A DNA stretch of 54,237 nt from a virus. Each line of letters opens with the position of its first letter. Within the stretch, counting starts at the first letter, position 1. The DNA lies in IMG/VR virus record IMGVR_UViG_3300049830_000086, positions 1 through 54,237 of that record. The stretch is one strand, 5' to 3'. The notes beneath the pieces are model-generated. The model ran no database searches. It had not been told where the DNA came from and was given only the letters and a program-made list of their open reading frames with translations. Made by a program: the position numbers and the translations under genes. Positions 1-54,237 of the stretch are shown here, in pieces.

Positions 1-199
1 GTCTAGGACTAGGTCCTGACATGATGGAGGGAGTTTTAACATTCTCCCAATGTATAATATTGAACACAGGATGACGCCACACAGTTTCTCTCCATGGGCG
101 TGTCTTCTCAATCTCTCCAATGCTCTTAGTAAAAGAACGTTGGATACCCTGCTGTTCGTCGAGGAAACCCTCGAACTTCTTGAAGAACTCTTCTATCAT
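1..199 (-). CDS. Partial unknown protein running off the left edge
   Basis: An open reading frame starts with ATG at 199 and stays open to base 1, so the C-terminus lies outside the window. The visible N-terminus (MIEEFFKKFEGFLDEQQG) is charged and probably helical. About 66 residues are visible and no family is recognised. It is the last gene seen on the minus strand and lies just downstream of the tRNA-like RNA at 213-333. There is no obvious Shine-Dalgarno. The call rests on the uninterrupted frame and on position and strand matching the rest of the gene array. Confidence 0.55.
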   Translation of the reverse strand, partial: MIEEFFKKFEGFLDEQQGIQRSFTKSIGEIEKTRPWRETVWRHPVFNIIHWENVKTPSIMSGPSPR

Positions 200-212
200 A
201 ATTTAAGGGGAC

Positions 213-333
213 GGAGCTACATGGGAATTGAACCCACAATAAACTTGGCTAGATTTCACGAACGTTCCAGGGTTTACTAGTAACACCCTTGTCTATCGGC
301 CTTTGCTTGTCTTAGCCATTAAACGATAGCCCC
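213..333 (-). other. tRNA-like RNA with an enlarged central region
   Basis: Read on the minus strand, the ends form a 7-bp acceptor (GGGGCTA with TAGCTCC). A Glu/Gln-like D-arm (GTTTAATGGCTAAGAC) follows, and a T-arm with loop TTCAATT lies near the 3' end. Between D- and T-arms are about 75 nt instead of about 25, with no normal 7-nt anticodon loop. One extra base separates T-stem and acceptor. The insert can form GGC/GCC, TAGA/TCTA and AGGGT/ACCCT pairings and resembles part of the repeated element at 24.7-25.3 kb. It could be an intron-bearing tRNA, a decayed tRNA, or another tRNA-like RNA. Confidence 0.5.
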
Positions 334-339
334 ATCCAT

Positions 340-365
340 AATAGTCTAATATAAAAAAGACTATT
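340..365 (-). other. Stem-loop between two tRNA-type genes
   Basis: An 8-bp inverted repeat (AATAGTCT / AGACTATT) with a 10-nt A/T loop lies between tRNA-Leu(TAA) and the tRNA-like RNA. It could be a processing signal or a weak terminator. No U-tract follows it on the minus strand. Confidence 0.35.
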
Positions 366-433
366 TTTATATTTAGCATTAATAGGTAAATCCTCGAAAG
401 GAGCCTATATGTAGATACTAAATAAACTTTAAG

Positions 434-516
434 TGCACGTAGCTGGACTTGAACCAGCAAGGTTTTTAGGCCGAGGGATTTTAAGTCCCTTGCGTCTGCC
501 ATTCCGCCACACGTGC
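434..516 (-). tRNA. tRNA-Leu(TAA)
   Basis: Acceptor GCACGTG pairs with TACGTGC. The D-arm is of the Leu type, the anticodon loop CTTAAAA gives TAA, there is a long variable arm, and the T-arm has loop TTCAAGT. CCA is not encoded. It is immediately downstream of the AlaRS-like gene. Confidence 0.93.
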
Positions 517-1350
517 TTACATCTCAATACCGTGAGTCGAGTACCACCATTCTTTAGTTTGATTAGGATGCTTAGGCAGTAAAGCCTCGTATCTCTCTTT
601 CATTCTAGACTGGCGATTGACTTCAGTTATAAACAATGGATGATCCCAAGTAAAGCCTTCTTTGACCATTTGTCTTAGAAGTCTCTTAAGAACGTAACCC
701 TGGTTTTTGTGACCTGGCTTGTATCCACTATCTACTATCTTCACGATTACATCTTTGAGGCACTCTTCCCTAGTCTTAGGTAAAGTACCGTTGATCAGCT
801 TATCCAGCCTTTCAAAACCAAAACCAACATCTATGCAAGTTCCTAAAGGGTTGACAATGTTACCAATCTCAATGCCTTGGGAATAGAACTCTGTGCAGTA
901 ACCTCCGATCTCACCATCCGTCCATTTGCATTCTGGATCTAGCCTTACTTCATGTTTGTGTAGGTCAGCCCAATTAGGACAGTCTGGATGGATTGTAACA
1001 TAGTCTACCTTCAATTGGCACAGGTCTAAAAAACCAGTCCAAAAGTCGATAGCTTGTTTAACAGTCCAGTCTCTGAATGAGAATAGGCCCATCATCTCGA
1101 AGTGTCCAAGATGTGTACCGTCTCCCATAAAGTCGAAGTCGTTTAGCCTAATACAAGATTGTACGTTAGCTAAGGTTATGCCTTTGTATGACTCGTCTTT
1201 GAACTGATTCTTGAACTGCTGCATTCCAGCTGGACAGAATAGTGTAGTCTCATCATACGGGTTTACTGTGTTTACCGGTTTATAAGGAATGCCGTGTTTC
1301 GTACAGTAATCGAAATACAGTTCCTTTACATTGCGTTTAGCGGTGTCATA
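517..1350 (-). CDS. Alanyl-tRNA synthetase catalytic-domain homologue, start frame unresolved
   Basis: The protein matches the class II catalytic domain of AlaRS along its length: N-terminal LFCPAGMQQFK (AlaRS ..TNAGM.QFK), motif-2-like HFEMMGLFSF, CTEFY, the motif-3 region CIDVGFGFERL, and GYVLKRLLRQM (AlaRS GYVLRRIIRRA). At about 275 residues it lacks the C-terminal tRNA-binding, editing and C-Ala domains of full AlaRS (about 870). The first ATG in frame is at 1224, but AlaRS similarity continues upstream to about 1345 in the same frame with no start codon. An AGGAGG followed by ATG-CTA-TGA-C lies at the 5' end, so a +1 shift or a mutation is needed to join start and body (see findings). 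It may charge tRNA-Ala, here encoded at 23842, or another substrate. Confidence 0.8.
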   Translation of the reverse strand, partial: YDTAKRNVKELYFDYCTKHGIPYKPVNTVNPYDETTLFCPAGMQQFKNQFKDESYKGITLANVQSCIRLNDFDFMGDGTHLGHFEMMGLFSFRDWTVKQAIDFWTGFLDLCQLKVDYVTIHPDCPNWADLHKHEVRLDPECKWTDGEIGGYCTEFYSQGIEIGNIVNPLGTCIDVGFGFERLDKLINGTLPKTREECLKDVIVKIVDSGYKPGHKNQGYVLKRLLRQMVKEGFTWDHPLFITEVNRQSRMKERYEALLPKHPNQTKEWWYSTHGIEM

Positions 1351-1358
1351 GCATCCTC

Positions 1359-1556
1359 CTACTTGAAGTCATTAGATATGCGCTCACCCATAATTTTGGA
1401 TAAGGCAGTCATGGCTTCGTATTGTTTGGTTATCCGGTCTTGTTCAGCCGGTGTGTTTAGACCAAAGTAGCTTGAATTCATGAATCGGGCAAGTCTAGAC
1501 ATGCCTTCATCCAAGTCCTGCTTTTCGTCTACTATCCTTTGTTGATAAGCTTCCAT
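1359..1556 (-). CDS. Small helical phage protein, crAss001_48-like
   Basis: A 65-residue protein beginning MEAYQQRIVDEKQDLDEGM and continuing with an amphipathic hairpin ending MGERI. This pattern (YQQRVxxEKxELDEK...LxxFxxS...ExxRLxxQxxxMxxYxxxLxxRI) is common in small phage proteins annotated as crAss001_48-related; the assignment is from memory of the family and the function is not established. Its start overlaps the stop of the preceding 82-residue gene by one base, so it is probably translationally coupled. Confidence 0.75.
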   Translation of the reverse strand: MEAYQQRIVDEKQDLDEGMSRLARFMNSSYFGLNTPAEQDRITKQYEAMTALSKIMGERISNDFK

Positions 1557-1804
1557 TAGTTTAGCAAACCTAGTTCACGTTTAAGCAAGTAGATTAGTAC
1601 ATCGTCATTGACTACTATATCAGTTCCTGCTTGAGTTACAGACGGTTCACATCCAGGAGAGTAGTTGGTGTAATACTCACTGATCAGTTCTCTGGATTCG
1701 GGTGAGTCAGGGATGTGTAAGTCATTACAACCTGCATTAGCCTGAGCATCTCCTAGATCATTTACGATCTTAGTCAAGAGACTGGTTATTAGTGGTGATC
1801 TCAT
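1556..1804 (-). CDS. Unknown small protein
   Basis: An 82-residue acidic protein with no family recognised. It is predicted mostly helical with one Asp/Pro-rich turn (HIPDSPESRE). It is packed between neighbours with a 1-base gap or overlap on each side, which supports it as a real gene of the polycistron running from about 3.56 to 0.5 kb. Confidence 0.7.
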   Translation of the reverse strand: MRSPLITSLLTKIVNDLGDAQANAGCNDLHIPDSPESRELISEYYTNYSPGCEPSVTQAGTDIVVNDDVLIYLLKRELGLLN

Positions 1805-1805
1805 A

Positions 1806-2282
1806 TTAGTCTATCAGTCCTAGCTCTTCTAAGGAGTAGGTCTTGTCTTTGATTAGTTTAAGCGCTACTCTAGCTCTGGACTTACGCATGATCTCTTCAA
1901 TTGTGACACAGTCTTTGTAGATACCAGTCTTGCGTTGACGATCCAGACCCCATTCAAAGAGCATGTTAAGACTTTGGTCTGTATACACTCCTTCAGCGGT
2001 GATGTAGGGTTGGAATACGAAGTTAGCCTCGAACAGCTTGCCGTAATCTTCCATACCCAGTTTCTTTAGCTCATAGCCTTCCTCATCCTCAGAGTAGATC
2101 TCTTCGCAGTCTCGGTTGTAATCGGCGTTTAGAGAGTAGAGAGGGCTGTGTTCATAGTCAACGTCACTTGGGATCAAAAGACCGCTGTAATCGCAAATGT
2201 GAGCTCCTGAGAGGCTATAGGATTCACCGACTTGTTTGCCAGTCTTCCTAGAGAACTCAGGAGACTTAGTATAGAGGTTCAT
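1806..2282 (-). CDS. Unknown 158-residue protein
   Basis: The N-terminal part has the look of a small zinc- or nucleotide-free beta domain (SGAHICDYSGLLI), the centre is strongly acidic (CEEIYSEDEEGYE), and the C-terminus is helical (IEEIMRKSRARVALKLI). No catalytic motif was recognised. Its ATG overlaps the stop of the upstream 75-residue gene by 4 bases, a sign of coupled translation. The family is unknown. Confidence 0.72.
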   Translation of the reverse strand: MNLYTKSPEFSRKTGKQVGESYSLSGAHICDYSGLLIPSDVDYEHSPLYSLNADYNRDCEEIYSEDEEGYELKKLGMEDYGKLFEANFVFQPYITAEGVYTDQSLNMLFEWGLDRQRKTGIYKDCVTIEEIMRKSRARVALKLIKDKTYSLEELGLID

Positions 2283-2506
2283 GATGGGAATGTTTTTTGA
2301 AGGATAGCCACAAATTGATCAGGAGCTAACTCTCTTACAGCTGCTTCTAGTTTAGTGAAGCATTTTGACTGTTCGACTGCTCTAGTCTTATATCCAGATA
2401 TCTCCTGGTCCTTTTGAGCCACCTGCTGTTCTAGGTCAGTGATCTTAGTTAACAGCGATTCAATCTTAGTCTGGATAGCTTGATCTACAATTATTTGAGC
2501 AGTCAT
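2279..2506 (-). CDS. Small coiled-coil protein
   Basis: A 75-residue protein whose residues 15-45 form a clear heptad pattern (SLLTKITDLEQQVAQKDQEI), predicting a coiled coil and probably an oligomer. There is no catalytic motif. The overlaps at both ends with neighbouring genes mark it as part of the same operon. The function is unknown. Confidence 0.7.
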   Translation of the reverse strand: MTAQIIVDQAIQTKIESLLTKITDLEQQVAQKDQEISGYKTRAVEQSKCFTKLEAAVRELAPDQFVAILQKTFPS

Positions 2507-2970
2507 TAGTAGCCTAGGAGATAGTTTTCAATCTTGTTCTTCTTAGAGATGACAGGACTATGCACACTCCAAGTAGGAAGGTCAGACAGCTTAGCATCTT
2601 TGCAGGCTTTGGTATAAGCTTTGACAGCAGCCATCTCATCTTCTTTATAAGAGATAGCACTACCAAAACTAATGTAGCCTGGAACACCTCTATCTTTGAA
2701 GAACTTGGTTAGTTCGTCATAAGTCTTGAGATGTAGCCAGCTTAGGTTGTCAGGAGGGTTGATTAGTCCTGCAGCCATCAGATCTTGGACATTAGACTTC
2801 TCATCGAAGATAACTCCGATAGTCTCAGATTTGGCTGTAGCATTGGCGACTGGGAATAGGGTACGGAATCCTTCAGCAGTAGCTCCAGTCTTAGCATGGA
2901 TAGCTTTGGATTGTTTGACAGTGGATTGCAGATCAGCCACTAGTTTTTTTAAGTCAGCATTATCACTCAT
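2506..2970 (-). CDS. Unknown 154-residue protein
   Basis: The N-terminus is helical (DLKKLVADLQSTVKQ) and is followed by an alpha/beta segment. No signal peptide, membrane span or catalytic motif is evident. Start and stop overlap those of both neighbours by 1-4 bases. The length and uninterrupted frame within a dense operon make it a confident gene of unknown function. Confidence 0.72.
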   Translation of the reverse strand: MSDNADLKKLVADLQSTVKQSKAIHAKTGATAEGFRTLFPVANATAKSETIGVIFDEKSNVQDLMAAGLINPPDNLSWLHLKTYDELTKFFKDRGVPGYISFGSAISYKEDEMAAVKAYTKACKDAKLSDLPTWSVHSPVISKKNKIENYLLGY

Positions 2971-3311
2971 AGTGTTTCTTTGAAGTTCTTGATCTCTTCG
3001 ATCATCTTTTGGCGTTCATCTCTGTAACGTTTGATCATGAAGATGAATTCTTCTCTGTGATCTTCAGTAGCTGCATCAATGAAGTCAATGATAGCTTGAT
3101 CACAAGGCTTGAAGTCAAACTCTTCACAGATAGCCATAACGCTTTTACCCATTGCAGTCATAGTGAAGCCGCCACCTACCACACCAAGTTCATTGAGTGT
3201 ATTAAGGTATCCGGTGACCATTAGGACGCTGATAGTAGTTTCGTCGTAGTTTAAGTTGAACTTAGCTTTGATCCTGGATTGGATCTCTTTTAACTTTTCT
3301 TGTTCAGTCAT
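2967..3311 (-). CDS. Unknown 114-residue helical protein
   Basis: The residues are mostly helical and charged, with a Gly-rich turn (LGVVGGGFTMTAMG) in the middle and a basic, probably coiled C-terminus. It overlaps both neighbours by 4 bases (ATGA type), so translation is likely coupled. No family recognised. Confidence 0.7.
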   Translation of the reverse strand: MTEQEKLKEIQSRIKAKFNLNYDETTISVLMVTGYLNTLNELGVVGGGFTMTAMGKSVMAICEEFDFKPCDQAIIDFIDAATEDHREEFIFMIKRYRDERQKMIEEIKNFKETL

Positions 3312-3562
3312 AAGCTTAGTACTGGGGTTAGTTTGGTGAATCCCTTAGGTTCTCCACACTTAACATCATCTCCAGTCCTAACGAACAATTGATCGTAGAA
3401 TTGGTAGTGGGTGACATCAGGTAGTAGGAGAGGAAGAGGATTAACAGTTTTGGATGTAACAGAGATATCAGCACTCCACATTTCTCCTATAAAGGTTCTA
3501 AGGAAACGTTTGGTCTCATATACAGGTTTAGCATGCTTTGTTTTCTTGGTTAATTTGGACAT
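3308..3562 (-). CDS. Unknown basic 84-residue protein
   Basis: The N-terminus is Lys/Thr-rich (MSKLTKKTKHAKPVYETKR) and may bind nucleic acid; the rest is probably beta-structured (MWSADISVTSKTVNPLPLLL). It is the first gene of the overlapping run 3562-1359. A short region with an ORF at 3617-3793 lies upstream. Function unknown. Confidence 0.65.
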   Translation of the reverse strand: MSKLTKKTKHAKPVYETKRFLRTFIGEMWSADISVTSKTVNPLPLLLPDVTHYQFYDQLFVRTGDDVKCGEPKGFTKLTPVLSL

Positions 3563-3616
3563 GATTAGTAGTAGGAGATGGAATGTGGTAATAAAGGTAA
3601 AGACGAATCTTACTCC

Positions 3617-3793
3617 TTAGTTCTGTTTTAGAGCTAGCCTCGTCAGCTCATCAAGAGGGATAGGCAATGCTCGGTTACTGAAGTCTGGATGTGGATTTCC
3701 TAGTATTACGTAGTGTCCACATTCCGGACATTTAACTAGAGTTCCATTTGGCTGTGCTTGATGGTCCTCTGGGTTGAAAGTGCAATTGTTCAT
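3617..3793 (-). CDS. Small zinc-ribbon-like protein
   Basis: A 58-residue ORF starts at ATG 3793, one base from the end of the preceding gene (3795). It carries CPECGHY at about residues 23-29, with earlier Cys/His residues (NCTFNPEDH), consistent with a single zinc-binding knuckle. The tight spacing to the upstream gene and the motif support it as a real gene. Function unknown. Confidence 0.6.
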   Translation of the reverse strand: MNNCTFNPEDHQAQPNGTLVKCPECGHYVILGNPHPDFSNRALPIPLDELTRLALKQN

Positions 3794-3794
3794 A

Positions 3795-4145
3795 TTATAA
3801 TTCGGTGTCTAGTCTACGCTCTCCTCCAGAGGGAACGTTGAAGTTCTCTACTACGAAACCACAGTGAATGCAAATGTCCCGGCAATAAGTGCCTGGGATA
3901 ACTTTCTTATGCATTTCTCTGAGATTAGCAATGGCTGTAGTGATAGCCCTAAGCTTGAATTCTTTGTCATCAACACTATCATTGCTTCCAGGTTTGAAGT
4001 TATTGACTAGCTCGGCAATCTTGCTAGCAACAAATTCTTCAGAAGTAGTCTCTTTAGTAGGTTGAAGTTTGGAGTAACGAGGCTCAAACCGGTGGCCAAA
4101 GACGAAGCCTAGAAAACCTTTACAGGTAGGTAATGTAGATTTCAT
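3795..4145 (-). CDS. Cys-containing small protein with the RRLDTEL C-terminal tag
   Basis: A 116-residue paralogue of the next gene upstream (4142-4477). Both share an N-terminal GFxFGHxFxPRYS segment, a helical middle, and RDICIxCG near the C-terminus. The two Cys plus His residues could bind zinc. It ends GGERRLDTEL, a member of the recurrent C-terminal peptide discussed in findings. Its start overlaps the paralogue's stop by 4 bases, indicating tandem duplication and coupled expression. Function unknown. Confidence 0.75.
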   Translation of the reverse strand: MKSTLPTCKGFLGFVFGHRFEPRYSKLQPTKETTSEEFVASKIAELVNNFKPGSNDSVDDKEFKLRAITTAIANLREMHKKVIPGTYCRDICIHCGFVVENFNVPSGGERRLDTEL

Positions 4146-4477
4146 ATATCGGTGTCTAGCCTACGAGTGGGAGTAGGAGTCAAAGGTAGGTTAAGCATCA
4201 CTTCAGTGCCACATCTAATACAGATGTCCCGGTGATAATGCTTTTCAATCGGTACTTTAACTTTAGTAACTTCGACAATTTGCTGCTGACCTTCTTTTCG
4301 TAGTTCTTGGTCAGTACTGATAGCTTTTACTTGACCACACAGCTTTTCGTAAGATTCCCGGATATTTTTGATAGCCTCCAGAGTAACTTCATTACTGGCT
4401 AAACTAAGCTTTTCGGAATACCTTGGTTTGAACTTGTGGCCAAAGATAAAGCCGAGGATACCACAACATTTTGACAT
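4142..4477 (-). CDS. Paralogue of 3795-4145, C-terminal tag RRLDTDI
   Basis: A 111-residue protein with the same layout as its downstream neighbour: GFIFGHKFKPRYS near the N-terminus, a helical linker, RDICIRCG, then the terminal RRLDTDI. Cys residues at the N-terminus (SKCCG) and in ICIRCG may form a metal site. It is the first gene after the hairpin and tRNA-Leu at 4.5-4.6 kb. Unknown function. Confidence 0.75.
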   Translation of the reverse strand: MSKCCGILGFIFGHKFKPRYSEKLSLASNEVTLEAIKNIRESYEKLCGQVKAISTDQELRKEGQQQIVEVTKVKVPIEKHYHRDICIRCGTEVMLNLPLTPTPTRRLDTDI

Positions 4478-4506
4478 AACTTTGTTTTTGATTTTGTTAA
4501 AGTTGA

Positions 4507-4536
4507 AGGGCTAGGATACATAAGTACCCTAGCCCT
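4507..4536 (-). terminator. Hairpin downstream of tRNA-Leu(TAG)
   Basis: A 9-bp inverted repeat (AGGGCTAGG / CCTAGCCCT) with a 12-nt loop lies between the tRNA and the 4477 start. On the minus strand it is followed by a mixed T/A/C run rather than a U-tract, so it may be a weak terminator or an RNA processing or stability element. Confidence 0.45.
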
Positions 4537-4541
4537 GTGAT

Positions 4542-4625
4542 TGGTGCACGTAGAGGGACTTGAACCCCCAAGGATTGCTCCGGTTGACCCTAAATCAACT
4601 GTGTCTGCCATTCCACCACACGTGC
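4542..4625 (-). tRNA. tRNA-Leu(TAG)
   Basis: Acceptor GCACGTG/TACGTGC, Leu-type D-arm, anticodon stem GTTGA/TCAAC with loop TTTAGGG (TAG), long variable arm, T-loop TTCAAGT, discriminator A and encoded CCA. Confidence 0.94.
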
Positions 4626-4669
4626 GAAATTATTGTATTGAGTGACAATTTGGACATAAGATAAGAAGA

Positions 4670-5212
4670 TTACTTAGCTATATTGCTTAGCACATATGCT
4701 AAGATAGCTTCCTTATCTTTATAGGAAAATTCGACTAATTTCAAGCCTTCTTTTTCCTTACGCTTCAGCGTGTCATACATCAGCTTGTCAATTTCTTTGG
4801 CTTGTTCATGCGTCTGATACCTGCCTTCTGCTACATAAGGCTTGTCTCCTCTAACCAAAAAAATGTTGATTGAGGGAAATTGTTTTTCGTAAACGTCAGC
4901 CATGTGCTCCATGTCAGCAGCAAAATTGAGATGCTTGCAATAAACATTGGCATACATGCTAGATAAGAGAACGGGTGAATCAGTCACTACGTTCTTTATG
5001 CCGTTTGACAAAAACCTGTATTCGTATTGGATTTGCTTACCGAAAAGATAGACCTGGTCAAAATCATTAACTTTACGTTGTTGAATCGCCCAAGCTTTCA
5101 CGTACTCGGTAACTAGCTCTACACTTGTCTGAGCGTATTTCAGCTCGCTAAATAGCCAGGCAGCGGTGGTAGATTTACCGCTGCCTGGGCCTCCAAAGAG
5201 GTTAATTCTCAT
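4670..5212 (-). CDS. P-loop nucleotide or nucleoside kinase-like ATPase
   Basis: A 180-residue protein with an N-terminal Walker A motif GGPGSGKST (residues 7-15), a TDSP segment at about residues 78-81 and an RGDKPY..EGR lid-like region. This is the layout of the AAA_28/NadR-type kinase-like ATPases and related phage kinases. The substrate cannot be read from sequence; a deoxynucleotide or a nucleoside is plausible. It overlaps the DNA ligase stop by 4 bases and so is coupled to it. Confidence 0.72.
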   Translation of the reverse strand: MRINLFGGPGSGKSTTAAWLFSELKYAQTSVELVTEYVKAWAIQQRKVNDFDQVYLFGKQIQYEYRFLSNGIKNVVTDSPVLLSSMYANVYCKHLNFAADMEHMADVYEKQFPSINIFLVRGDKPYVAEGRYQTHEQAKEIDKLMYDTLKRKEKEGLKLVEFSYKDKEAILAYVLSNIAK

Positions 5213-6378
5213 TCGTAATCTCGAACAGTTTCCAAGACTGGGGTCAGTGGAATGCCATACTTGCTGTATTCACCAAAGGTTATACTTCCAAGCTTACCAA
5301 CTAGCTTAAGACGGTTTTTCCACCAATCCTTAGCTCGCTCCATATTTCCTTCAATGCCTGCAGCTGAGGTATCCTGTAACTTGCCTGCACTGTTTATCAC
5401 AGGTTTAGGTAGTTTGAATATCACTCGTTTAGCACATCCTTTCCAATCTGCGTCACCTTCCTGGATTTCAACGATTTCAAATTCTTCGGTGATCCAGTTT
5501 TTGTATTTCAACAGAGTATTGGTACGCTTATACTCATAGGTACAGTCACCCCAACGGATGATGATACCTTCGCGAAGAGCAGCCTTACTTTCAGCAAGTA
5601 TAGCATCGATCTCTTCTAATGTATTACAGACGGTGTATTTTAACACCTTCACGAACTCGTAACCTTTGAGCAACTTCTGCAACGCTTTACGGCGTTCTAC
5701 AAAAGGAGTCTCAGGCGTGATACCTTCAAAACCAAAACCATCATAGATGTGGTATTGCACGATCTTACGACTAGAGGCCAGCACTTCAGGAGTTACATCC
5801 TTAGGTTTCATGGCGACACTAACTAGCTTAACCAAATCTCCTAGATCAATTCTGCCTTGAGCATTGATTAGCTTAGGATTAAACAACTCACCATCCAGAT
5901 AGAGATCAGGATACTTTTTGTAGAGTGGAGCCAGTTCTTCCTGGATATGCGCTAAAGTATTGAACTGTTTGTTCTTACGGCTACGAGGATCATTGGCTTT
6001 AGTCCAACAACGCACACCATTCAACTTATCATCTACGTAAGCTGGTAACGTGATCTTGTCTTTGTAGTCCCTGAAGTCCTTAGCACGCATAGGCTCCTGG
6101 TAACCCGTTTCGTCAACGTCGTCACTTTCAAGAGTATAACCGTGCGTGAGCTTATGATCGAACTTAGATTGAGCCTCCGACAACGCTTGTTTTTCTGCAC
6201 TTGTTTCATTTTTCTTTCCTGCATTCTTAGTCTCGGCTGTGCTAGGTTTAGTTTCGGTTAGCTTGCCTCCGACTTGCCCGCTGATAGAGTAGTATTCAGA
6301 ACCATCAACTATCATCGTCCACTGTTGTACTTTTCCCGTATGAGCTCGTTTGAAGAGTGTCGGGAATGTTTTTTTCAT
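5209..6378 (-). CDS. ATP-dependent DNA ligase with N-terminal WGR-like domain
   Basis: A 389-residue protein. Residues 1-85 resemble a WGR-type domain (QQWTMIVDGSEYYSISGQVGG). The ligase core follows: motif I YVDDKLNGVRCW (K is the adenylated lysine), motif III-like LYLDGELF, motif IV EGIIIRW, motif V LLKYK. Motif I has Asn where KxDG normally has Asp. It would seal nicks during phage replication and repair. It is followed by the coupled P-loop kinase. Confidence in the ligase call is high; the WGR call is moderate. Confidence 0.87.
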   Translation of the reverse strand: MKKTFPTLFKRAHTGKVQQWTMIVDGSEYYSISGQVGGKLTETKPSTAETKNAGKKNETSAEKQALSEAQSKFDHKLTHGYTLESDDVDETGYQEPMRAKDFRDYKDKITLPAYVDDKLNGVRCWTKANDPRSRKNKQFNTLAHIQEELAPLYKKYPDLYLDGELFNPKLINAQGRIDLGDLVKLVSVAMKPKDVTPEVLASSRKIVQYHIYDGFGFEGITPETPFVERRKALQKLLKGYEFVKVLKYTVCNTLEEIDAILAESKAALREGIIIRWGDCTYEYKRTNTLLKYKNWITEEFEIVEIQEGDADWKGCAKRVIFKLPKPVINSAGKLQDTSAAGIEGNMERAKDWWKNRLKLVGKLGSITFGEYSKYGIPLTPVLETVRDYE

Positions 6379-6380
6379 AT

Positions 6381-6842
6381 TTATAAATCTGGGGATAGTT
6401 CCCTTTTCGGAACTTGATTGGCATCTAAAGCTGCGGTTTTCAACCTCATAGACTCCAACAATCTTTCTTGTACTAACCTTTTGAAAGTATCTTCGTCTGT
6501 TGCAATATGCGTCCAGCTTCTTCCTAGGAACTCACTCATACTATCGTTAGTAGCATCGTCCACTTTAGTCCTAAGCTTAGCTTCAAGCATAGCTTGCATA
6601 GCAGAACTGACAGGAGATAACATAGCGATGTTTTCCCAAGTTCTACACTTATGCCTGTTAATTTGGCTACTGAGGATATAGGTTGCGTTATTGACTTCAA
6701 CGTTGTCACCATAGCCATCAGAGATGAGGTGACGAAGGTATGACAGAAGATATTCAGCAGATTCAAGCTCTGCAAGTCTAGTCCGTAAATGGACTTCAGC
6801 ATCAAGCATGGAAGCTCTGCGTTCGTTTTTAGTTTTACTCAT
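6381..6842 (-). CDS. Unknown helical protein, weak tag-like C-terminus
   Basis: The start is placed at ATG 6842 (MSKTKNERRASM) because the longer frame runs through tRNA-Gln(CTG). The 153 residues are almost entirely helical with many charged residues. It ends KRELSPDL, a diverged form of the RRLDPDL tag seen on other proteins here. It lies 2 bases upstream of the ligase gene, so it belongs to that operon. Function unknown. Confidence 0.68.
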   Translation of the reverse strand: MSKTKNERRASMLDAEVHLRTRLAELESAEYLLSYLRHLISDGYGDNVEVNNATYILSSQINRHKCRTWENIAMLSPVSSAMQAMLEAKLRTKVDDATNDSMSEFLGRSWTHIATDEDTFKRLVQERLLESMRLKTAALDANQVPKRELSPDL

Positions 6843-6849
6843 TTGAAGT

Positions 6850-6924
6850 TGGCTGCCGCACTTGGATTCGAACCAAGGGTATCCGGTTTCAGAGACCGGC
6901 GCAATACCACTATGCAATGCGGCA
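6850..6924 (-). tRNA. tRNA-Gln(CTG)
   Basis: Acceptor TGCCGCA/TGCGGCA, D-arm TTGCATAGTGGTATTGC, anticodon stem CCGGT/ACCGG with loop CTCTGAA (CTG), T-loop TTCGAAT, discriminator G and CCA. Confidence 0.94.
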
Positions 6925-6931
6925 GTGAAGT

Positions 6932-7336
6932 TTATTTGTACGGTCTATTTCTAGCCGTAAATGTTTTAGTTTGAGAGTGACAATTAGGACAAAGAAATTC
7001 TAAGTTATCTAGACGGTGATCATTATGTACACCGTTTTTATGCTCTAATTGTAATACTAGCTTTTGTCCTTGCCACTCTCCAATATTACCACATTTACAG
7101 GCATAAGGTATAAGCTTATTTTTTATTATTTGTCGTTTAAGACAGCTTCTAGGATATGTTGAATTCTTAGTAGCTACTTCGTTAATAGGCTTAGTTGTTG
7201 ACCTAGGGCTAATATCGCCTCTATTTACAGCGTCAGTCCAAGCTTGGGAAGCGAAGCCGAATTTTTCACGGCATTCACGTACAGTATGGTCTTTAGCGTA
7301 CTTACCTATTAATTTCCAATCGTAAACTTTATTCAT
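6932..7336 (-). CDS. HNH homing endonuclease
   Basis: A 134-residue protein with an N-terminal helix-turn-helix-like region (IGKYAKDHTVRECREKFG) and a C-terminal HNH nuclease core: C-x-C (YACKCG), LEHKNGVHNDHRLDNLEFLCPNCHSQT. It probably cleaves DNA near a tRNA or intergenic target and drives its own spread. It sits between two tRNA-Gln genes. Its own promoter (7349-7378) lies directly against the upstream tRNA's CCA end. Confidence 0.88.
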   Translation of the reverse strand: MNKVYDWKLIGKYAKDHTVRECREKFGFASQAWTDAVNRGDISPRSTTKPINEVATKNSTYPRSCLKRQIIKNKLIPYACKCGNIGEWQGQKLVLQLEHKNGVHNDHRLDNLEFLCPNCHSQTKTFTARNRPYK

Positions 7337-7348
7337 AGTAGTATATTG

Positions 7349-7378
7349 ATACTACCAGATAAGTATGCTATCTGTCAA
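7349..7378 (-). promoter_or_regulatory. Sigma70-like promoter for HNH gene 6932-7336
   Basis: TTGACA (7373-7378), 18-nt spacer, TAGTAT (7349-7354). The HNH ATG follows after 12 nt, so the 5' leader would be only a few nucleotides. The -35 box abuts the CCA of tRNA-Gln(TTG). Confidence 0.6.
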
Positions 7379-7452
7379 TGGTTGGAGTGGCTGGAATCGA
7401 ACCAACACCACGAGCTTCAAAGGCTCAGGCACTACCACTATGCAACACTCCA
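7379..7452 (-). tRNA. tRNA-Gln(TTG)
   Basis: Acceptor TGGAGTG/CACTCCA, D-arm TTGCATAGTGGTAGTGC nearly identical to tRNA-Gln(CTG), anticodon loop CTTTGAA (TTG), T-loop TTCGATT, discriminator A, CCA encoded. Confidence 0.93.
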
Positions 7453-7460
7453 ATACTATT

Positions 7461-7760
7461 CTATACTTTTTTGAAACCAGCTAGCTTAACTACTTTAGCA
7501 ATTAATCTAGAACCGGTTATGACTTGTTTTTCAGTCAAATCTGGATAGGCAGCGTGCAATGCCTCATGTATTGTTATCCTAAGCTTCTGATCTTCAGTTA
7601 ACTTAGGATGCACGTAAATGAATGCTCCGTCAAGACCATCTTCATGAAATGGTAACATCAGACCTATGTTGCCTTTGTTACTCTTCTTGAATGGCGCGGA
7701 GGAATACTCGAAGATAACGTTTTTAGGCGTCGTGATCGGTTCTTGTGTCTTGTTGGCCAT
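7461..7760 (-). CDS. Small HExxH metallopeptidase-like protein
   Basis: A 99-residue protein with HEALHA (HExxH, about residues 65-70) preceded by the segment RITI, and surrounding beta strands (FIYVHPKL). It resembles minimal M-type zinc peptidase (wss/IrrE-like) folds. Its upstream neighbour 7664-8020 carries the equivalent motif VHEMLHY, so the two are diverged paralogues. The first 97 bases overlap the end of that gene in another frame. The substrate is unknown. Confidence 0.68.
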   Translation of the reverse strand: MANKTQEPITTPKNVIFEYSSAPFKKSNKGNIGLMLPFHEDGLDGAFIYVHPKLTEDQKLRITIHEALHAAYPDLTEKQVITGSRLIAKVVKLAGFKKV

Positions 7761-8020
7761 TTGCTTTTAGGGCTGCGGTAGCCTAGTCGCCATAAAACTT
7801 CACCCACTATCACACCGTTGTTTTCCACCCATCTTTCCTTAGCTTTAGGGAGTATGTAATGGAGCATCTCATGTACTCCAGTTATTAAACGCTCCTTATC
7901 ACATATATTAGGATTAATGAAGATACACTTCTCGTCGTTGTCGCATAACCCTTTGATTATACGGCCTCTATAGAATAGCTCATCTTTTGGAATGTAACGG
8001 TAGATGCGAGGTAGCTTCAT
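7664..8020 (-). CDS. Paralogous small HExxH metallopeptidase-like protein
   Basis: A 118-residue frame with GVHEMLHYIL (HExxH) after strand KCIFINPN, matching 7461-7760 in layout. The last about 35 residues are Arg/Ser/Lys-rich and lie entirely within the overlap with the next gene, so the natural stop may have been lost or the tail is out-of-frame extension. Both zinc-binding His and the catalytic Glu are present. Substrate unknown. Confidence 0.6.
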   Translation of the reverse strand: MKLPRIYRYIPKDELFYRGRIIKGLCDNDEKCIFINPNICDKERLITGVHEMLHYILPKAKERWVENNGVIVGEVLWRLGYRSPKSKWPTRHKNRSRRLKTLSSSIPPRHSRRVTKAT

Positions 8021-8061
8021 ATCACTATTGTATACAATTGTGGATACCGCAAGCTAGAAAA

Positions 8062-8472
8062 TTAATAGACTAAGTTTTCCGTGACTAGTAGACCTTCTAA
8101 GTTACTTATCATCAGATTAAACTTATGAATGTCATCGGTGAGCACTGGATTGGCTTCATCGGACTTCATTAAAATGTAAAATCTCAGGCCACCAAACTTT
8201 AACTTGATCTGGTGTATCTCGAAATCAATGCCTTGGTTTTGTATAGCCTCCAAGAAGCTGTCAATTGCTGTAGCCCAAGACATAGGTACATTGTGGCCTA
8301 ATGAAAAACCATACCAGCCTTTAGGGACTTTGTGTGCCCATTTTTGGAACAACCTTACATCAGGATTGAGGTTTCCGTTGTCTTCAAATGGTTGGTTTGC
8401 ATCAGCTTTAGCGTTGTCGGCTTTGATACGCTCTACTAATGACTTTGGGATTATTTCTTCGAAAGTTTTCAT
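8062..8472 (-). CDS. Unknown 136-residue protein
   Basis: It starts MKTFEEIIPKSLVERIKADNAKAD and contains an alpha/beta middle with FGGLRFYILMKSDE. Proteins with GWxxLxxxL...KFGxLRxY are frequent in phages, and this one follows that pattern loosely. No catalytic residues are identified. The 5' side abuts the permuted tRNA element at 8482-8590. Function unknown. Confidence 0.72.
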   Translation of the reverse strand: MKTFEEIIPKSLVERIKADNAKADANQPFEDNGNLNPDVRLFQKWAHKVPKGWYGFSLGHNVPMSWATAIDSFLEAIQNQGIDFEIHQIKLKFGGLRFYILMKSDEANPVLTDDIHKFNLMISNLEGLLVTENLVY

Positions 8473-8481
8473 GTTTTATAA

Positions 8482-8590
8482 TTGCCAGGGAAATCTTGTG
8501 AGACGGTGGCATCCAATTGCCAATCCCCGCATCAAGAGCGGGGACTTTGATTCGAACAAAGAAGAACGTCTTACGATGCACCACTGACAA
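8482..8590 (-). other. Structured element enclosing a circularly permuted tRNA (copy 1)
   Basis: In transcription order: P1 strand TTGTCAG, TGGTG, P2 strand AGACG, TTCTT, T-arm CTTTG-TTCGAAT-CAAAG (8545-8561), acceptor 3' strand TCCCCGC (8538-8544), a 7-nt linker, acceptor 5' strand GCGGGGA (8524-8530), TT, D-arm GGCAATTGGATGCC, P2' CGTCT, ATTTCC, and P1' CTGGCAA. The acceptor strands match 7/7 and P1 pairs 7/7. The tRNA halves are therefore in reverse order. P2 occupies the place of the anticodon stem, and the anticodon cannot be read. Confidence 0.7.
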
Positions 8591-8593
8591 AAG

Positions 8594-8669
8594 TGGAGCC
8601 AGAGGACGGGGTTGAACCGACGACCTTCGCTTTACAAAAGCGTTGCTCTACCAACTGAGCTACTCTGGC
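8594..8669 (-). tRNA. tRNA-Thr(TGT)
   Basis: Acceptor GCCAGAG/CTCTGGC, D-arm GCTCAGTTGGTAGAGC, anticodon loop TTTGTAA (TGT) with a mismatch at the base of the stem, T-loop TTCAACC, discriminator T, CCA encoded. It is directly upstream of the permuted tRNA element. Confidence 0.9.
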
Positions 8670-8675
8670 TTTAGA

Positions 8676-8978
8676 TTATAACTTACAGGCTTTGTAAACT
8701 TTAAGGAACTGATTCCAAGCTTCCTCAAGTTCTTTCGGAGCCTTTACACTCTTACCGTCAGTTGCTACGAAAACTAGCAAGCCTAACAGATGTTTGACAA
8801 TTAGTTTAGCTTTAAGTGTACCGAAGCTAAACGGATAAGGACTATTCTTATTGATAGCAAATGTTGCTCTTCCCTTGAAGCTATCGATGCTGCATATAGA
8901 CTTTTCTTCGTCCATCAAGCTCTCTACAGTCGGTGAGGGGCGTTCTGATTCTGGCGTTGTATTAGTTGTGTTACTCAT
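8676..8978 (-). CDS. Unknown 100-residue protein
   Basis: The N-terminus is Thr/Ser/Pro-rich and likely disordered. A compact domain of about 70 residues follows (FAINKNSPYPFSFGTLKAKLIVKHL). No motif recognised. The 3' end comes within 7 bases of tRNA-Thr(TGT). The following 70 bases upstream (8979-9049) hold nothing recognisable. Confidence 0.62.
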   Translation of the reverse strand: MSNTTNTTPESERPSPTVESLMDEEKSICSIDSFKGRATFAINKNSPYPFSFGTLKAKLIVKHLLGLLVFVATDGKSVKAPKELEEAWNQFLKVYKACKL

Positions 8979-9049
8979 GTTGTGTTTTGCTAGCCTGTTG
9001 TATCTGACTAGCCCGATGTCGACTTATGTCCCAAGTCGATGAGATATAT

Positions 9050-9124
9050 TGGTGGGTCGCCCCGGTATCGAACCGAGTTCCATTGATTAAGAGTCAATTG
9101 CTTCACCATTAAAGCTTGCAACCC
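9050..9124 (-). tRNA. tRNA-Lys(CTT)
   Basis: Acceptor GGGTTGC/GCGACCC, D-loop containing TTTAATGGTGAAGC, anticodon loop CTCTTAA (CTT), T-loop TTCGATA, discriminator A, CCA. Its first 16 bases are shared with the 3' end of the HNH gene 9109-9627. Confidence 0.92.
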
Positions 9125-9627
9125 AAATTCTTAGCCCATTTTCTAACAGCATTATCACTGACATCAAACATTCTTCCAATCTGTAACCAGGATATGTTTT
9201 TATCTAGTAACTGCTGCAGTTGTTCTTTAGTAGGATGTTTTACCTTATGCTGTGCCAAATGTGTACATTCTTGGCTACAAAATTTTCTTTCATAGTCTTT
9301 TGTGTCAAATAGCTTCTTGCATACAGTACATTCTTTTGTCTTAAAAGTTTTAAGGTATCTAACTAGAGAATGATCTATCTGTAATTCATGTATTTCACGA
9401 TGACAGTTTGAACAAACTAATATACATTTTTCTAGTTCTTTCTTTGCTCGCTTCCAAGACCAACGCTGAACTACATAGCCAGCATCATGATCTTTTTTTC
9501 CAATGTGATGAAACTCTAATGCTCCAAGGCATTTATTATAGCCACATATAGAGCATTTTCCACCAAATTGATTAACTGCAAATTCCTTCTTCCTTCGTTG
9601 TGCTTTTACTACAATGTTAGTATCCAT
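9109..9627 (-). CDS. HNH endonuclease with zinc fingers
   Basis: The start is at ATG 9627 because the longer frame would run through tRNA-Met. The 172 residues contain CSICGYN..ALEFHHIGKKDHD and CILVCSNCHREIH (HNH core), a second Cys-rich finger (CTVCKKLF...FCSQEC) and a C-terminal HTH (WLQIGRMFDVSDNAVRKW). It is probably a homing endonuclease. The stop codon lies 16 bases inside tRNA-Lys(CTT), so the gene ends within the tRNA. It has its own promoter. Confidence 0.88.
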   Translation of the reverse strand: MDTNIVVKAQRRKKEFAVNQFGGKCSICGYNKCLGALEFHHIGKKDHDAGYVVQRWSWKRAKKELEKCILVCSNCHREIHELQIDHSLVRYLKTFKTKECTVCKKLFDTKDYERKFCSQECTHLAQHKVKHPTKEQLQQLLDKNISWLQIGRMFDVSDNAVRKWAKNLGCKL

Positions 9628-9633
9628 ACTAGA

Positions 9634-9662
9634 AGTATAGTTCGAATAATTGGGCCAAGCAA
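9634..9662 (-). promoter_or_regulatory. Promoter giving a leaderless HNH mRNA
   Basis: TTGCTT (9657-9662), 17-nt spacer, TATACT (9634-9639), then 6 nt to ATG 9627. The expected transcription start coincides with the A of ATG. The same spacing recurs at four other HNH genes. Confidence 0.65.
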
Positions 9663-9687
9663 GTAAAATATTCGAACTAACTAAAAT

Positions 9688-9762
9688 TGGTGGCAGTAGT
9701 TGGAGTTGAACCAACGACAAATGGCGTATGAGACCACTGCTCTACCGCTGAGCTACACTGCC
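9688..9762 (-). tRNA. tRNA-Met(CAT), elongator or Ile2 type
   Basis: Acceptor GGCAGTG/TACTGCC, D-arm GCTCAGCGGTAGAGC, anticodon loop CTCATAC (CAT), T-loop TTCAACT, discriminator A, CCA. The sequence alone does not say whether C34 is converted to lysidine, which would make it tRNA-Ile2. Confidence 0.88.
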
Positions 9763-9950
9763 TAAATTGGAGGTTGTACTGATACAAAACTCTCAATGCG
9801 TTTATCTAGTTCTCTGACCTTATTGATCAGGAATGTTGTTTCTTCGATGTGATGTTGTTCTAGTCCTTTGAAGTTTTCTTCCCAAGACTTAGCAGGATCA
9901 AATTTGAACTGTTTAACCTTGATCCACTTGTAACCGTCAAATTCACTCAT
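9762..9950 (-). CDS. Unknown 62-residue protein
   Basis: The start is taken at ATG 9950 (MSEFDGYKWIKV), which overlaps the stop of the preceding gene (TAATG). It is aromatic-rich at the N-terminus, then helical and probably coiled (LINKVRELDKRIESF). The stop codon's last base touches the 5' end of tRNA-Met. Function unknown. Confidence 0.62.
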   Translation of the reverse strand: MSEFDGYKWIKVKQFKFDPAKSWEENFKGLEQHHIEETTFLINKVRELDKRIESFVSVQPPI

Positions 9951-10168
9951 TAGTATCCTCCGCAACCGTATGCTGGTGGGTCGTAATAACCTTGACCACA
10001 ATCATCTTCGGTTGGTTTAAGTGGATGTTCACGGTCATACTCTGCTATCTTTATAGCAGCAATAGCGTCGTCCACAGCCTTTGTTACTAGCTTTGGTGTT
10101 AGATTAGGGTTCTTGCTGAGCAGTGTAGTCATCTCAGCCCTAATCCTTTTTTCTTTTGTTTTTGTCAT
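9950..10168 (-). CDS. Unknown 72-residue protein
   Basis: The basic helical N-terminus (MTKTKEKRIRAEMTTLL) is followed by a helix and a Gly/Tyr/Cys-rich tail (CGQGYYDPPAYGCGGY). Translation is coupled by TAATG to the following 62-residue gene. No family recognised. Confidence 0.62.
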   Translation of the reverse strand: MTKTKEKRIRAEMTTLLSKNPNLTPKLVTKAVDDAIAAIKIAEYDREHPLKPTEDDCGQGYYDPPAYGCGGY

Positions 10169-10172
10169 AAAT

Positions 10173-10246
10173 TGGAGCCAGAACTGGGAATCGAACCCAG
10201 ATGTCTACATTACCAATGTAGCGCTCTACCACTGAGCTATTCCGGC
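10173..10246 (-). tRNA. tRNA-Thr(GGT)
   Basis: Acceptor GCCGGAA/TTCTGGC, D-arm GCTCAGTGGTAGAGC, anticodon stem CTACA/TGTAG with loop TTGGTAA (GGT), T-loop TTCGATT, discriminator T, CCA. It lies 2 bases after the RNase P RNA. Confidence 0.94.
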
Positions 10247-10248
10247 AA

Positions 10249-10601
10249 AGTCTGTCTCATAGCCGCGCTTCTGTTTCTAATCCATCATTTGTCTAAGCCC
10301 TCTAAAAAACCATGTACTATTGGCAGCACTACCGTACATATTCGAGGTTGCATCTACTTTGTGGTGTTAGCGGATTTCTCCTCCCAAACAGCTGCTGTGA
10401 TGGCGCGAACTTCCTCTATCCTCAGGGTGATTCCCGATTCTCCACACCCACAGCCTCCATTGCCCTGCCCACTATATCAAGGCGGTTAAGGGTTAGCTAG
10501 CCGAAGAGGCATACTGATTTATGGATCGTGTCTAGCATCCGGTGAAATTGTAATTTTCCGGACTCGTTATATTATGAGGACAGCGATGGATCGGACAGAC
10601 T
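10249..10601 (-). ncRNA. rnpB: RNase P RNA (phage-encoded, diverged)
   Basis: The 353-nt region between a gene stop and tRNA-Thr has the hallmark elements of bacterial RNase P RNA. P1 is AGTCTGTC/GACAGACT at the two ends. P2 is GATCCATC (10585-10592) with GATGGATT (10279-10286). CR-I is GAGGAAGTTCGCGC near 10411 and CR-V is ACAGAAGCGCGGCTAT near 10265. These two form P4, AG-U-UCGCGC with GCGCGGCU, with the conserved bulged U. Relative to E. coli, the P4 pairs differ by compensatory changes. The segment between the P4 strands is only about 130 nt, so the specificity domain seems reduced, while the 5' (P3) side is expanded. It would trim 5' leaders of the many phage tRNAs. Confidence 0.72.
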
Positions 10602-10800
10602 AAATTGATCTTTCACCTTTGACTATAATCCAACCAGTATAGGTTGTACGAGCATAAGCGTGAGTATAACCTGCTGACCAAAGATTCCTAAGGTGATCGT
10701 GTCTAATTTTTTCTTTAGCCATTGTTTTTGCAGATTCTATACTTTTTAACGCCGACGCTATGGTTTTTAATTCTTCCTTTGTTGCGCTTTTAGTAAACAT
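10600..10800 (-). CDS. Unknown 66-residue protein
   Basis: A lysine-rich helical N-terminus (KEELKTIASALKSIESAKTMAKEKIRHDHL) precedes a short aromatic C-terminus (YARTTYTGWIIVKGERSI). Its stop codon overlaps the first bases of the RNase P RNA P1 helix, so the RNA is probably processed from this transcript. It could bind RNA given the basic charge, but no family is recognised. Confidence 0.62.
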   Translation of the reverse strand: MFTKSATKEELKTIASALKSIESAKTMAKEKIRHDHLRNLWSAGYTHAYARTTYTGWIIVKGERSI

Positions 10801-10830
10801 AATTTGATTGTAAACATTGCTAGTTTAACC

Positions 10831-11109
10831 TTAAACTAGTTTAAGCTCAATGATGTTGAACTTATTGACTATATCGGATTCTGCAAACTGTGCCCTAATG
10901 ACGGCTAGTGTTTTATCTTGCTCATCAAAGGTTAGTCTACGAGAAGCTTTGATCTGACCTATAGGACCTTTGCTTACTAACATCATTTTTTCCGAGAAGC
11001 CGAAGTCATTCATGTGACTATTAATTCGGTCTTCAAAATCTTTTACAGATGGTACGACATCACCAGTCTTCACTTCTGCGATTATGTCGTAAAGGTATTC
11101 TGGTGGCAT
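10831..11109 (-). CDS. Unknown 92-residue protein
   Basis: An alpha/beta protein beginning MPPEYLYDIIAEVKTGDVVPSV, with a basic patch (ASRRLTFDEQ). No motif assigns a function. It ends 30 bases before the next gene and starts one base after the stop of the DUF3307 gene, so it is co-transcribed with it. Confidence 0.66.
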   Translation of the reverse strand: MPPEYLYDIIAEVKTGDVVPSVKDFEDRINSHMNDFGFSEKMMLVSKGPIGQIKASRRLTFDEQDKTLAVIRAQFAESDIVNKFNIIELKLV

Positions 11110-11110
11110 G

Positions 11111-11446
11111 TTAGTGTAAGTAGATGTAAGTTAGCGTTAGAGACCAAGCATGTATAAGCTGGTCTAGTCCTATCACTGCAAAGAACCAATGCCTATGAAA
11201 GACAGGATAATAGAGTGCTCTAGTCATCCTTGAAGTTATGGCGTCGGTAATGAAGTGAGTGACGAAAGTTATTAGTGCAAACTTCCAACCTAGCCAGCTA
11301 AAGGCTAGTGAATAGATAAGCACGTGTAGAGTTAGTGCACCCCAATGCTTTGATTTGTTGATTGCCATCCAGTCATTCTGTAGCAGGAAGTCTGCTACGA
11401 AGTGGACAGTCAAAAGGATGAGGACGATGTAAAATGGGTTAGTCAT
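11111..11446 (-). CDS. DUF3307-like membrane protein
   Basis: A 111-residue hydrophobic protein with about four membrane segments (FYIVLILLTVHFVADFLLQ; LTLHVLIYSLAFSWLG; FALITFVTHFITDAI; HWFFAVIGLDQLIHAWSL). The paired His/Asp motifs HFVADFLLQ and HFITDAITSR, together with LDQLIHAW, are typical of the DUF3307 family, phage and bacterial integral membrane proteins of unknown function. It would sit in the host inner membrane. It diverges from the plus-strand HNH gene at 11503. Confidence 0.75.
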   Translation of the reverse strand: MTNPFYIVLILLTVHFVADFLLQNDWMAINKSKHWGALTLHVLIYSLAFSWLGWKFALITFVTHFITDAITSRMTRALYYPVFHRHWFFAVIGLDQLIHAWSLTLTYIYLH

Positions 11447-11467
11447 ATTTGGGATGCATATTAGTAT

Positions 11468-11496
11468 TTGCTTTTCACAAACTAGTATACTATAGT
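11468..11496 (+). promoter_or_regulatory. Promoter giving a leaderless HNH mRNA (plus strand)
   Basis: TTGCTT (11468-11473), 17-nt spacer, TATAGT (11491-11496), 6 nt, then ATG at 11503. Spacing is identical to the minus-strand HNH promoters. Confidence 0.65.
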
Positions 11497-11502
11497 GTTG
11501 TT

Positions 11503-12039
11503 ATGAAATTGATGATAAACGTTAAAGACCTGAGCAGCTATAAGTCTAGAGATTTTGTACCTTTGGAGTGTAGACAATGTGGTAAAAATTTTTCTAAACC
11601 AAAACATTACGTATCAAAAGTATTAGGTAACCAATACAAAAATATTACATTAGATTTTTGCTCAAAATCATGTCACTGGCTTGCTATGAAGAAGCAAGTG
11701 GTTGTAACGTGTAATAACTGTAATAAACAGGTGGAAAAGAAACCATCCGAGTTGTCTAAATCAAAGCATGGTTTGGCTTTTTGTAATAGGACTTGTGCAG
11801 CAACATACAACAACAAACATCGTGTTCGAGTTATAAAAGTTGACTATAGATCTTTTGCATTAAAAAATCTAAAAAATGAATGTGTCAAATGTGGGTATAA
11901 CAGGTATCCAAATGTACTGCAAGTCCACCATAAAGACCGTAAGAGGAATAACAATAAATTAAATAACTTGGAGTTATTGTGTCCAACATGTCATCAAGAA
12001 CATCACTTTTTAGAAAATACTGGAGCTTACTCTAAATGA
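11503..12039 (+). CDS. HNH endonuclease with two zinc-finger modules (only plus-strand gene)
   Basis: The start is set at ATG 11503, 6 nt after the -10 box. The 178 residues contain two treble-clef-like Cys modules (CRQCGKNF...FCSKSCH and CNNCNKQV...FCNRTCA) and a C-terminal HNH core (CVKCGY..VLQVHHKDRKRNNNKLNNLELLCPTCHQEHH). It is the only gene opposite to the tRNA array and ends 3 bases from the 3' end of tRNA-His, convergent with it. It looks like an inserted homing endonuclease. Confidence 0.88.
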   Translation: MKLMINVKDLSSYKSRDFVPLECRQCGKNFSKPKHYVSKVLGNQYKNITLDFCSKSCHWLAMKKQVVVTCNNCNKQVEKKPSELSKSKHGLAFCNRTCAATYNNKHRVRVIKVDYRSFALKNLKNECVKCGYNRYPNVLQVHHKDRKRNNNKLNNLELLCPTCHQEHHFLENTGAYSK

Positions 12040-12041
12040 CT

Positions 12042-12117
12042 GGGTGCTGTATGGAAGTTGAATCCACATAGTCTACTTTCACAAAGTAGGGCATTAACCA
12101 ATTATGCTAACAGCACC
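12042..12117 (-). tRNA. tRNA-His(GTG)
   Basis: Acceptor GGTGCTG/CAGCACC, anticodon stem CTACT/AGTAG with loop TTGTGAA (GTG), T-loop TTCAACT, discriminator C as expected for His. CCA is not encoded, and the base before G1 is C, so G-1 would have to be added. The missing CCA may reflect insertion of the neighbouring HNH gene at its 3' end. Confidence 0.9.
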
Positions 12118-12123
12118 GTTCAG

Positions 12124-12195
12124 GGCCTAAGACTGGAGTTGAGCCAGTATCTTCCTTATTACGAGTAAGGGGCTCTACCATTGAGCTACTCAGGC
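12124..12195 (-). tRNA. tRNA-Thr(CGT)
   Basis: Acceptor GCCTGAG/CTTAGGC, D-arm GCTCAATGGTAGAGC, anticodon stem CCTTA/TAAGG with loop CTCGTAA (CGT), T-loop CTCAACT with C54, discriminator C. CCA is not encoded. Confidence 0.87.
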
Positions 12196-12504
12196 TTAAA
12201 GTTCTGTGTCTAAATTACGTTCCGGCACAACAATCAATTCACCCGATACTTGCGTACCATATGCGTTTGGAACATTGAAACCGGCTAAATGGATTAACTT
12301 ACATTGCGGACAGGCTAATAGAAAACCACCTTTAACCATGTTTTTGCTTATGTTAGTTCTGACTACGAAATCATTGTCAACAAAGACAATTTGACCCAAA
12401 TCGATATCACTACTGTTGAATGGTACGAGGAGAGCTTCATTAGTCTTGAAGATATGATCTCTATCACAACATACCTGATCTTCGATGTTTTGGATTTTTG
12501 TCAT
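12196..12504 (-). CDS. Cys-containing unknown protein with NLDTEL tag
   Basis: A 102-residue protein with paired cysteines (VCCDRDH near residue 12; ACPQCKLIH near residue 65) that could bind one zinc ion. It ends PERNLDTEL, a member of the recurrent C-terminal peptide. The stop immediately follows tRNA-Thr(CGT). No family assignment. Confidence 0.7.
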   Translation of the reverse strand: MTKIQNIEDQVCCDRDHIFKTNEALLVPFNSSDIDLGQIVFVDNDFVVRTNISKNMVKGGFLLACPQCKLIHLAGFNVPNAYGTQVSGELIVVPERNLDTEL

Positions 12505-12508
12505 AAGT

Positions 12509-12584
12509 TGGTAGGCGTGGCAGGGCTCGAACCCGCGACATTTTCCGTGTAAAGGAACTACTCTACCAACTGAGTTACACGCCT
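12509..12584 (-). tRNA. tRNA-Val(TAC)
   Basis: Acceptor AGGCGTG/CACGCCT, D-arm ACTCAGTTGGTAGAGT, anticodon loop TTTACAC (TAC), T-loop TTCGAGC, discriminator A, CCA. Its 5' 10 bases overlap the end of the HNH gene 12575-12982. Confidence 0.91.
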
Positions 12585-12982
12585 ATTCTAATTCTTTTAT
12601 ACGATCTACCTTGTCCTATATTCAATGAACCTGCATTAGGAGTTAACGCATGACAATTAGGACATAGCAAATCTAAATTTGGTTCTGCGGAATTTCTGAA
12701 ACTACCATCCTTATGATGAATTTCCAATGGGATAGTTCCAGTGGTCTTATTCTTTTTAGACCAATGACAAATACTACAAGCATTATTAAATTTTTCAAAC
12801 AGGTAGCGTCTAATATGCCTAGATACTGAATATCCAACAGTAGCCGTTACTAAACCTGCTTTCCATTTAAGCACAAACTCCTTGTACTCAAACTCTCGTT
12901 GACAAAAATTGTTACAGTATTTTTTAGGTTTTCTGGATACCTCTTTATCACAATTTAAGCATGACTGTTGTTTCACCTTCAT
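12575..12982 (-). CDS. HNH endonuclease
   Basis: The start is placed at ATG 12982, 6 nt after a consensus TATAAT; a TTG six bases upstream lies in frame but falls between the -10 box and the ATG. The 135 residues begin with a Cys finger (CLNCDKEVSRKPKKYCNNFC) and end with an HNH core (CSICHWSK...LEIHHKDGSF...NLDLLCPNCHALT). The stop lies within tRNA-Val(TAC). Upstream is a tRNA-Ala fragment that this gene appears to have truncated. Confidence 0.88.
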   Translation of the reverse strand: MKVKQQSCLNCDKEVSRKPKKYCNNFCQREFEYKEFVLKWKAGLVTATVGYSVSRHIRRYLFEKFNNACSICHWSKKNKTTGTIPLEIHHKDGSFRNSAEPNLDLLCPNCHALTPNAGSLNIGQGRSYKRIRIGV

Positions 12983-12988
12983 ATTCAA

Positions 12989-13016
12989 ATTATAGCATGT
13001 AGACCTGCTATTGCAA
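12989..13016 (-). promoter_or_regulatory. Promoter giving a leaderless HNH mRNA
   Basis: TTGCAA (13011-13016), 16-nt spacer, TATAAT (12989-12994), 6 nt to ATG. The -35 sequence lies in the anticodon-loop region of the truncated tRNA-Ala. Confidence 0.65.
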
Positions 13017-13049
13017 ACTAAATCAGCTCTACCACTGAGCTATGCGCGC
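13002..13049 (-). pseudogene. 5' fragment of a tRNA (Ala-like) truncated at the HNH gene
   Basis: GCGCGCA-TA-GCTCAGTGGTAGAGC is a perfect tRNA 5' acceptor and D-arm, followed by a TTTGCAA loop (TGC-like). The variable region, T-arm and 3' acceptor strand are missing, and the HNH promoter and gene take their place. No matching 3' half is visible after the HNH gene. Confidence 0.65.
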
Positions 13050-13055
13050 GTTAAA

Positions 13056-13367
13056 TTATTGTACTCCTGCTGCTCTTTTTAACATCTGTAAATCAGGATG
13101 TGAGAGCCTAATGTTGTGCTTTGGAAGCTTGATATAAACAGCGTGTGTAGCACCTGTATCAATCAGCTTTACACCATTTTCACGCATGTATTCCAAGTCC
13201 TGTTTCACTACATCATAATGAGCTTGACCCATTAGAGAGTTGTCTTTCAAGAAATCAGCAATGGCCATGATTTGTATAAAGTGTAACTCTGTCGGACGAT
13301 AAATGTATAATGGGTAATGCCATTTCGTCAATGATTTGAAATATGTGTTAGCTTTCATCTTTGACAC
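13056..13367 (-). CDS. Unknown 103-residue protein
   Basis: It contains YPLYIYRPTELHFIQIMAIADF and an alpha/beta C-terminus ending LSHPDLQMLKRAAGVQ. No motif is diagnostic. It overlaps the upstream gene by 20 bases. The unit is bounded by the tRNA-Ala remnant on one side and a permuted tRNA on the other. Confidence 0.68.
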   Translation of the reverse strand: MSKMKANTYFKSLTKWHYPLYIYRPTELHFIQIMAIADFLKDNSLMGQAHYDVVKQDLEYMRENGVKLIDTGATHAVYIKLPKHNIRLSHPDLQMLKRAAGVQ

Positions 13368-13713
13368 CTAGGCTACGTTTCAGCTCACGTTCAAAGTCTG
13401 CAATGGCATTCTTTGCATCATAGAGCTTTTCATCTAGTTCACCAATCTTTTCAGTAAGCAACTCCGCAGCTTTTTCGGCTATCATACGGGACATTTGCTT
13501 CTGGTAGTTTTCGACCATTTCAAGGAAGTCGAACTCCTGACCATTGATTTTAAGGTCAATGGTTACGACGTTGTGATTAGTTGAAGACCGTTCACAAGCT
13601 TTTAACATAGCATCAAACTCCTTGTCTTTGCGCTTAGCACTGACAATAGTCATGAATGCCCAGTATGCAGCCTTAGAACAAGTAGCTTCGTTGATTTCAA
13701 GTTTTGTGCTCAT
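13348..13713 (-). CDS. Unknown helical 121-residue protein
   Basis: The start is at ATG 13713 (MSTKLEINEATCSKAAYWAF); the longer frame would enter the permuted tRNA element. The C-terminal half is a predicted coiled coil (AAELLTEKIGELDEKLYDAK). Unknown function. Confidence 0.68.
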   Translation of the reverse strand: MSTKLEINEATCSKAAYWAFMTIVSAKRKDKEFDAMLKACERSSTNHNVVTIDLKINGQEFDFLEMVENYQKQMSRMIAEKAAELLTEKIGELDEKLYDAKNAIADFERELKRSLGVKDES

Positions 13714-13725
13714 AATTTTGTAATC

Positions 13726-20256: not shown

Positions 20257-21546
20257 TCAACGTGTTACGATCGCAGTAAATCCATTGCCTCGTGCTTCAT
20301 ACATCTTTCTTTTTCCAGATACACGAGTGTTGAGAAAATGATCAATTCTTGCTTTAGGTACGGCAGGAAACGCAGTGTAAATGTCTTCCTTAGTTTTGAC
20401 AACGGCTTCTTTGAGGAGGAAATCCTTTATAGCGGTATCTACACGATTGCCTTTTCCTTTACCACAACCTTTTCCTGTTAGCTTGGCATTCCAAGTCGAT
20501 ACTGGTGGTCGGTAGGTTGGGTCCGACTGTTGTATACAGGTTACCATCTTGTCCAACTCCATAGTCATATTGATGACTTGTTCCTTGAACCCGGCTGTTT
20601 GCTCTGTCAAAAACTTTTGTTTTAACTCAGCAATTCTCTTTTCTTCATCTTGTATTTTTTGCCATTGTGTGGCAGCTTCAGGTGTCATAAATCGTTTAGG
20701 TATAAATATGTAAGGTTTATAGTTTAGTGTGCGTCGTAAGCTTAAGTCATCCCATTTTACGTGCACGTATCTGTCTTCGTCGATAGTGATAGGATTAAAA
20801 AGCTCTATGCGGTCTTCAAATCTGTTACTTAATAAATCAGTATCAGATAGCATTTTATTGAAGACTTCAGAATCGTTAGTGCCAAATAACCAACACCATT
20901 TAAGTTTATCTCTAGGATCTGAGATCATCCAATGACGGTAGTATTGTTTTTCTACAATCATATCTGTCAGCGGGTAAGCTTCTGCAATAGATGCTCCGGC
21001 GCGATACGCACCTAAGTTTCGGCAACATTGATTAAAATTTACTCGAACTAGCAGATCGAACTCTGGAAATTTATCGCGATAGAGTTTAACTGTTTTTGAC
21101 GATGGGGCTCCGTAAGGATCAGAGACTACCAATCCTTTTGAGTATTTAGCGCTAATGTCGTTAAGAACGTAGTCCGCTGAGTTATCTCCACGTTTAATAT
21201 GTAGAGGGTAACTTTTGTCTTTTGCAATGTTAATTGCTCTAACTTTTAATGTTTCGGCAGCATCAAGATCATATTCGATAGCAATTATCTCTGTAGACAG
21301 CTCAGGATGATGCTCAAACAGTCTCATAGCTTGCAGAGGTGTACCAAGTATCTCCTCGACAGTACCATTGTTATGTTTGATCACATTGTAACCACATCCT
21401 GCATTGAGCTCACATAACGTGTACTCTTTTGTTTGCATAGCATGGATATGAGACAAGATAATCTGCGGGTACTCTTTTATTTTATCAAGTGTCGATAAGC
21501 TAGTTTTACTAAATGATAACAGCTTATCTTTTTCATGTTCATGCAT
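20257..21546 (-). CDS. Putative TcmP-like or SAM-binding protein
   Basis: The start is at ATG 21546 (MHEHEKDKLLSFSKTS). The 429 residues have a Rossmann-like N-terminal half: LNAGCGYNV (glycine loop), TEIIAIEYDLDAAETLKVRAI, LHIKRGDNS and GLVVSDPYGAPSS. This is the order of a class I methyltransferase or three-Cys-motif partner (TcmP) protein. The C-terminal 120 residues are coiled and basic and may bind nucleic acid. The actual activity is not clear. Confidence 0.6.
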   Translation of the reverse strand: MHEHEKDKLLSFSKTSLSTLDKIKEYPQIILSHIHAMQTKEYTLCELNAGCGYNVIKHNNGTVEEILGTPLQAMRLFEHHPELSTEIIAIEYDLDAAETLKVRAINIAKDKSYPLHIKRGDNSADYVLNDISAKYSKGLVVSDPYGAPSSKTVKLYRDKFPEFDLLVRVNFNQCCRNLGAYRAGASIAEAYPLTDMIVEKQYYRHWMISDPRDKLKWCWLFGTNDSEVFNKMLSDTDLLSNRFEDRIELFNPITIDEDRYVHVKWDDLSLRRTLNYKPYIFIPKRFMTPEAATQWQKIQDEEKRIAELKQKFLTEQTAGFKEQVINMTMELDKMVTCIQQSDPTYRPPVSTWNAKLTGKGCGKGKGNRVDTAIKDFLLKEAVVKTKEDIYTAFPAVPKARIDHFLNTRVSGKRKMYEARGNGFTAIVTR

Positions 21547-21550
21547 AAAT

Positions 21551-21624
21551 TGGAGCGGATAGCGGGAATCGAACCCGCTCAGTGACATTGGAAGAGTCAC
21601 AGGCTACCATTACATCACATCCGC
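21551..21624 (-). tRNA. tRNA-Gly(TCC)
   Basis: Acceptor GCGGATG/TATCCGC, D-arm TGATGTAATGGTAGC, anticodon loop CTTCCAA (TCC) closed by TGAC/GTCA, T-loop TTCGATT, discriminator T, CCA. The next 80 bases upstream (21625-21706) contain nothing recognised. Confidence 0.91.
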
Positions 21625-21706
21625 GTTGGCGTAGTCTCTCCCACGGTCACACACTCGGGCCGGTGTTAACAATTCCTCCCAAGTAACGCTTGTGTACGCG
21701 CTAGAT

Positions 21707-22054
21707 TCAGTTGAACTTGAATGGATTATCTGGAGTTGCTTTAGTTGAGCTCTTAGGCTCTTTGAACTTAAAGGCAACCTCAGGTTTATCTGGGTGCTGG
21801 TCAATTTTCATTTTGACCTCCATCAATTTCATTATCAGCCAAAAGCCTTCGATACCAAAAGCGTTAGATTGTGGTCTTACGATGTATCTGGCGATAGCTT
21901 CTTTCATGCCTTGGTATTTTTCTTTGACACTAAGGCCCATGAGTTTCTTGAAGCCTTCTCGGTCTTCATCCGTAATATTTGCTTTGAGTGATCCTGGATT
22001 AGGTTGTGACATTACTTCAAGGATCATGTCAATAGACTGTAGTTCTTCGTCCAT
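21707..22054 (-). CDS. Unknown 115-residue protein
   Basis: Helical, with acidic N-terminus (MDEELQSIDMILEVM) and a helix AIARYIVRPQSNAFGIEGFWLIMKLMEVKM; the C-terminus is Lys/Pro-rich and probably disordered (KFKEPKSSTKATPDNPFKFN). The upstream leader is A-rich without Shine-Dalgarno. Function unknown. Confidence 0.7.
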   Translation of the reverse strand: MDEELQSIDMILEVMSQPNPGSLKANITDEDREGFKKLMGLSVKEKYQGMKEAIARYIVRPQSNAFGIEGFWLIMKLMEVKMKIDQHPDKPEVAFKFKEPKSSTKATPDNPFKFN

Positions 22055-22068
22055 AGTTTTTGTTTTGT

Positions 22069-22143
22069 TGGTGCAGAATAGAGGGATCGAACCTCTGACC
22101 TACTCCGTGTCAGGGAGTCGCTCTACCGCTGAGCTAATTCTGC
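22069..22143 (-). tRNA. tRNA-Val(GAC)
   Basis: Acceptor GCAGAAT/ATTCTGC, D-arm GCTCAGCGGTAGAGC, anticodon stem ACTCC/GGAGT with loop CTGACAC (GAC), T-loop TTCGATC, discriminator A, CCA. Confidence 0.94.
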
Positions 22144-22145
22144 AA

Positions 22146-22229
22146 TGGTGCGCGCAGCTGGAGTCGAACCAGCGAACCCGAAGGAGCAGATTTACAGTCT
22201 GCCTGTTTTGACCACTTACCTATACGCGC
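22146..22229 (-). tRNA. tRNA-Tyr(GTA)
   Basis: Acceptor GCGCGTA/TGCGCGC, anticodon stem GCAGA/TCTGC with loop CTGTAAA (GTA), long variable arm as in bacterial tRNA-Tyr, T-loop TTCGACT, discriminator A, CCA. Confidence 0.94.
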
Positions 22230-22235
22230 ATTAAG

Positions 22236-22487
22236 TTATTCTGGATCTAATCTACGTTCCTGGTGCTCAGATAATTTGGCAACAGGTTTGTCGTTGTGTA
22301 TGTCAGGGTAGATCTCGTATTCCACTGACAAAGGACCATAAAGCTGGTAGTCCGGCTTATCTTTAGGAGTAGTTATCAAAGCACCTTCGCCAACGACTTG
22401 TACATTAAGCCGCTGCATAACGTGTTCTTTTACTATCCTATCGATCTCTTCTGAGCTAACCCTGATTTTGCTTGATAAAGGGTTCAT
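22236..22487 (-). CDS. Small tagged protein, paralogue 1 of a tandem trio
   Basis: An 83-residue protein with an IRVSSEEIDRIVKEHVMQRLNV helix, then strands (YGPLSVEYEIYP), ending HQERRLDPE. The same start pattern ([IF]-x-[LVT]-[ST]-x-x-E-[IV] followed by a helix ending K/R-x-N/G-V/L) and the terminal tag occur in the next two genes. The trio appears to be a diverged tandem duplication. Function unknown. Confidence 0.72.
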   Translation of the reverse strand: MNPLSSKIRVSSEEIDRIVKEHVMQRLNVQVVGEGALITTPKDKPDYQLYGPLSVEYEIYPDIHNDKPVAKLSEHQERRLDPE

Positions 22488-22717
22488 AGTGATGGATCCA
22501 TTCTTCTTGTCGATTCGTCTGGATGTGTTGATGGAGAAGCATTGCCTCCCTTAGGTTTAACTGAGAATACAAGGCTTATGGCCCCATAATTGTTATACTC
22601 AGTCTCTCCAAAACGATGCTTAGTAACAGTTATGTCAGTAACATCAACATTAAACTTAGTTTGTACAATCGATTTGAGAGTCTCAGTTATTTCTTTTTCG
22701 CTTAGTCGTATCTCCAT
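22484..22717 (-). CDS. Small tagged protein, paralogue 2
   Basis: The start is at ATG 22717 (MEIRLSEKEITETLKSIVQT), chosen because it directly follows the stop of the upstream gene and matches the paralogues; a longer in-frame extension would overlap that gene throughout. The 77 residues have the helix-strand layout with YNNYGAISLVFSV, ending STRRMDPSL. Unknown function. Confidence 0.72.
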   Translation of the reverse strand: MEIRLSEKEITETLKSIVQTKFNVDVTDITVTKHRFGETEYNNYGAISLVFSVKPKGGNASPSTHPDESTRRMDPSL

Positions 22718-22718
22718 A

Positions 22719-22976
22719 TTAGAGGGTTGGGTCGATTCTACGATCCTGGTTGACGGCGTTACTGACAGCGTTGGTCTCCACAACACTCGTCGGTTCAGTG
22801 TTAGGGGGAATAACAGCTTCCTGTATATCCACTCTGGTAGAACTGGTCTGAGAGTCTTTATCATTGTAGTCTTGAAAACTGATAGACATCTTTCCAGCTT
22901 GCTGTAACCCATATCGTTCTTTGATATATCGACCGAGAATGCTAAGGACTTCATTGTTCGTAAATATGATTTTCAT
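22719..22976 (-). CDS. Small tagged protein, paralogue 3
   Basis: An 85-residue protein: MKIIFTNNEVLSILGRYIKERYGL, strand KMSISFQDYN, then a Thr/Ser/Val-rich linker and terminal DRRIDPTL. Homologous in layout to the two following genes. Its start overlaps the end of the CxCC gene. Function unknown. Confidence 0.7.
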   Translation of the reverse strand: MKIIFTNNEVLSILGRYIKERYGLQQAGKMSISFQDYNDKDSQTSSTRVDIQEAVIPPNTEPTSVVETNAVSNAVNQDRRIDPTL

Positions 22977-23118
22977 TTTTCTTGTCCTCGGCTTTTAGTC
23001 TGTGTCGAGTAAGACGATTGAGTTTTTGTTTATCCTTGCCTGTGAACTTATTGCAGCATGAGCACTTTAAGCCACCGGGTACGATAAAGCTATGTTGTGT
23101 TGATTTGAATAAGTCCAT
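22951..23118 (-). CDS. Small basic Cys-containing protein
   Basis: The start is at ATG 23118 (MDLFKSTQHSFIVPGG); an upstream extension would be tRNA-Leu(CAA). The 55 residues contain LKCSCCNKFTG and a Lys/Arg-rich tail, consistent with a nucleic-acid-binding or zinc-binding peptide. Its end overlaps the start of the next gene by 26 bases. Confidence 0.6.
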   Translation of the reverse strand: MDLFKSTQHSFIVPGGLKCSCCNKFTGKDKQKLNRLTRHRLKAEDKKNENHIYEQ

Positions 23119-23124
23119 AAAGGT

Positions 23125-23208
23125 TGGTGCGACTAACTGGACTTGAACCAGTAAGGTATTACCCAGAAGTTTTTGAGACTTCCGCGTCTGCCATTCCGCC
23201 ATAGTCGC
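23125..23208 (-). tRNA. tRNA-Leu(CAA)
   Basis: Acceptor GCGACTA/TTAGTCGC region, anticodon stem GAAGT/ACTTC with loop CTCAAAA (CAA), long variable arm, T-loop TTCAAGT, discriminator A, CCA. Confidence 0.93.
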
Positions 23209-23217
23209 GATTGAGAT

Positions 23218-23301
23218 TGGTGCTACTAAGAGGACTTGAACCTCTACGTCTTACGACACAAGTCTCTCAAACTTGCGCGGCTGCCATTACGCCATAGTAG
23301 C
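23218..23301 (-). tRNA. tRNA-Leu(GAG)
   Basis: Acceptor GCTACTA/TAGTAGC, anticodon stem CAAGT/ACTTG with loop TTGAGAG (GAG), long variable arm, T-loop TTCAAGT, discriminator A, CCA. Confidence 0.93.
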
Positions 23302-23303
23302 AT

Positions 23304-23377
23304 TGGTGCGCTCACAGAGAATCGAACTCTGGTCAATCGCTTAAAAGGCGGTTGCTTTACCACTAAGCTATAAGCGC
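23304..23377 (-). tRNA. tRNA-Lys(TTT)
   Basis: Acceptor GCGCTTA/TGAGCGC, D-arm GCTTAGTGGTAAAGC, anticodon loop CTTTTAA (TTT), T-loop TTCGATT, discriminator A, CCA. Its first 15 bases overlap the 3' end of the HNH gene 23363-23794. Confidence 0.92.
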
Positions 23378-23794
23378 TTTATATGTAGGTTTACGCGAGC
23401 ACGTGCGAACTCTGTGACAGTTAGCGCATACTATCTCGCATTTTCTTATTTCAGCTTTCAATGTGCCAATTGGGTAACCTAGATTTACTAAATGAGAAAT
23501 ATTACCAAGTTTTTTACCTTTAACATGGTCAAACTCCAAACAAACTAATCTATCTTCTGGGCAGTCATTACACTTCTTTTTGTATAAAAACTTTAGCATG
23601 AACCTGCGATTGAAAGCTCTCGTTAATAGCTTTCGTTGTTTTACAGCATTCTTATGCTTTACCTTATTGTTACTGTAGTACTCTTTACTTTTTTCTTTGT
23701 TGCACTTTTTACAATAAGGTTGTAATTTTCCTTTACCTTTAGAATTGAACATAGACTCGTCTAAGTCTTCGTCACAGCAATTGCAATGTTTCAT
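23363..23794 (-). CDS. HNH endonuclease
   Basis: A 143-residue protein with an N-terminal zinc finger (CNCCDEDLDESMF...YCKKCNKEKSKEYY) and an HNH core (CNDCPEDRLVCLEFDHVKGKKLGNIS...CEIVCANCHRVRT). The stop codon lies within tRNA-Lys(TTT). It has its own promoter with the ATG 6 nt after the -10. A likely homing endonuclease lodged between tRNA-Ala and tRNA-Lys. Confidence 0.88.
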   Translation of the reverse strand: MKHCNCCDEDLDESMFNSKGKGKLQPYCKKCNKEKSKEYYSNNKVKHKNAVKQRKLLTRAFNRRFMLKFLYKKKCNDCPEDRLVCLEFDHVKGKKLGNISHLVNLGYPIGTLKAEIRKCEIVCANCHRVRTCSRKPTYKALIA

Positions 23795-23800
23795 GTTATG

Positions 23801-23829
23801 ATTGTAATTGCCTTTTAACTTATAGTCAA
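23801..23829 (-). promoter_or_regulatory. Promoter giving a leaderless HNH mRNA
   Basis: TTGACT (23824-23829), 17-nt spacer, TACAAT (23801-23806), 6 nt to ATG 23794. Confidence 0.67.
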
Positions 23830-23841
23830 CTTAAAAGTCAT

Positions 23842-23916
23842 TGGTGGAGCTGCGGGGAATCGAACCCCGATTTCCAGCGTGCAAAGCTGGCGTACTACCG
23901 TTATACAGACAACCCC
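23842..23916 (-). tRNA. tRNA-Ala(TGC)
   Basis: Acceptor GGGGTTG/CAGCTCC with G3-U70, the alanine identity pair; anticodon stem CCAGC/GCTGG with loop TTTGCAC (TGC), T-loop TTCGATT, discriminator A, CCA. It could be a substrate of the AlaRS-like protein at 517. Confidence 0.94.
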
Positions 23917-23918
23917 AC

Positions 23919-24377
23919 TTATAAATCTGGATCGAGCCGTCTAGGCTCTTCTTCTTTTTTACCGAACTTACCAACCCCAGATAGGTTAGCCAAGAACTCT
24001 AAGATAGCCTGTGCCATCTCAGACTCACTAGGACAATGCATATAGCCTTTGTCTTTGAAAGGATGCGGGTTCTTCTTAGCATACTCCTGCTTAAACTTAA
24101 CCATGAAGTCTGCCAATTCATCCCGCTTAGATACTATAGCTGTAAAGTCATATGGATGCTCAGGTATATCTGCTACCTTCGTCACTAAACCCAAAGACTT
24201 ACAACCAGGTGCGATCTTCATCAACCATAGACCCTCGCTTAGTTTCATTCTATCTGCGAGGAACTGACCTTCTAGCTCTTGTGCGATACCATTACCACCC
24301 CTTACACGCACACCACTAGCCTTGTCAGTTACAGCTATGTGATACTCGCCACCTTTTCTGTAATAGAGGGTAGGCAT
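23919..24377 (-). CDS. Unknown protein with RRLDPDL tag
   Basis: A 152-residue protein starting MPTLYYRKGGEYHIAVTDKASGVRVRGG, with several strands and a helical C-terminal half (ELADFMVKFKQEYAKKN). It ends EEEPRRLDPDL, a full match to the recurrent C-terminal peptide. It overlaps the start of the upstream gene's stop region by one base. Function unknown. Confidence 0.73.
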   Translation of the reverse strand: MPTLYYRKGGEYHIAVTDKASGVRVRGGNGIAQELEGQFLADRMKLSEGLWLMKIAPGCKSLGLVTKVADIPEHPYDFTAIVSKRDELADFMVKFKQEYAKKNPHPFKDKGYMHCPSESEMAQAILEFLANLSGVGKFGKKEEEPRRLDPDL

Positions 24378-24691
24378 TAGTTTGTCTCGGTTATAGGTGT
24401 AACACGGTAGATGCTGTTTTCAGTATGTAGCAGGTTACCCTCAATTCTTTTGACATAGGAGGTATGGAACAGCCCTGGAGTCATCACACCGTTTCTATTA
24501 GTGCGCATCATGACCAGAGGCTTATCCAGCTCTACATCGTTCTCCAATACACCGATAGCCCAATAATCAATGGGAAGACTGACCGGTCCATTATCTTGAC
24601 CAGCTACATAGCCTTTTCGATCAGGTGTGGGAGCAGCCGGGTTATGCACCGGGCTTAGCTTCTCGATTTTTATTTGAATACCTTTTTTCAT
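24377..24691 (-). CDS. Unknown 104-residue protein
   Basis: The start is at ATG 24691 (MKKGIQIKIEKLSPVHN); upstream is the permuted tRNA cluster. Mainly beta-stranded (WAIGVLENDVELDKPLVMMRT), ending in SIYRVTPITETN. It is coupled by one-base overlap to the tagged protein that follows. No family recognised. Confidence 0.68.
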   Translation of the reverse strand: MKKGIQIKIEKLSPVHNPAAPTPDRKGYVAGQDNGPVSLPIDYWAIGVLENDVELDKPLVMMRTNRNGVMTPGLFHTSYVKRIEGNLLHTENSIYRVTPITETN

Positions 24692-24702
24692 AGTAAGTTG
24701 TA

Positions 24703-24834
24703 TTGTGGGGAAAAACGTCACAAAGGTTTACGCGCTCTAGCCAATTGAGCTACCTGCCGATAGTCGGCAGGGAAGGGCTCGAACCTCCAACCTCGATCTC
24801 CATAAGATGAACTTTGTAACTTACACCACCACAA
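24703..24834 (-). other. Structured element enclosing a permuted tRNA (copy 3, cluster A)
   Basis: P1 TTGTGG/CCACAA, TGGTG, P2 GTTACAAAG/CTTTGTGAC, TTCATCTT, T-arm GGAGG-TTCGAGC-CCTTC (24772-24788), acceptor 3' CCTGCCG (24765-24771), 5-nt linker, acceptor 5' CGGCAGG (24753-24759), TA, D-arm GCTCAATTGGCTAGAGC (24734-24750), then P2', TTTTTCC and P1'. The acceptor matches 7/7, and the D- and T-arms are canonical. The anticodon stem is not evident. Confidence 0.7.
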
Positions 24835-24841
24835 AGTGAGC

Positions 24842-24930
24842 AGATAGGGAAAAGCGGACCAACGTTTGCCCCTTTCGGAGCTGGTTTCATTTGCAGTGAA
24901 GATGAACGTCGGGATCCTACACCACTATCT
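24842..24930 (-). other. Structured element, copy 4 (cluster B), tRNA part unclear
   Basis: P1 AGATAG/CTATCT, TGGTG, P2 CCGACG/CGTTGG, GTTCATCTT and CTTTTCC are all present. The interior has a GCTCC-GAAA-GGGGC hairpin where the permuted acceptor should be, and no TTCRA T-loop, so the tRNA portion is either heavily reduced or something else. Confidence 0.5.
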
Positions 24931-24939
24931 AAATTGAAC

Positions 24940-25042
24940 TGCAGGGAAAGTCGAAACAAGAATTGCGGATTTGAACCGCTAAGCCCGGGTTTTACGCCAG
25001 GTTCTTAACCAATAAGATGTATCTCATTTCTACGCCACTGCA
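24940..25042 (-). other. Structured element, copy 5 (cluster C), tRNA arms in normal order
   Basis: P1 TGCAG/CTGCA, TGGCG, a 9-bp P2 GAAATGAGA/TCTTGTTTC, ATACATCTT and ACTTTCC. The interior reads D-loop-like ATTGGTTAAGAACC, an 8-nt-loop stem CCTGG/CCGGG, then T-arm GCGG-TTCAAAT-CCGC, that is, normal order without an acceptor stem of its own; P2 may serve as the acceptor. Confidence 0.5.
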
Positions 25043-25056
25043 AAAGTGTTTGACGG

Positions 25057-25187
25057 GAAGAGGGGAAATCAGCAACGAAAAGTTTGTCACACGTCCTACC
25101 AACTATGTGACGAGGTTTTAACTATATCCTCTCGACTTACGCCGTTTAGCTTTCGCCAAAGATGAACTTCGTTTGCTTCGCCACTCA
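25057..25187 (-). other. Structured element, copy 6 (cluster D)
   Basis: TGGCG, P2 AACGAAG with CTTTTCGTT, GTTCATCTT and GATTTCC are present; P1 is weak (GAG/CTC). The interior has a D-arm-like GTCACATAGTTGGTAGGAC and a GAGG/CCTC pairing over an A/T loop, suggestive of permuted order, but no canonical T-loop. Confidence 0.45.
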
Positions 25188-25196
25188 AAATTGAAA

Positions 25197-25324
25197 GACA
25201 GGGAAAATTGAACTAACATTGTTTCTGTGCTACCATTACACTACCCCGGCATAAAGCCAGGGCTAGGATTCGAACCTAGACTAGTCTTTTGAACGAAGAT
25301 GAACGTCAATTCTACACCACTGTC
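25197..25324 (-). other. Structured element enclosing a permuted tRNA (copy 7, cluster E)
   Basis: P1 GACAG/CTGTC, TGGTG, P2 AATTGA/TCAATT, GTTCATCTT, T-arm CTAGG-TTCGAAT-CCTAG (25263-25279), acceptor 3' CCCTGGC (25256-25262), 5-nt linker, acceptor 5' GCCGGGG (25244-25250), TA, D-arm GTGTAATGGTAGCAC (25227-25241), P2', ATTTTCC, P1'. The acceptor is 7/7 including one G-U. Anticodon not readable. Confidence 0.7.
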
Positions 25325-25344
25325 AAAAATTCTAGTTCGTGTGG

Positions 25345-25600
25345 TACCGGATAATCGAACAATCCCCGGCTGTTTTAAGTACAGTAACTTGCTAGGTAAC
25401 CCTAGCGTGCTTTCGCACTCCAGTTATATTAGCTCAAAACCAAAACTACTGTGGACTGTACTGGCTGATTGCTCTTTAGTGCATATAGCCTAGCTCTGAG
25501 AGAACACTGGGACTCAGTTGATTAGCGACTGACCGGACCTAGGACCGGTGCTGCTACCTTAAGGTAGCTACCCTGTTTAACAGCTGTCTAACCTCCCTAA
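25345..25600 (-). other. Large structured non-coding RNA candidate upstream of the element cluster
   Basis: About 250 nt without ORF between the lipoprotein gene and the permuted tRNA cluster. It contains many short hairpins: GCTACC/GGTAGC (25553-25568), ACCGG/CCGGT (25532-25549), GCTAGG/CCTAGC (25391-25406), GTGC-GAAA-GCAC (25407-25418) and the long-range pair GTACAG/CTGTAC (25379-25384 with 25456-25461). Near its 3' end is a T-loop-like GTTCGATT and a CCGG/CCGG closure. It is not recognised as tmRNA, RNase P or group I intron. Confidence 0.45.
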
Positions 25601-25601
25601 A

Positions 25602-25925
25602 TTATTTGACCGGCACTAACTTGTAAGATACGCCATCCATCACTATGATAGCCTCATTGTAAGAGGATTTACCGGCTGTTACACTATGGTTGATGGTGCC
25701 TGTATTTGTGTCACCCGTACCAAAGTAGTAGATATAGTGGTAGTGTGTGTCTTGCACATTGTTGATCTTGATGCAATACAATGTCCGACCATCTGGCATA
25801 GTGCACATGACTGTAGGACATTGTGCACTAGCTTGATTTTGAGCGTTGATCTCTACCGGATCTCGCACACAGCCTGCAAGAATTAGTAGAGCAACGACGC
25901 TGAACAGTAATAAGTAATTTTTCAT
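25602..25925 (-). CDS. Small lipoprotein
   Basis: A 107-residue protein with an N-terminal signal MKNYLLLFSVVALLILAGC; the lipobox is LAGC, so Cys19 would be lipid-modified. The rest is beta-rich (TVMCTMPDGRTLYCIKINN; YNEAIIVMDGVSYKLVPV) with three further Cys. It is expected in the host envelope. The role is unknown; phage lipoproteins often block superinfection. Confidence 0.78.
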   Translation of the reverse strand: MKNYLLLFSVVALLILAGCVRDPVEINAQNQASAQCPTVMCTMPDGRTLYCIKINNVQDTHYHYIYYFGTGDTNTGTINHSVTAGKSSYNEAIIVMDGVSYKLVPVK

Positions 25926-25935
25926 TTTGTTAAGT

Positions 25936-26009
25936 TGGCAGGAGCAGCAGGAATCGAACCTGCACCAATTCTTTTGGAGAGAATCAGGCTACCATTACAC
26001 CATACTCCT
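25936..26009 (-). tRNA. tRNA-Trp(CCA)
   Basis: Acceptor AGGAGTA/TGCTCCT, D-arm GTGTAATGGTAGC, anticodon stem ATTCT/AGAAT with loop CTCCAAA (CCA), T-loop TTCGATT, discriminator G, CCA. Confidence 0.93.
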
Positions 26010-26015
26010 ATTTGA

Positions 26016-26432
26016 TTATTGAGCTTTCTTGGAAGGCTTGAAAACACATTCAGGGCAAGCTTTGATAGCCTCGCCAATCTGTTTGAACGTAGCCTTACCA
26101 TCGTCGTTATACTCGGCTAAGGTGAAATTCTCCTCACCCTTGTAACCGGCAGCTGTAATGGCTTTGAAAAATTTCTCTGAATAGGCCAGTTCACCAGATT
26201 CGCCACGCATACGCATATCAGCGATCGCAGCTTTGGATAGCGAGCCTTCACCACCTTCGTATAGGAAGGTACCTTCATAACCTTTTCCAGGCTTAACTTT
26301 GCGGATGTGATGTTGAATCAATCCTAAGCAGCAGAAGCTTTTGCCTTGGTTAGAGAGTTTACCTGTAGTCTGGCTATATTCACCAGAGGTTAGCATAGTA
26401 GTCCAGAGTTTTTGTTTAGCAGTTAGTGTCAT
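26016..26432 (-). CDS. Phage protein of the FCCLGL family
   Basis: A 138-residue protein with the recurring phage signature KQ-x-x-G-x-L-x-x-x-x-G-x-x-FCCLGL (here QTTGKLSNQGKSFCCLGL). After this come a Gly-rich beta region and a helix in which EYNDDGKATFKQIGEAI resembles the NDxxGxxFxxIA pattern of the same family. The function is unknown. It ends KKAQ without the recurrent tag. Confidence 0.75.
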   Translation of the reverse strand: MTLTAKQKLWTTMLTSGEYSQTTGKLSNQGKSFCCLGLIQHHIRKVKPGKGYEGTFLYEGGEGSLSKAAIADMRMRGESGELAYSEKFFKAITAAGYKGEENFTLAEYNDDGKATFKQIGEAIKACPECVFKPSKKAQ

Positions 26433-26446
26433 AAATTTAGATTAGT

Positions 26447-26778
26447 TTAAGGTTCGAAACCCTTAGCCCAGACAAAGAACACTTCATTAGAGAGCTTGTA
26501 AGCTAATACAGCTTTCTGTCTATAATGTTCTAAGGTTAAGCTAATGATCTGTTGTATTTGTTTAGCTGTGCACATGATACGAACAGGAATAACCTTCTCA
26601 GGCCTTGATACGTCCATTTACCTTTACCAGGTGAAAGGATAGTCAAGCCGCCTGTAATTTTCTGAACTCGCTTATCCCACTCTTTGTGGTGCTTAGTTCT
26701 TATCGGCGTTGTTTTGGGATAGCCGTATTGTGTCGGAACCAGTATCTCGTACAGGTTCTTCTGTTCTTGGTCGTTCAT
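26447..26778 (-). pseudogene. Frame-split phage protein
   Basis: The N-terminal frame (26536-26778) reads MNDQEQKNLYEILVPTQYG...RVQKITGGLTILSPGKGKW and then diverges. The continuation PEKVIPVRIMCTAKQIQQII...EVFFVWAKGFEP lies in a second frame (26447-26617). Phage proteins with the order GLT-x-L-x-P-x-KGxW ... E-x-x-IPVRI-x-C are contiguous, so the two frames look like one gene broken by an indel near 26612. Both frames remain open, and the second has its own ATG at 26617. It could also be two overlapping genes or a programmed shift. Confidence 0.6.
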
Positions 26779-26902
26779 TTATTTTTTGTGAAGCATCTCG
26801 ACACCAGAAGGCACAGTCTATACAACCGTTGCCGCAGCAGTGTCCTATAGCTTGTCCACGCTCGCCTATCGGGTAGCCTGCATGTTGTGTTATTGTAGAC
26901 AT
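26693..26902 (-). CDS. Small Cys-rich protein
   Basis: A 69-residue frame whose N-terminal part contains GHCCGNGCIDCAFW. This CC-x-x-GC-x-x-C pattern resembles small iron-sulfur or zinc-binding oxidoreductase-like (DUF5522-type) proteins. The last 28 residues lie in the overlap with the next gene and may not matter. It follows tRNA-Glu(CTC) by 4 bases on the upstream side. Confidence 0.58.
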   Translation of the reverse strand: MSTITQHAGYPIGERGQAIGHCCGNGCIDCAFWCRDASQKINERPRTEEPVRDTGSDTIRLSQNNADKN

Positions 26903-26906
26903 AAAT

Positions 26907-26981
26907 TGGTAGCCTTACAGGGAATCGAACCCTGGTCTACTAATTGAGAATCAGTCGTCCTAGCCGCTAGACGATAAGGCC
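26907..26981 (-). tRNA. tRNA-Glu(CTC)
   Basis: Acceptor GGCCTTA/TAAGGCT (G1-U72), D-arm GTCTAGCGGCTAGGAC, anticodon stem ACTGA/TTAGT with loop TTCTCAA (CTC), T-loop TTCGATT, discriminator A, CCA. Confidence 0.92.
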
Positions 26982-27492
26982 AATCTTTGATCTCGGTATG
27001 TTTTAAGTATGTGACCGAGCTTGTTTTCACCGATTCCTCCCAAGTCCTGACCCCAGTAAGTGTCATTCCAGTGGTTCTTTTCGATGAGAAGTTTTCCTTT
27101 AGTTGCCATGAGATCTTGGAATAAACCAAAGTTCATGTCAAATTTGTGGCGAACGATGTCGCGCATGATAAAGAACCTAACCTTGCCCCAGTCCGACCTC
27201 ATCTCTAGCTTAGAACCCAATTTCTTGGCTTGGCTAGGAGTGGCGGAGGCAAAGATGAAGCGCTTATCACGATCAAGTGTTTTAGCCGCTTGATAGGCAT
27301 TTTCTGAAGAAGGATATAACATTCCTTCAAAGTATACCTGACATGGCTCAAAGTTGCTTAGGAATCGGTAAGGACCAAAGAAGCCAGCAATAGTGTTCTC
27401 GTCATGAACAGCGTATTCTTGCCATCTACCAGCTACCAGCTACATAAGGTTTACCATCTAGAAGCACTTCATTGTAAAGTTCTTCGCTCATC
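26960..27492 (-). pseudogene. NADAR (YbiA-like) protein broken by a 7-bp tandem duplication
   Basis: The ATG at 27492 opens MSEELYNEVLLDGKPYVAGSW and stops at once. The rest of a NADAR domain continues in another frame from about 27430: RWQEYAVHDENTIAGFFGPYRFLSNFEP...GMLYPSSENAYQAAK...GENKLGHILKTYR. At the junction the 7-mer GTAGCTG occurs twice and GTAGATG once; removing one copy restores YVAGRWQEY in one frame. NADAR proteins act on ADP-ribose or N-glycosidic metabolites and occur in NAD-linked phage-defence settings. The frame runs into tRNA-Glu at its 3' end. Confidence 0.72.
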
Positions 27493-27946
27493 TTAATTCT
27501 TTCAAGAAATTCAGTGTGTCTTCTTTAGAAAACTTATTTTTACCGTAGTTGACAAATAGGCAAACAAACTCGACATTACCTTGAACATAACCCTTAGAAG
27601 AGTCTATTCTATCTAACGACGCCGAGTTTGGTTTACATTCGCCTCGTTTAGATAAGTGCATTGGGATACCTAGATAAGAACAGTTGCCTTTTTGGTTATC
27701 CCACAAATTTTTTAGATAGCTTAGTGTAATATCAATCTGTAGTTTCTTAACACGTGAACTCTTTTTAGAGTTAGCTAGTATCTCTCTAAATGCAGAGAGT
27801 CCATCTAATCTGTTATGCTTGCTTGCGCAAGATTGATTACAATAAAAGTCATACTTAGAGCTATGTAACCTAAGCTGTCTATCATACTCGTTCTTTTCTT
27901 TTTCAAACGACTTACCACAACCTGCACAAATTAAAGTAATTTTCAT
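27488..27946 (-). CDS. HNH-type endonuclease with zinc finger
   Basis: A 152-residue protein with an N-terminal treble-clef module (CAGCGKSFEKEKNEYDRQ...FYCNQSCASKHN) and a C-terminal nuclease core of the SASLDRIDSSKGYVQGNVEFVC type with NYGKNKF. This is the zinc-finger HNH family common in phages. It has its own leaderless promoter. Its stop overlaps the ATG of the NADAR gene (ATGA). Confidence 0.83.
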   Translation of the reverse strand: MKITLICAGCGKSFEKEKNEYDRQLRLHSSKYDFYCNQSCASKHNRLDGLSAFREILANSKKSSRVKKLQIDITLSYLKNLWDNQKGNCSYLGIPMHLSKRGECKPNSASLDRIDSSKGYVQGNVEFVCLFVNYGKNKFSKEDTLNFLKELR

Positions 27947-27952
27947 ACCTTA

Positions 27953-27981
27953 ATATTAGCAGTTATGTGGAGACTATACAA
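27953..27981 (-). promoter_or_regulatory. Promoter giving a leaderless HNH mRNA
   Basis: TTGTAT (27976-27981), 17-nt spacer, TAATAT (27953-27958), 6 nt to ATG 27946. Confidence 0.63.
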
Positions 27982-28008
27982 CTATTTTCTGAATAGTCTC
28001 CACAAATC

Positions 28009-28410
28009 TTAGCCTACCCAAACGTAACCTTGTTCAGGAACTTCACCTATTCTTTCTTGAGGTGAGATATCCTTGTCGTAGATCACATGAACGTCTTTAG
28101 ACTTAAGATAGTCTTCTAGAGTGATTAGTTTTTTGTTCTCGTCGTACTTAGTATCAGGAACTTCGACATATTCACCAGCTACGTAATCGCAACCTCTGTG
28201 AAAGGCTGTCATTTGTGCCAAGCTTTCGCCTTCACTAATTGAATAGTCGTTACCGCAGCAAGTACAGGTTATCCTGTCTGGATTGTGTCCGAATCTGTTG
28301 TAGAAAATTATCTTAGCTTCCTTTTCAGGCGCATTGATGTAGATGTGTTCCCATTTTTCTTTGGAACCACCACCACTATGCATATCCCAGAATTGTGTCC
28401 ATTTTGTCAT
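28009..28410 (-). CDS. Unknown protein with zinc-knuckle
   Basis: The start is at ATG 28410 (MTKWTQFWDMHSGGGSKEKW); the longer frame covers tRNA-Glu(TTC). The 133 residues have N-terminal FWDMHSGGGSK-x-x-WE-x-IYINAPEKEA, a CTCCGNDYSI knuckle and a later CDY, then an acidic C-terminus. Proteins with this DMHSGG..K pattern are known in phages as uncharacterised zinc-binding proteins. Function unknown. Confidence 0.74.
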   Translation of the reverse strand: MTKWTQFWDMHSGGGSKEKWEHIYINAPEKEAKIIFYNRFGHNPDRITCTCCGNDYSISEGESLAQMTAFHRGCDYVAGEYVEVPDTKYDENKKLITLEDYLKSKDVHVIYDKDISPQERIGEVPEQGYVWVG

Positions 28411-28418
28411 TGTAAAAT

Positions 28419-28493
28419 TGGTGTCCCTATGGAGAATCGAACTCCAGCCTACGCATGGAAAGTGCGTCGTTCTACCACTAAACATATAGGGAC
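28419..28493 (-). tRNA. tRNA-Glu(TTC)
   Basis: Acceptor GTCCCTA/TAGGGAC, anticodon stem ACGCA/TGCGT with loop CTTTCCA (TTC), T-loop TTCGATT, discriminator A, CCA. The 89 bases to the next tRNA have a small hairpin (CTAGGT/ACCTA) and nothing else recognised. Confidence 0.92.
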
Positions 28494-28582
28494 AATTACC
28501 CGCAAACTTAGCCTCAGTTCACGGGATTAGTAGTTTACGTAGTATCCTTTGCAGAACGCCACATAGGTCTTCACCTAGAAGT

Positions 28583-28657
28583 TGGAGCGATAGATGGGAC
28601 TTGAACCCACAACATTCACGTTGGCAACGTGATGCTCTACCATTGAGCTACTACCGC
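28583..28657 (-). tRNA. tRNA-Gly(GCC)
   Basis: Acceptor GCGGTAG/CTATCGC, anticodon stem TCACG/CGTGA with loop TTGCCAA (GCC), T-loop TTCAAGT, discriminator T, CCA. Confidence 0.94.
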
Positions 28658-28663
28658 GTTAAA

Positions 28664-28867
28664 TTAGTTATGTACCCACTTTATCAAACAACTCAGACCA
28701 CAGAAGTGATGAGGTTGGTTAATCTCTGGGTGGATCATCATGTCTGTTACAGGCCCTTCATTACAAGGGATTGCCTCGCACTTTAAGACTAACCTGTAGT
28801 CGACTGAATTACTTGTTTTTGTAATGCTTCTGCCACAGCCATCACAAGTTATCTTGGAGTCTTGCAT
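28664..28867 (-). CDS. Small zinc-binding protein
   Basis: A 67-residue protein with CDGCGRSI at residues 8-15 and HHFCGLSCLIKWV near the C-terminus, a four-Cys arrangement typical of small phage zinc ribbons. It is coupled by a one-base overlap with the next zinc-ribbon gene. Function unknown. Confidence 0.75.
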   Translation of the reverse strand: MQDSKITCDGCGRSITKTSNSVDYRLVLKCEAIPCNEGPVTDMMIHPEINQPHHFCGLSCLIKWVHN

Positions 28868-29127
28868 TAGACGTCGATTATTGGTTTAAGATCAGGAGGC
28901 AAGAACTCCGCTAAAGGAGCACTGCACTTCGAACAAATTGGAATTCGGATAGGTACTACATCGCCAGACCCGCCGCTAAGAATCATACTGACTCTGCGGA
29001 ACATGATGCCTTCGATGAATACTTCGTTACCACAAGGACATTTGATTGGCGTGGTATCGCTCAGCTTAAGCTGCACTTGGACTCGGCTAACTTGGTGAGA
29101 GTTGGTAGAAAACGGATTTTCACTCAT
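28867..29127 (-). CDS. Zinc-ribbon phage protein
   Basis: The start is at ATG 29127 (MSENPFSTNSHQVSRV). The 86 residues contain KCPCGNEVFIEGIMFRRVSMIL and IPICSKCSAPLAEFLPPDL, forming a CxC...CxxC ribbon with beta strands between. Similar small proteins (RRVS...VPI-x-x-C-x-KC) are frequent in phage genomes without known function. It lies downstream of the leader RNA at 29278-29442. Confidence 0.76.
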   Translation of the reverse strand: MSENPFSTNSHQVSRVQVQLKLSDTTPIKCPCGNEVFIEGIMFRRVSMILSGGSGDVVPIRIPICSKCSAPLAEFLPPDLKPIIDV

Positions 29128-29164
29128 AAAAAATAAGGCTGGTTGTTCTGTTCGCAAACCAGCA

Positions 29165-29215
29165 AGCGCTTGACCTAAAGTTGGTGACCAGGACTATCAA
29201 TCCTGACCGGCCCTG
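29165..29215 (-). pseudogene. tRNA fragment with Ile(GAT)-like anticodon arm
   Basis: CAGGA-TTGATAG-TCCTG (29189-29205) is a perfect 5-7-5 anticodon arm with GAT. The flanks do not form an acceptor stem, and the T-arm is degenerate, so this is likely a tRNA remnant within the 29128-29280 gap, which otherwise holds nothing recognised. Confidence 0.4.
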
Positions 29216-29277
29216 CAGATTTTGTTTTGGTTTCTCTCCGCTACGCCTCTACTGCATGAATCACATGCTTAAAATAC

Positions 29278-29307
29278 AAAAACCCCTAGGATTTTATTCC
29301 TAGGGGT
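29278..29307 (-). terminator. Intrinsic terminator
   Basis: 10-bp stem ACCCCTAGGA/TCCTAGGGGT with a 6-nt loop, followed on the minus strand by TTTTTG. This is the clearest terminator in the left half, separating gene 29481 and its leader from 29127. Confidence 0.78.
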
Positions 29308-29442
29308 GTAAACTCTTCTACACTACACCCCTAGAACATAAATTCCGCACTTGTAAGTGCTGGAATCTGGGCATAATTATCCCAGCCGGTTCTTTTTACC
29401 GGTTGCGTTCCGCGTGATGTATGTAACAAAGTCATTGAACTT
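29278..29442 (-). ncRNA. Structured leader or small RNA ending in an intrinsic terminator
   Basis: About 165 nt from the predicted start of the promoter at 29449-29477 to a U-tract. Hairpins in order: CCGGT/ACCGG, CTGGG/CCCAG, ATTCC-GCACTT/AAGTGC-GGAAT, then two mutually exclusive stems sharing 29300-29310: CTAGGGGTGTA with TACACCCCTAG, and the terminator ACCCCTAGGA with TCCTAGGGGT. The competing stems have the layout of an attenuator or riboswitch. Alternatively it is a stand-alone sRNA. No known riboswitch core is recognised. Confidence 0.55.
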
Positions 29443-29448
29443 ATCTTA

Positions 29449-29477
29449 ACTTTACAAGAAGTGCTGAGAACTGTCAA
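29449..29477 (-). promoter_or_regulatory. Sigma70-like promoter
   Basis: Consensus TTGACA (29472-29477), 17-nt spacer, TAAAGT (29449-29454). It begins 4 bases after the stop of gene 29481-29900 and would drive the structured RNA at 29278-29442. Confidence 0.68.
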
Positions 29478-29480
29478 CAC

Positions 29481-29900
29481 TTAATCGTCACTTTCTGTAT
29501 ATTCATTTTTAAGAATACTTTTACGTTCAGTAGTCCAGCGTTTGCCAGTTCGTACACGTTCAAAGTAATCTTCAAAAGTAATAACAGTAGCTTCAATTAT
29601 TGTAAAGTTGTAAGTTTGATTTTTTGGTGGAAACAATGGATTCTTTCCAGGTAAGGGTATTAGGTTAAGATAGTCACTATAACGTAACCTAAGTCCTCTA
29701 AAGTTAAATTCCCGGTCACCATAGAAAAGGTCAGTGTACTTACCATTGACTTCTTGGTCAGTCAAAACTTTAGGAATGTCTTTAGTAGCTGCCTCTACTT
29801 TTGAAAATATTTCGTAGACCGCTGCGTGAGGATCTTGATGCTCAAAAAACGTGTACTCCTCACTATACCAGCGGCCTATGTCTAGCAATACAAGTCTCAT
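29481..29900 (-). CDS. Unknown 139-residue protein
   Basis: It opens MRLVLLDIGRWYSEEYTFFEHQDPHAAVYEIF, with aromatic-rich strands and a C-terminal basic stretch (FERVRTGKRWTTERKS). There is no recognised motif. It is located between the leader promoter and the MazG-like gene. Confidence 0.7.
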   Translation of the reverse strand: MRLVLLDIGRWYSEEYTFFEHQDPHAAVYEIFSKVEAATKDIPKVLTDQEVNGKYTDLFYGDREFNFRGLRLRYSDYLNLIPLPGKNPLFPPKNQTYNFTIIEATVITFEDYFERVRTGKRWTTERKSILKNEYTESDD

Positions 29901-29923
29901 TTTGGTTTTTGAAGAGAGTTTGA

Positions 29924-30229
29924 TTAAAGGTTTGCGGCTAAGTTTATAGCTTCTTTCAGGTTTTCAATTAGGGAGATATGTACATCAAGTTGCCTAGCTT
30001 GCGCCAACATTCTTTGAAGATGTTCAATCAGTTTTATCTGATGGTCTGCTAGTACGTGAGTGTAACTGATTAGGTCTAGTGCTTCTTCCCTGACATTAAG
30101 TACGGTAGGCTTAGCAAAGAAATTTCCGCCATGCTCCTTCTGTCCCTTAGCATATTTGATTTCAATCTCGCGTCCTACTGTCTTAGCTATATTACTGGCT
30201 TGCAATACCGGGTCAAATTCTTCGCTCAT
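29924..30229 (-). CDS. MazG-like nucleotide pyrophosphohydrolase (tentative)
   Basis: The start is at ATG 30229 (MSEEFDPVLQASNIAKTVGRE), because an upstream extension would cross the inverted repeat. The 101 residues have KGQKEHGGNFFAKPTVLNVREEALDLISYTHVL. The EExxD motif in a helical protein of this size is typical of phage MazG-like all-alpha NTP pyrophosphatases. The complete metal-binding set (ExxE...ExxD) is only partly visible. Confidence 0.6.
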   Translation of the reverse strand: MSEEFDPVLQASNIAKTVGREIEIKYAKGQKEHGGNFFAKPTVLNVREEALDLISYTHVLADHQIKLIEHLQRMLAQARQLDVHISLIENLKEAINLAANL

Positions 30230-30248
30230 GTTTAACTTCGTTGTGGTT

Positions 30249-30311
30249 GACGGCGAACTGTTGTCCACATACCAGGCATTCAACATGGTATGTGGACAAC
30301 AGTTCGCCGTC
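30249..30311. repeat. 26-bp perfect inverted repeat with 11-bp spacer
   Basis: The left arm (30249-30274) starts GACGGCGAACTG and ends CACATACCA; the right arm (30286-30311) is its exact reverse complement. It lies in the 86-bp gap between the MazG-like gene and the glycosylase gene. There is no U-tract, so it is not a classical terminator. As RNA it would be a 26-bp duplex (an RNase III-type substrate); as DNA it could be a cruciform, a MITE remnant, or a replication or recombination site. Confidence 0.9.
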
Positions 30312-30315
30312 TATA

Positions 30316-31128
30316 TTAGGCTGATGCTGGTGATGTATTCTGAACTCTGACTTGTTCGAGCACTTCGTTGGTGCCACGCGTGAACACTTCACCTTGTTTA
30401 TTAAATCCTGGCTGTTCAAAGACATAACTCCAATACCTCGTATCATTTTGGCTTTGTACCTTGTCCCAATAGACATTTCGTGCCATGAAGGCGGGAATGT
30501 TTTTTAGCTTACACTGGACTACCCAATGTTGCTCTAATGTTTTATATCTGCTGGGAGAAGGAACAGGGCTTGATTTCTGTCCATATAGTTGCAGCATGTG
30601 AGTGTCTAGACAAGTCACTTCACATTCGTTAGGATAGCATAATTCGATCGCGAATGCCGTCTTAGCATAGCCAAGACCGTGCACCTGATTCATTGTTCTA
30701 TGCCTGAACATGTCCCAAGTTTCTGTAGGTTTCTTGCGCCAAAAGCTTGGATTGGCGTAGAATGTTTGTGTGAACTCCCACATACCTTTGCTTCTCATAG
30801 TGGTCAAGCCTACGCCTGATGCTGTTATGATGTCAGTGAGTTCAGCCTTAGTTTTGAATGTCTGTCTCGTTACATTAAGATAGCCTTTTACATTAGCCTT
30901 CCATCCGCAGTGTACGGAGAGGAAAGCGAACAGCCACCTTTTGTAGTGCTCGTCATCTGTTTGAGGAGCGATTGACTGCCAGTAAGCTTGATAGTCTGCT
31001 ATCTGCTTAGTGTCGAGTCCGGAGATGTAGTCAGCGATGGTTTTGTTTTTGAATCCAGTTTCTGGCTGCACTACAATACTTTTGTCGTTGAGTTTAGCGT
31101 AGTATTGAGCGTTAGTTAGAATAGCCAT
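30316..31128 (-). CDS. HhH-GPD (endonuclease III-like) DNA glycosylase
   Basis: A 270-residue protein with a helix-hairpin-helix segment MNQVHGLGYAKTAFAIELCY, where the lysine of GYAKTAF corresponds to the catalytic Lys, followed by TCLDTHML, matching the VDTH catalytic Asp segment of EndoIII-family glycosylases. The N-terminal 150 residues are helical. No C-terminal Fe-S Cys cluster is seen. It probably removes damaged bases from phage DNA, or marks it. A terminator lies directly before its start. Confidence 0.62.
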   Translation of the reverse strand: MAILTNAQYYAKLNDKSIVVQPETGFKNKTIADYISGLDTKQIADYQAYWQSIAPQTDDEHYKRWLFAFLSVHCGWKANVKGYLNVTRQTFKTKAELTDIITASGVGLTTMRSKGMWEFTQTFYANPSFWRKKPTETWDMFRHRTMNQVHGLGYAKTAFAIELCYPNECEVTCLDTHMLQLYGQKSSPVPSPSRYKTLEQHWVVQCKLKNIPAFMARNVYWDKVQSQNDTRYWSYVFEQPGFNKQGEVFTRGTNEVLEQVRVQNTSPASA

Positions 31129-31132
31129 AGGA

Positions 31133-31160
31133 ATAAAAAAACCGCCTGGTTTGGGCGGTT
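31133..31160 (-). terminator. Intrinsic terminator
   Basis: 7-bp GC-rich stem AACCGCC/GGCGGTT with a 7-nt loop, then TTTTTTATTCC on the minus strand. It lies between the RuvC-like gene and the glycosylase gene, only 4 bases before the latter's ATG. Confidence 0.8.
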
Positions 31161-31180
31161 GAGAATAGATTAGTTTAGTT

Positions 31181-31723
31181 TCATAGTGTCTTTTTAGGTT
31201 TTGGGGGTTTTACTGTTTCTAGGGTGCTACGATTCTTTGCCCAATATGCAATGAGCAGTGAATCAGCATCCTTCTTCAGCTTAAGGTTTGGGAACAATTT
31301 CTTGCCCAATTCTAGAGAAGCTTTCTTCAATTCTGAGCTTCCCTCTATGTTAGGTAGAAGGATGCGTTGCCACTGCTTGGAATCAACATACTCTACATTA
31401 AGACCGAACTTCTCAATCACGATTAGTTCTGCCTCTAAGCAGCGTACAGCGGAGATGCTGGCCCTAAACCTGGTTGGGTTTATCATAGGCCTCTCCATTA
31501 ACACTAGAGTCTTGGTGGGATCTAGGTTCCACTTCAAGATCTGTTGTTCCATTTTAGGGGCGTCTAACCTAGTGATGTGATGCTCTTCCTTAGTGTAGGA
31601 GAGCTCATATCTAATAGGAAGGGGCACATACTCTACCAGGCTTGTACCTAATAGAGCTACTCCGTTCGCGGAGGTGCCATTGTCAAATGCTAGAAAAAAC
31701 TCAGGACGTAATACATCAGCCAT
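31181..31723 (-). CDS. RuvC-like Holliday junction resolvase
   Basis: A 180-residue RNase H-fold protein: first Asp in FFLAFDNGTSANGVALL (about residue 14), a central Glu in TLVLMERPMINPTRF, and the C-terminal KKDADSLLIAYWA giving the last acidic pair. The order and spacing match phage RuvC-type resolvases. It would resolve branched replication and recombination intermediates. The recA gene follows on the upstream side. Confidence 0.75.
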   Translation of the reverse strand: MADVLRPEFFLAFDNGTSANGVALLGTSLVEYVPLPIRYELSYTKEEHHITRLDAPKMEQQILKWNLDPTKTLVLMERPMINPTRFRASISAVRCLEAELIVIEKFGLNVEYVDSKQWQRILLPNIEGSSELKKASLELGKKLFPNLKLKKDADSLLIAYWAKNRSTLETVKPPKPKKTL

Positions 31724-31767
31724 AGGTGGTAATGTACTCCATCCTGAGAAAAAGTCAATAGGCTGAT

Positions 31768-32085
31768 TTAGCCTTGAGGATCTTCCTTCTTTTCTACTAC
31801 GAAAGTAGACTCGGAAGGTGCATCTTTGACTTCTGTTTTGGTGATAGCTTGCAGAGGATTAAAGATCTGGTTCATCTGGTCCTTGAAAGGCAGATGGTCA
31901 ATTCTTCGAAATCCTTCTAAGCTTTGTGTGACAACTTTAGGAACAGCGCCGGCTTTCTGTTCTTGTGTCTGAATCTTCTTAGCAATCTTAGTCTTAGAGA
32001 CCTTAGGCTTCGTTACCTTAGCTTTGGTAGGTTTCTTAGTGACTTTAACTGCTTTCTTGACAGCTTTATTTACAGGTTTGCTCAT
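31768..32085 (-). CDS. Lysine-rich disordered protein
   Basis: A 105-residue protein. Residues 1-45 are almost only Lys/Val/Thr/Ala/Pro (e.g. KAVKKAVKVTKKPTKAKVTK), like the tails of histone H1-like proteins, and would bind DNA or RNA non-specifically. The C-terminus is acidic and neutral. It overlaps recA by 4 bases and is coupled to it. Perhaps a recombination accessory or nucleoid-like protein. Confidence 0.7.
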   Translation of the reverse strand: MSKPVNKAVKKAVKVTKKPTKAKVTKPKVSKTKIAKKIQTQEQKAGAVPKVVTQSLEGFRRIDHLPFKDQMNQIFNPLQAITKTEVKDAPSESTFVVEKKEDPQG

Positions 32086-33278
32086 AGTTCCTTAGGTTCC
32101 TTATCAGTGTCTCTCTTCTTCTTGCGCTTAGCTAATCTTTCGGATTCACTAGCTTTCAAGTCTTCTTCAGATGGCATGGCTGGAACTTCAAGGACAGTAC
32201 GAATAGCATCCTTAGCTGCTTCAGACCTAGCAATGATTGCGCCCAATTCCTGGTCACGATATTGCTCTTCAGTGCTTAGTGGAATTTCTTCTCCCTCCAA
32301 ACCCTTATAAGTCATTCCATCGATCTTCCAACGATAATAGGCACCACTCTTGTTGATAAGCTCAGGGTAGTGTTCCCCGATCAACCTAACTAACGGTGAA
32401 TACCAATCGATACCACCATTGATGTATAGGTCAAAGTTTACCTTTTGAGTAGAACCTTCACGACCAAGCTTGTTACGAGTACAAGTGATGTCATGCTTAG
32501 AGCCAATCTTGCGTTCAGCTCCGTGTTCGTTAGTCTTCTTCATGTCACCAGTTCGTTCCATCTTGATCTGGTAAGTGCTGCTAAACCTAGGAGCTTCACC
32601 ACCCATCATGGATTCTGCTTCGCCACCGAACGGTACGAAACCACCAATCTTAGTCTTGAGCTGGTTTAGAGCTAGGAATACACAACGTTCATTAGCTAGT
32701 GGATGCTCCATCTCGCGGTAGAAGCGGGCTAATAGACGTGCGTGAGTGCCGGGCATGGTGTTCGTCATGTTGTTTGACGAATCCTGCTCATAATCTGTTG
32801 TGCTGCCTGCAATACTGTCTAGGCAGATGAGAATAGGCATTTGACCATCAGGGTCAATCTTGCCTAAGTTGCGGATAAATAACTCCGCGATGTTCAAAGC
32901 TTCTTCCAAAGTCTGCGGGTGAATCAACTCCACCTCGTCCAACTTCACACCTTGTTTCTTGGCGTATTCCAGATCGATAGCGTTTTCAGTTTCTAGCCAT
33001 ATGACCTTGCCTCCGTTCTTTTGGAATGTTTTGGCGATGTCATAGAATAGGGAGGTCTTTGATGAACTCTTCTTGCCATACACTAGATAGAACCTGCCGT
33101 AAGATAAGTATCTACGGTCAAGCACATGCTCTAATAACGGGTTGTCGAGTAGTAAGCCTGTTGGTGGCTTCTCTTCACTAGCTTTAATAAACTTCGTATC
33201 GCTAGTCTTGTACTTCTTCTCGTACGCTTTCTTAACGGTATCGGTTAACTGGTTGAATAAGTCATTCTGTGTTGGCAT
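32082..33278 (-). CDS. recA: RecA/UvsX-type recombinase
   Basis: A 398-residue RecA-fold ATPase: P-loop YGKKSSSKT at residues 67-75, a catalytic Glu region KVIWLETENAIDLEYAKKQG, the Walker B-like ILICLDSIAGS, and an L2-like ALNQLKTKIGGFVPFG. The C-terminal about 60 residues are charged (ERLAKRKKKRDTDKEPKEL). The P-loop has Ser where the invariant Gly before Lys is expected (GPESSGKT in RecA). It performs strand exchange in phage recombination. It is flanked by RuvC-like and possible SSB genes. Confidence 0.88.
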   Translation of the reverse strand: MPTQNDLFNQLTDTVKKAYEKKYKTSDTKFIKASEEKPPTGLLLDNPLLEHVLDRRYLSYGRFYLVYGKKSSSKTSLFYDIAKTFQKNGGKVIWLETENAIDLEYAKKQGVKLDEVELIHPQTLEEALNIAELFIRNLGKIDPDGQMPILICLDSIAGSTTDYEQDSSNNMTNTMPGTHARLLARFYREMEHPLANERCVFLALNQLKTKIGGFVPFGGEAESMMGGEAPRFSSTYQIKMERTGDMKKTNEHGAERKIGSKHDITCTRNKLGREGSTQKVNFDLYINGGIDWYSPLVRLIGEHYPELINKSGAYYRWKIDGMTYKGLEGEEIPLSTEEQYRDQELGAIIARSEAAKDAIRTVLEVPAMPSEEDLKASESERLAKRKKKRDTDKEPKEL

Positions 33279-33339
33279 AACGTAAAATAGGAAGAACCCA
33301 GGTTAATCCCAGGCTCTTCCTTCACTACTGAATGTCAGC

Positions 33340-34377
33340 TTACTTAGTCTTGGACTTCATGTAAGCCATTGCCACCTTTAATGCATCGCTGTCTGCAGCG
33401 AATGCGGGTAGTGCTTCTGAAGCCGTTTCAGCCTTAGCGTTTGCCTTTGGAATGCTCATAGTGGGAGCAATTGTCGCCTTGGGTATTGATGGAGCCTTAG
33501 GAAGAGATAGCATCGGGTTTACTTCCGATTCTACTTCCGTAGAGTCTACCTTCTCTGCAACTTCGTGAATCGGAGCTGCAAATGTTTTAGAAGCTGGAAC
33601 TGCCATACTAACGGTGGTTGTACCGTCATTGTAGCCTTCCATACCTTTCCTAAATATATCGGTGGGCACGATGCTCTTTAGCTTCTCGATCAACTGTTCC
33701 TTAGGAGGATAGTTGATTACTTCATCGAGGTTATAGAGATAATCTGTGTCTGCCAATTCCGTAGGTAGTCTTGTAGTCCTACCAGGATTGATTTGGATCT
33801 TCCAAGGCTGACCGCTAGCCTTAAGATCAAGTTTGATGTTAACTACGATAGCTTTCTCGTAGTCCGTCAACTCAGGATTCGGGGAATTGTCTTCCTGTTT
33901 ACCGCGAGTAAACTCGTCGATAACGCTAGCTCCACCTGATTGTGGTAAGTCAAGAACGTGAACTCCTGAGCCGAACTCATTATGAATTGCGGCATTGTAA
34001 AGAACTCTCCATGCAGTCCTACCCCATGCAGGGTAGACCCAGCGAGTTTTACCCGCTTCGTCCTTCACTTGTTCACTTTTAGCCATGTTCGGCGCAAACG
34101 TCTGCACTTTATTTGCGAAATATTCTATCGGGCAATTAGGTTGTACTGCGAATTTCTCCTTGTACAATCCCATGCCGAAGTTATCTCGTATTTTTAAGGG
34201 ACGATACCAGACACCTGCACCTGCACTGTCTGTTTTATAGCCACCTAAAATGTAGAGGTATACGCCGTTTTCTTTGTTCTTGAAGTCTACTAAACGAGTT
34301 CCTGACTTGATGTAAGTTGAGGATCTCTGGGTGAGGTCGCCGCCTTCGAATGTTCTAGATGCTCTGATTATAGGCAT
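33340..34377 (-). CDS. Possible single-stranded DNA-binding protein
   Basis: A 345-residue protein. The N-terminal half is beta-rich with many aromatics (GVYLYILGGYKTDSAGAGVWY; VYPAWGRTAWRVLYNAAIHNE; IVVNIKLDLKASGQPWKIQI). The C-terminal 110 residues are low-complexity Ala/Pro/Ser with repeated IPKA motifs. OB-fold SSBs of phages share this split, and its position next to recA supports it, but no diagnostic motif is present. The upstream promoter-like motif is shared with the Ubl gene. Confidence 0.45.
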   Translation of the reverse strand: MPIIRASRTFEGGDLTQRSSTYIKSGTRLVDFKNKENGVYLYILGGYKTDSAGAGVWYRPLKIRDNFGMGLYKEKFAVQPNCPIEYFANKVQTFAPNMAKSEQVKDEAGKTRWVYPAWGRTAWRVLYNAAIHNEFGSGVHVLDLPQSGGASVIDEFTRGKQEDNSPNPELTDYEKAIVVNIKLDLKASGQPWKIQINPGRTTRLPTELADTDYLYNLDEVINYPPKEQLIEKLKSIVPTDIFRKGMEGYNDGTTTVSMAVPASKTFAAPIHEVAEKVDSTEVESEVNPMLSLPKAPSIPKATIAPTMSIPKANAKAETASEALPAFAADSDALKVAMAYMKSKTK

Positions 34378-34402
34378 ATGTATGTGTGTTTATTAATAAG
34401 TC

Positions 34403-34420
34403 TTAGTGTTCATATAGTTT
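34403..34420 (-). promoter_or_regulatory. Promoter-like motif shared with 38970-38987
   Basis: AAACTATATGAACACTAA on the minus strand, 16/18 identical to the motif upstream of the Ubl gene. TATATG could act as a -10. There is no -35 consensus, so a phage-specific factor may be needed. The start codon is 26 bases downstream. Confidence 0.5.
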
Positions 34421-34434
34421 GTAATTTTGTTTTG

Positions 34435-34464
34435 GGGACTAGAGTAAACTCGTACTCTAGTCCC
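34435..34464 (-). terminator. Hairpin terminator after the E1-like gene
   Basis: 12-bp perfect stem GGGACTAGAGTA/TACTCTAGTCCC with a 6-nt loop, followed by CCAAAACAAAATT on the minus strand. It separates the Ubl/JAB/E1 operon from the next gene. The U-tract is missing, so termination strength is uncertain. Confidence 0.55.
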
Positions 34465-34488
34465 GATTGTAATTTTCGTATCCCTATA

Positions 34489-35106
34489 TTACAACATTAG
34501 CACGACCGGGTCAAGCTGTAAATCGTCGCGCAAATAGTTGAGAAATGTCTGGGTCATCATGCCGGCTACGATCTGCGGAGTTACGTGTGAAGTCTTATTC
34601 TTCTTATCGTACTCTAACAGACAGCCGGTGCGTTCTTTGCTGTTGGTGATAGCTTTTTCCAATACCGACTTTTCGAGTCGTGAGTGGTAAAGTCCTACTT
34701 GACGAGATGAACAACGCCCGTCAATCCAGAACAATTCAGGGTGGGTATAACCGTACTCGTAGAGGTCTTTGCGAAAAGACATACTGTCAACGGCACTGAA
34801 TATTACGTCAAAGTTTCCAAAATCCTTTTTAGTCAAGAAGCGTTTGTGAGCTTTGACCATATCAAGACAACGTTCGGCGACGATCTCGGACTTATACTTG
34901 CCGATATCTTCGTCGTAGAAGTTTTGATGGAGGAGGTTGGAAGCATCCACAATATCATCATCGAAGATGTCTATCGTGGATCCACCGAAATCAAACTGAT
35001 TTCGTTTCGCACCGTAATCAAACAGGTTGGCTGCTAAGAAGGCTCCGATACCTCCCGCGCCTGCTATGGCTATGCGATCAATTTTAGCTTTAGTTTTAGT
35101 ACTCAT
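34489..35106 (-). CDS. E1/ThiF-like adenylyltransferase
   Basis: A 205-residue Rossmann protein: GAGGIG at residues 16-21, DIFDDDIVDASNLLHQNFYDEDIGKYKSEIVAER at 46-79 (D-x-D...N-L-x-x-Q-x-x-x-x-x-x-x-G-x-x-K, the ATP/Mg site of the E1/MoeB/ThiF family), VIFSAVD at about 101-107, and Cys residues at about 132 and 162 (RTGCLLEY) that could carry a thioester. It is shorter than MoeB but complete in its nucleotide site. It lies 5 bases after the JAB protease gene. It would adenylate the C-terminus of a ubiquitin-like protein. Confidence 0.82.
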   Translation of the reverse strand: MSTKTKAKIDRIAIAGAGGIGAFLAANLFDYGAKRNQFDFGGSTIDIFDDDIVDASNLLHQNFYDEDIGKYKSEIVAERCLDMVKAHKRFLTKKDFGNFDVIFSAVDSMSFRKDLYEYGYTHPELFWIDGRCSSRQVGLYHSRLEKSVLEKAITNSKERTGCLLEYDKKNKTSHVTPQIVAGMMTQTFLNYLRDDLQLDPVVLML

Positions 35107-35110
35107 TTAG

Positions 35111-35626
35111 TTATAGATTTTCAGATTCGATCCACGCAGAGCTCATGTAAGTTCTTCCTTGATCCGGTGCAAAACCATGGAACTTAAGGACACTACTGTA
35201 GAGCCACTTGCTATGATTATCTTCCTTTACGTGGTTAGGATTATAATCGAACCTATTCAATTCCTTGCTTGGTGCATAAATGAAATTGATAGGGAAACTG
35301 GTAAACAACATGTTGACGTCAATACTACTTGGCATCGCCCTCATACCTAACGGGTGTGTATGATAGCTAGCAAAGATCGACCATCCATCGTCGATAGTTC
35401 GCAAGAACACATTGTTGTTGAACTCGTCGTCGTCGGCTACATATAGTCCGACCGCTTGAGTTGTACCGGTTATTTTGTTTTTAACCGGTACAAACTCATA
35501 ATTCTCTTTGCCTGCTTCCTTCAAAATAAAACCACCCTGCTCTTCAGCCAAGGCATGGTTATAGTGTGATATTGCTGACAAAAGGCACTGGTCTAGAAAT
35601 GTTCTGGATGTCTTTAGTGAATTCAT
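35111..35626 (-). CDS. JAB/JAMM metalloprotease
   Basis: A 171-residue protein with the full JAMM zinc site: Glu 28/29 in LAEEQGGF, then SYHTHPLGMRAMPSSID giving H89-x-H91 and S100-x-x-D103. This is the isopeptidase or deubiquitinase active site. The first 68 bases overlap the upstream gene in another frame; the long N-terminal helix belongs to the fold, so the overlap seems real. Beside the E1-like gene and the GG-ending small protein it would mature or remove a ubiquitin-like modifier. Confidence 0.85.
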   Translation of the reverse strand: MNSLKTSRTFLDQCLLSAISHYNHALAEEQGGFILKEAGKENYEFVPVKNKITGTTQAVGLYVADDDEFNNNVFLRTIDDGWSIFASYHTHPLGMRAMPSSIDVNMLFTSFPINFIYAPSKELNRFDYNPNHVKEDNHSKWLYSSVLKFHGFAPDQGRTYMSSAWIESENL

Positions 35627-35957
35627 CGATACGAGAGATAATTTCTTTTTTCAAATCATCGGAAAACTTTGTTTCCCAATGGTCTGCATGCTTCATAATG
35701 ACTTTGAAACACTGACAGACAATTTTCGTTTCATACAGTCTACGTTTTTTCCTGATAGAATCAGGTTCTTTTTCCGTCGGCGTGAGTTCCAGCGGGTTTA
35801 CTGTAGGGGCTACTCCCCAAAACACTTCACCTGGCCAATCGATAGGTTTTAACATATCGATTGCCATACTTACCGCCTCGGGTTGGTCTTCCCAATCCTC
35901 AGCGATAAGCTGGGCGAGCTGATAACACGTCGCGAAAACTAGATCTTCGCGGTCCAT
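35559..35957 (-). CDS. Unknown protein of the Ubl/JAB/E1 operon
   Basis: A 132-residue, mainly helical protein (LVFATCYQLAQLIAEDWEDQPEAVS; YETKIVCQCFKVIMKHADHW) with three Cys. It has no E2-type HPN motif. Position between the coiled-coil protein and the JAB protease, with overlap at its end, suggests a shared function. It is unrecognised; an adaptor or a diverged conjugating component are possibilities only. Confidence 0.68.
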   Translation of the reverse strand: MDREDLVFATCYQLAQLIAEDWEDQPEAVSMAIDMLKPIDWPGEVFWGVAPTVNPLELTPTEKEPDSIRKKRRLYETKIVCQCFKVIMKHADHWETKFSDDLKKEIISRIDEFTKDIQNISRPVPFVSNITL

Positions 35958-35964
35958 GGTTTGA

Positions 35965-36546
35965 TTACTCGATTAGAGCAACCTGCACTTGCACTGGCAA
36001 TGTCTTATCGACAACCAAGTTGTCTTCTGCGCTAAGGACGACATGGCGTTCATTGTGGAACTCAGGGTCGATAACGGTAGAAGTCTTGACAGTCGGACGA
36101 AGGCCGTACTCAGCAGTTGCTTCTGTGATGCTTCTGGAAACTTCCAACATCTCATCCTTTGTAAGACCAGTCAAATCAACAGTCAAATGCTGACTGTCTT
36201 GAATGTAGTCTAACAACGGATGTCCCTCACCCAAGAGCTTAGCGAGAGTCTGTGCATGCTGGCTATCTTTGATGACGTATGAATTTACGAAGTTGACTTG
36301 AAGTCCTCCTACGTCAAAGGAGTGCACTACTTCGTTCTGGTCTTCTGCAGTTGCATTGAAGCCGAAATAGGCTGGCTTTAGCAAGTCCTTGAGATCGACT
36401 TTGAGCTCGCCTTCAAGCTTCTCAGCTTTACGACGAACTTCGATCAACTGTTCAAGTTTAGCTGTGAGCTTTCCAGCCTGTCTTTGCTGAGCTGCTGAGA
36501 GCTCTAGGTCCAAAGACTCATTTGGATAATTACTGATTGCTGACAT
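35965..36546 (-). CDS. Coiled-coil/beta protein of the Ubl operon
   Basis: A 193-residue protein. Residues 15-50 form a coiled coil (LSAAQQRQAGKLTAKLEQLI), and the rest is alpha/beta (FDVGGLQVNFVNSYVIKDSQHAQTLAKLLGE). No catalytic motif recognised. It starts 4 bases after the 671-residue gene and ends 8 bases before the next. Unknown role. Confidence 0.7.
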   Translation of the reverse strand: MSAISNYPNESLDLELSAAQQRQAGKLTAKLEQLIEVRRKAEKLEGELKVDLKDLLKPAYFGFNATAEDQNEVVHSFDVGGLQVNFVNSYVIKDSQHAQTLAKLLGEGHPLLDYIQDSQHLTVDLTGLTKDEMLEVSRSITEATAEYGLRPTVKTSTVIDPEFHNERHVVLSAEDNLVVDKTLPVQVQVALIE

Positions 36547-36549
36547 AAG

Positions 36550-38565
36550 TTAGCGTTTAAGTGTGTGGATTTGTTTAGCCATCATCTCATCGTTAGCGAG
36601 CGCGAATAAACGAGCGACTAAAGCATCTCTGCCTACGCCCATCTCGCCTCTATTAACAATACAGACATAGCTTCCGTTCTTGTCGTCGTGATGTTCCCAA
36701 ACTTTGTTAACACCTTCGGTTTCAACGAAGTAGCTACGCATTTTGCCCTTCACGACGTAACCTTGCTTACCGTCACGAGTGCTAGCTTTAGCACCGGTCA
36801 AGTCGCAGGCTTCTTTGAGCAGTTCTTCGGAGCGTTTCTCCGCTTCACTTAGCTCATAGTTGATTACACCAACAATATTCTTTTTGTCTTCTTCAGTAAT
36901 ACCATCAGCATAGGTGGTCAACATCTCTGCGAGTTTAGTACCGCAGGTGTTACCACTTGAATTGTTATTCTTCGGAACAAAGAAACCTTCCTTTGTCTGA
37001 GTGTAGTCGCCCTGATAACCCATGTAGGCTTGGCGATTGACTTGGTCTACCTTCTTCACGAACTCAGCGAACTTGCCGATCTTATACTCGTGTGTAGCCA
37101 ATACTTTCGTCTTATCCTTAGGATCATAGATGTTTACGACTAAGTAGAAACCTTTAGCGTTCTTAGCATCTTTGTGGACGAACCTTAGTTTAGGATGCTT
37201 GAGTGTTGCAGGCTTACCATAGCTGTTCCTGTCAGTCTCAAAGAAGACTGTCTTAACAGGTAGACCATTAGCCCATACATCACGGATCTTTAGTGAGTGA
37301 CGAGAGACGTTACTGATGAACTTGTCAAAGTTCTCAATGTTGCTGCCTACCGGGTCACCTTCGACCTGTTGATAGCAGCTAGCACGTCTTAGGACTGGAC
37401 TAAGCTCATCGACGTTAATCAAGTGACCGTTGATGCTGCGCCTAGTATTTTCAGTAGAACAAGAGATCTTTAACGGAATGTCATTGATCTTGAATGAGAA
37501 GTTCTTAGCTTCGGCAAATCCAGTCTCATCTGCGTTAAGCGTCAGACCCTTGAATTGGTCGTTCACCCAGTCAGTATAGATATTGATTAGTGTAAAGATG
37601 TCCCACTCAGCTTCATTAGGATTCAGCTTAGAGAAGACGACTTCAGCCAAGTTCTTGGCTTCAATACTAACATGACCAGCAGTGTAGTCAGCGCGGGTAG
37701 AAGTGATACGGATACCATTCAAATCAATGAACGGGCTCTCAGCTCTCTTCAATTTACCAATCATGACGTTAGAAGTGTTCTTGCTAAAGTCTTCCTGGAT
37801 CCTTGTTTTAAGCTGGATATACTGATCGCGTAGTTTAGCCGGCATAGCTTTTTCCATCTTAAGCAGCTGCAACCTACAGTCTTTGCTAGGGATGAATGCC
37901 TTATGCTGGATGATCTCGTCGATTGCTGGAGGATAGACTGATGCAGCCGCTATGACATAGTTCATGTCTAGAGTCACTGCATCCGTGATAAACATACGAT
38001 GACCGTCTTCTATTGAGTCGCCAGTCGAGACGTAGCAAATCACATGGCCTTGGTCGACATAGTTGTAAAAGGGAGTTTGTTCATCTGCGCAGAAGACTAG
38101 TTGTCCGCCGCTGTAGACACCACCGTGAATACATGACCTAATCGTATGACCATTGCCGTCTGATTTTTCAGGAACAGCCTTTTCGAGTAGATAGAGGTTT
38201 ACGCGGTTGTTGTTGTCAAACACGCTAGCAGCGTAGAATTTGACACCTGGAACATTTTTACGGTACAGGTCACCGTTAACTTTGGTGCAGTTAGCATCCT
38301 TAGTCATAGCATCCAGGCCTTTGAAACCTTGGATTGCATCAAGCTGGATTGTGTTGGGAGCTGCCGTCCAAATATCAGCCAACGCACGTAGCGAAGTGAC
38401 ATTCTTGAACGTAGCGTAAAAGCCGATTTGATAGTATGCGCTTTGTGACCCTTCACCGGCTACATACTTTTCAGTTTTGTTGATTTCAAATTCGAGATTG
38501 GCTTTCTTCAGCTTGTTAAAATAGTTCAGGTAATAGTTAAGATTTTCGAGAGTAATTGCGTGCAT
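36550..38565 (-). CDS. Large unknown protein of the Ubl operon
   Basis: A 671-residue multidomain protein with mixed alpha/beta segments, for example TIRSCIHGGVYSGGQLVFCAD, LKHPKLRFVHKDAKNAKGFYL and a C-terminal helical stretch. No known motif was recognised, nor a signal peptide or membrane span. It is the largest gene of the operon, 87 bases after the Ubl candidate. Possible roles include substrate, carrier or ligase of the modifier, but nothing in the sequence decides this. A DNA-sliding or replication accessory role is equally open. Confidence 0.72.
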   Translation of the reverse strand: MHAITLENLNYYLNYFNKLKKANLEFEINKTEKYVAGEGSQSAYYQIGFYATFKNVTSLRALADIWTAAPNTIQLDAIQGFKGLDAMTKDANCTKVNGDLYRKNVPGVKFYAASVFDNNNRVNLYLLEKAVPEKSDGNGHTIRSCIHGGVYSGGQLVFCADEQTPFYNYVDQGHVICYVSTGDSIEDGHRMFITDAVTLDMNYVIAAASVYPPAIDEIIQHKAFIPSKDCRLQLLKMEKAMPAKLRDQYIQLKTRIQEDFSKNTSNVMIGKLKRAESPFIDLNGIRITSTRADYTAGHVSIEAKNLAEVVFSKLNPNEAEWDIFTLINIYTDWVNDQFKGLTLNADETGFAEAKNFSFKINDIPLKISCSTENTRRSINGHLINVDELSPVLRRASCYQQVEGDPVGSNIENFDKFISNVSRHSLKIRDVWANGLPVKTVFFETDRNSYGKPATLKHPKLRFVHKDAKNAKGFYLVVNIYDPKDKTKVLATHEYKIGKFAEFVKKVDQVNRQAYMGYQGDYTQTKEGFFVPKNNNSSGNTCGTKLAEMLTTYADGITEEDKKNIVGVINYELSEAEKRSEELLKEACDLTGAKASTRDGKQGYVVKGKMRSYFVETEGVNKVWEHHDDKNGSYVCIVNRGEMGVGRDALVARLFALANDEMMAKQIHTLKR

Positions 38566-38604
38566 GTTGAGATGTGGGTGTTGTATACTAGCGCTATTAG
38601 CAAT

Positions 38605-38636
38605 AAGAAGAGTCTTTTAATTTTGTGACTCCTCTT
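38605..38636 (-). other. 10-bp hairpin between Ubl candidate and 671-residue gene
   Basis: AAGAGGAGTC/GACTCTTCTT with a 12-nt loop in the 86-base gap. No U-tract follows. It could tune the ratio of the Ubl to downstream genes. Confidence 0.45.
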
Positions 38637-38651
38637 GTTGTTGATAGGTGC

Positions 38652-38951
38652 TTAGTGCGTGCCACCTGCGAGAGCACCAGTGATGAAAATCACGGGTTCC
38701 TCGTATTCCTTAAGGATAGAGTGGAAACGAATAGTGTCCTTAAGTAAGCCTTCAGCGTCATTAATGTCGCGTGCTTGTAGCTCAAAGGGCCTGACGCCGT
38801 TTTGGCTACGAACATTGATGTTTTTACCATTAGTGAAGTGGTAAGTAAAGGCAGTCTTGATAGCGTCGTCGATCTGTTGTTCCAGAGTTGAGTGTCCGGT
38901 TTGATCTAGGATCTTAATCTTGACGATGATGTTTGCGGTAGTCTTGTTCAT
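38652..38951 (-). CDS. Ubiquitin-like protein candidate ending in GG-TH
   Basis: A 99-residue protein with a beta-grasp-like order: strand ANIIVKIKIL, helix EQQIDDAIKTAFTYHF, strands NINVRS and RPFELQ, and last strand EPVIFITGALAGG-TH. Gly96-Gly97 followed by two residues is the arrangement of a Ubl precursor needing C-terminal trimming. The JAB protease and the E1-like enzyme are encoded 3 kb downstream in the same direction. The fold is inferred from pattern only. The shared promoter-like motif lies just upstream. Confidence 0.55.
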   Translation of the reverse strand: MNKTTANIIVKIKILDQTGHSTLEQQIDDAIKTAFTYHFTNGKNINVRSQNGVRPFELQARDINDAEGLLKDTIRFHSILKEYEEPVIFITGALAGGTH

Positions 38952-38969
38952 AATAATTGTATGTTAGTG

Positions 38970-38987
38970 TTAGTGTCGATATAGTTT
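38970..38987 (-). promoter_or_regulatory. Promoter-like motif upstream of the Ubl candidate
   Basis: AAACTATATCGACACTAA on the minus strand, 16/18 identical to the copy at 34403-34420 and followed by a C/A-rich leader (ACTAACATAC). Start codon 19 bases downstream. No -35 box. Confidence 0.5.
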
Positions 38988-39091
38988 AGAACTATTTCCT
39001 ATTTGCTGATAATTGTATCAGACACATGCAGATAGGTCACGAATTATTTTAGACCAGACTTTTTAATTTTAGTGGTACTTTTTGATGGATC

Positions 39092-39835
39092 TTAATGAAT
39101 CTTGAACTTAATGTTCCTCAGACGGATGTCGTCTGTATAAGTGAAGCAAAGCTTGCAGGATGCGCAAGCACCTTTAGTGTCGGTGTTGGCCACCTTACCG
39201 TAAGTCTCAGGGCATCCTACGAATTTCTCAGTAGTATCCTCAGGCTTAGGTTCTCCTAAATGTGCCATTCCTATATTCTTGTAGGTTGGCTTCAAAGAAT
39301 CATAAATTTTAACCGCAGTCTTCATGTTGACCGGGTCTATACTTAGATAGACAGCCAGGTTAGGAGCTTGGACAAGTATATGTGCAAACTCATGGCTTCT
39401 AGTGTACGTCCAGAATTTGACTTCCGGAAACTTGCTGCAACTTGCGACTATAGCTCTGGCAAACTGTTCGGAGAATACGTCTCCACTGTAAAACAGTCTG
39501 AAATACCAGTGCTCCTTCGTATTACTGTTGACGAAATTTTGGAAGGTGTTAGACAACACCGTCACTTGCTCATCATAGGACTTGCCTACGACAGCTTGTG
39601 TGTTATTGTCTAAAACCTTCCCAACCGCCTTGTAAATTTGTACTATCTTAGCCATATAACAGGTTTCCCTTTTTCTACCTGTTCGTACGTCTAAGCAACC
39701 ACCAGCACCAGAAGTGGCACCAGGGCATGTTCCGCCATCCTTAGGCAAACCGTAATTAAGTCCAAACGTATTCCTATGATTGGACCTAAATTTTACTTTG
39801 CCGTTGTCTGTAAGGGTCAGACTAGGGGTAAGCAT
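39092..39835 (-). CDS. Phage gp88-like Cys protein
   Basis: A 247-residue protein resembling the mycobacteriophage gene 88 product family: KDGGTCPGATSGAGGCLDVRTGRKRETCYMAKIV at residues 32-65, a central WYFRLFYSGDVFSEQF and FWTYTRSHEF, and a C-terminal GACASCKLCF. The eight or so Cys in C-P-G-A and CxxCxxC clusters could bind an Fe-S cluster or zinc. The family is common in phages and of unknown function. The 140-base gap on its downstream side has only A/T-rich sequence and the promoter-like motif. Confidence 0.68.
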   Translation of the reverse strand: MLTPSLTLTDNGKVKFRSNHRNTFGLNYGLPKDGGTCPGATSGAGGCLDVRTGRKRETCYMAKIVQIYKAVGKVLDNNTQAVVGKSYDEQVTVLSNTFQNFVNSNTKEHWYFRLFYSGDVFSEQFARAIVASCSKFPEVKFWTYTRSHEFAHILVQAPNLAVYLSIDPVNMKTAVKIYDSLKPTYKNIGMAHLGEPKPEDTTEKFVGCPETYGKVANTDTKGACASCKLCFTYTDDIRLRNIKFKIH

Positions 39836-39845
39836 AATATTTGTT

Positions 39846-40093
39846 GAGCATGGTAGGATTCGATACCTACATGAGGTGCTTTACACAGCCAGTTTTTCCG
39901 ATTAGTGTCCTGCGTCTTTATCAGGGCCGTATCTCCGCAGAACCGACTGTCACTCCCGTTAGGTCTTGTGTGGTACTCCACTCAGCTAACCCATCGCCTT
40001 GCACTCTCTCAGTCTACCTAGGATTGCTCCTAGCGTCATATACCTGCGTCTACTTTCGAGGAACAACAAAGTCCTCGCTTCCGCCACATGCTC
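39846..40093 (-). other. 248-nt RNA with tRNA-like ends and a large insert
   Basis: Terminal strands GAGCATG (40087-40093) and CATGCTC (39846-39852) form a perfect acceptor. A T-arm GTAGG-TATCGAAT-CCTAC with an 8-nt loop precedes the 3' end, and a tRNA-Leu-like TGGCGGAA...GTAGACGC is at the 5' end, interrupted by a CGAGGA/TCCTCG hairpin. About 190 nt lie between, with CTAGGA-GCAA-TCCTAG, GTTAG/CTAAC and CTGCG/CGCAG stems. The layout is that of a tmRNA or an intron-containing tRNA, but tmRNA tag or group I core sequences are not recognised. CCA is not encoded. Confidence 0.5.
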
Positions 40094-40100
40094 AAATTAC

Positions 40101-40808
40101 TTATTTAGCTAACGCCTTAGCAGAATCTAACAAGTAGAATCCGCGCTCAGGGTTAGTCAATGCCTTAATGTTCTTGGATGGAACCGCTAACCAAGAAGTT
40201 ACATCAGGGTCTGCCAAACCTGAACCCTTTACGATCTCAGCTTTAGTGACCTTTTTATCCTTGTTCTTAACAAAGAATGTAACCAATGTCCTGGTCTTTT
40301 CAGTCAATCTATCAAAGTTTGCTAAGACAGCCTTGGTCAAAACTTCGTCTGATACTGCACTTGATACAGCCGGCGCAGGCAGTTGGGCAGGACTGGTATC
40401 AGAAGTTGCCGCCTTTTCAACCTTAGTGAACGCAGGTTTCCAGTCCACAGCTTTTATGCGTGGTGGATCGTTTTCGTCTAACTCATCCTTCATACCTGGC
40501 ACTTCTGTGTCTGGTTGTTGAGGTTTGTCGACAGAAGAAAGTTTCTTTGCTACTTTAGTATTGATCGTTTGTAGTTCAGCGATCTTTACATTAGCCGGGT
40601 TTGCAATGTTATATGCACAGGCTTTTAGGTCGTTCACGTCGTCAGAGACAACACTGTGAGCGATGATGATATTTGGGTCGAGCTTGAGAGCTTCTGCAAA
40701 CTTGATAATTTGCTGCCCTACGTCTCGATATGCTGTCTTAACAGCAGTTTTTTCAGTGGAATCCACAGGAGCCACGAAACAAACACTAACCTTAATTTTA
40801 GATGCCAT
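40101..40808 (-). CDS. Winged-helix-like protein 1
   Basis: A 235-residue protein. The N-terminal 90 residues are alpha/beta, then a Pro/Ala/Ser linker, then about 75 residues (LANFDRLTEKTRTLVTFFVKN...GFYLLDSAKALAK) that resemble a winged-helix domain with an HTH (KAEIVKGSGLADPDVTSWL). The same C-terminal domain occurs in the next gene. Possibly DNA-binding; the role is unknown. Confidence 0.65.
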   Translation of the reverse strand: MASKIKVSVCFVAPVDSTEKTAVKTAYRDVGQQIIKFAEALKLDPNIIIAHSVVSDDVNDLKACAYNIANPANVKIAELQTINTKVAKKLSSVDKPQQPDTEVPGMKDELDENDPPRIKAVDWKPAFTKVEKAATSDTSPAQLPAPAVSSAVSDEVLTKAVLANFDRLTEKTRTLVTFFVKNKDKKVTKAEIVKGSGLADPDVTSWLAVPSKNIKALTNPERGFYLLDSAKALAK

Positions 40809-40810
40809 AT

Positions 40811-41308
40811 TTATAGTAAATCAGGATTGAATAGGTATACACCACGGCTGACACAAGTAATAGCTTTGCATTGCTTGCCAGTACCTCCTAACCACACAGA
40901 CAAAGTGCCAGCCGGTGAACCGACAGCATTAGCGATGTCTTGTATTTTTAGTTGTATACCAGAGTTTTGAACAAAATAAGTAACAGTTTTCTTAGTAGAC
41001 TCAGTCCTAACATTGAAGCATTTCATTGCCTTTTCGATCATGTCTTGTTCAACATTCATCTTAGGCATTGGAGCTGAGCTAGTCTTAAAGATAGGGATGC
41101 TTGTTGGAATAGCTTGTGAGGCTTCTCCAGGTGGTAGCATAACAGTATCTTGTCTAATGTAGTCGTAGATTGCATCTTTATTTTGTTGAATCCTTTCGGC
41201 CGCCGCTAATATTTGTTTGGACAAACTATCAACAGCGAGTTTTTGACTATCTATGTTTTTATCAGAAGCAGTATCTTTGAATGATACGTAAATGATTGAA
41301 TCAGCCAT
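40811..41308 (-). CDS. Winged-helix-like protein 2
   Basis: A 165-residue paralogue of the preceding gene: C-terminal KCFNVRTESTKKTVTYFVQN..LKIQDIANAVGSPAGTLSVWL..GVYLFNPDLL aligns with its HTH and wing. The N-terminus (IIYVSFKDTASDKN) is a shorter version of the same alpha/beta domain. A 10-bp hairpin lies upstream. Likely a DNA-binding pair arising by duplication. Confidence 0.65.
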   Translation of the reverse strand: MADSIIYVSFKDTASDKNIDSQKLAVDSLSKQILAAAERIQQNKDAIYDYIRQDTVMLPPGEASQAIPTSIPIFKTSSAPMPKMNVEQDMIEKAMKCFNVRTESTKKTVTYFVQNSGIQLKIQDIANAVGSPAGTLSVWLGGTGKQCKAITCVSRGVYLFNPDLL

Positions 41309-41316
41309 GTTATAGA

Positions 41317-41342
41317 GGCTGGTAGGGGTTAGCCTACCAGCC
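41317..41342 (-). terminator. Hairpin between two coding regions
   Basis: 10-bp perfect stem GGCTGGTAGG/CCTACCAGCC with a 6-nt loop in the 41-base gap 41309-41349. No U-tract; perhaps a weak terminator or a stability hairpin. Confidence 0.5.
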
Positions 41343-41349
41343 TTGGTGA

Positions 41350-42150
41350 TTAAGCCCTCAAAGTGCCGAGAGCATCAAGCTGGTCTTGAAACGCATCAGC
41401 GACAGCCAAGGTCTTTGCAAACTTAGGCTGTTGAAGGACGGTTAGCAAGGTAGCTTCAAACTGCTTGCTAACGAAGTAGCGTGAAGCAGCCAACGTACCT
41501 TTCTTGCTAAGGATAGTGAAGTCAGTCGCCAACCTAGCAACGACAGCGCTTGAAGCAGATACTGCACTTGCAATCTGTGATGCACCAACAGTAGAGCTGA
41601 AACTGCGCTCCGTGCCGTAGTGAGCATAGAGAGCGATTGCAGTCTGGATGTTTCGAGTCGTAGGCAAGTTCTGGCTTGCGTTCAACGTAGTGCTGCTCTG
41701 AACAGTAGTGCGCAAAGTCTCGACAAAGCTAGCATTACCGATTAGGGCAGTTGCAATAGCATGTGCGAGTTGTGTGCGGTTCTTAGTCTCAGTCTGCAAG
41801 ACCTTAGTCGTAGCAGCTTTCTTAGGAGTCCTAACTGCCGCAGCAGCTGATGTGACGCCGGTGACGGCCTGGTTGATGATCCTGCTCAACTGAGCGAAGG
41901 TATCATTGAAGTCTCCTTCAGCAGAAGCGAGAGTGCTGACAGGAGTGCGAGAACTACCCAAACCTACTTTGCGGGAAGCGCGCACGACGGCAGGTGATGC
42001 AGTCGGAGGCTGTAGCACAGTCACGCCAGCAGTTAGCGTAATCTTCTGCAAGCTGTTGATAAGGTCGGTTGAAGCACCTTTCAAAACAACCACGTCAGGG
42101 TCGAGTTGAGAGCTGTTAACACGTTGATTTTTGATGTCGATTATTAGCAT
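41350..42150 (-). CDS. Ala/Thr-rich protein, possibly winged-helix
   Basis: A 266-residue protein with an Ala/Ser/Thr-rich, helical composition and a lower-AT DNA stretch than its neighbours. The C-terminal part (NIQTAIALYAHYGTERSFSSTVGASQIASAVSAS...RYFVSKQFE) has a helix-turn-helix then a strand, somewhat like the two preceding paralogues. Function unknown. Confidence 0.62.
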   Translation of the reverse strand: MLIIDIKNQRVNSSQLDPDVVVLKGASTDLINSLQKITLTAGVTVLQPPTASPAVVRASRKVGLGSSRTPVSTLASAEGDFNDTFAQLSRIINQAVTGVTSAAAAVRTPKKAATTKVLQTETKNRTQLAHAIATALIGNASFVETLRTTVQSSTTLNASQNLPTTRNIQTAIALYAHYGTERSFSSTVGASQIASAVSASSAVVARLATDFTILSKKGTLAASRYFVSKQFEATLLTVLQQPKFAKTLAVADAFQDQLDALGTLRA

Positions 42151-42159
42151 AATTGTTGA

Positions 42160-44895
42160 TTATTCTTTTTTCCATTCCCAGCACTTCTTTTGGAAGTCCC
42201 AGGCTGTCTCACCATGGAATATTTCTTCTTTCGCTTTCCACCTAGAGGACACAGACATTTCCATGCCTAAGTTATCTCCGGTAGCGATCTTACATTCCTT
42301 GGTAAAGAAGTTCCTACATACTTCAGGGAAAAAGTTACCCTGTAGCATGTCTTTGTGTATAATAAAGTATGAAGCATCGTGGACGCTGTTGACTGGGTAA
42401 ACCCACTTCATCCAGACGCCCTCTTTGACTAAGTACTTCTTCATGCTTACACAAATATCCCACATGAAAAGGGCTAGCTCACTAGCAGGAGGAAAAGCCA
42501 AGCTTTCGTTCTTCCAGCCAGCAACTATTCGTCTATCTGAGCTATCTTCAAAGTGATAGCGCATACCGCGAGCGTTCTCGATATAGCGGTGTTCATCCAC
42601 CTGTTGTTTACATTTTTCCCTGTAATCCATGTAGTCCCCGTATTTTCTCCAAGTCTCCAAAGCATACTCAATACGATTGATAGGCAAGTAAATGCCTGAC
42701 TCTGCGTAAATCTCAGCTTGAATAGGCATTGCTGCCGCCAATAATTCAGAAGTATATGCTACCCTGAATGTAATGGCTTTTGCTGAAACGTACTTAGAAT
42801 AATCGTTCTTGCCTACTGTAGGATCTTGGAAATACTCCCTTGCTTTAGTTACATGGAAGCCACCACTCAAGATGTCGTGGATGTACTGCTTGTCTTTGCT
42901 AAGGAACGCGAGAATACCTAAGTCTGCACTAGCTACGTCACATTCGACCCAGTACCAGTCAGGAGAGCCTGAATGGAAGATGTGCCTTATGTTACCTGGT
43001 ATTAGATGAGCATGTTTCTTTTGATCTTCTTTGTTCATCGCAGAATGACCAGGAACGAAGATGTTAGGTAAATGACTCAAGACTTTGGAGGCCGGGTTCT
43101 GAACGTTAGGCCTACTGCTAGACCTAAAGTTATCCAGACATTCATAGAAGTCTGGGTGAATCCTACCATCTTTGCAGATAGCGGACCAATAAGAACTCTT
43201 CTTACCTTCCTCGTCATCCTCATCACCTTCTTCTACGTCAGTATCAAATCCAGTTCCAGTCTTGCATAGGAACTTGGTCGCAAACACACCTACCCTCGCC
43301 AAGTCTAATAGATTCTTGACGATAGCGTGTTTAGTCTTAAGAACATCATCATTAGGTGTTTTCTCCAAAGCCTTCTCCAAGTCAAAGCAAATAGTACTAA
43401 GACTCTTGCCATTGGTGCTAGGAGAATACTGCTTCTGAGTAGCCACTTTCTGAGACTCATACCATGCCCTAGGTTTAATTTTGCCTTTCTTAGTGTAAAA
43501 GGCAGGAGCTAGTTTAAGGACATCATAGAGCAGGGTTTTCTTCTGTTTAGCTGAGGCTGGGTTGAAGTCAGGATAGATGTCCTGCAACTTGTCAGCTAGC
43601 TCATTCAAAAGACCGTGGTACTTGTCAGTGTAAAGCTTGGTCAGCTCTTCCATCTTCTCCAAGTCCATCGGGATACCATTCAACTCCAAATCCATGAAGT
43701 AATTGGTGAGGGGCAAGTAAGTATTATACCAATAGTTCCTAACTCTCTCCGGTAATTTGTCCATTGCTTCTTTCATTCCTAAGCAAGCGGTTCTATGTGC
43801 AACCGCGTCGCCTGCGCAATAGTCCCAGAAAAAGTCGGGTTCTAGAAATTTTAGTTTAGCCATCTCTTCGTAAGCTAGTTTATGCTTTTTCAAGAGATCT
43901 GGCATTTCCTTGTAATAAGGTTTGTAGTTTGTGAAATACTTGATGCCTGTTTCCAATCCTTTAGGCCACCTACTATCTAGGAAGCCACATGCCTTCATAC
44001 CATCGAAGAATAGTGTATCATCCGATAATTTGAAACCCCTATGCTTTAACCTCTTGTCGTCCGCCCTTACATTCCAACCCATTCTCTGGACTTGTGGATG
44101 TTCGAGTAGCGGCTTCATTGTATCAAGAAGTGCTTTGTTCTCAGTCGTACCGTCTTTACTGATGTCTAGGATGATAGCTACATTAGGTTCACAGGAGTAC
44201 TGGAACGTATGCAAGACTTCATCATCACTCAACTTCTTGCCAAACCATTCAGCGTCATAGCCTACTTGGAACTTCCCTTGTTCTATGTAAGATTGGATTA
44301 GAACCTTATTCAACTCAGGGTCGTCTACAACCATCTTTTCAAATTTAGTGTAGTCTAGCTTATCTTCCATGAAGCGCTTAGCCAAATCAAAGGATTCCCT
44401 GAACACTGGTCGTAATGTCGGGTCTTGGCTGACTATCATGCCTGGAGAGTAGTTGGCGATCAACTTACCACCATGCACACAATCTACGATGTTACCTAAG
44501 TAATTCGTCATCTTGTCGTTGGCTTGCTTTACCGCCTTAAACGGTTCGGCACCAAGCGTCATGATGAGCTTAGGCTTGATTGTTGCGATTTCGAAGTCCA
44601 ACACAGGTTTGCATTGGTCTATCATTCCTTTAGTAGGCTTGCCTGCAGCTCCAACGTCATACTTAACCATTGAGGTCAGGTAATAGTCAGATTCTTCAAA
44701 GCCAGCTACTTGTAGAGCATTCCTAAGCTCTTCTCCGTTCGGTCCTTCAAGCAAATCGCCATGTTCACAGGCATCATAGCCTGGATAACTCATAACGATC
44801 ATGAACTTTGCGTCAGTGCTTCCACTCGGCAAAATCCAGTCTTTGCCTTCAGGCTTAAACTTATTGTAATCTGTCAAAAACTGTTCTAGTGTCAT
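42160..44895 (-). CDS. Family A DNA polymerase with N-terminal uracil-glycosylase-like domain
   Basis: A 911-residue protein. Residues 1-190 resemble a family 4 uracil-DNA glycosylase (FMIVMSYPGYDACEHGDLLEGPNGEELRNALQ; LIMTLGAEPFKAV), as in SPO1-type phage polymerases. A 3'-5' exonuclease follows (VGYDAEWFGKK), then the polymerase with motif A CDVASADLGILAFLS, motif B KAITFRVAYTSE and motif C SVHDASYF. Motif A has Asp where E of the usual DYSQIE is expected. It is the main replicative polymerase of the phage. It is coupled to the next upstream gene by 4 bases. Confidence 0.9.
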   Translation of the reverse strand: MTLEQFLTDYNKFKPEGKDWILPSGSTDAKFMIVMSYPGYDACEHGDLLEGPNGEELRNALQVAGFEESDYYLTSMVKYDVGAAGKPTKGMIDQCKPVLDFEIATIKPKLIMTLGAEPFKAVKQANDKMTNYLGNIVDCVHGGKLIANYSPGMIVSQDPTLRPVFRESFDLAKRFMEDKLDYTKFEKMVVDDPELNKVLIQSYIEQGKFQVGYDAEWFGKKLSDDEVLHTFQYSCEPNVAIILDISKDGTTENKALLDTMKPLLEHPQVQRMGWNVRADDKRLKHRGFKLSDDTLFFDGMKACGFLDSRWPKGLETGIKYFTNYKPYYKEMPDLLKKHKLAYEEMAKLKFLEPDFFWDYCAGDAVAHRTACLGMKEAMDKLPERVRNYWYNTYLPLTNYFMDLELNGIPMDLEKMEELTKLYTDKYHGLLNELADKLQDIYPDFNPASAKQKKTLLYDVLKLAPAFYTKKGKIKPRAWYESQKVATQKQYSPSTNGKSLSTICFDLEKALEKTPNDDVLKTKHAIVKNLLDLARVGVFATKFLCKTGTGFDTDVEEGDEDDEEGKKSSYWSAICKDGRIHPDFYECLDNFRSSSRPNVQNPASKVLSHLPNIFVPGHSAMNKEDQKKHAHLIPGNIRHIFHSGSPDWYWVECDVASADLGILAFLSKDKQYIHDILSGGFHVTKAREYFQDPTVGKNDYSKYVSAKAITFRVAYTSELLAAAMPIQAEIYAESGIYLPINRIEYALETWRKYGDYMDYREKCKQQVDEHRYIENARGMRYHFEDSSDRRIVAGWKNESLAFPPASELALFMWDICVSMKKYLVKEGVWMKWVYPVNSVHDASYFIIHKDMLQGNFFPEVCRNFFTKECKIATGDNLGMEMSVSSRWKAKEEIFHGETAWDFQKKCWEWKKE

Positions 44896-45317
44896 ATGTC
44901 CGTTGGTACCCAGATTCCGCTCACATTCTTGTACAAGAAATTGCCAAGTTTGTAGTCTAGGTGTGGTTCGATGTCCTTTGTGAAAAAGCTTGGAAAGTCT
45001 ATAACGTTTGAATCAAATCCGTTTAGATCTAAAGCTTCCGAAGCAGGTACTAGCTCTAATTCTCTGTCATCTCCGGCGTAATCAAAGATTATTTCTTTGT
45101 CGAAGGCTACTAAATAAAGAGGTCGGTCAACGATACTAACGAACGTGTTCTGACCAACTTTCATTATAATGGACGCTTGGGCTTGCCCACCGTCTTCATC
45201 CATGTGTTGAAAGGCTTCAATCAACTGTGGCAATATCTTACTAGGAAACAAGTTGTGATACTTGTTCTCATGCAAGCACAGGAAGAAATAGTTTTGGTCT
45301 AAGTCTAAGTCTTCCAT
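44892..45317 (-). CDS. Unknown 141-residue protein
   Basis: An alpha/beta protein (NYFFLCLHENKYHNLFPSKILPQLIE; TFVSIVDRPLYLVAFDKEIIFDYA) squeezed between helicase and polymerase genes with 1- to 4-base overlaps, so it probably belongs to the replisome unit. No motif recognised. Confidence 0.72.
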   Translation of the reverse strand: MEDLDLDQNYFFLCLHENKYHNLFPSKILPQLIEAFQHMDEDGGQAQASIIMKVGQNTFVSIVDRPLYLVAFDKEIIFDYAGDDRELELVPASEALDLNGFDSNVIDFPSFFTKDIEPHLDYKLGNFLYKNVSGIWVPTDI

Positions 45318-46720
45318 TATCGTCTTGGGATGATTGAGGCTGTGTTAACTTGAGTCATCGAGCCTGGATTAGACGTACCTACATCCAAGTCCAACGTATC
45401 TCTGACTACCTCCGATTTAACCCTCATGAACTCTAGTTCAGTCCTTAAGTGCACGGAGAACTCCTTGACGTGTCTCTGCTTCAAAGAGAAGATGTTGAGA
45501 CAATCTTCAGTCTTAGGCTTACCTACACCAAGCACAATGTCGGCTTTGTGAATAATACCTTTGTAACCGTCGATGTCTTCGCGAGAGAAGGTAGGCTTTA
45601 GCTTACCCTTAGCCTGATGCTGCACCCACAATACGAAGTTTTTACCGTTGATCGTTCTGTGAGATAGCTCGTCCAGTTCTTCACCCAATACCTTTTCCTT
45701 CTGCCAGTTATCTGCACCTCTAGGCACTTCTGTGATAGGATCCAGACATTGCATCTGATCTAGCATAACGACTTTAGGTATGAACCCAGTCATCTCGTAG
45801 TGATGCTTTATGCTCTCGTAAGCATGGTCAACGTTCTTGACTCTTGCATCCCTAAGATCGGCCATGTGTAACTTGTGAAGCATGCGCCTCTTAGTTTCGT
45901 GCATAGCATCGTTAGCCTGAGCTTCAAGTTCAATGTTCGACTGACCTTGTCTCAAACCTGTATACCTAATACCGAATACGTTAGCATATAACCTCTGGCT
46001 CAAGTCTGTCGTAGGCTCTTCGTAGCTCAAGTATAGTGTTTCATCACCACCCTCTGCAATCTTCTGTACAATGTTAAGACCTAGTGCAGTCTTACCACCA
46101 CCAGAGAAACCTACAATAAACCCGAACTGACCTAACTCCAAACCACCCAACCTCTTATCGAGTTCATGGATGCCGGAACCAATTAGGTTAGTCTTAGACT
46201 TATAAACGATGTCACGGAAAGGTACAATGAACTTAACACTGTTAGATTCACTGTCACTGCTTAACGAATACTGGAGTCTGCTTAGCTCAGCCGTAGCCGT
46301 AGCCAAGTCATCCTTGTGCTTGTTCCAAATTTTAGTAGCTCTGCGCTTTTGTAGGAAAGCTGCGATCTTACCATCAAAGAAGTTGGATGGTTCCAAAGGC
46401 CTTGATGTATCATAGAAGTAGGCCATGAGCTTGATTAGGCTATCACGGTGTACCTCATCTATGAGACCAGCGTTGATTCTGGCTGTTATGCCATTAGCAA
46501 AGTTCTGCACACTCATCGGGCATTGCTTCGCGCTGATGATCATGTTAACGATCTCTTTGTAGACCTCGTTACCATATGTGGCATCAATCATGAAGTCTTC
46601 GCCCGTAAGCTTTAAGGCTTGCGCCCTGTTGTAAATCTCCGGCACTAATAGCATGTGCCTAAGCAACAACTCGCTAAAGTCATCATCGTGCAACGGTTCT
46701 ATAAACGCTGTGTCATTCAT
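45317..46720 (-). CDS. DnaB-type replicative helicase
   Basis: A 467-residue protein with an N-terminal helical domain and a RecA-like core: GFIVGFSGGGKTALGLNI (Walker A), ETLYLSYEEPTTDLSQRLYAN, PKVVMLDQMQCLDP (Walker B with Gln in motif 3) and a C-terminal region with FVLWVQHQAKG. The pattern is that of the phage replicative helicases of the DnaB family. It unwinds DNA ahead of the polymerase; the primase gene is next but one upstream. Confidence 0.84.
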   Translation of the reverse strand: MNDTAFIEPLHDDDFSELLLRHMLLVPEIYNRAQALKLTGEDFMIDATYGNEVYKEIVNMIISAKQCPMSVQNFANGITARINAGLIDEVHRDSLIKLMAYFYDTSRPLEPSNFFDGKIAAFLQKRRATKIWNKHKDDLATATAELSRLQYSLSSDSESNSVKFIVPFRDIVYKSKTNLIGSGIHELDKRLGGLELGQFGFIVGFSGGGKTALGLNIVQKIAEGGDETLYLSYEEPTTDLSQRLYANVFGIRYTGLRQGQSNIELEAQANDAMHETKRRMLHKLHMADLRDARVKNVDHAYESIKHHYEMTGFIPKVVMLDQMQCLDPITEVPRGADNWQKEKVLGEELDELSHRTINGKNFVLWVQHQAKGKLKPTFSREDIDGYKGIIHKADIVLGVGKPKTEDCLNIFSLKQRHVKEFSVHLRTELEFMRVKSEVVRDTLDLDVGTSNPGSMTQVNTASIIPRR

Positions 46721-47283
46721 ATCTTCGGTATCCTTGTTAAATCAAGCTTCTCTCCGCCCGATTCGACTGACCTCAGAAACTCAAGCAGCTTTGGTTGCAT
46801 TAACAAAAGCTGCCTAGCTGCTGCTCCATATTTCTTGATCATCTCAGCATCCTTGGTAGGATACATAAGAATACGGAACCAAGACATGAAATCAAAGGAT
46901 TCGTTCTTCAGACACAGCGCAGGATCCCAACCATTCTCGATGTAATGCACATAGCGTTCACACTGAGAATTGAATTCTTCCTCAGGTGACACATCCCAAT
47001 GCAAAGCAATGTACTCGTCCAAATAACGTTGCGCATCTTTGGTAGCGAGTTGTGTAGGTATTAGGCTAGTATAGCCTTTCAGTACAGGACTGAAGAATAC
47101 CTGAGCCGACACATAGATGTGAGGCGTAACATTGTTCTTTATGCAGGTTTCAGCTGCTTTCTTAGCGTGCGTATACAATTGCTTCTTGAAAGAAGGCATC
47201 AGCACATAGTTACACTGCTTTACGAACTCATGAATGATCTGCTCGATCAACTCTTCATGAGATGTTGTTGTGTACTTGTTCAT
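46717..47283 (-). CDS. Unknown 188-residue helical protein
   Basis: Predicted helical throughout (EELIEQIIHEFVKQCNYVLMPSF; AEMIKKYGAAARQLLLMQPKLLEFL) with one Trp-rich segment. It sits between primase and helicase with 4- to 29-base overlaps. It could be a helicase loader by position, but no AAA+ or DciA motif is seen. Confidence 0.68.
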   Translation of the reverse strand: MNKYTTTSHEELIEQIIHEFVKQCNYVLMPSFKKQLYTHAKKAAETCIKNNVTPHIYVSAQVFFSPVLKGYTSLIPTQLATKDAQRYLDEYIALHWDVSPEEEFNSQCERYVHYIENGWDPALCLKNESFDFMSWFRILMYPTKDAEMIKKYGAAARQLLLMQPKLLEFLRSVESGGEKLDLTRIPKI

Positions 47284-48220
47284 TCCATTCCTGTTCTACT
47301 ATCATGGCGAGAATATCTGACGGTAGATCATCTGGGGATTCGGCACCATACTTTTCTAAGTTGATGTTGGCGACCTTCTTCCCAGCTGCTCTTAAACCAT
47401 TAGTAAACTCCTGCGCTCGTGACGGAAGACCATTTCCTCTAAGGACATGCTGGTCAGCGTCGAGCATCATTACAATCTCCGGCCAAGTCTGCATCAATTT
47501 AAGCTGCCTTCTTGATATGCCGGCTCCCCAAGTAGCCACACCATTAGGAAATTTCAAGGCTTTCTTCACACCCTCGACTACCACCACCCTTCTAGGATTG
47601 GCGGCTTTTGCATTGTCGAAGTTATAAAGGTAGCTGCCTTTGTTGAACAGATGATAATATTTAACGTTGTTCTCCTGGTCACCATAAATGGTTCCAGGCA
47701 AACTTCTCATCTGCCAGCCCACAAGTTTATTGTCGAAGTAAACAGGGAAGACTAAGCGTTCAGCACTAGTAATGAATGATTTACCGTTGTGGAAGTTCTT
47801 ACCTCCTTCAAACGGCACAAAGACTATCTTATGGAGATTGGCGTAAACGTCCAAATCCTTAAGTTCATCTTTGAGTAGAAATTGTACAGCAGGGTGATCG
47901 ATTGGTAGCTTATTGACGGGTATAGCAGTAGAGTAAGGTAAAATGAATGATCGCGGATCTGGCTCTTTTTCTTCTTCGAAATCCACATCTTTGAAATCGG
48001 CTGCGCTAGGAACATAGTATCCATCTAGTAAGTCTGCAATGTTCATTTTGACACCACATATGAAACAATTACTAGTGTAACCGTGAGTAGGAACATAGCG
48101 CTTTAGCTTGCTCCTATTGTGAGGCGTACAACTTGGACAGGGTATGCGCAACCATTCACCATGTCCTTTAACAACTCGAAACTTGCGTTTGAGTGCCTCT
48201 TCTAATGATTGGTTGCTCAT
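47255..48220 (-). CDS. DnaG-like primase (zinc finger plus Toprim)
   Basis: A 321-residue protein. Cys pairs C28-x-x-C31 and about C53-x-x-C56 form a CHC2-like zinc finger (RIPCPSC..NCFICG). The middle domain follows (LVGWQMRSLPGTIYG). The Toprim domain has VVVVEGVKKALKF (E) and EIVMMLDADQH (DxD). It makes primers for the phage replisome. It lacks a large C-terminal helicase-binding domain. The start is 3 bases after the UvsW-like helicase stop. Confidence 0.84.
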   Translation of the reverse strand: MSNQSLEEALKRKFRVVKGHGEWLRIPCPSCTPHNRSKLKRYVPTHGYTSNCFICGVKMNIADLLDGYYVPSAADFKDVDFEEEKEPDPRSFILPYSTAIPVNKLPIDHPAVQFLLKDELKDLDVYANLHKIVFVPFEGGKNFHNGKSFITSAERLVFPVYFDNKLVGWQMRSLPGTIYGDQENNVKYYHLFNKGSYLYNFDNAKAANPRRVVVVEGVKKALKFPNGVATWGAGISRRQLKLMQTWPEIVMMLDADQHVLRGNGLPSRAQEFTNGLRAAGKKVANINLEKYGAESPDDLPSDILAMIVEQEWNEQVHNNIS

Positions 48221-48222
48221 AC

Positions 48223-49689
48223 TTAAAGCTTCTTGTCATCTATAGATCCAAGTTCCCAAGCTATATCTTTCACAGAATCCACTACCTTGCACTTCCAACC
48301 TTGCTTCTTGTAGATCTCCATGCGTTTGTGGCTCATGTTCTCAAGAGTTTGGTCATGCTGGTCCATGAAATCTATGAGAACAAAGTGAGTCTTGTCTGGA
48401 GCTATTCTCGCTCCACGGTAAGCTTCCTGAAGTAACTCTACTTCACTCGTACCACCGCTAGCTTGAACAACTACTTTTATTTGCGGAATGTCTGCACCCG
48501 CTCTTAAACAATCCGTTGCCATCAAGTATTGATACTCGTTGTTTCGGAATTGTTCTAAGTTCTTGTCTTGTTTCGTCGGTGTTAGTGCATAAGCTCCGAA
48601 CTCCTTACCTTGTCCTCTATGAACATACAATGTACCTTGCGGCATGAATTGATAGAGAGGGACTAGGTGATCAGCGATATGGTCTACGAATACCAAAGTC
48701 TGCCAATCTTTCGGGACGTTCTGACACACTTCACCAATCAACTTATTACGTATCTCATTGCGCTTAATACCTTTAAGCAGCTTACCATCCATGGTACCAG
48801 CACTAAAGATAGCCTGCTCCGGAACCTTAACAAAGTAAACTTTGCAGGGAACCACAGCGCCATTGTCTTCAGCGTCAGCGTAAGGAACGTAAATCAGTCT
48901 TTCTCCAAACAAACCTTTGATTAGCTTATCCGCACCGTTGAACAAGTTCTTATCGGTGGCGGTGTAACCAAACATACGTACAGGTGTTATGCCGCTTAGG
49001 GTCGTTGCAATGGCTTCTCCAGTAGTGCCCTGGATCTCATCCATCAGCATTAGTTTACACTTTTCAAGAGCGCATTTGGGTAAGGATTTGAATGTGGTAA
49101 TAGTGACATCTCTTGAAATATCAAAATACCCGTCGCCTACCCTGCCTATATGACGATCCGGAAACAACTTAGTGAACTTGAGGTATGTTTGGTCAAATAC
49201 CGTTTTTAGAGGCGTGGCGACAATAGTTGGTCCTAAGTGAGCAAAGGCAGCATAAGTACAGGCCATCATAATGGTCTTACCGAAGCCACCTGCCGCACAA
49301 CAGATACCATTACCATCCTTAGCCTTGAACAAGAATTCTACTATAGGCTCAACTTGATAGTCCCTTAACCCTTCACTACCAATGCCTTCCCAATTGATCT
49401 GTTTGATTGCTTTTAAGTCAGGTTCTTTGACAGGGCTGCGCAGGTCTTCTATTACAGGAGTATCAGACTCATGTTCTATCAGACTTACAACCTTGTCAAA
49501 AAATCCGGCGAATGTAATCACCCCACCGTGCTCAGCTGAGGAATAAAGTTCTTTCTTATCAAACTTGTTAACCTTCTTCCAACCTTGGAATCCAAAACTT
49601 CTATGGGAGTACTGCAGATAGTTTAGTAAATATGCAGGTGCTGGATTGATTCCAAGCGCTCCGTCAACCCTTGTTAGTTGGATGTTCAT
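48223..49689 (-). CDS. UvsW-like superfamily 2 DNA helicase
   Basis: A 488-residue protein with SF2 motifs: Q-motif-like LRDYQVEPIVEF, motif I CCAAGGFGKTIMMA, Ia IVATPLKTVFDQTYLKF, motif II LMLMDEIQ (DExQ), motif III FGYTATD, then YLMATDCLRAGADIPQIKVVVQASG (motif V) and EAYRGARIAPDK (motif VI). It matches the T4 UvsW/RadD type of annealing and branch-migration helicases. It probably processes recombination forks. Confidence 0.85.
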   Translation of the reverse strand: MNIQLTRVDGALGINPAPAYLLNYLQYSHRSFGFQGWKKVNKFDKKELYSSAEHGGVITFAGFFDKVVSLIEHESDTPVIEDLRSPVKEPDLKAIKQINWEGIGSEGLRDYQVEPIVEFLFKAKDGNGICCAAGGFGKTIMMACTYAAFAHLGPTIVATPLKTVFDQTYLKFTKLFPDRHIGRVGDGYFDISRDVTITTFKSLPKCALEKCKLMLMDEIQGTTGEAIATTLSGITPVRMFGYTATDKNLFNGADKLIKGLFGERLIYVPYADAEDNGAVVPCKVYFVKVPEQAIFSAGTMDGKLLKGIKRNEIRNKLIGEVCQNVPKDWQTLVFVDHIADHLVPLYQFMPQGTLYVHRGQGKEFGAYALTPTKQDKNLEQFRNNEYQYLMATDCLRAGADIPQIKVVVQASGGTSEVELLQEAYRGARIAPDKTHFVLIDFMDQHDQTLENMSHKRMEIYKKQGWKCKVVDSVKDIAWELGSIDDKKL

Positions 49690-49786
49690 TGGTCTTAAAT
49701 AACTGCATTAACTTACTGCGTTTTTCAGGATACCACAGAATGTGCCTGATGAGGAATCCGATCAGAATACCAGCTAGTATTTCCAT
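49664..49786 (-). CDS. Small single-span membrane protein
   Basis: A 40-residue ORF from ATG 49786, with a hydrophobic segment EILAGILIGFLIRHILW followed by positive charges (PEKRSK). It overlaps the start of the helicase gene by 26 bases and follows the Rad50-like stop by 7 bases, matching the compact arrangement of the region. It fills what would otherwise be a gap. Function unknown. Confidence 0.55.
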   Translation of the reverse strand: MEILAGILIGFLIRHILWYPEKRSKLMQLFKTNEHPTNKG

Positions 49787-49793
49787 AGTCAAA

Positions 49794-51851
49794 TCATAAT
49801 TGAATTGTTTGGTCTACAACCTCACTCAATCGTTCATCATGGTCAATGATTATGATCTGGTTGATGACTTTTTGGTTCCTGAGTTCGTTGATGAGGTTAA
49901 AATAGTTTTGACGATTGTCATCACTAAGATGTGTTGTACCTTCATCTATGATCCAGATAGGAAACGCTTTGGCGAACATCTTATGTAGCGCCAACCTTAG
50001 ACAAATACCTACCATCATCTCCTGACCGCCAGAGACACTAGGAAGCATTTTGTCGTGCTCAGTGAAGAGCCTAATCTTGAAGCCATCCACAACCTTTACA
50101 GTGTATGGAAGGTTGAAGTACTCTAGGTACGTCGCGAGCGATACCTGTACATGATCCATGTATGTCTCAATAAGTCTTCTAGGGAACTTAGCAGTGGCAA
50201 AAACATCGTAAACGTTAGTCAAAGCTTCGAGATAACTCTTACGCTTCGCGTTGTACTTGCTGTTGACATGACTATTGTTGATCCTTTGCTCTAATAAGAC
50301 TAGTTCATGCTCTAGCTTACCTGATTGGAGTTGAAATTGACCGATTTCTTCCCTTCTCTTGTCGTCCAGCTCTAAAGCTTCACGAAACATGGTTAGCTCT
50401 TGCTCAATAGGTGCAGAACCTTCATGAGTAGCCAAGCTTTTCAATTTTTCTTCAGCTACCTTTACATTTGAGGATAACACAACTTTACGGTTACGAAGGT
50501 CATTAAGACTAGCTTGCAAATCCTTCACTAACTTATGTTCAGTCTGTGCTTGGATCAGTTCTTCATCAGTAAAGACCAAAGTGCTCATCGGCTCCAGTTC
50601 CTTCACCAAATACTCTTTACGGCCCATCAAGCCTTCGTATTTAGCGAGTTCTTGATTGTACTGCTGCAAATGCTTCATCTGCGCTTGGTAGCGAGAATTA
50701 GTCAATGTAGCGTTGGTGGATAGTGCTGACTCCTGAACCCTTAAGTCTGCCAAGTACTGTTTACTGTCAGGAATGTCTTGTTTACAGGTTGGACAAGAAG
50801 CATGTCCTTCTAGCGCGCTTAGATGGTTCTTTTGAGCAATGATGTCTCTTAGTTTACCGTTCATCTCAGTCAATGTCTCATAAAGATGAGCATTTGACTG
50901 TTGTAGAGTTTCCTTAGCTTTGGTGACTGCTGCGAAGTCTATGAGATTTTGCTTATCAAGATTTTCGATTTCTCTTAATATAGACTGTTTACGGCCAAAT
51001 ACCACTTTGTTCATGGTAAGTTGTCCAATCTTAGTCCTTAGCTCTTCTTCATCAGGGTAGTTCTCTAGGACTGATTCACTAGTCTCGATCTGTCCATCCA
51101 GCAACCTAAGTTCCTCATTAGTCCTGTAGATCTCAGTCTCTAACTCAGGTCTTTTCTTAGAGTCTTGTTGGCACTTGTCTAAGAAGAACAACCTGTCCTT
51201 GATACTGGCTATGATGGCTGGGGACGCTAGTTTTGTGGTCAAGGTTTCTACCTTCGCCAATACCTCGTTACGGTTTTTGGCTACTTGTGTCTGAGATGTT
51301 ATCAAGAGTTGAACATCCTCTTCTGGTTTTTCGGGTGGGCATTCCTTGACATACTTATTCCAGATAGTGTTACGAAGCTTTTCAGTCTCCGGCACCATGA
51401 ATATCTTCTGGAATATCTTTTCCCTGACAACGGACTCATCACTAAACAAATTCTGGATTTCACCTTGCTTAGCTACTATGACATTGTTGAAAATTGTGGT
51501 GTCGATCTGAAGTAGTTCATTCCACAACGCATTGACTTCACTCACCTTGTTATAGGTCATGCCGTCATAGGTTAGGGATACTTTCGGAACACTAAGATGA
51601 CGTTCAAGAGTACCTTCCTTGCCATTAAGCAAGAACTTACCCTTCACCCATCCCTCAGTCTCTCCAACAGTAATGCGATCGGCTTTCTTGTCACCATCTA
51701 AGTCTCCGGTGAAAAGAAAGCAGATAGCACTGATTATGCTAGATTTTCCACTACCGTTCTTTCCAACAATACCAACTACACCAGGATCAAACTTAAGATC
51801 CACTTTACGGTGTACGTTAAAATTACGTAATGATAGTTCTAGTAGTTGCAT
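49794..51851 (-). CDS. Rad50/SbcC (gp46-like) ATPase
   Basis: A 685-residue SMC-like protein: N-terminal Walker A VGIVGKNGSGKSSIISAICFLF, long coiled coils, a zinc hook HASCPTCKQD in the middle, and C-terminal signature SVSGGQEMMVGICLRLALH plus Walker B FPIWIIDEGTTHL. All parts of the ABC-type Rad50 head are intact. With the Mre11-like nuclease two genes upstream it forms the phage exonuclease for recombination-dependent replication. Confidence 0.9.
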   Translation of the reverse strand: MQLLELSLRNFNVHRKVDLKFDPGVVGIVGKNGSGKSSIISAICFLFTGDLDGDKKADRITVGETEGWVKGKFLLNGKEGTLERHLSVPKVSLTYDGMTYNKVSEVNALWNELLQIDTTIFNNVIVAKQGEIQNLFSDESVVREKIFQKIFMVPETEKLRNTIWNKYVKECPPEKPEEDVQLLITSQTQVAKNRNEVLAKVETLTTKLASPAIIASIKDRLFFLDKCQQDSKKRPELETEIYRTNEELRLLDGQIETSESVLENYPDEEELRTKIGQLTMNKVVFGRKQSILREIENLDKQNLIDFAAVTKAKETLQQSNAHLYETLTEMNGKLRDIIAQKNHLSALEGHASCPTCKQDIPDSKQYLADLRVQESALSTNATLTNSRYQAQMKHLQQYNQELAKYEGLMGRKEYLVKELEPMSTLVFTDEELIQAQTEHKLVKDLQASLNDLRNRKVVLSSNVKVAEEKLKSLATHEGSAPIEQELTMFREALELDDKRREEIGQFQLQSGKLEHELVLLEQRINNSHVNSKYNAKRKSYLEALTNVYDVFATAKFPRRLIETYMDHVQVSLATYLEYFNLPYTVKVVDGFKIRLFTEHDKMLPSVSGGQEMMVGICLRLALHKMFAKAFPIWIIDEGTTHLSDDNRQNYFNLINELRNQKVINQIIIIDHDERLSEVVDQTIQL

Positions 51852-52351
51852 TATAAATCTGTATCTAGCCTTCTCTCCAAGGTATCTCCATAAGGTACGG
51901 CTGTTACCCTATAACCTGTGACTCTGCTTATCTCTATCTCCACATCAATGTTTTTACTCACTAATGCAGGTGGAGATATGTTACTGACTCTCCTAAAAGG
52001 TTGTGGTGCTGGTGGTCTGTAACTAGGGACAATACCGAGATTAGTTATAGCTGGATTAGCTACAAATGGTGCTCTAGGAGGTCTTGCATCCCAAGCAGCT
52101 TGCCAAGTCGCTATAACTGCCATTAGCGCGTGCATTGGTATGTCTCCTGCCGGAATCAAGCCACGACGCTGAGCTTCGTTTCCTAGCTCTGCTAATTGAC
52201 CTTCAGTAAAGACTACGTATGCTCTACCATAAGCTGGATTAAGAATACGGTTCCTTAGCAGGCGCATAGAATTTTTGAGGTGGGGCTCATCCATGTCTTG
52301 TATTCTAATCTCCTCACCCGTCTTCATCTTCCAATAGCCTGGTTGGCTCAT
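51851..52351 (-). CDS. Unknown protein with RRLDTDL tag between Rad50 and Mre11
   Basis: A 166-residue protein. The N-terminal half is helical with MRLLRNRILNPAYGRAYVVF, the centre is Pro-rich (PSYRPPAPQPFRRVSNI), and the C-terminus is a short strand followed by LERRLDTDL, the recurrent tag. It overlaps both recombination genes by 1-4 bases. The central Pro-rich linker and tag suggest a recruited accessory protein; unproven. Confidence 0.72.
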   Translation of the reverse strand: MSQPGYWKMKTGEEIRIQDMDEPHLKNSMRLLRNRILNPAYGRAYVVFTEGQLAELGNEAQRRGLIPAGDIPMHALMAVIATWQAAWDARPPRAPFVANPAITNLGIVPSYRPPAPQPFRRVSNISPPALVSKNIDVEIEISRVTGYRVTAVPYGDTLERRLDTDL

Positions 52352-53490
52352 AATTCGTAGCTTTCTTTGAATGTATCTAGGACTTCCTTAGCGTCACCCT
52401 TTAACAGGTTATTGGCTAGGGTAAACATCCCTTCGTCATTTTCACAGAAGTATCTAAGAGCTGTTTCAATTTTGTCGTCTGTAGTTGCCTCTGAGCGGCT
52501 AGCAAAAGCTTCGTCCTCACCTTTAGCTTCCATTGGATCGCTTAGTTTTACTTGCTGCATCTTAACTAATGCAACTTCGTATAACGGCGTCAGCTTACTA
52601 AGATAAGGATCACTATCACTATCCCAAATAACTTTGATGACTGGTTTGAAGGTCTGAGCCTTAGCCCAGTCCACCTGTTCCATGACATCGAAGTCAGTCG
52701 CTGTTTTTCCTCTAAAGTTGATTTCAGTCATGATTCTTCTTTGAGGGAATGGTAAGCGTACCAAGTTAGTACCGTCACAGTAAAGCACAGATTTTTTACT
52801 ATCTGCTTCACTTATGTCAACTATACCTAAGCTACCTGGGTAACCTACGTAAGCTTCGCGGTTTATGCCATATGCTCTCGTTTCCGGTGCATAATGTAAA
52901 TCTCCAGCGATGACACCTTGTATGTTAGGGAATGTATCAAACAACATTAGTTTGTTGAAATCGATACCCTTCTTAGGCTCAGTCTTGTCGAAGACTTGAG
53001 GAAATTGACAATGCAAAAATACCCAGCTTACTTTAGCCTGATCAGTGTCTTGGGCTAATGAAGCGATTAGTTCTTCTGGTGTAGCTTGTGAGTAATCAAA
53101 ATAGTCTAAGCCTGAAAACTCAGGTACGACTTTAACATGATCTATCCCACTAATACGCATCCAGCTTTCACCTTTTTGTGATTTATCGTGGTCACCGGTT
53201 ATACCGAGTAGTTGAATGCCATTAGCTTTCAATTTCTCAACTAACCTAGTGACAAAAGCTATGGTGTGAACCTTGGCGTGATTGTCGTCAAACAAGTCTC
53301 CTGCAATAACAAGATACTTGACCTTTTTTTCAATGGCTAGGTCTACCAATCGACTTAAGTTGTCTCTTAGATCATCTTCAAGCTCAGGGAAGTTATACAA
53401 CTTCTTTCCTAAGTGGATGTCTGCCGAAGCAATGAACCTGGGACCTTTGTAACCTGGTCTTAGTGTAAATGCAATTTTTACTTCACTCAT
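52348..53490 (-). CDS. Mre11/SbcD (gp47-like) nuclease
   Basis: A 380-residue metallophosphoesterase: IASADIHLGKKLY, LVIAGDLFDDNHA, GITGDHDKSQK, FLHCQFPQV and VIAGDLHYAPE supply the binuclear metal site. The GNHD motif reads GDHD, an Asn to Asp change. The C-terminal third is the capping domain. Partner of the Rad50-like ATPase. A hairpin precedes its start. Confidence 0.88.
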   Translation of the reverse strand: MSEVKIAFTLRPGYKGPRFIASADIHLGKKLYNFPELEDDLRDNLSRLVDLAIEKKVKYLVIAGDLFDDNHAKVHTIAFVTRLVEKLKANGIQLLGITGDHDKSQKGESWMRISGIDHVKVVPEFSGLDYFDYSQATPEELIASLAQDTDQAKVSWVFLHCQFPQVFDKTEPKKGIDFNKLMLFDTFPNIQGVIAGDLHYAPETRAYGINREAYVGYPGSLGIVDISEADSKKSVLYCDGTNLVRLPFPQRRIMTEINFRGKTATDFDVMEQVDWAKAQTFKPVIKVIWDSDSDPYLSKLTPLYEVALVKMQQVKLSDPMEAKGEDEAFASRSEATTDDKIETALRYFCENDEGMFTLANNLLKGDAKEVLDTFKESYEL

Positions 53491-53499
53491 AAATTAAAT

Positions 53500-53530
53500 G
53501 GGGTGTGTGGCAAAATGTACCACACACCCC
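53500..53530 (-). terminator. Hairpin between Mre11-like gene and 53537
   Basis: 11-bp perfect stem GGGGTGTGTGG/CCACACACCCC with a 9-nt loop, followed by ATTTAATTT on the minus strand. It may terminate the upstream transcription unit. Confidence 0.6.
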
Positions 53531-53536
53531 GACTAC

Positions 53537-53761
53537 TTACAGTCTTGACTCAATGACACGGACTTCTTCTTTAATGACCGCATCACGATCTTTACCATGG
53601 GCAATCAACTCACCCGAAGGTGTGCGTGCTTCCCATTGTTGACTCACCTCGTTGAATTCGACGTTACTAGCGCGTGTCATGGTCATTTTACCTAGACCAT
53701 TTAACACATCGGAATAAACCGCGCGCATAGTACCGTCCGTTCCAACAATGAGCTTTCTCAT
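53537..53761 (-). CDS. Unknown 74-residue protein
   Basis: A small beta-rich protein (MRKLIVGTDGTMRAVYSD; FNEVSQQWEARTPSGELIAHGKDRDAVIKEE). Phage proteins with this layout are uncharacterised. Its start overlaps the preceding stop by 4 bases. Function unknown. Confidence 0.66.
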   Translation of the reverse strand: MRKLIVGTDGTMRAVYSDVLNGLGKMTMTRASNVEFNEVSQQWEARTPSGELIAHGKDRDAVIKEEVRVIESRL

Positions 53762-53967
53762 GAGTCAAGGTGGGCAGCGAGCTTCACAGGATCAAGCTCT
53801 TGATAAGGAGATGTTTGCACACGAGAAGCTTCATCTACGCTTCCGAGTGATTTTTCAAGGTCGCCTGTCAGATTGAGGCAGTTCTGGCCACCGTTGTTGT
53901 CAACGATGACTTGGCATCCGCCATTTTTTGAAACGACTACGCGACCGGCTACTTTTTGTTGGCTCAT
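53758..53967 (-). CDS. Unknown 69-residue protein
   Basis: It has a beta N-terminus (KVAGRVVVSKNGGCQVIVDNN) and an acidic C-terminus. The overlap by 4 bases with both neighbours indicates a translationally coupled trio 53537-54237. No family recognised. Confidence 0.64.
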   Translation of the reverse strand: MSQQKVAGRVVVSKNGGCQVIVDNNGGQNCLNLTGDLEKSLGSVDEASRVQTSPYQELDPVKLAAHLDS

Positions 53968-54237
53968 ACGAATATAACGTGGTTGTGATGGATTGAGAGA
54001 CTCCCGGCTTTCGACGCAATGCGAAAACGAACACGAGAGACATGGACACGAGCGCCGATAGTAGAGAAGTGCATAATAGTCTGCACACTCGCTACCCAGA
54101 CATTATGGGTCTGGTCAACGAGACGGAGGGAATCCGGCACGATGATAATGTTGTCAGCCGGAGGCTGTTCACGCTCAAAGTAGCCTCCGAGCAATGAGGC
54201 TACTTTAGAAACAATTGCGGTTGGAGGTTGCTCAACC
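53964..54237 (-). CDS. Partial unknown protein running off the right edge
   Basis: The frame is open to the last base, so the N-terminus is outside the window; about 90 residues are visible. It contains two near-repeats, EQPPTAI and EQPPADN, and a mainly beta C-terminus (RVHVSRVRFRIASKAGSLSI). It overlaps the next gene by 4 bases. Function unknown. Confidence 0.6.
   Translation of the reverse strand, partial: VEQPPTAIVSKVASLLGGYFEREQPPADNIIIVPDSLRLVDQTHNVWVASVQTIMHFSTIGARVHVSRVRFRIASKAGSLSIHHNHVIFV

Follow-up and report, generated by a model that had tools for sequence, protein, structure and literature searches.

The element analysed here, which we call Y1, covers 109 nt (8482..8590) on the minus strand of a viral record, and the whole stretch of DNA under analysis, 54,237 nucleotides (54 kb), is referred to as the window. 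Y1 follows tRNA-Thr(tgt) (8594..8669, minus strand), whose CCA ends 3 nt upstream of it, and its own end lies about 10 nt ahead of an ATG. Read along the minus strand from 8590 to 8482, it starts with TTGTCAG (8584..8590), the 5′ strand of an outer stem, P1, which pairs with CTGGCAA (P1′, 8482-8488) at 7/7 positions, one of them a G-U. Then come TGGTG (8579..8583), CATC and the 5′ strand of a second stem, P2, GTAAGACG (8567..8574), which pairs with CGTCTCAC (P2′, 8498-8505) at 7/8 positions, with one A.C mismatch. TTCTT leads into a T-arm, CTTTG-TTCGAAT-CAAAG (8545..8561), followed by the 3′ strand of an acceptor stem, a 7-nt loop and the acceptor 5′ strand, TCCCCGC (TCTTGAT) GCGGGGA (8524..8544), paired at 7/7 and with no CCA. 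After TT there is a D-arm, GGCA-ATTGGA-TGCC (8508..8521), whose loop shows the GG typical of tRNA D-loops, and after AC the RNA returns through P2′, AAGA, TTTCC (8489..8493) and P1′. TGGTG and TTTCC face each other as an internal loop in which GG can pair with the CC of TTTCC, and the T-loop TTCGAAT together with the GG of the D-loop would make the usual tRNA elbow contact possible.

The minus-strand RNA of Y1 folds with z = -3.5; the plus strand also folds (z = -5.0), so that the fold does not set the direction, and we placed Y1 on the minus strand because of its tRNA motifs and of the co-directional sister copies and tRNAs. The initial annotation, a model's reading of the sequence, had described a 109-nt element adjoining tRNA-Thr with a complete outer P1, a perfect acceptor, TGGTG and TTCC in set positions and P2 in place of the anticodon stem. 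The element is real and these features were borne out by the sequence, the D-arm of Y1 running into P2′.

The surroundings are rich in tRNA genes, 31 of which lie in the window among many HNH-like and small ORFs. Searches with the DNA polymerase, a 671-aa protein, an SMC-like protein and RecA revealed no close relatives of the phage in the collections searched. Directly upstream of tRNA-Thr(ggt) there is an RNase-P-RNA-like stretch (10248-10442, minus strand, possibly to ~10600) with the motifs GAGGAA and ACAGAAG...GCGGCUA, matched by the archaeal RNase P model at 25.0 bits (E 2.4e-5), below the cut-off. A lone tRNA 5′ half (GCGCGCATAGCTCAGTGGTAGAGC...) with no recognised 3′ half is found at 13026-13058 (minus strand), and a short ORF at 517-1224 (minus strand) matches part of class II alanyl-tRNA synthetase (PF01411, E 1.8e-12). 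Small proteins encoded on the minus strand at 4142-4477, 3795-4145, 12196-12504, 22236-22954 and 23919-24377 have a similar C-terminal tail (RRLDTEL, RRLDTDI, RRLDPDL, RRMDPSL and alike).

Y1 is one of seven relatives of the same scaffold in the window, all on the minus strand. The next copy, Y2 (13724..13883), carries a Leu-like permuted head and an extra stem. Five more are clustered at 24703-25324: Y3 (24703..24834); Y4 (24841..24931, 91 nt), a scaffold with two small hairpins in place of the tRNA head; Y5 (24939..25043), with TGGCG and a T-arm-like hairpin in which no closed acceptor was found; Y6 (about 25045..25185, ends approximate), with TGGCG, a weak P1 and a head that is not tRNA-like by scan; and Y7 (25197..25324), again with a permuted head. 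T-arm, closed acceptor and D-arm follow each other in permuted order in Y1, Y2, Y3 and Y7. The motif after P2 is UUCAUC in most copies, UUCUUC in Y1 or UACAUC, compared with UUAUC/UUACC in Y RNAs. Just upstream of the array lies a structured-looking intergenic stretch (25340-25600, minus strand) with no Rfam match. The description of Y1 as far from the cluster is correct only in part, since Y2 lies between them, and its description as a minimal version holds among the tRNA-headed copies, of which it is the smallest, although the headless Y4 is shorter.

A descriptor scan of the window, combining TGGYG, TTCC, a complementary outer stem and a TTCATC-like motif, returned five true elements, one of which was matched again in a second register; all of these matches are on the minus strand. 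By comparison, dinucleotide shuffles gave 0.195 matches each, with a maximum of 2 (200 shuffles). A loop-agnostic descriptor found Y2 and Y3 in the window, but in unrelated loci it also matched about 8 times per Mb, and we did not rely on it. In viral contigs, scaffold patterns produced at least 120 and 115 chance matches, none of those listed having both stems, and a stricter scaffold pattern produced zero matches.

At the gathering threshold, Rfam recognised only tRNAs in the window. The best Rfam match inside the cluster was that of YrlA (RF02553, gathering score 69) to Y3, at 35.9 bits (E 5e-6) and thus under the cut-off; the match to Y7 was weak and there was none to Y1. As the YrlA model responds to tail-to-head tRNA pairs too (25.8 bits at 14221-14334) and, weakly, to control genomes, sub-cut-off scores from it prove little by themselves, and an independent model was built. 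Starting from the Deinococcus Rsr sequence (2NVO), we gathered 343 phage records with Ro-like genes and 80 viral contig loci, plus bacterial loci. The Y RNAs adjoining Ro genes follow the plan P1 - CCGA - 9-bp P2 - UUAUC/UUACC - effector - P2′ - ACnnCUUG - P1′, and by scan a permuted, closed-acceptor tRNA head is present in 27 Ro-linked Y RNAs. The covariance model R1 was made from 17 of these tRNA-headed RNAs and contains no window sequence; its base pairs cover the head only, with P1 and P2 scored as sequence (for alignment A2, RNAalifold retained the head stems alone).

Y3 and Y7 are related to the Ro-linked Y RNAs. Applied to the 54-kb window, R1 ranked Y3 first (56.5 bits, E 7e-11) and Y7 second (49.1 bits, E 3e-9), both matched end to end, with the best tail-to-head tRNA pair at 34.0 bits. 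Y2 scored 30.5 bits, which is within the range of tRNA pairs. Segment by segment, Y3 also agrees with Ro-linked Y RNAs of other viruses and of bacteria. In one of these (L333), P1 and a loop come before a 9-bp P2 and TTATC; next are linker, T-arm, closed acceptor and D-arm, and then GCTAAAACA, P2′, a second loop and P1′. Y3 keeps this order, with TTCATC and GCGTAAAC. Y1 was matched neither by the Rfam YrlA model nor by R1, so that its membership of the family rests on the scaffold that it shares with Y3 and Y7.

In four viral contigs (L284, L294, L323 and L327), three or four Y RNA scaffolds form an array a short way upstream of the Ro gene; such an array is therefore nothing unusual in a phage. 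Several Y RNA scaffolds also lie upstream of a Ro-like gene in an Armatimonadetes locus (L246); loop variants in these five arrays (TCGGA opposite a U-rich loop) are of a kind that Rfam may miss.

The permuted heads and their scaffold can be explained in other ways, and the pairing of the stems bears on several of them. The arms of P1 and P2 differ in every copy from Y1 to Y7, and they co-vary: when the 3′ arms of the seven copies were re-dealt in all 5040 permutations, the true pairing ranked 1st for P2, with no other re-dealing as good, and within the top 2 for P1, where one other was equally good, even though P1 of Y3 and Y6 had been entered in poor register, which works against the result. 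The initial annotation had named halves of two unrelated tRNA relics as the finding that would tell against it, and the window is full of tRNAs, whose tail-to-head pairs do imitate the permuted order. The idea of two relics fails because the acceptor strands pair at 7/7 within each of the four copies and at 3-6 of 7 when swapped between copies; a conserved scaffold also surrounds the heads, and we regard two relics as practically ruled out for Y1. Mobility, which the same annotation had proposed, was not borne out: no repeat boundaries, near-identical copies or transposase were seen, there is no long stem identity between copies, and the main direct repeat families of the region are tRNA-like. 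A head order that exactly matches a permuted tRNA gene, a possible anticodon stem in Y2 (TTGGT/ACCGA, seen in the sequence) and the RNase-P-RNA-like stretch in the window would suit true permuted tRNA genes, in which cutting and sealing at the outer stem would circularise the RNA, and RNase P and tRNase Z would open the acceptor to yield a functional tRNA, as happens in red algae and in some archaea. We nevertheless consider this very unlikely. Y1 has no anticodon stem or loop, Y4 is the same scaffold without a tRNA head, the plan is common to Ro-linked Y RNAs, and CCA is found in 0/4 acceptor loops as against the 29/31 window tRNAs that encode it (in a few of the 29 the annotated end is shifted by about a base), enzymatic addition of CCA being conceivable. 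What was called a permuted tRNA element is then a permuted tRNA-like domain on a P1/P2 scaffold rather than a permuted tRNA gene. It also seems highly improbable that the RNAs are cis-acting, tRNA-like leaders of the next gene. Y1, Y2 and Y3 each stop about 10-13 nt short of an ATG (after 8482, 13724 and 24703), as leaders might; however, phages leave little space between their genes, Y4-Y7 follow one another with no genes between the copies, and scaffold and heads are like those of free Y RNAs.

The protein partner gives rise to a further alternative. The TGGTG/TTTCC loop was found in 0/131 Ro-linked loci, in which CCGA or TCGGA stands opposite ACnnCTTG or a U-rich loop, and no TROVE domain was detected in the 54-kb record, which is linear and may be a fragment. 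These two observations would fit a Y-RNA architecture bound by a non-Ro protein, the seven RNAs then forming an independent class of tRNA-mimic scaffold with its own partner protein; its copies would display different heads, which during infection might, for example, be a set of decoys for enzymes that target tRNA, or of adaptors for them. We hold both the non-Ro partner and such a separate class to be unlikely. The P2 of about 9 bp and the linkers match those of Ro-linked Y RNAs, the tail motif after P2 is close to theirs, and Ro loops vary too; in several viral arrays TCGGA is opposite ACTTTTTA or AATTTTA, closer to the U-rich loop of the window copies. The record is linear, and the proteins scanned in it have replication and repair functions, with no structural genes among them, so that it is probably a fragment.

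We therefore favour the reading in which Y1 is a small phage RNA that resembles Y RNAs and is built on the YrlA plan, a member of a set of seven paralogues, with a platform for a Ro/TROVE-type ring protein and a tRNA-mimic effector head, and we think it likely. Together, Y1-Y7 would make up a divergent array of tRNA mimics, Y-RNA-like and carried by a phage, which we also find probable, their protein partner and function being what we infer from the likeness. So far, Y RNAs have mainly been described in a few bacteria. In the proposed mechanism, Y1 would be transcribed and processed from the tRNA-Thr transcript. P1, the TGGTG/TTTCC loop and P2 would serve as the platform on which a ring-shaped protein binds the RNA. 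This protein would be Ro60/TROVE or a divergent counterpart, supplied by the host or encoded elsewhere in the phage. The permuted head would be the effector, incapable of charging or decoding, and could present a look-alike of the tRNA elbow and acceptor to tRNA-binding proteins or nucleases. In the course of infection the RNA may thereby act as a tether or a gate for a machine of RNA processing or decay, the region around it also carrying the many tRNA genes, and Y1-Y7 could combine one kind of protein platform with several kinds of effector head.

The analogy is with Y RNAs described in the literature. YrlA consists of a large stem made from the 5′ and 3′ ends, which holds Rsr, and a domain that resembles tRNA in its D, T and acceptor arms (PMC8394870). 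In Deinococcus, Rsr is linked to PNPase by the Y RNA, and the heads of YrlA RNAs are so similar to tRNA that tRNA enzymes modify them (PMC8394870; PMC8058203). For Salmonella, the suggestion has been made that the tRNA-like domain of YrlA might compete with an anticodon nuclease (PMC7790460). Some phages are known to have Ro-like proteins (PMC7824862), and another paper mentions phage YrlA (PMC7765460).

If the favoured reading holds, at least seven Y-like RNAs in one phage lineage, with and without a tRNA head and with an altered loop, would be a natural set of variants for separating the roles of head and loop, and 'permuted tRNAs' of phage tRNA arrays may be Y RNAs overlooked by Rfam. Permuted tRNA genes, as in Cyanidioschyzon and some archaea, have the 3′ half before the 5′ half and a leader and trailer that pair. 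The window elements resemble them in both respects, but they have no CCA and, in Y1, no anticodon arm, they carry a conserved protein-type loop, and they belong to a bacterial virus. With YrlA (RF02553; Salmonella YrlA and the Y RNAs beside Rsr/Ro) they share a stem that the 5′ and 3′ ends form in two steps, with a P2 of about 9 bp, and the permuted T-arm, closed acceptor and D-arm head without anticodon, and the UUAUC-like tail there is close to the UUCAUC of most window copies. They differ from it in the TGGTG/TTTCC loop in place of CCGA/ACnnCUUG, in a score below the Rfam cut-off and in the lack of a Ro gene in the record; in Y1, moreover, P2 has 8 positions with one mismatch, compared with about 9 bp, and the longer linkers that usually lead from it to the head are missing. 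The phage Y RNA arrays, those of the four viral contigs and of Gordonia phage Cashline (L248), adjoin a TROVE gene, whereas Y1-Y7 lie among tRNA genes and are partly dispersed, but in both cases several different Y or Y-like RNAs stand in tandem and some of them have U-rich 3′ loops.

Follow-up and report, generated by a model that had tools for sequence, protein, structure and literature searches.

A phage-encoded RNase P RNA with an A-type catalytic domain and a minimal specificity domain, predicted to mature phage tRNAs

Multiple lines of evidence from covariation, covariance models and genomic context suggest that the DNA analyzed here, a viral stretch of 54,237 nucleotides (IMG/VR record IMGVR_UViG_3300049830_000086; hereafter the window), encodes an RNase P RNA whose catalytic domain is of the bacterial type (P1-P6, P15-P17), whose specificity domain is minimal and which is predicted to mature phage tRNAs; from the sequence, we put the probability of this reading at roughly 0.8. 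RNase P RNA, which catalyzes the trimming of tRNA precursors, is among the oldest ribozymes and has been regarded as a cellular gene. Homology of the window RNA to RNase P RNA appears near certain from sequence comparison, and we infer that the phage RNA is catalytic. The RNA fills an otherwise gene-free stretch of the minus strand (10601..10249, 353 nt from P1 to P1), delimited by a homologue-only covariance model, Rfam and a reading of the individual elements. An ORF of 66 codons that ends at 10600 flanks it upstream, and tRNA-Thr(GGT) with an encoded CCA (10173..10246, minus strand) starts 2 nt past P1. The plus strand was rejected as the RNA-bearing strand (folding z -0.15), and its mechanical ORFs gave no Pfam match above the cut-off.

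Read along the minus strand, the RNA opens with the P1 5′ strand AGUCUGUC (10601-10594), which forms 8 bp with GACAGACU (10256-10249), followed by the P2 5′ strand GAUCCAUC (10592-10585), of the GGATCCATCGC type as in the relatives L020 and L021, and then by the CGC of the family. P3 comprises 166 nt (10417..10582) on a basal 9-bp stem, CUGUCCUCA (10583-10575) with UGAGGAUAG (10424-10416). Conserved region I, GAGGAAGUUCGCGC, and the P4 5′ strand with its bulged U (10403..10416) are placed by alignment and covariation; GAGGAAG lies at 10416, and P4 pairs AGU[U]CGCGC (10411-10403) with GCGCGGCU (10268-10261), leaving a single bulged U. P5 (CAUC/GAUG) encloses what is left of the specificity domain, 44 nt made up of a P7-like stem and the GNRA hairpin GGAGAAAUCC, and is followed by GCAACC (10346..10402 in all), whereas the P6 5′ strand CAGCA (10393..10397) forms a pseudoknot with UGCUG at 10328-10324. 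P15 (CCUC/GAGG), L15 with its GGU (10311-10309) and the stem AUGUAC/GUACAU, in which P16 and P17 are merged into one, occupy 10299..10347; P15, P16 and P17 covary in homologues. The J segment UAGACAAAUG and the P2 3′ strand GAUGGAUU (10286-10279) then span 10279..10295 without P18, which was sought in the window RNA and is absent, and AACAGAAGCGCGGCUAUGA (10257..10275) contains conserved regions IV and V and the P4 3′ strand, with ACAGAAG at 10274. The minimum free energy of this RNA is unremarkable (z -1.0), as expected for a pseudoknotted molecule. A preliminary description of this DNA had claimed an RNase P RNA adjoining a tRNA, with P1, P2, a P4 with bulged U, ACAGAA and GAGGAAG, a shortened specificity domain and an expanded P3; all of these are found on the minus strand at the positions listed above, and the identification itself is borne out by the covariance-model score, the P4 covariation and the Rfam matches described below.

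With respect to the fold, the decisive information comes from homologues. Scanning IMG/VR with a loose pattern that combined GAGGAARNTC with ACAGAANNNNGGCT at a distance of 100-130 nt, after the two conserved ends, yielded 26 stretches, 16 of which share a common whole architecture; the remaining 10 were rejected as chance matches. Alignment A3 comprises 14 distinct homologues out of these 16, and the structure tested on it was written from knowledge of RNase P, including the P4 and P6 pseudoknots. Under this structure, 88% of the cells are paired, against 66% in shuffles, two-sided changes occur at 34 of the 44 pairs, those of both pseudoknots included, and the covariation reaches 0.577, compared with 0.192 for shuffled alignments and 0.06-0.13 for slid partners. 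The preliminary description had singled out P4 as the helix whose pairing should hold in homologues, and it does, with 99% of cells paired and two-sided changes at 4 of 8 pairs. The same signal extends to P2 (5 of 6 pairs with two-sided changes), P5 (3 of 4, with 100% of cells paired), P6 (5 of 5, with 68% of cells paired), P16 (4 of 4) and P17 (4 of 5), and the L15 GGU columns are invariant across the 14 homologues. P1 was assessed across 66 homologues, where matched flanks score 9.1 and mismatched ones 4.8 (0 of 2000 permutations); the P1 of the window by itself is not decisive, given that a score of 8 was also reached by one of the mismatched flanks used as permutation control.

These observations bear directly on the view that the RNA is a decayed rnpB, once captured from a host and now devoid of any function. 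The unusual 166-nt P3, seen in the window member alone, and the lack of a gathering-level Rfam match would fit such decay, but two-sided changes are found in all helices across divergent phages and the window copy is intact, which shows that the structure is under selection. We consider decay exceedingly improbable for the window RNA, and for the family as a whole the sequence comparisons already contradict it.

At gathering thresholds, Rfam recognizes only the 31 tRNAs of the window. Once the settings are relaxed, 10442-10248 is matched by the model for archaeal RNase P (RF00373) at 25.0 bits (E 4.3e-5), well below its gathering score of 84, and this match taken alone would be a hint. The RNase P model search suggested in the preliminary description returns matches that all fall below the cut-offs: the relatives score 28-55 bits against gathering scores of 84 or 100, none of the family members scanned reaches the gathering score, and Rfam 15 makes no call on the RNAs of the phage family. 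The RNA of Stenotrophomonas phage DLP_6 aligns end to end with the bacterial class A model (bact_a) at 54.7 bits (E 5.9e-16); an Rfam search of a very short DLP_6 stretch gave nothing and a wider stretch matched, and we take the short-stretch result to be a technical effect. The gathering score is a threshold fitted to cellular RNAs during curation, and we do not regard it as a defining biological feature. Moreover, a covariance model built from the 14 homologues in other phage contigs, with the window excluded, finds the window RNA at 10436-10258 with 75.3 bits (E 3.1e-19), and its next best score within the window is at most 13.2 bits. This model sets the P2 5′ strand beside P4. The actual strands of P2 and P1 are located another 166 nt upstream, and there GATCCATCGC, the motif of the family, closely follows the 8-bp P1 strand. 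Against E. coli rnpB the phage model scores only 6.4 bits, yet the 3′ catalytic motifs are assigned to their proper positions.

Pattern scans and the model, applied to IMG/VR and phage records, revealed a family of 137 loci and 116 distinct RNAs, nearly all of them on phage contigs. The catalytic-core motifs are kept across the family; because most members were detected through their conserved ends, the conservation of these ends among the 116 RNAs partly reflects how the RNAs were selected, whereas the detection made no use of covariation, the L15 GGU or P1. Members are present in phage records of 735, 642, 634, 595 and 484 kb (LR756501/3, LR756502, LR745206, LR756511 and LR756508) and in cultured phages, namely DLP_6 and the Microbacterium phages Zooman, Big4, A3Wally and one more; in Zooman and Big4 the RNA fills an unannotated gap flanked by two tRNA-Arg genes. 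A pattern scan of genome contigs gave three matches, of which only L040, a contig that bears a tRNA array and belongs to a Flavobacteriales MAG, is a real member; it is probably a phage contig binned with its host. A match to the c-di-GMP-I-GGC riboswitch (417-497) adjoins the phage-type RNase P RNA on the same contig.

The architecture varies considerably within the family. Most relatives have a total length of about 200 nt; DLP_6 carries hairpins where P18 would sit, the specificity domain of Zooman is somewhat larger, and four RNAs (L149, L150, L152 and L153) measure only about 140-143 nt from P2 to P4. Two of these, of ~143 nt (L149:9890-10032 and L153:12226-12368), have specificity domains apparently even smaller than that of the window. 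Another contig (L071) shows a tandem duplication, with a second, partial match on the minus strand (3400-3533, 46.5 bits, model positions 12-146) immediately 5′ of the complete copy, which occupies 3216-3398. The P3 of the window, at 166 nt, is unique among those seen, the relatives having 8-36 nt. We considered this insert as a separate RNA and rejected the idea, as it has no Rfam match above the cut-off and its folding energy is not unusual. Searches with the window DNA polymerase and with a window-specific sequence pattern produced no near relative with the same P3: the polymerase found no IMG/VR relative and only distant matches among phage records, and the pattern scan gave zero matches. 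A blastn comparison of the window with phages returned a tRNA as the sole match.

The genomic setting offers a further hint as to function. The window carries 31 tRNAs (the count claimed in the preliminary description), all on the minus strand and scattered among small ORFs between 433 and 28657, with CCA encoded in 27 of them; the other four are Leu-TAA, His, Thr-CGT and the Met at 16836. All 1202 tRNAs on the 116 loci share the strand of the RNA. For 33 of the 116 RNAs, the distance from the modelled 3′ end to the start of a tRNA is 20 nt or less, compared with 3% of random positions on the same loci; measured from P1, the tRNA begins no more than 8 nt away at 20 of 66 loci, a spacing of 2-8 nt being frequent. 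Genes for other structured RNAs were also observed on these contigs: a 105-kb phage contig (L024) combines, in one tRNA region, the RNase P RNA, a tmRNA, a GOLLD RNA with an internal tRNA-Ser and a group I intron; tmRNA genes occur at L011:1261-1644 and L022:1020-1390; and a permuted-tmRNA match lies beside the RNase P RNA at the end of L003.

The protein partner RnpA (PF00825) was not detected in 16 phage records, many of them fragments, in a search that was positive for 10 of 14 control genomes. This result, along with the retention of the core next to a reduced specificity domain and the general plausibility of host-takeover RNAs, could be accommodated if the RNA were a decoy that draws host RnpA off the host RNase P and shuts down host tRNA processing. 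However, the active-site P4 with its bulged U is retained, such a decoy would not need a location within tRNA arrays, and the loop that is invariant in the 14 homologues is the L15 GGU, which pairs with the CCA of tRNA and contacts tRNA, not protein. We therefore regard a decoy role as improbable.

We propose that the phage RNase P RNA would be co-transcribed with the phage tRNA array, assemble with host RnpA and cut the leaders off phage pre-tRNAs, recognizing the precursors via the acceptor stem and the encoded CCA through L15 rather than via the T loop. Because tRNA-Thr starts 2 nt after P1, cutting at its 5′ end would also create the 3′ end of the RNA itself. The 44 nt between the P5 strands leave no room for CRII and CRIII, so the T-loop-binding elements are missing; activity on ordinary pre-tRNA could be weak for lack of this part, although loss of most of the specificity domain is compatible with catalysis, given that T-type RNAs without it have been reported to be active (PMC7191817). 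The same loss might instead have freed the enzyme for other targets, such that it cuts mRNA, tmRNA or other phage RNAs in an RNase P-like fashion, a reading with which the tmRNA encoded nearby in several relatives would agree; the tight link to tRNA arrays in most loci and the retention of the CCA-binding loop argue against such a shift, which we deem quite improbable. Counting against tRNA maturation itself are the 4 of 31 tRNAs without CCA and the 166-nt P3 of the window, which is without comparable relatives. A broader generalization, which we consider probable, is that tRNA-rich and huge phages share a viral class of RNase P RNA in which the catalytic domain is of the A type and the specificity domain is all but lost, down to about 143 nt in some phages; RNAs of this class would work with RnpA borrowed from the host, process the phage tRNA array around them and release their own 3′ end through cleavage at the neighbouring tRNA.

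We found no earlier report of a phage-encoded RNase P RNA in the open-access literature searched, and the passages found in reviews and in the P finder paper are silent on such an RNA; this does not establish priority. Standard annotation (Rfam gathering cut-offs and ARAGORN) overlooks every member tested. The existence of a large phage family implies that phages with big tRNA sets also bring the enzyme RNA that matures those tRNAs, which bears on how phage translation is sustained after host shutdown. Furthermore, the stripped-down phage forms represent natural experiments on the smallest working RNase P RNA, and the relatives in cultured Microbacterium phages make these predictions testable now.

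As for the place of the window RNA among known RNase P RNAs, it shows the features of the RNase P RNA clan (CL00002): the P4 pseudoknot, which covaries, with its bulged U, conserved regions I, IV and V, and the layout of P1, P2 and P3 around the P4 core. P6, P16 and P17, the marks of the A type (PMC7191817), are present in the window, with two-sided changes in homologues. With the bacterial A-type (RF00010, E. coli M1 RNA) it shares P1-P6, P15, P16, P17, the bulged U of P4, conserved regions I, IV and V and the L15 GGU, and the end-to-end match of DLP_6 points the same way; in contrast to that type, it is phage-borne, scores far under the gathering score, has no P18 and lacks the full specificity domain with CRII and CRIII. 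Archaeal A-type RNAs (RF00373) are without P13/P14 and P18 (PMC4919922), as is the window RNA, for which theirs is the best Rfam model, but the window RNA has a much shorter specificity domain, a phage setting and a score below the cut-off. The Pyrobaculum type T (also type P) RNA, which has nearly lost its specificity domain and is reported to be catalytically active (PMC7191817, PMC4919922), resembles the phage RNAs in this reduction and in the small total size of most phage relatives; type T is an archaeal cellular gene of Thermoproteaceae, whereas the RNAs described here reside in phages and retain P6 and the A-type CCA-binding L15. Phage tmRNA and GOLLD RNAs are likewise structured RNAs inside phage tRNA arrays, where one contig holds them together with RNase P RNA, but their fold and function are unrelated. 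Given the 44-nt specificity domain and the absence of P18, we do not file the window RNA as a bacterial A-type RNA, and classify it as an RNase P RNA whose catalytic domain is of the A type.

Follow-up and report, generated by a model that had tools for sequence, protein, structure and literature searches.

A putative ubiquitin-like conjugation cassette among the replication genes of environmental phages

Bacterial ubiquitin-like conjugation is now studied chiefly as an anti-phage defence, with type II CBASS and Bil as the examples. What use a phage itself could have for a ubiquitin-like protein (Ubl), a JAB protease and an E1-like activating enzyme is the question raised by IMG/VR virus record IMGVR_UViG_3300049830_000086, of which the whole analysed stretch of 54,237 nucleotides is called the window here. 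On its minus strand, from 39.8 down to 32.1 kb, lie the genes for a Gp88-like protein, Ubl, a 671-residue protein (p671), p193, p132, JAB, E1, p345 and a UvsX-like recombinase. An earlier note, made from the sequence of the window, had described a set of open reading frames at 38951-34489; all of these are present and run in one direction. The analysis was wholly computational and concerns IMG/VR contigs of uncultured phages, records that may be fragments. A literature search, thin on subscription journals, found no paper describing such a phage cassette.

Relatives were collected by an E1 search of IMG/VR and subsequent alignment queries reaching contigs of up to 204 kb, and the four genes were detected with HMMs built from nine diverse members. 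In this way 30 different environmental phage cassettes with all four genes were found, identical p671 proteins being counted once and some members being closely related. The gene order Ubl-p671-JAB-E1 is identical in all 30. Where a viral locus is without one of the members, the contig end cuts near the cassette; the exception, L061, is a remote E1 match without the other cassette genes. The co-conservation is far beyond chance. For one closer pair of relatives, dN/dS was 0.075 for Ubl, 0.10 for p671 and 0.06 for JAB, the synonymous sites of E1 being saturated in that pair; Ubl, p671 and JAB are thus under strong purifying selection. No p671 was detected by tblastn among 50,697 phage records, and a species-genome scan gave, among the matches listed, remote ThiF-like matches only and no cassette.

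The earlier note had placed unknown partners between the recognizable genes, four according to its title and three according to its text, and the latter count is the correct one. They are not equivalent. The protein p671 (36550..38565) occurs in 30 of the 30 cassettes and is the sole core partner among the three proteins without a family, whereas p193 (35965..36546) and p132 (35559..35957, overlapping the JAB gene by 68 nt) are lineage-specific extras, with homologs in 2 and 3 of 29 representative loci, respectively, and with no family match in the searches done for the window. Several relatives instead carry an ORF for a DnaQ-like exonuclease between p671 and JAB, recognized by eye from IDIET ... 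NGNNFDIPFL (e.g. L041:8828-9523 and L053:8864-9490), the motif being degenerate in some of them.

The surroundings of the cassette are also conserved. That the set lies among replication genes had already been pointed out for the window, and it extends to the relatives, since nearly all cassettes sit between DNA polymerase A and UvsX: the polymerase gene is upstream in 27 of the 29 representative loci and UvsX downstream in 28. The upstream neighbour in most loci, present in 25 of the 29, is the gene for the Gp88-like protein (window 39092..39835, minus strand; PF17338, 101.6 bits). Downstream, on the same strand, follow p345 (33340..34377), a protein without family that is next to or near the cassette in 28/29 loci, and the UvsX/RecA-like recombinase (32082..33278; phrog_97, E 4.9e-42). 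A role of p345 as single-stranded DNA-binding protein was considered and was not supported by the tests. Farther upstream of the cassette are DNA polymerase A, a DnaB-like helicase, a further helicase, an SMC/SbcC-like ATPase and a calcineurin-like phosphoesterase, together with a weak match to a DnaG-like primase. The 28 kb from 433 to 28657 hold 31 tRNA genes among many small ORFs. Terminase family phrog_2 was matched by one of ten records.

The Ubl gene (38652..38951, minus strand) encodes 99 residues with the C-terminus ALAGG-TH (...GALAGGTH). The protein had no match in the family searches for the window, and its assignment comes from structure prediction. The AlphaFold2 model (mean pLDDT 83.8) consists of a single Ubl domain with the element order EEHEEHE (strand-strand-helix-strand-strand-helix-strand) and a floppy C-terminus. 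Its matches in the PDB are mostly beta-grasp proteins of the PB1, UBL and UBX types, among them an archaeal ubiquitin (6fno) and, from a bacterial E1-E2-Ubl complex, the Ubl component (8tyz); the scores are modest (best Z 6.3), and therefore indicate the fold class only and not the family. A beta-grasp fold is thus predicted, in agreement with the earlier note, and the non-beta-grasp outcome that it had set as refutation did not arise. Four positions of the Ubl alignment are invariant, and two of these are the GG, found in 30/30 proteins. Four Ubls have no tail after the GG (L008, L021, L047, L060), others have short tails (C, TH, AN, TK or SK), and long tails of about 75, 110 and 150 residues occur in L009, L017 and L020, the L020 precursor having 243 residues in all. 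An invariant GG with a tail of anything from 0 to about 150 residues behind it is the pattern expected of a processed ubiquitin-like precursor, and the Gly96-Gly97 codons (38661..38666, minus strand) are the presumed point of processing and activation. As Ala, and not Lys or Arg, precedes the GG, trypsin will leave no GG remnant from the Ubl of the window, and the GG-remnant mass spectrometry suggested in the earlier note would not work with this protease; the homolog in L028, which has VLRGG, would yield such a remnant.

The variable tails make a trimming protease meaningful, and the JAB/JAMM metalloprotease (35111..35626, minus strand; 171 residues) is a suitable candidate. It was recognized as Prok-JAB (PF14464; 26.8 bits with a cut-off of 25), and the metal-site residues E29, H89-x-H91, S100 and D103 (H89-x-H91 ... 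S100-x2-D103 at 35318..35362, minus strand) were kept in nine out of nine diverse aligned members, so that its earlier description as intact stands. Since the four Ubls that already end at the GG are still accompanied by a JAB, trimming cannot be its only role.

The activating enzyme (34489..35106, minus strand; 205 residues) was rightly described as E1/ThiF-like: it matches ThiF (PF00899) with 59.1 bits (cut-off 28.1) and has the conserved residues N57, Q61, K72, D107 and C162. The candidate thioester cysteine C162 (codon 34621..34623, minus strand) is invariant and corresponds in the alignment to Cys184 of E. coli ThiF, within the PERNCRTAG (NC) motif, and also to a cysteine in 8/8 PRTRC ThiF proteins and in E1s of crAss-like and jumbo phages. 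The ThiF-type cysteine is missing from most of the remote genome matches; E1-like proteins of Poseidoniales archaea (L062-L064) differ from the other genome matches in keeping this cysteine together with the GR motif of the phage E1s. A maximum-likelihood tree groups the E1s of the phage cassettes in one clade (100/99), those of PRTRC systems with one Alicyclobacillus plasmid E1 in a second (100/97), and those of crAss-like and jumbo phages in a third (93/91); the tree does not resolve how these clades branch relative to one another. An E1 of the crAss-like type or remoter was found in 78 phage records. In one relative the E1 gene is split, a 1.15-kb insert (L057:8829-9982) separating DDDTV from KNLLHQN. 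This insert contains a LAGLIDADG-like ORF, recognized by eye, and probably represents a self-splicing intron that carries a homing endonuclease; a search of this insert against Rfam gave no match.

The closest known kind of gene set is the PRTRC plasmid cassette, which seems to correspond to operon type 6d in Iyer et al. 2006 (PMC1779556). Its gene logic is the same, but E1, Ubl and p671 of the phages are not PRTRC members. It has the order ParB - E - C/Ubl - F - B/E2_D - A/JAB - ThiF and, like the phage cassette, encodes Ubl, JAB and a single-domain ThiF-like E1 as separate genes in the order Ubl ... JAB - E1, with an E2 (in the phages a candidate) in the slot between. PRTRC cassettes are often found beside replication or partition genes, sometimes near dnaN. 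The E1 is the sole component that profile comparison links to PRTRC (99.7% with PRTRC ThiF), yet it scores 46 bits where the PRTRC_ThiF cut-off is 144.75, and it belongs to its own clade. Comparison of the phage Ubl, p671 and JAB extras with PRTRC C, B and F by hhalign gave probabilities below 1%. In the phages p671 takes the place of PRTRC F and B, and no ParB-E pair was seen at the phage cassette.

The phage cassette shares its four-component logic with BilABCD (Ubl, E2, JAB, E1), in which the Ubl is a tandem, the E2 is of the CEHH type and the E1 has two domains, one of them a Cys domain (PMC11354881). It differs in having a single Ubl, an E1 of 205 residues and no conserved E/H set after C635 of p671, the CEHH pattern thus being absent. 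In lambda and T1, too, a phage Ubl (TAPI) is accompanied by a JAB peptidase (TAPK; PMC1779556), but that set belongs to the tail module and lacks an E1, whereas the present one includes an E1 and belongs to the replication module. A likeness was also seen by eye in crAss001, where gp79-gp76 (L080:3328-7738), as in the relatives L011 and L082, comprise a Ubl-like protein, a large protein, a JAB and a ThiF; this set adjoins the primase and is annotated as thiamine biosynthesis and metalloprotease. The Xanthomonas jumbo phage PhiXhv-12 (L010:4682-8558) has a 140-residue protein ending in SGG, an 892-residue protein and a ThiF-like E1, with no JAB annotated there. Its 892-residue protein has Cys-rich ends and a stretch HPHM...GSLCLG that looks E2-like by eye. 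Both sets lie among replication genes, as does the phage cassette, but their E1s are in a different clade, and by tblastn their middle proteins are unrelated to p671.

The remaining core component is p671. The earlier note had stated that the set lacks an identifiable E2, a statement with which we partly disagree, because a candidate for an E2-like domain, containing an invariant cysteine, is present in p671, even though profile searches do not confirm it. Out of ten cysteines, C397 (codon 37375..37377, minus strand; RASC motif) and C635 (codon 36661..36663, minus strand) alone are invariant (29/29). The model of p671 has a pLDDT of 80.8, and its C-terminal part (residues 558-671; 36553..36894, minus strand) shows a helix (558-590), five strands (593-597, 600-606, 611-615, 622-626 and 629-634), C635, and a second helix (646-657). 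An E2 fold is a four-strand meander with flanking helices (PMC1779556). In the model the order of elements resembles that of an E2, with C635 placed much as the active-site cysteine would be, which makes the region a candidate UBC/RWD-type domain and C635 a candidate transfer cysteine. VIA matches of residues 575-671 were weak and dominated by Mediator subunits, next to kinetochore and THO proteins, while E2s stood low in the list (1pzv, Z 2.6; 5jne_F, Z 2.5). Several of the non-E2 proteins in that list have RWD domains. Eight residues before C635, 27 of the 29 rows have Asn or Asp, the window and L002 having a three-residue insertion there, and E2s (with the Asn of HPN) and most PRTRC-B proteins have an Asn at the same spacing before their cysteine.

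Sequence comparisons do not bear out this resemblance. No Pfam E2 family matches p671 in 29 members, and hhalign found nothing when the C-terminus was compared with PRTRC-B or with a two-row profile of UBE2D2 and UBE2I. By sequence, p671 matched nothing in the PDB and no curated family above cut-off, and Foldseek gave no significant full-length match to the PDB; in BFVD there were two hits, both to viral proteins without a name (E 3e-7 and 2e-6). Below cut-off, DUF7737 (PF24879) matched the C-terminal region in 23/29 members (best E 0.0016), and this uncharacterized bacterial domain may be a distant relative that shares the CIV cysteine. E. coli YehI, examined as a possible relative, gave no match. 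The empty profile searches are what would be expected if p671 were not an E2 but a substrate, receptor or scaffold, with direct transfer of the Ubl from E1 or transfer via a host enzyme. The size of p671, far above that of an E2, and the lack of a known fold for most of it point in the same direction, whereas the invariance of C635 at a seemingly E2-like position, the E2s among the weak structural matches and the E2 that PRTRC has in the equivalent slot between Ubl and JAB argue against it. A conjugation cassette of that type is a serious possibility, only a little less than evenly balanced, and we consider the chances that p671 fulfils the E2 role to be about even.

With the observed genes, their co-conservation and the invariant residues in Ubl, JAB and E1, together with the modelled folds, we consider it quite probable that the cassette is a phage-encoded system for reversible ubiquitin-like conjugation, used in phage DNA replication or recombination. 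In this scheme, JAB would cut the Ubl precursor after Gly97, and E1 would adenylate the exposed Gly-Gly and hold the Ubl as a thioester on C162. The Ubl would then move to p671, with C635 of the E2-like C-terminal domain as the likely transfer cysteine, and the remainder of p671 might form a substrate-binding or E3-like body. From there it would be attached, through a lysine, to some protein with a function close to replication, encoded by either the phage or the host, and JAB would undo the attachment. The position of the cassette suggests that the substrate is replication-linked, which we regard as possible, at somewhat less than an even chance. More tentative still is the complete picture, in which the conjugation system is self-sufficient, forms a lineage of its own, has a novel type of E2 inside a large substrate-binding p671, and during infection reversibly modifies a protein of replication or recombination.

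Since host anti-phage systems employ E1-E2-JAB chemistry (PMC10097602, PMC11153139), the cassette could alternatively serve counter-defence, which the earlier note had also suggested, by tagging or de-tagging components of host systems such as type II CBASS or Bil, and the E1 does match the E1-E2 models of PADLOC weakly. This is unlikely, as counter-defence genes are usually patchy while almost every relative retains the cassette among its replication genes, and a full set with its own Ubl exceeds what an inhibitor needs. Some relatives of sulfur-carrier systems, namely TtuB and Urm1, perform both sulfur transfer and conjugation. A function of the Ubl as a sulfur carrier of the ThiS/MoaD/Urm1/TtuB type, with E1 loading sulfur destined for tRNAs (perhaps the phage's own 31) or another molecule, would suit the ThiF-like E1 with its ThiF cysteine and the tRNA genes of the window, but it is very improbable in view of the location with replication genes, of the invariant JAB and p671, for which a plain sulfur pathway has no place, and of the absence of rhodanese, ATP_bind_3 (TtuA type) and Aminotran_5 from the window and nine related records, although these may be fragments and a host could supply such functions.

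Ubiquitin-like conjugation as part of replication or recombination remains the preferred reading. Phages themselves keep a full Ubl cassette within their replication module, under strong purifying selection, and cassettes of similar appearance are present in a jumbo phage and in crAss-like phages that have been cultured, with their E1 carrying a thiamine biosynthesis annotation. Should the candidate E2-like domain of p671, which is unmatched by sequence in Pfam, PHROGs and the PDB, be confirmed, E2 evolution would gain a further branch. Confirmation of the chemistry would mean that these phages routinely tag proteins when they replicate their DNA.
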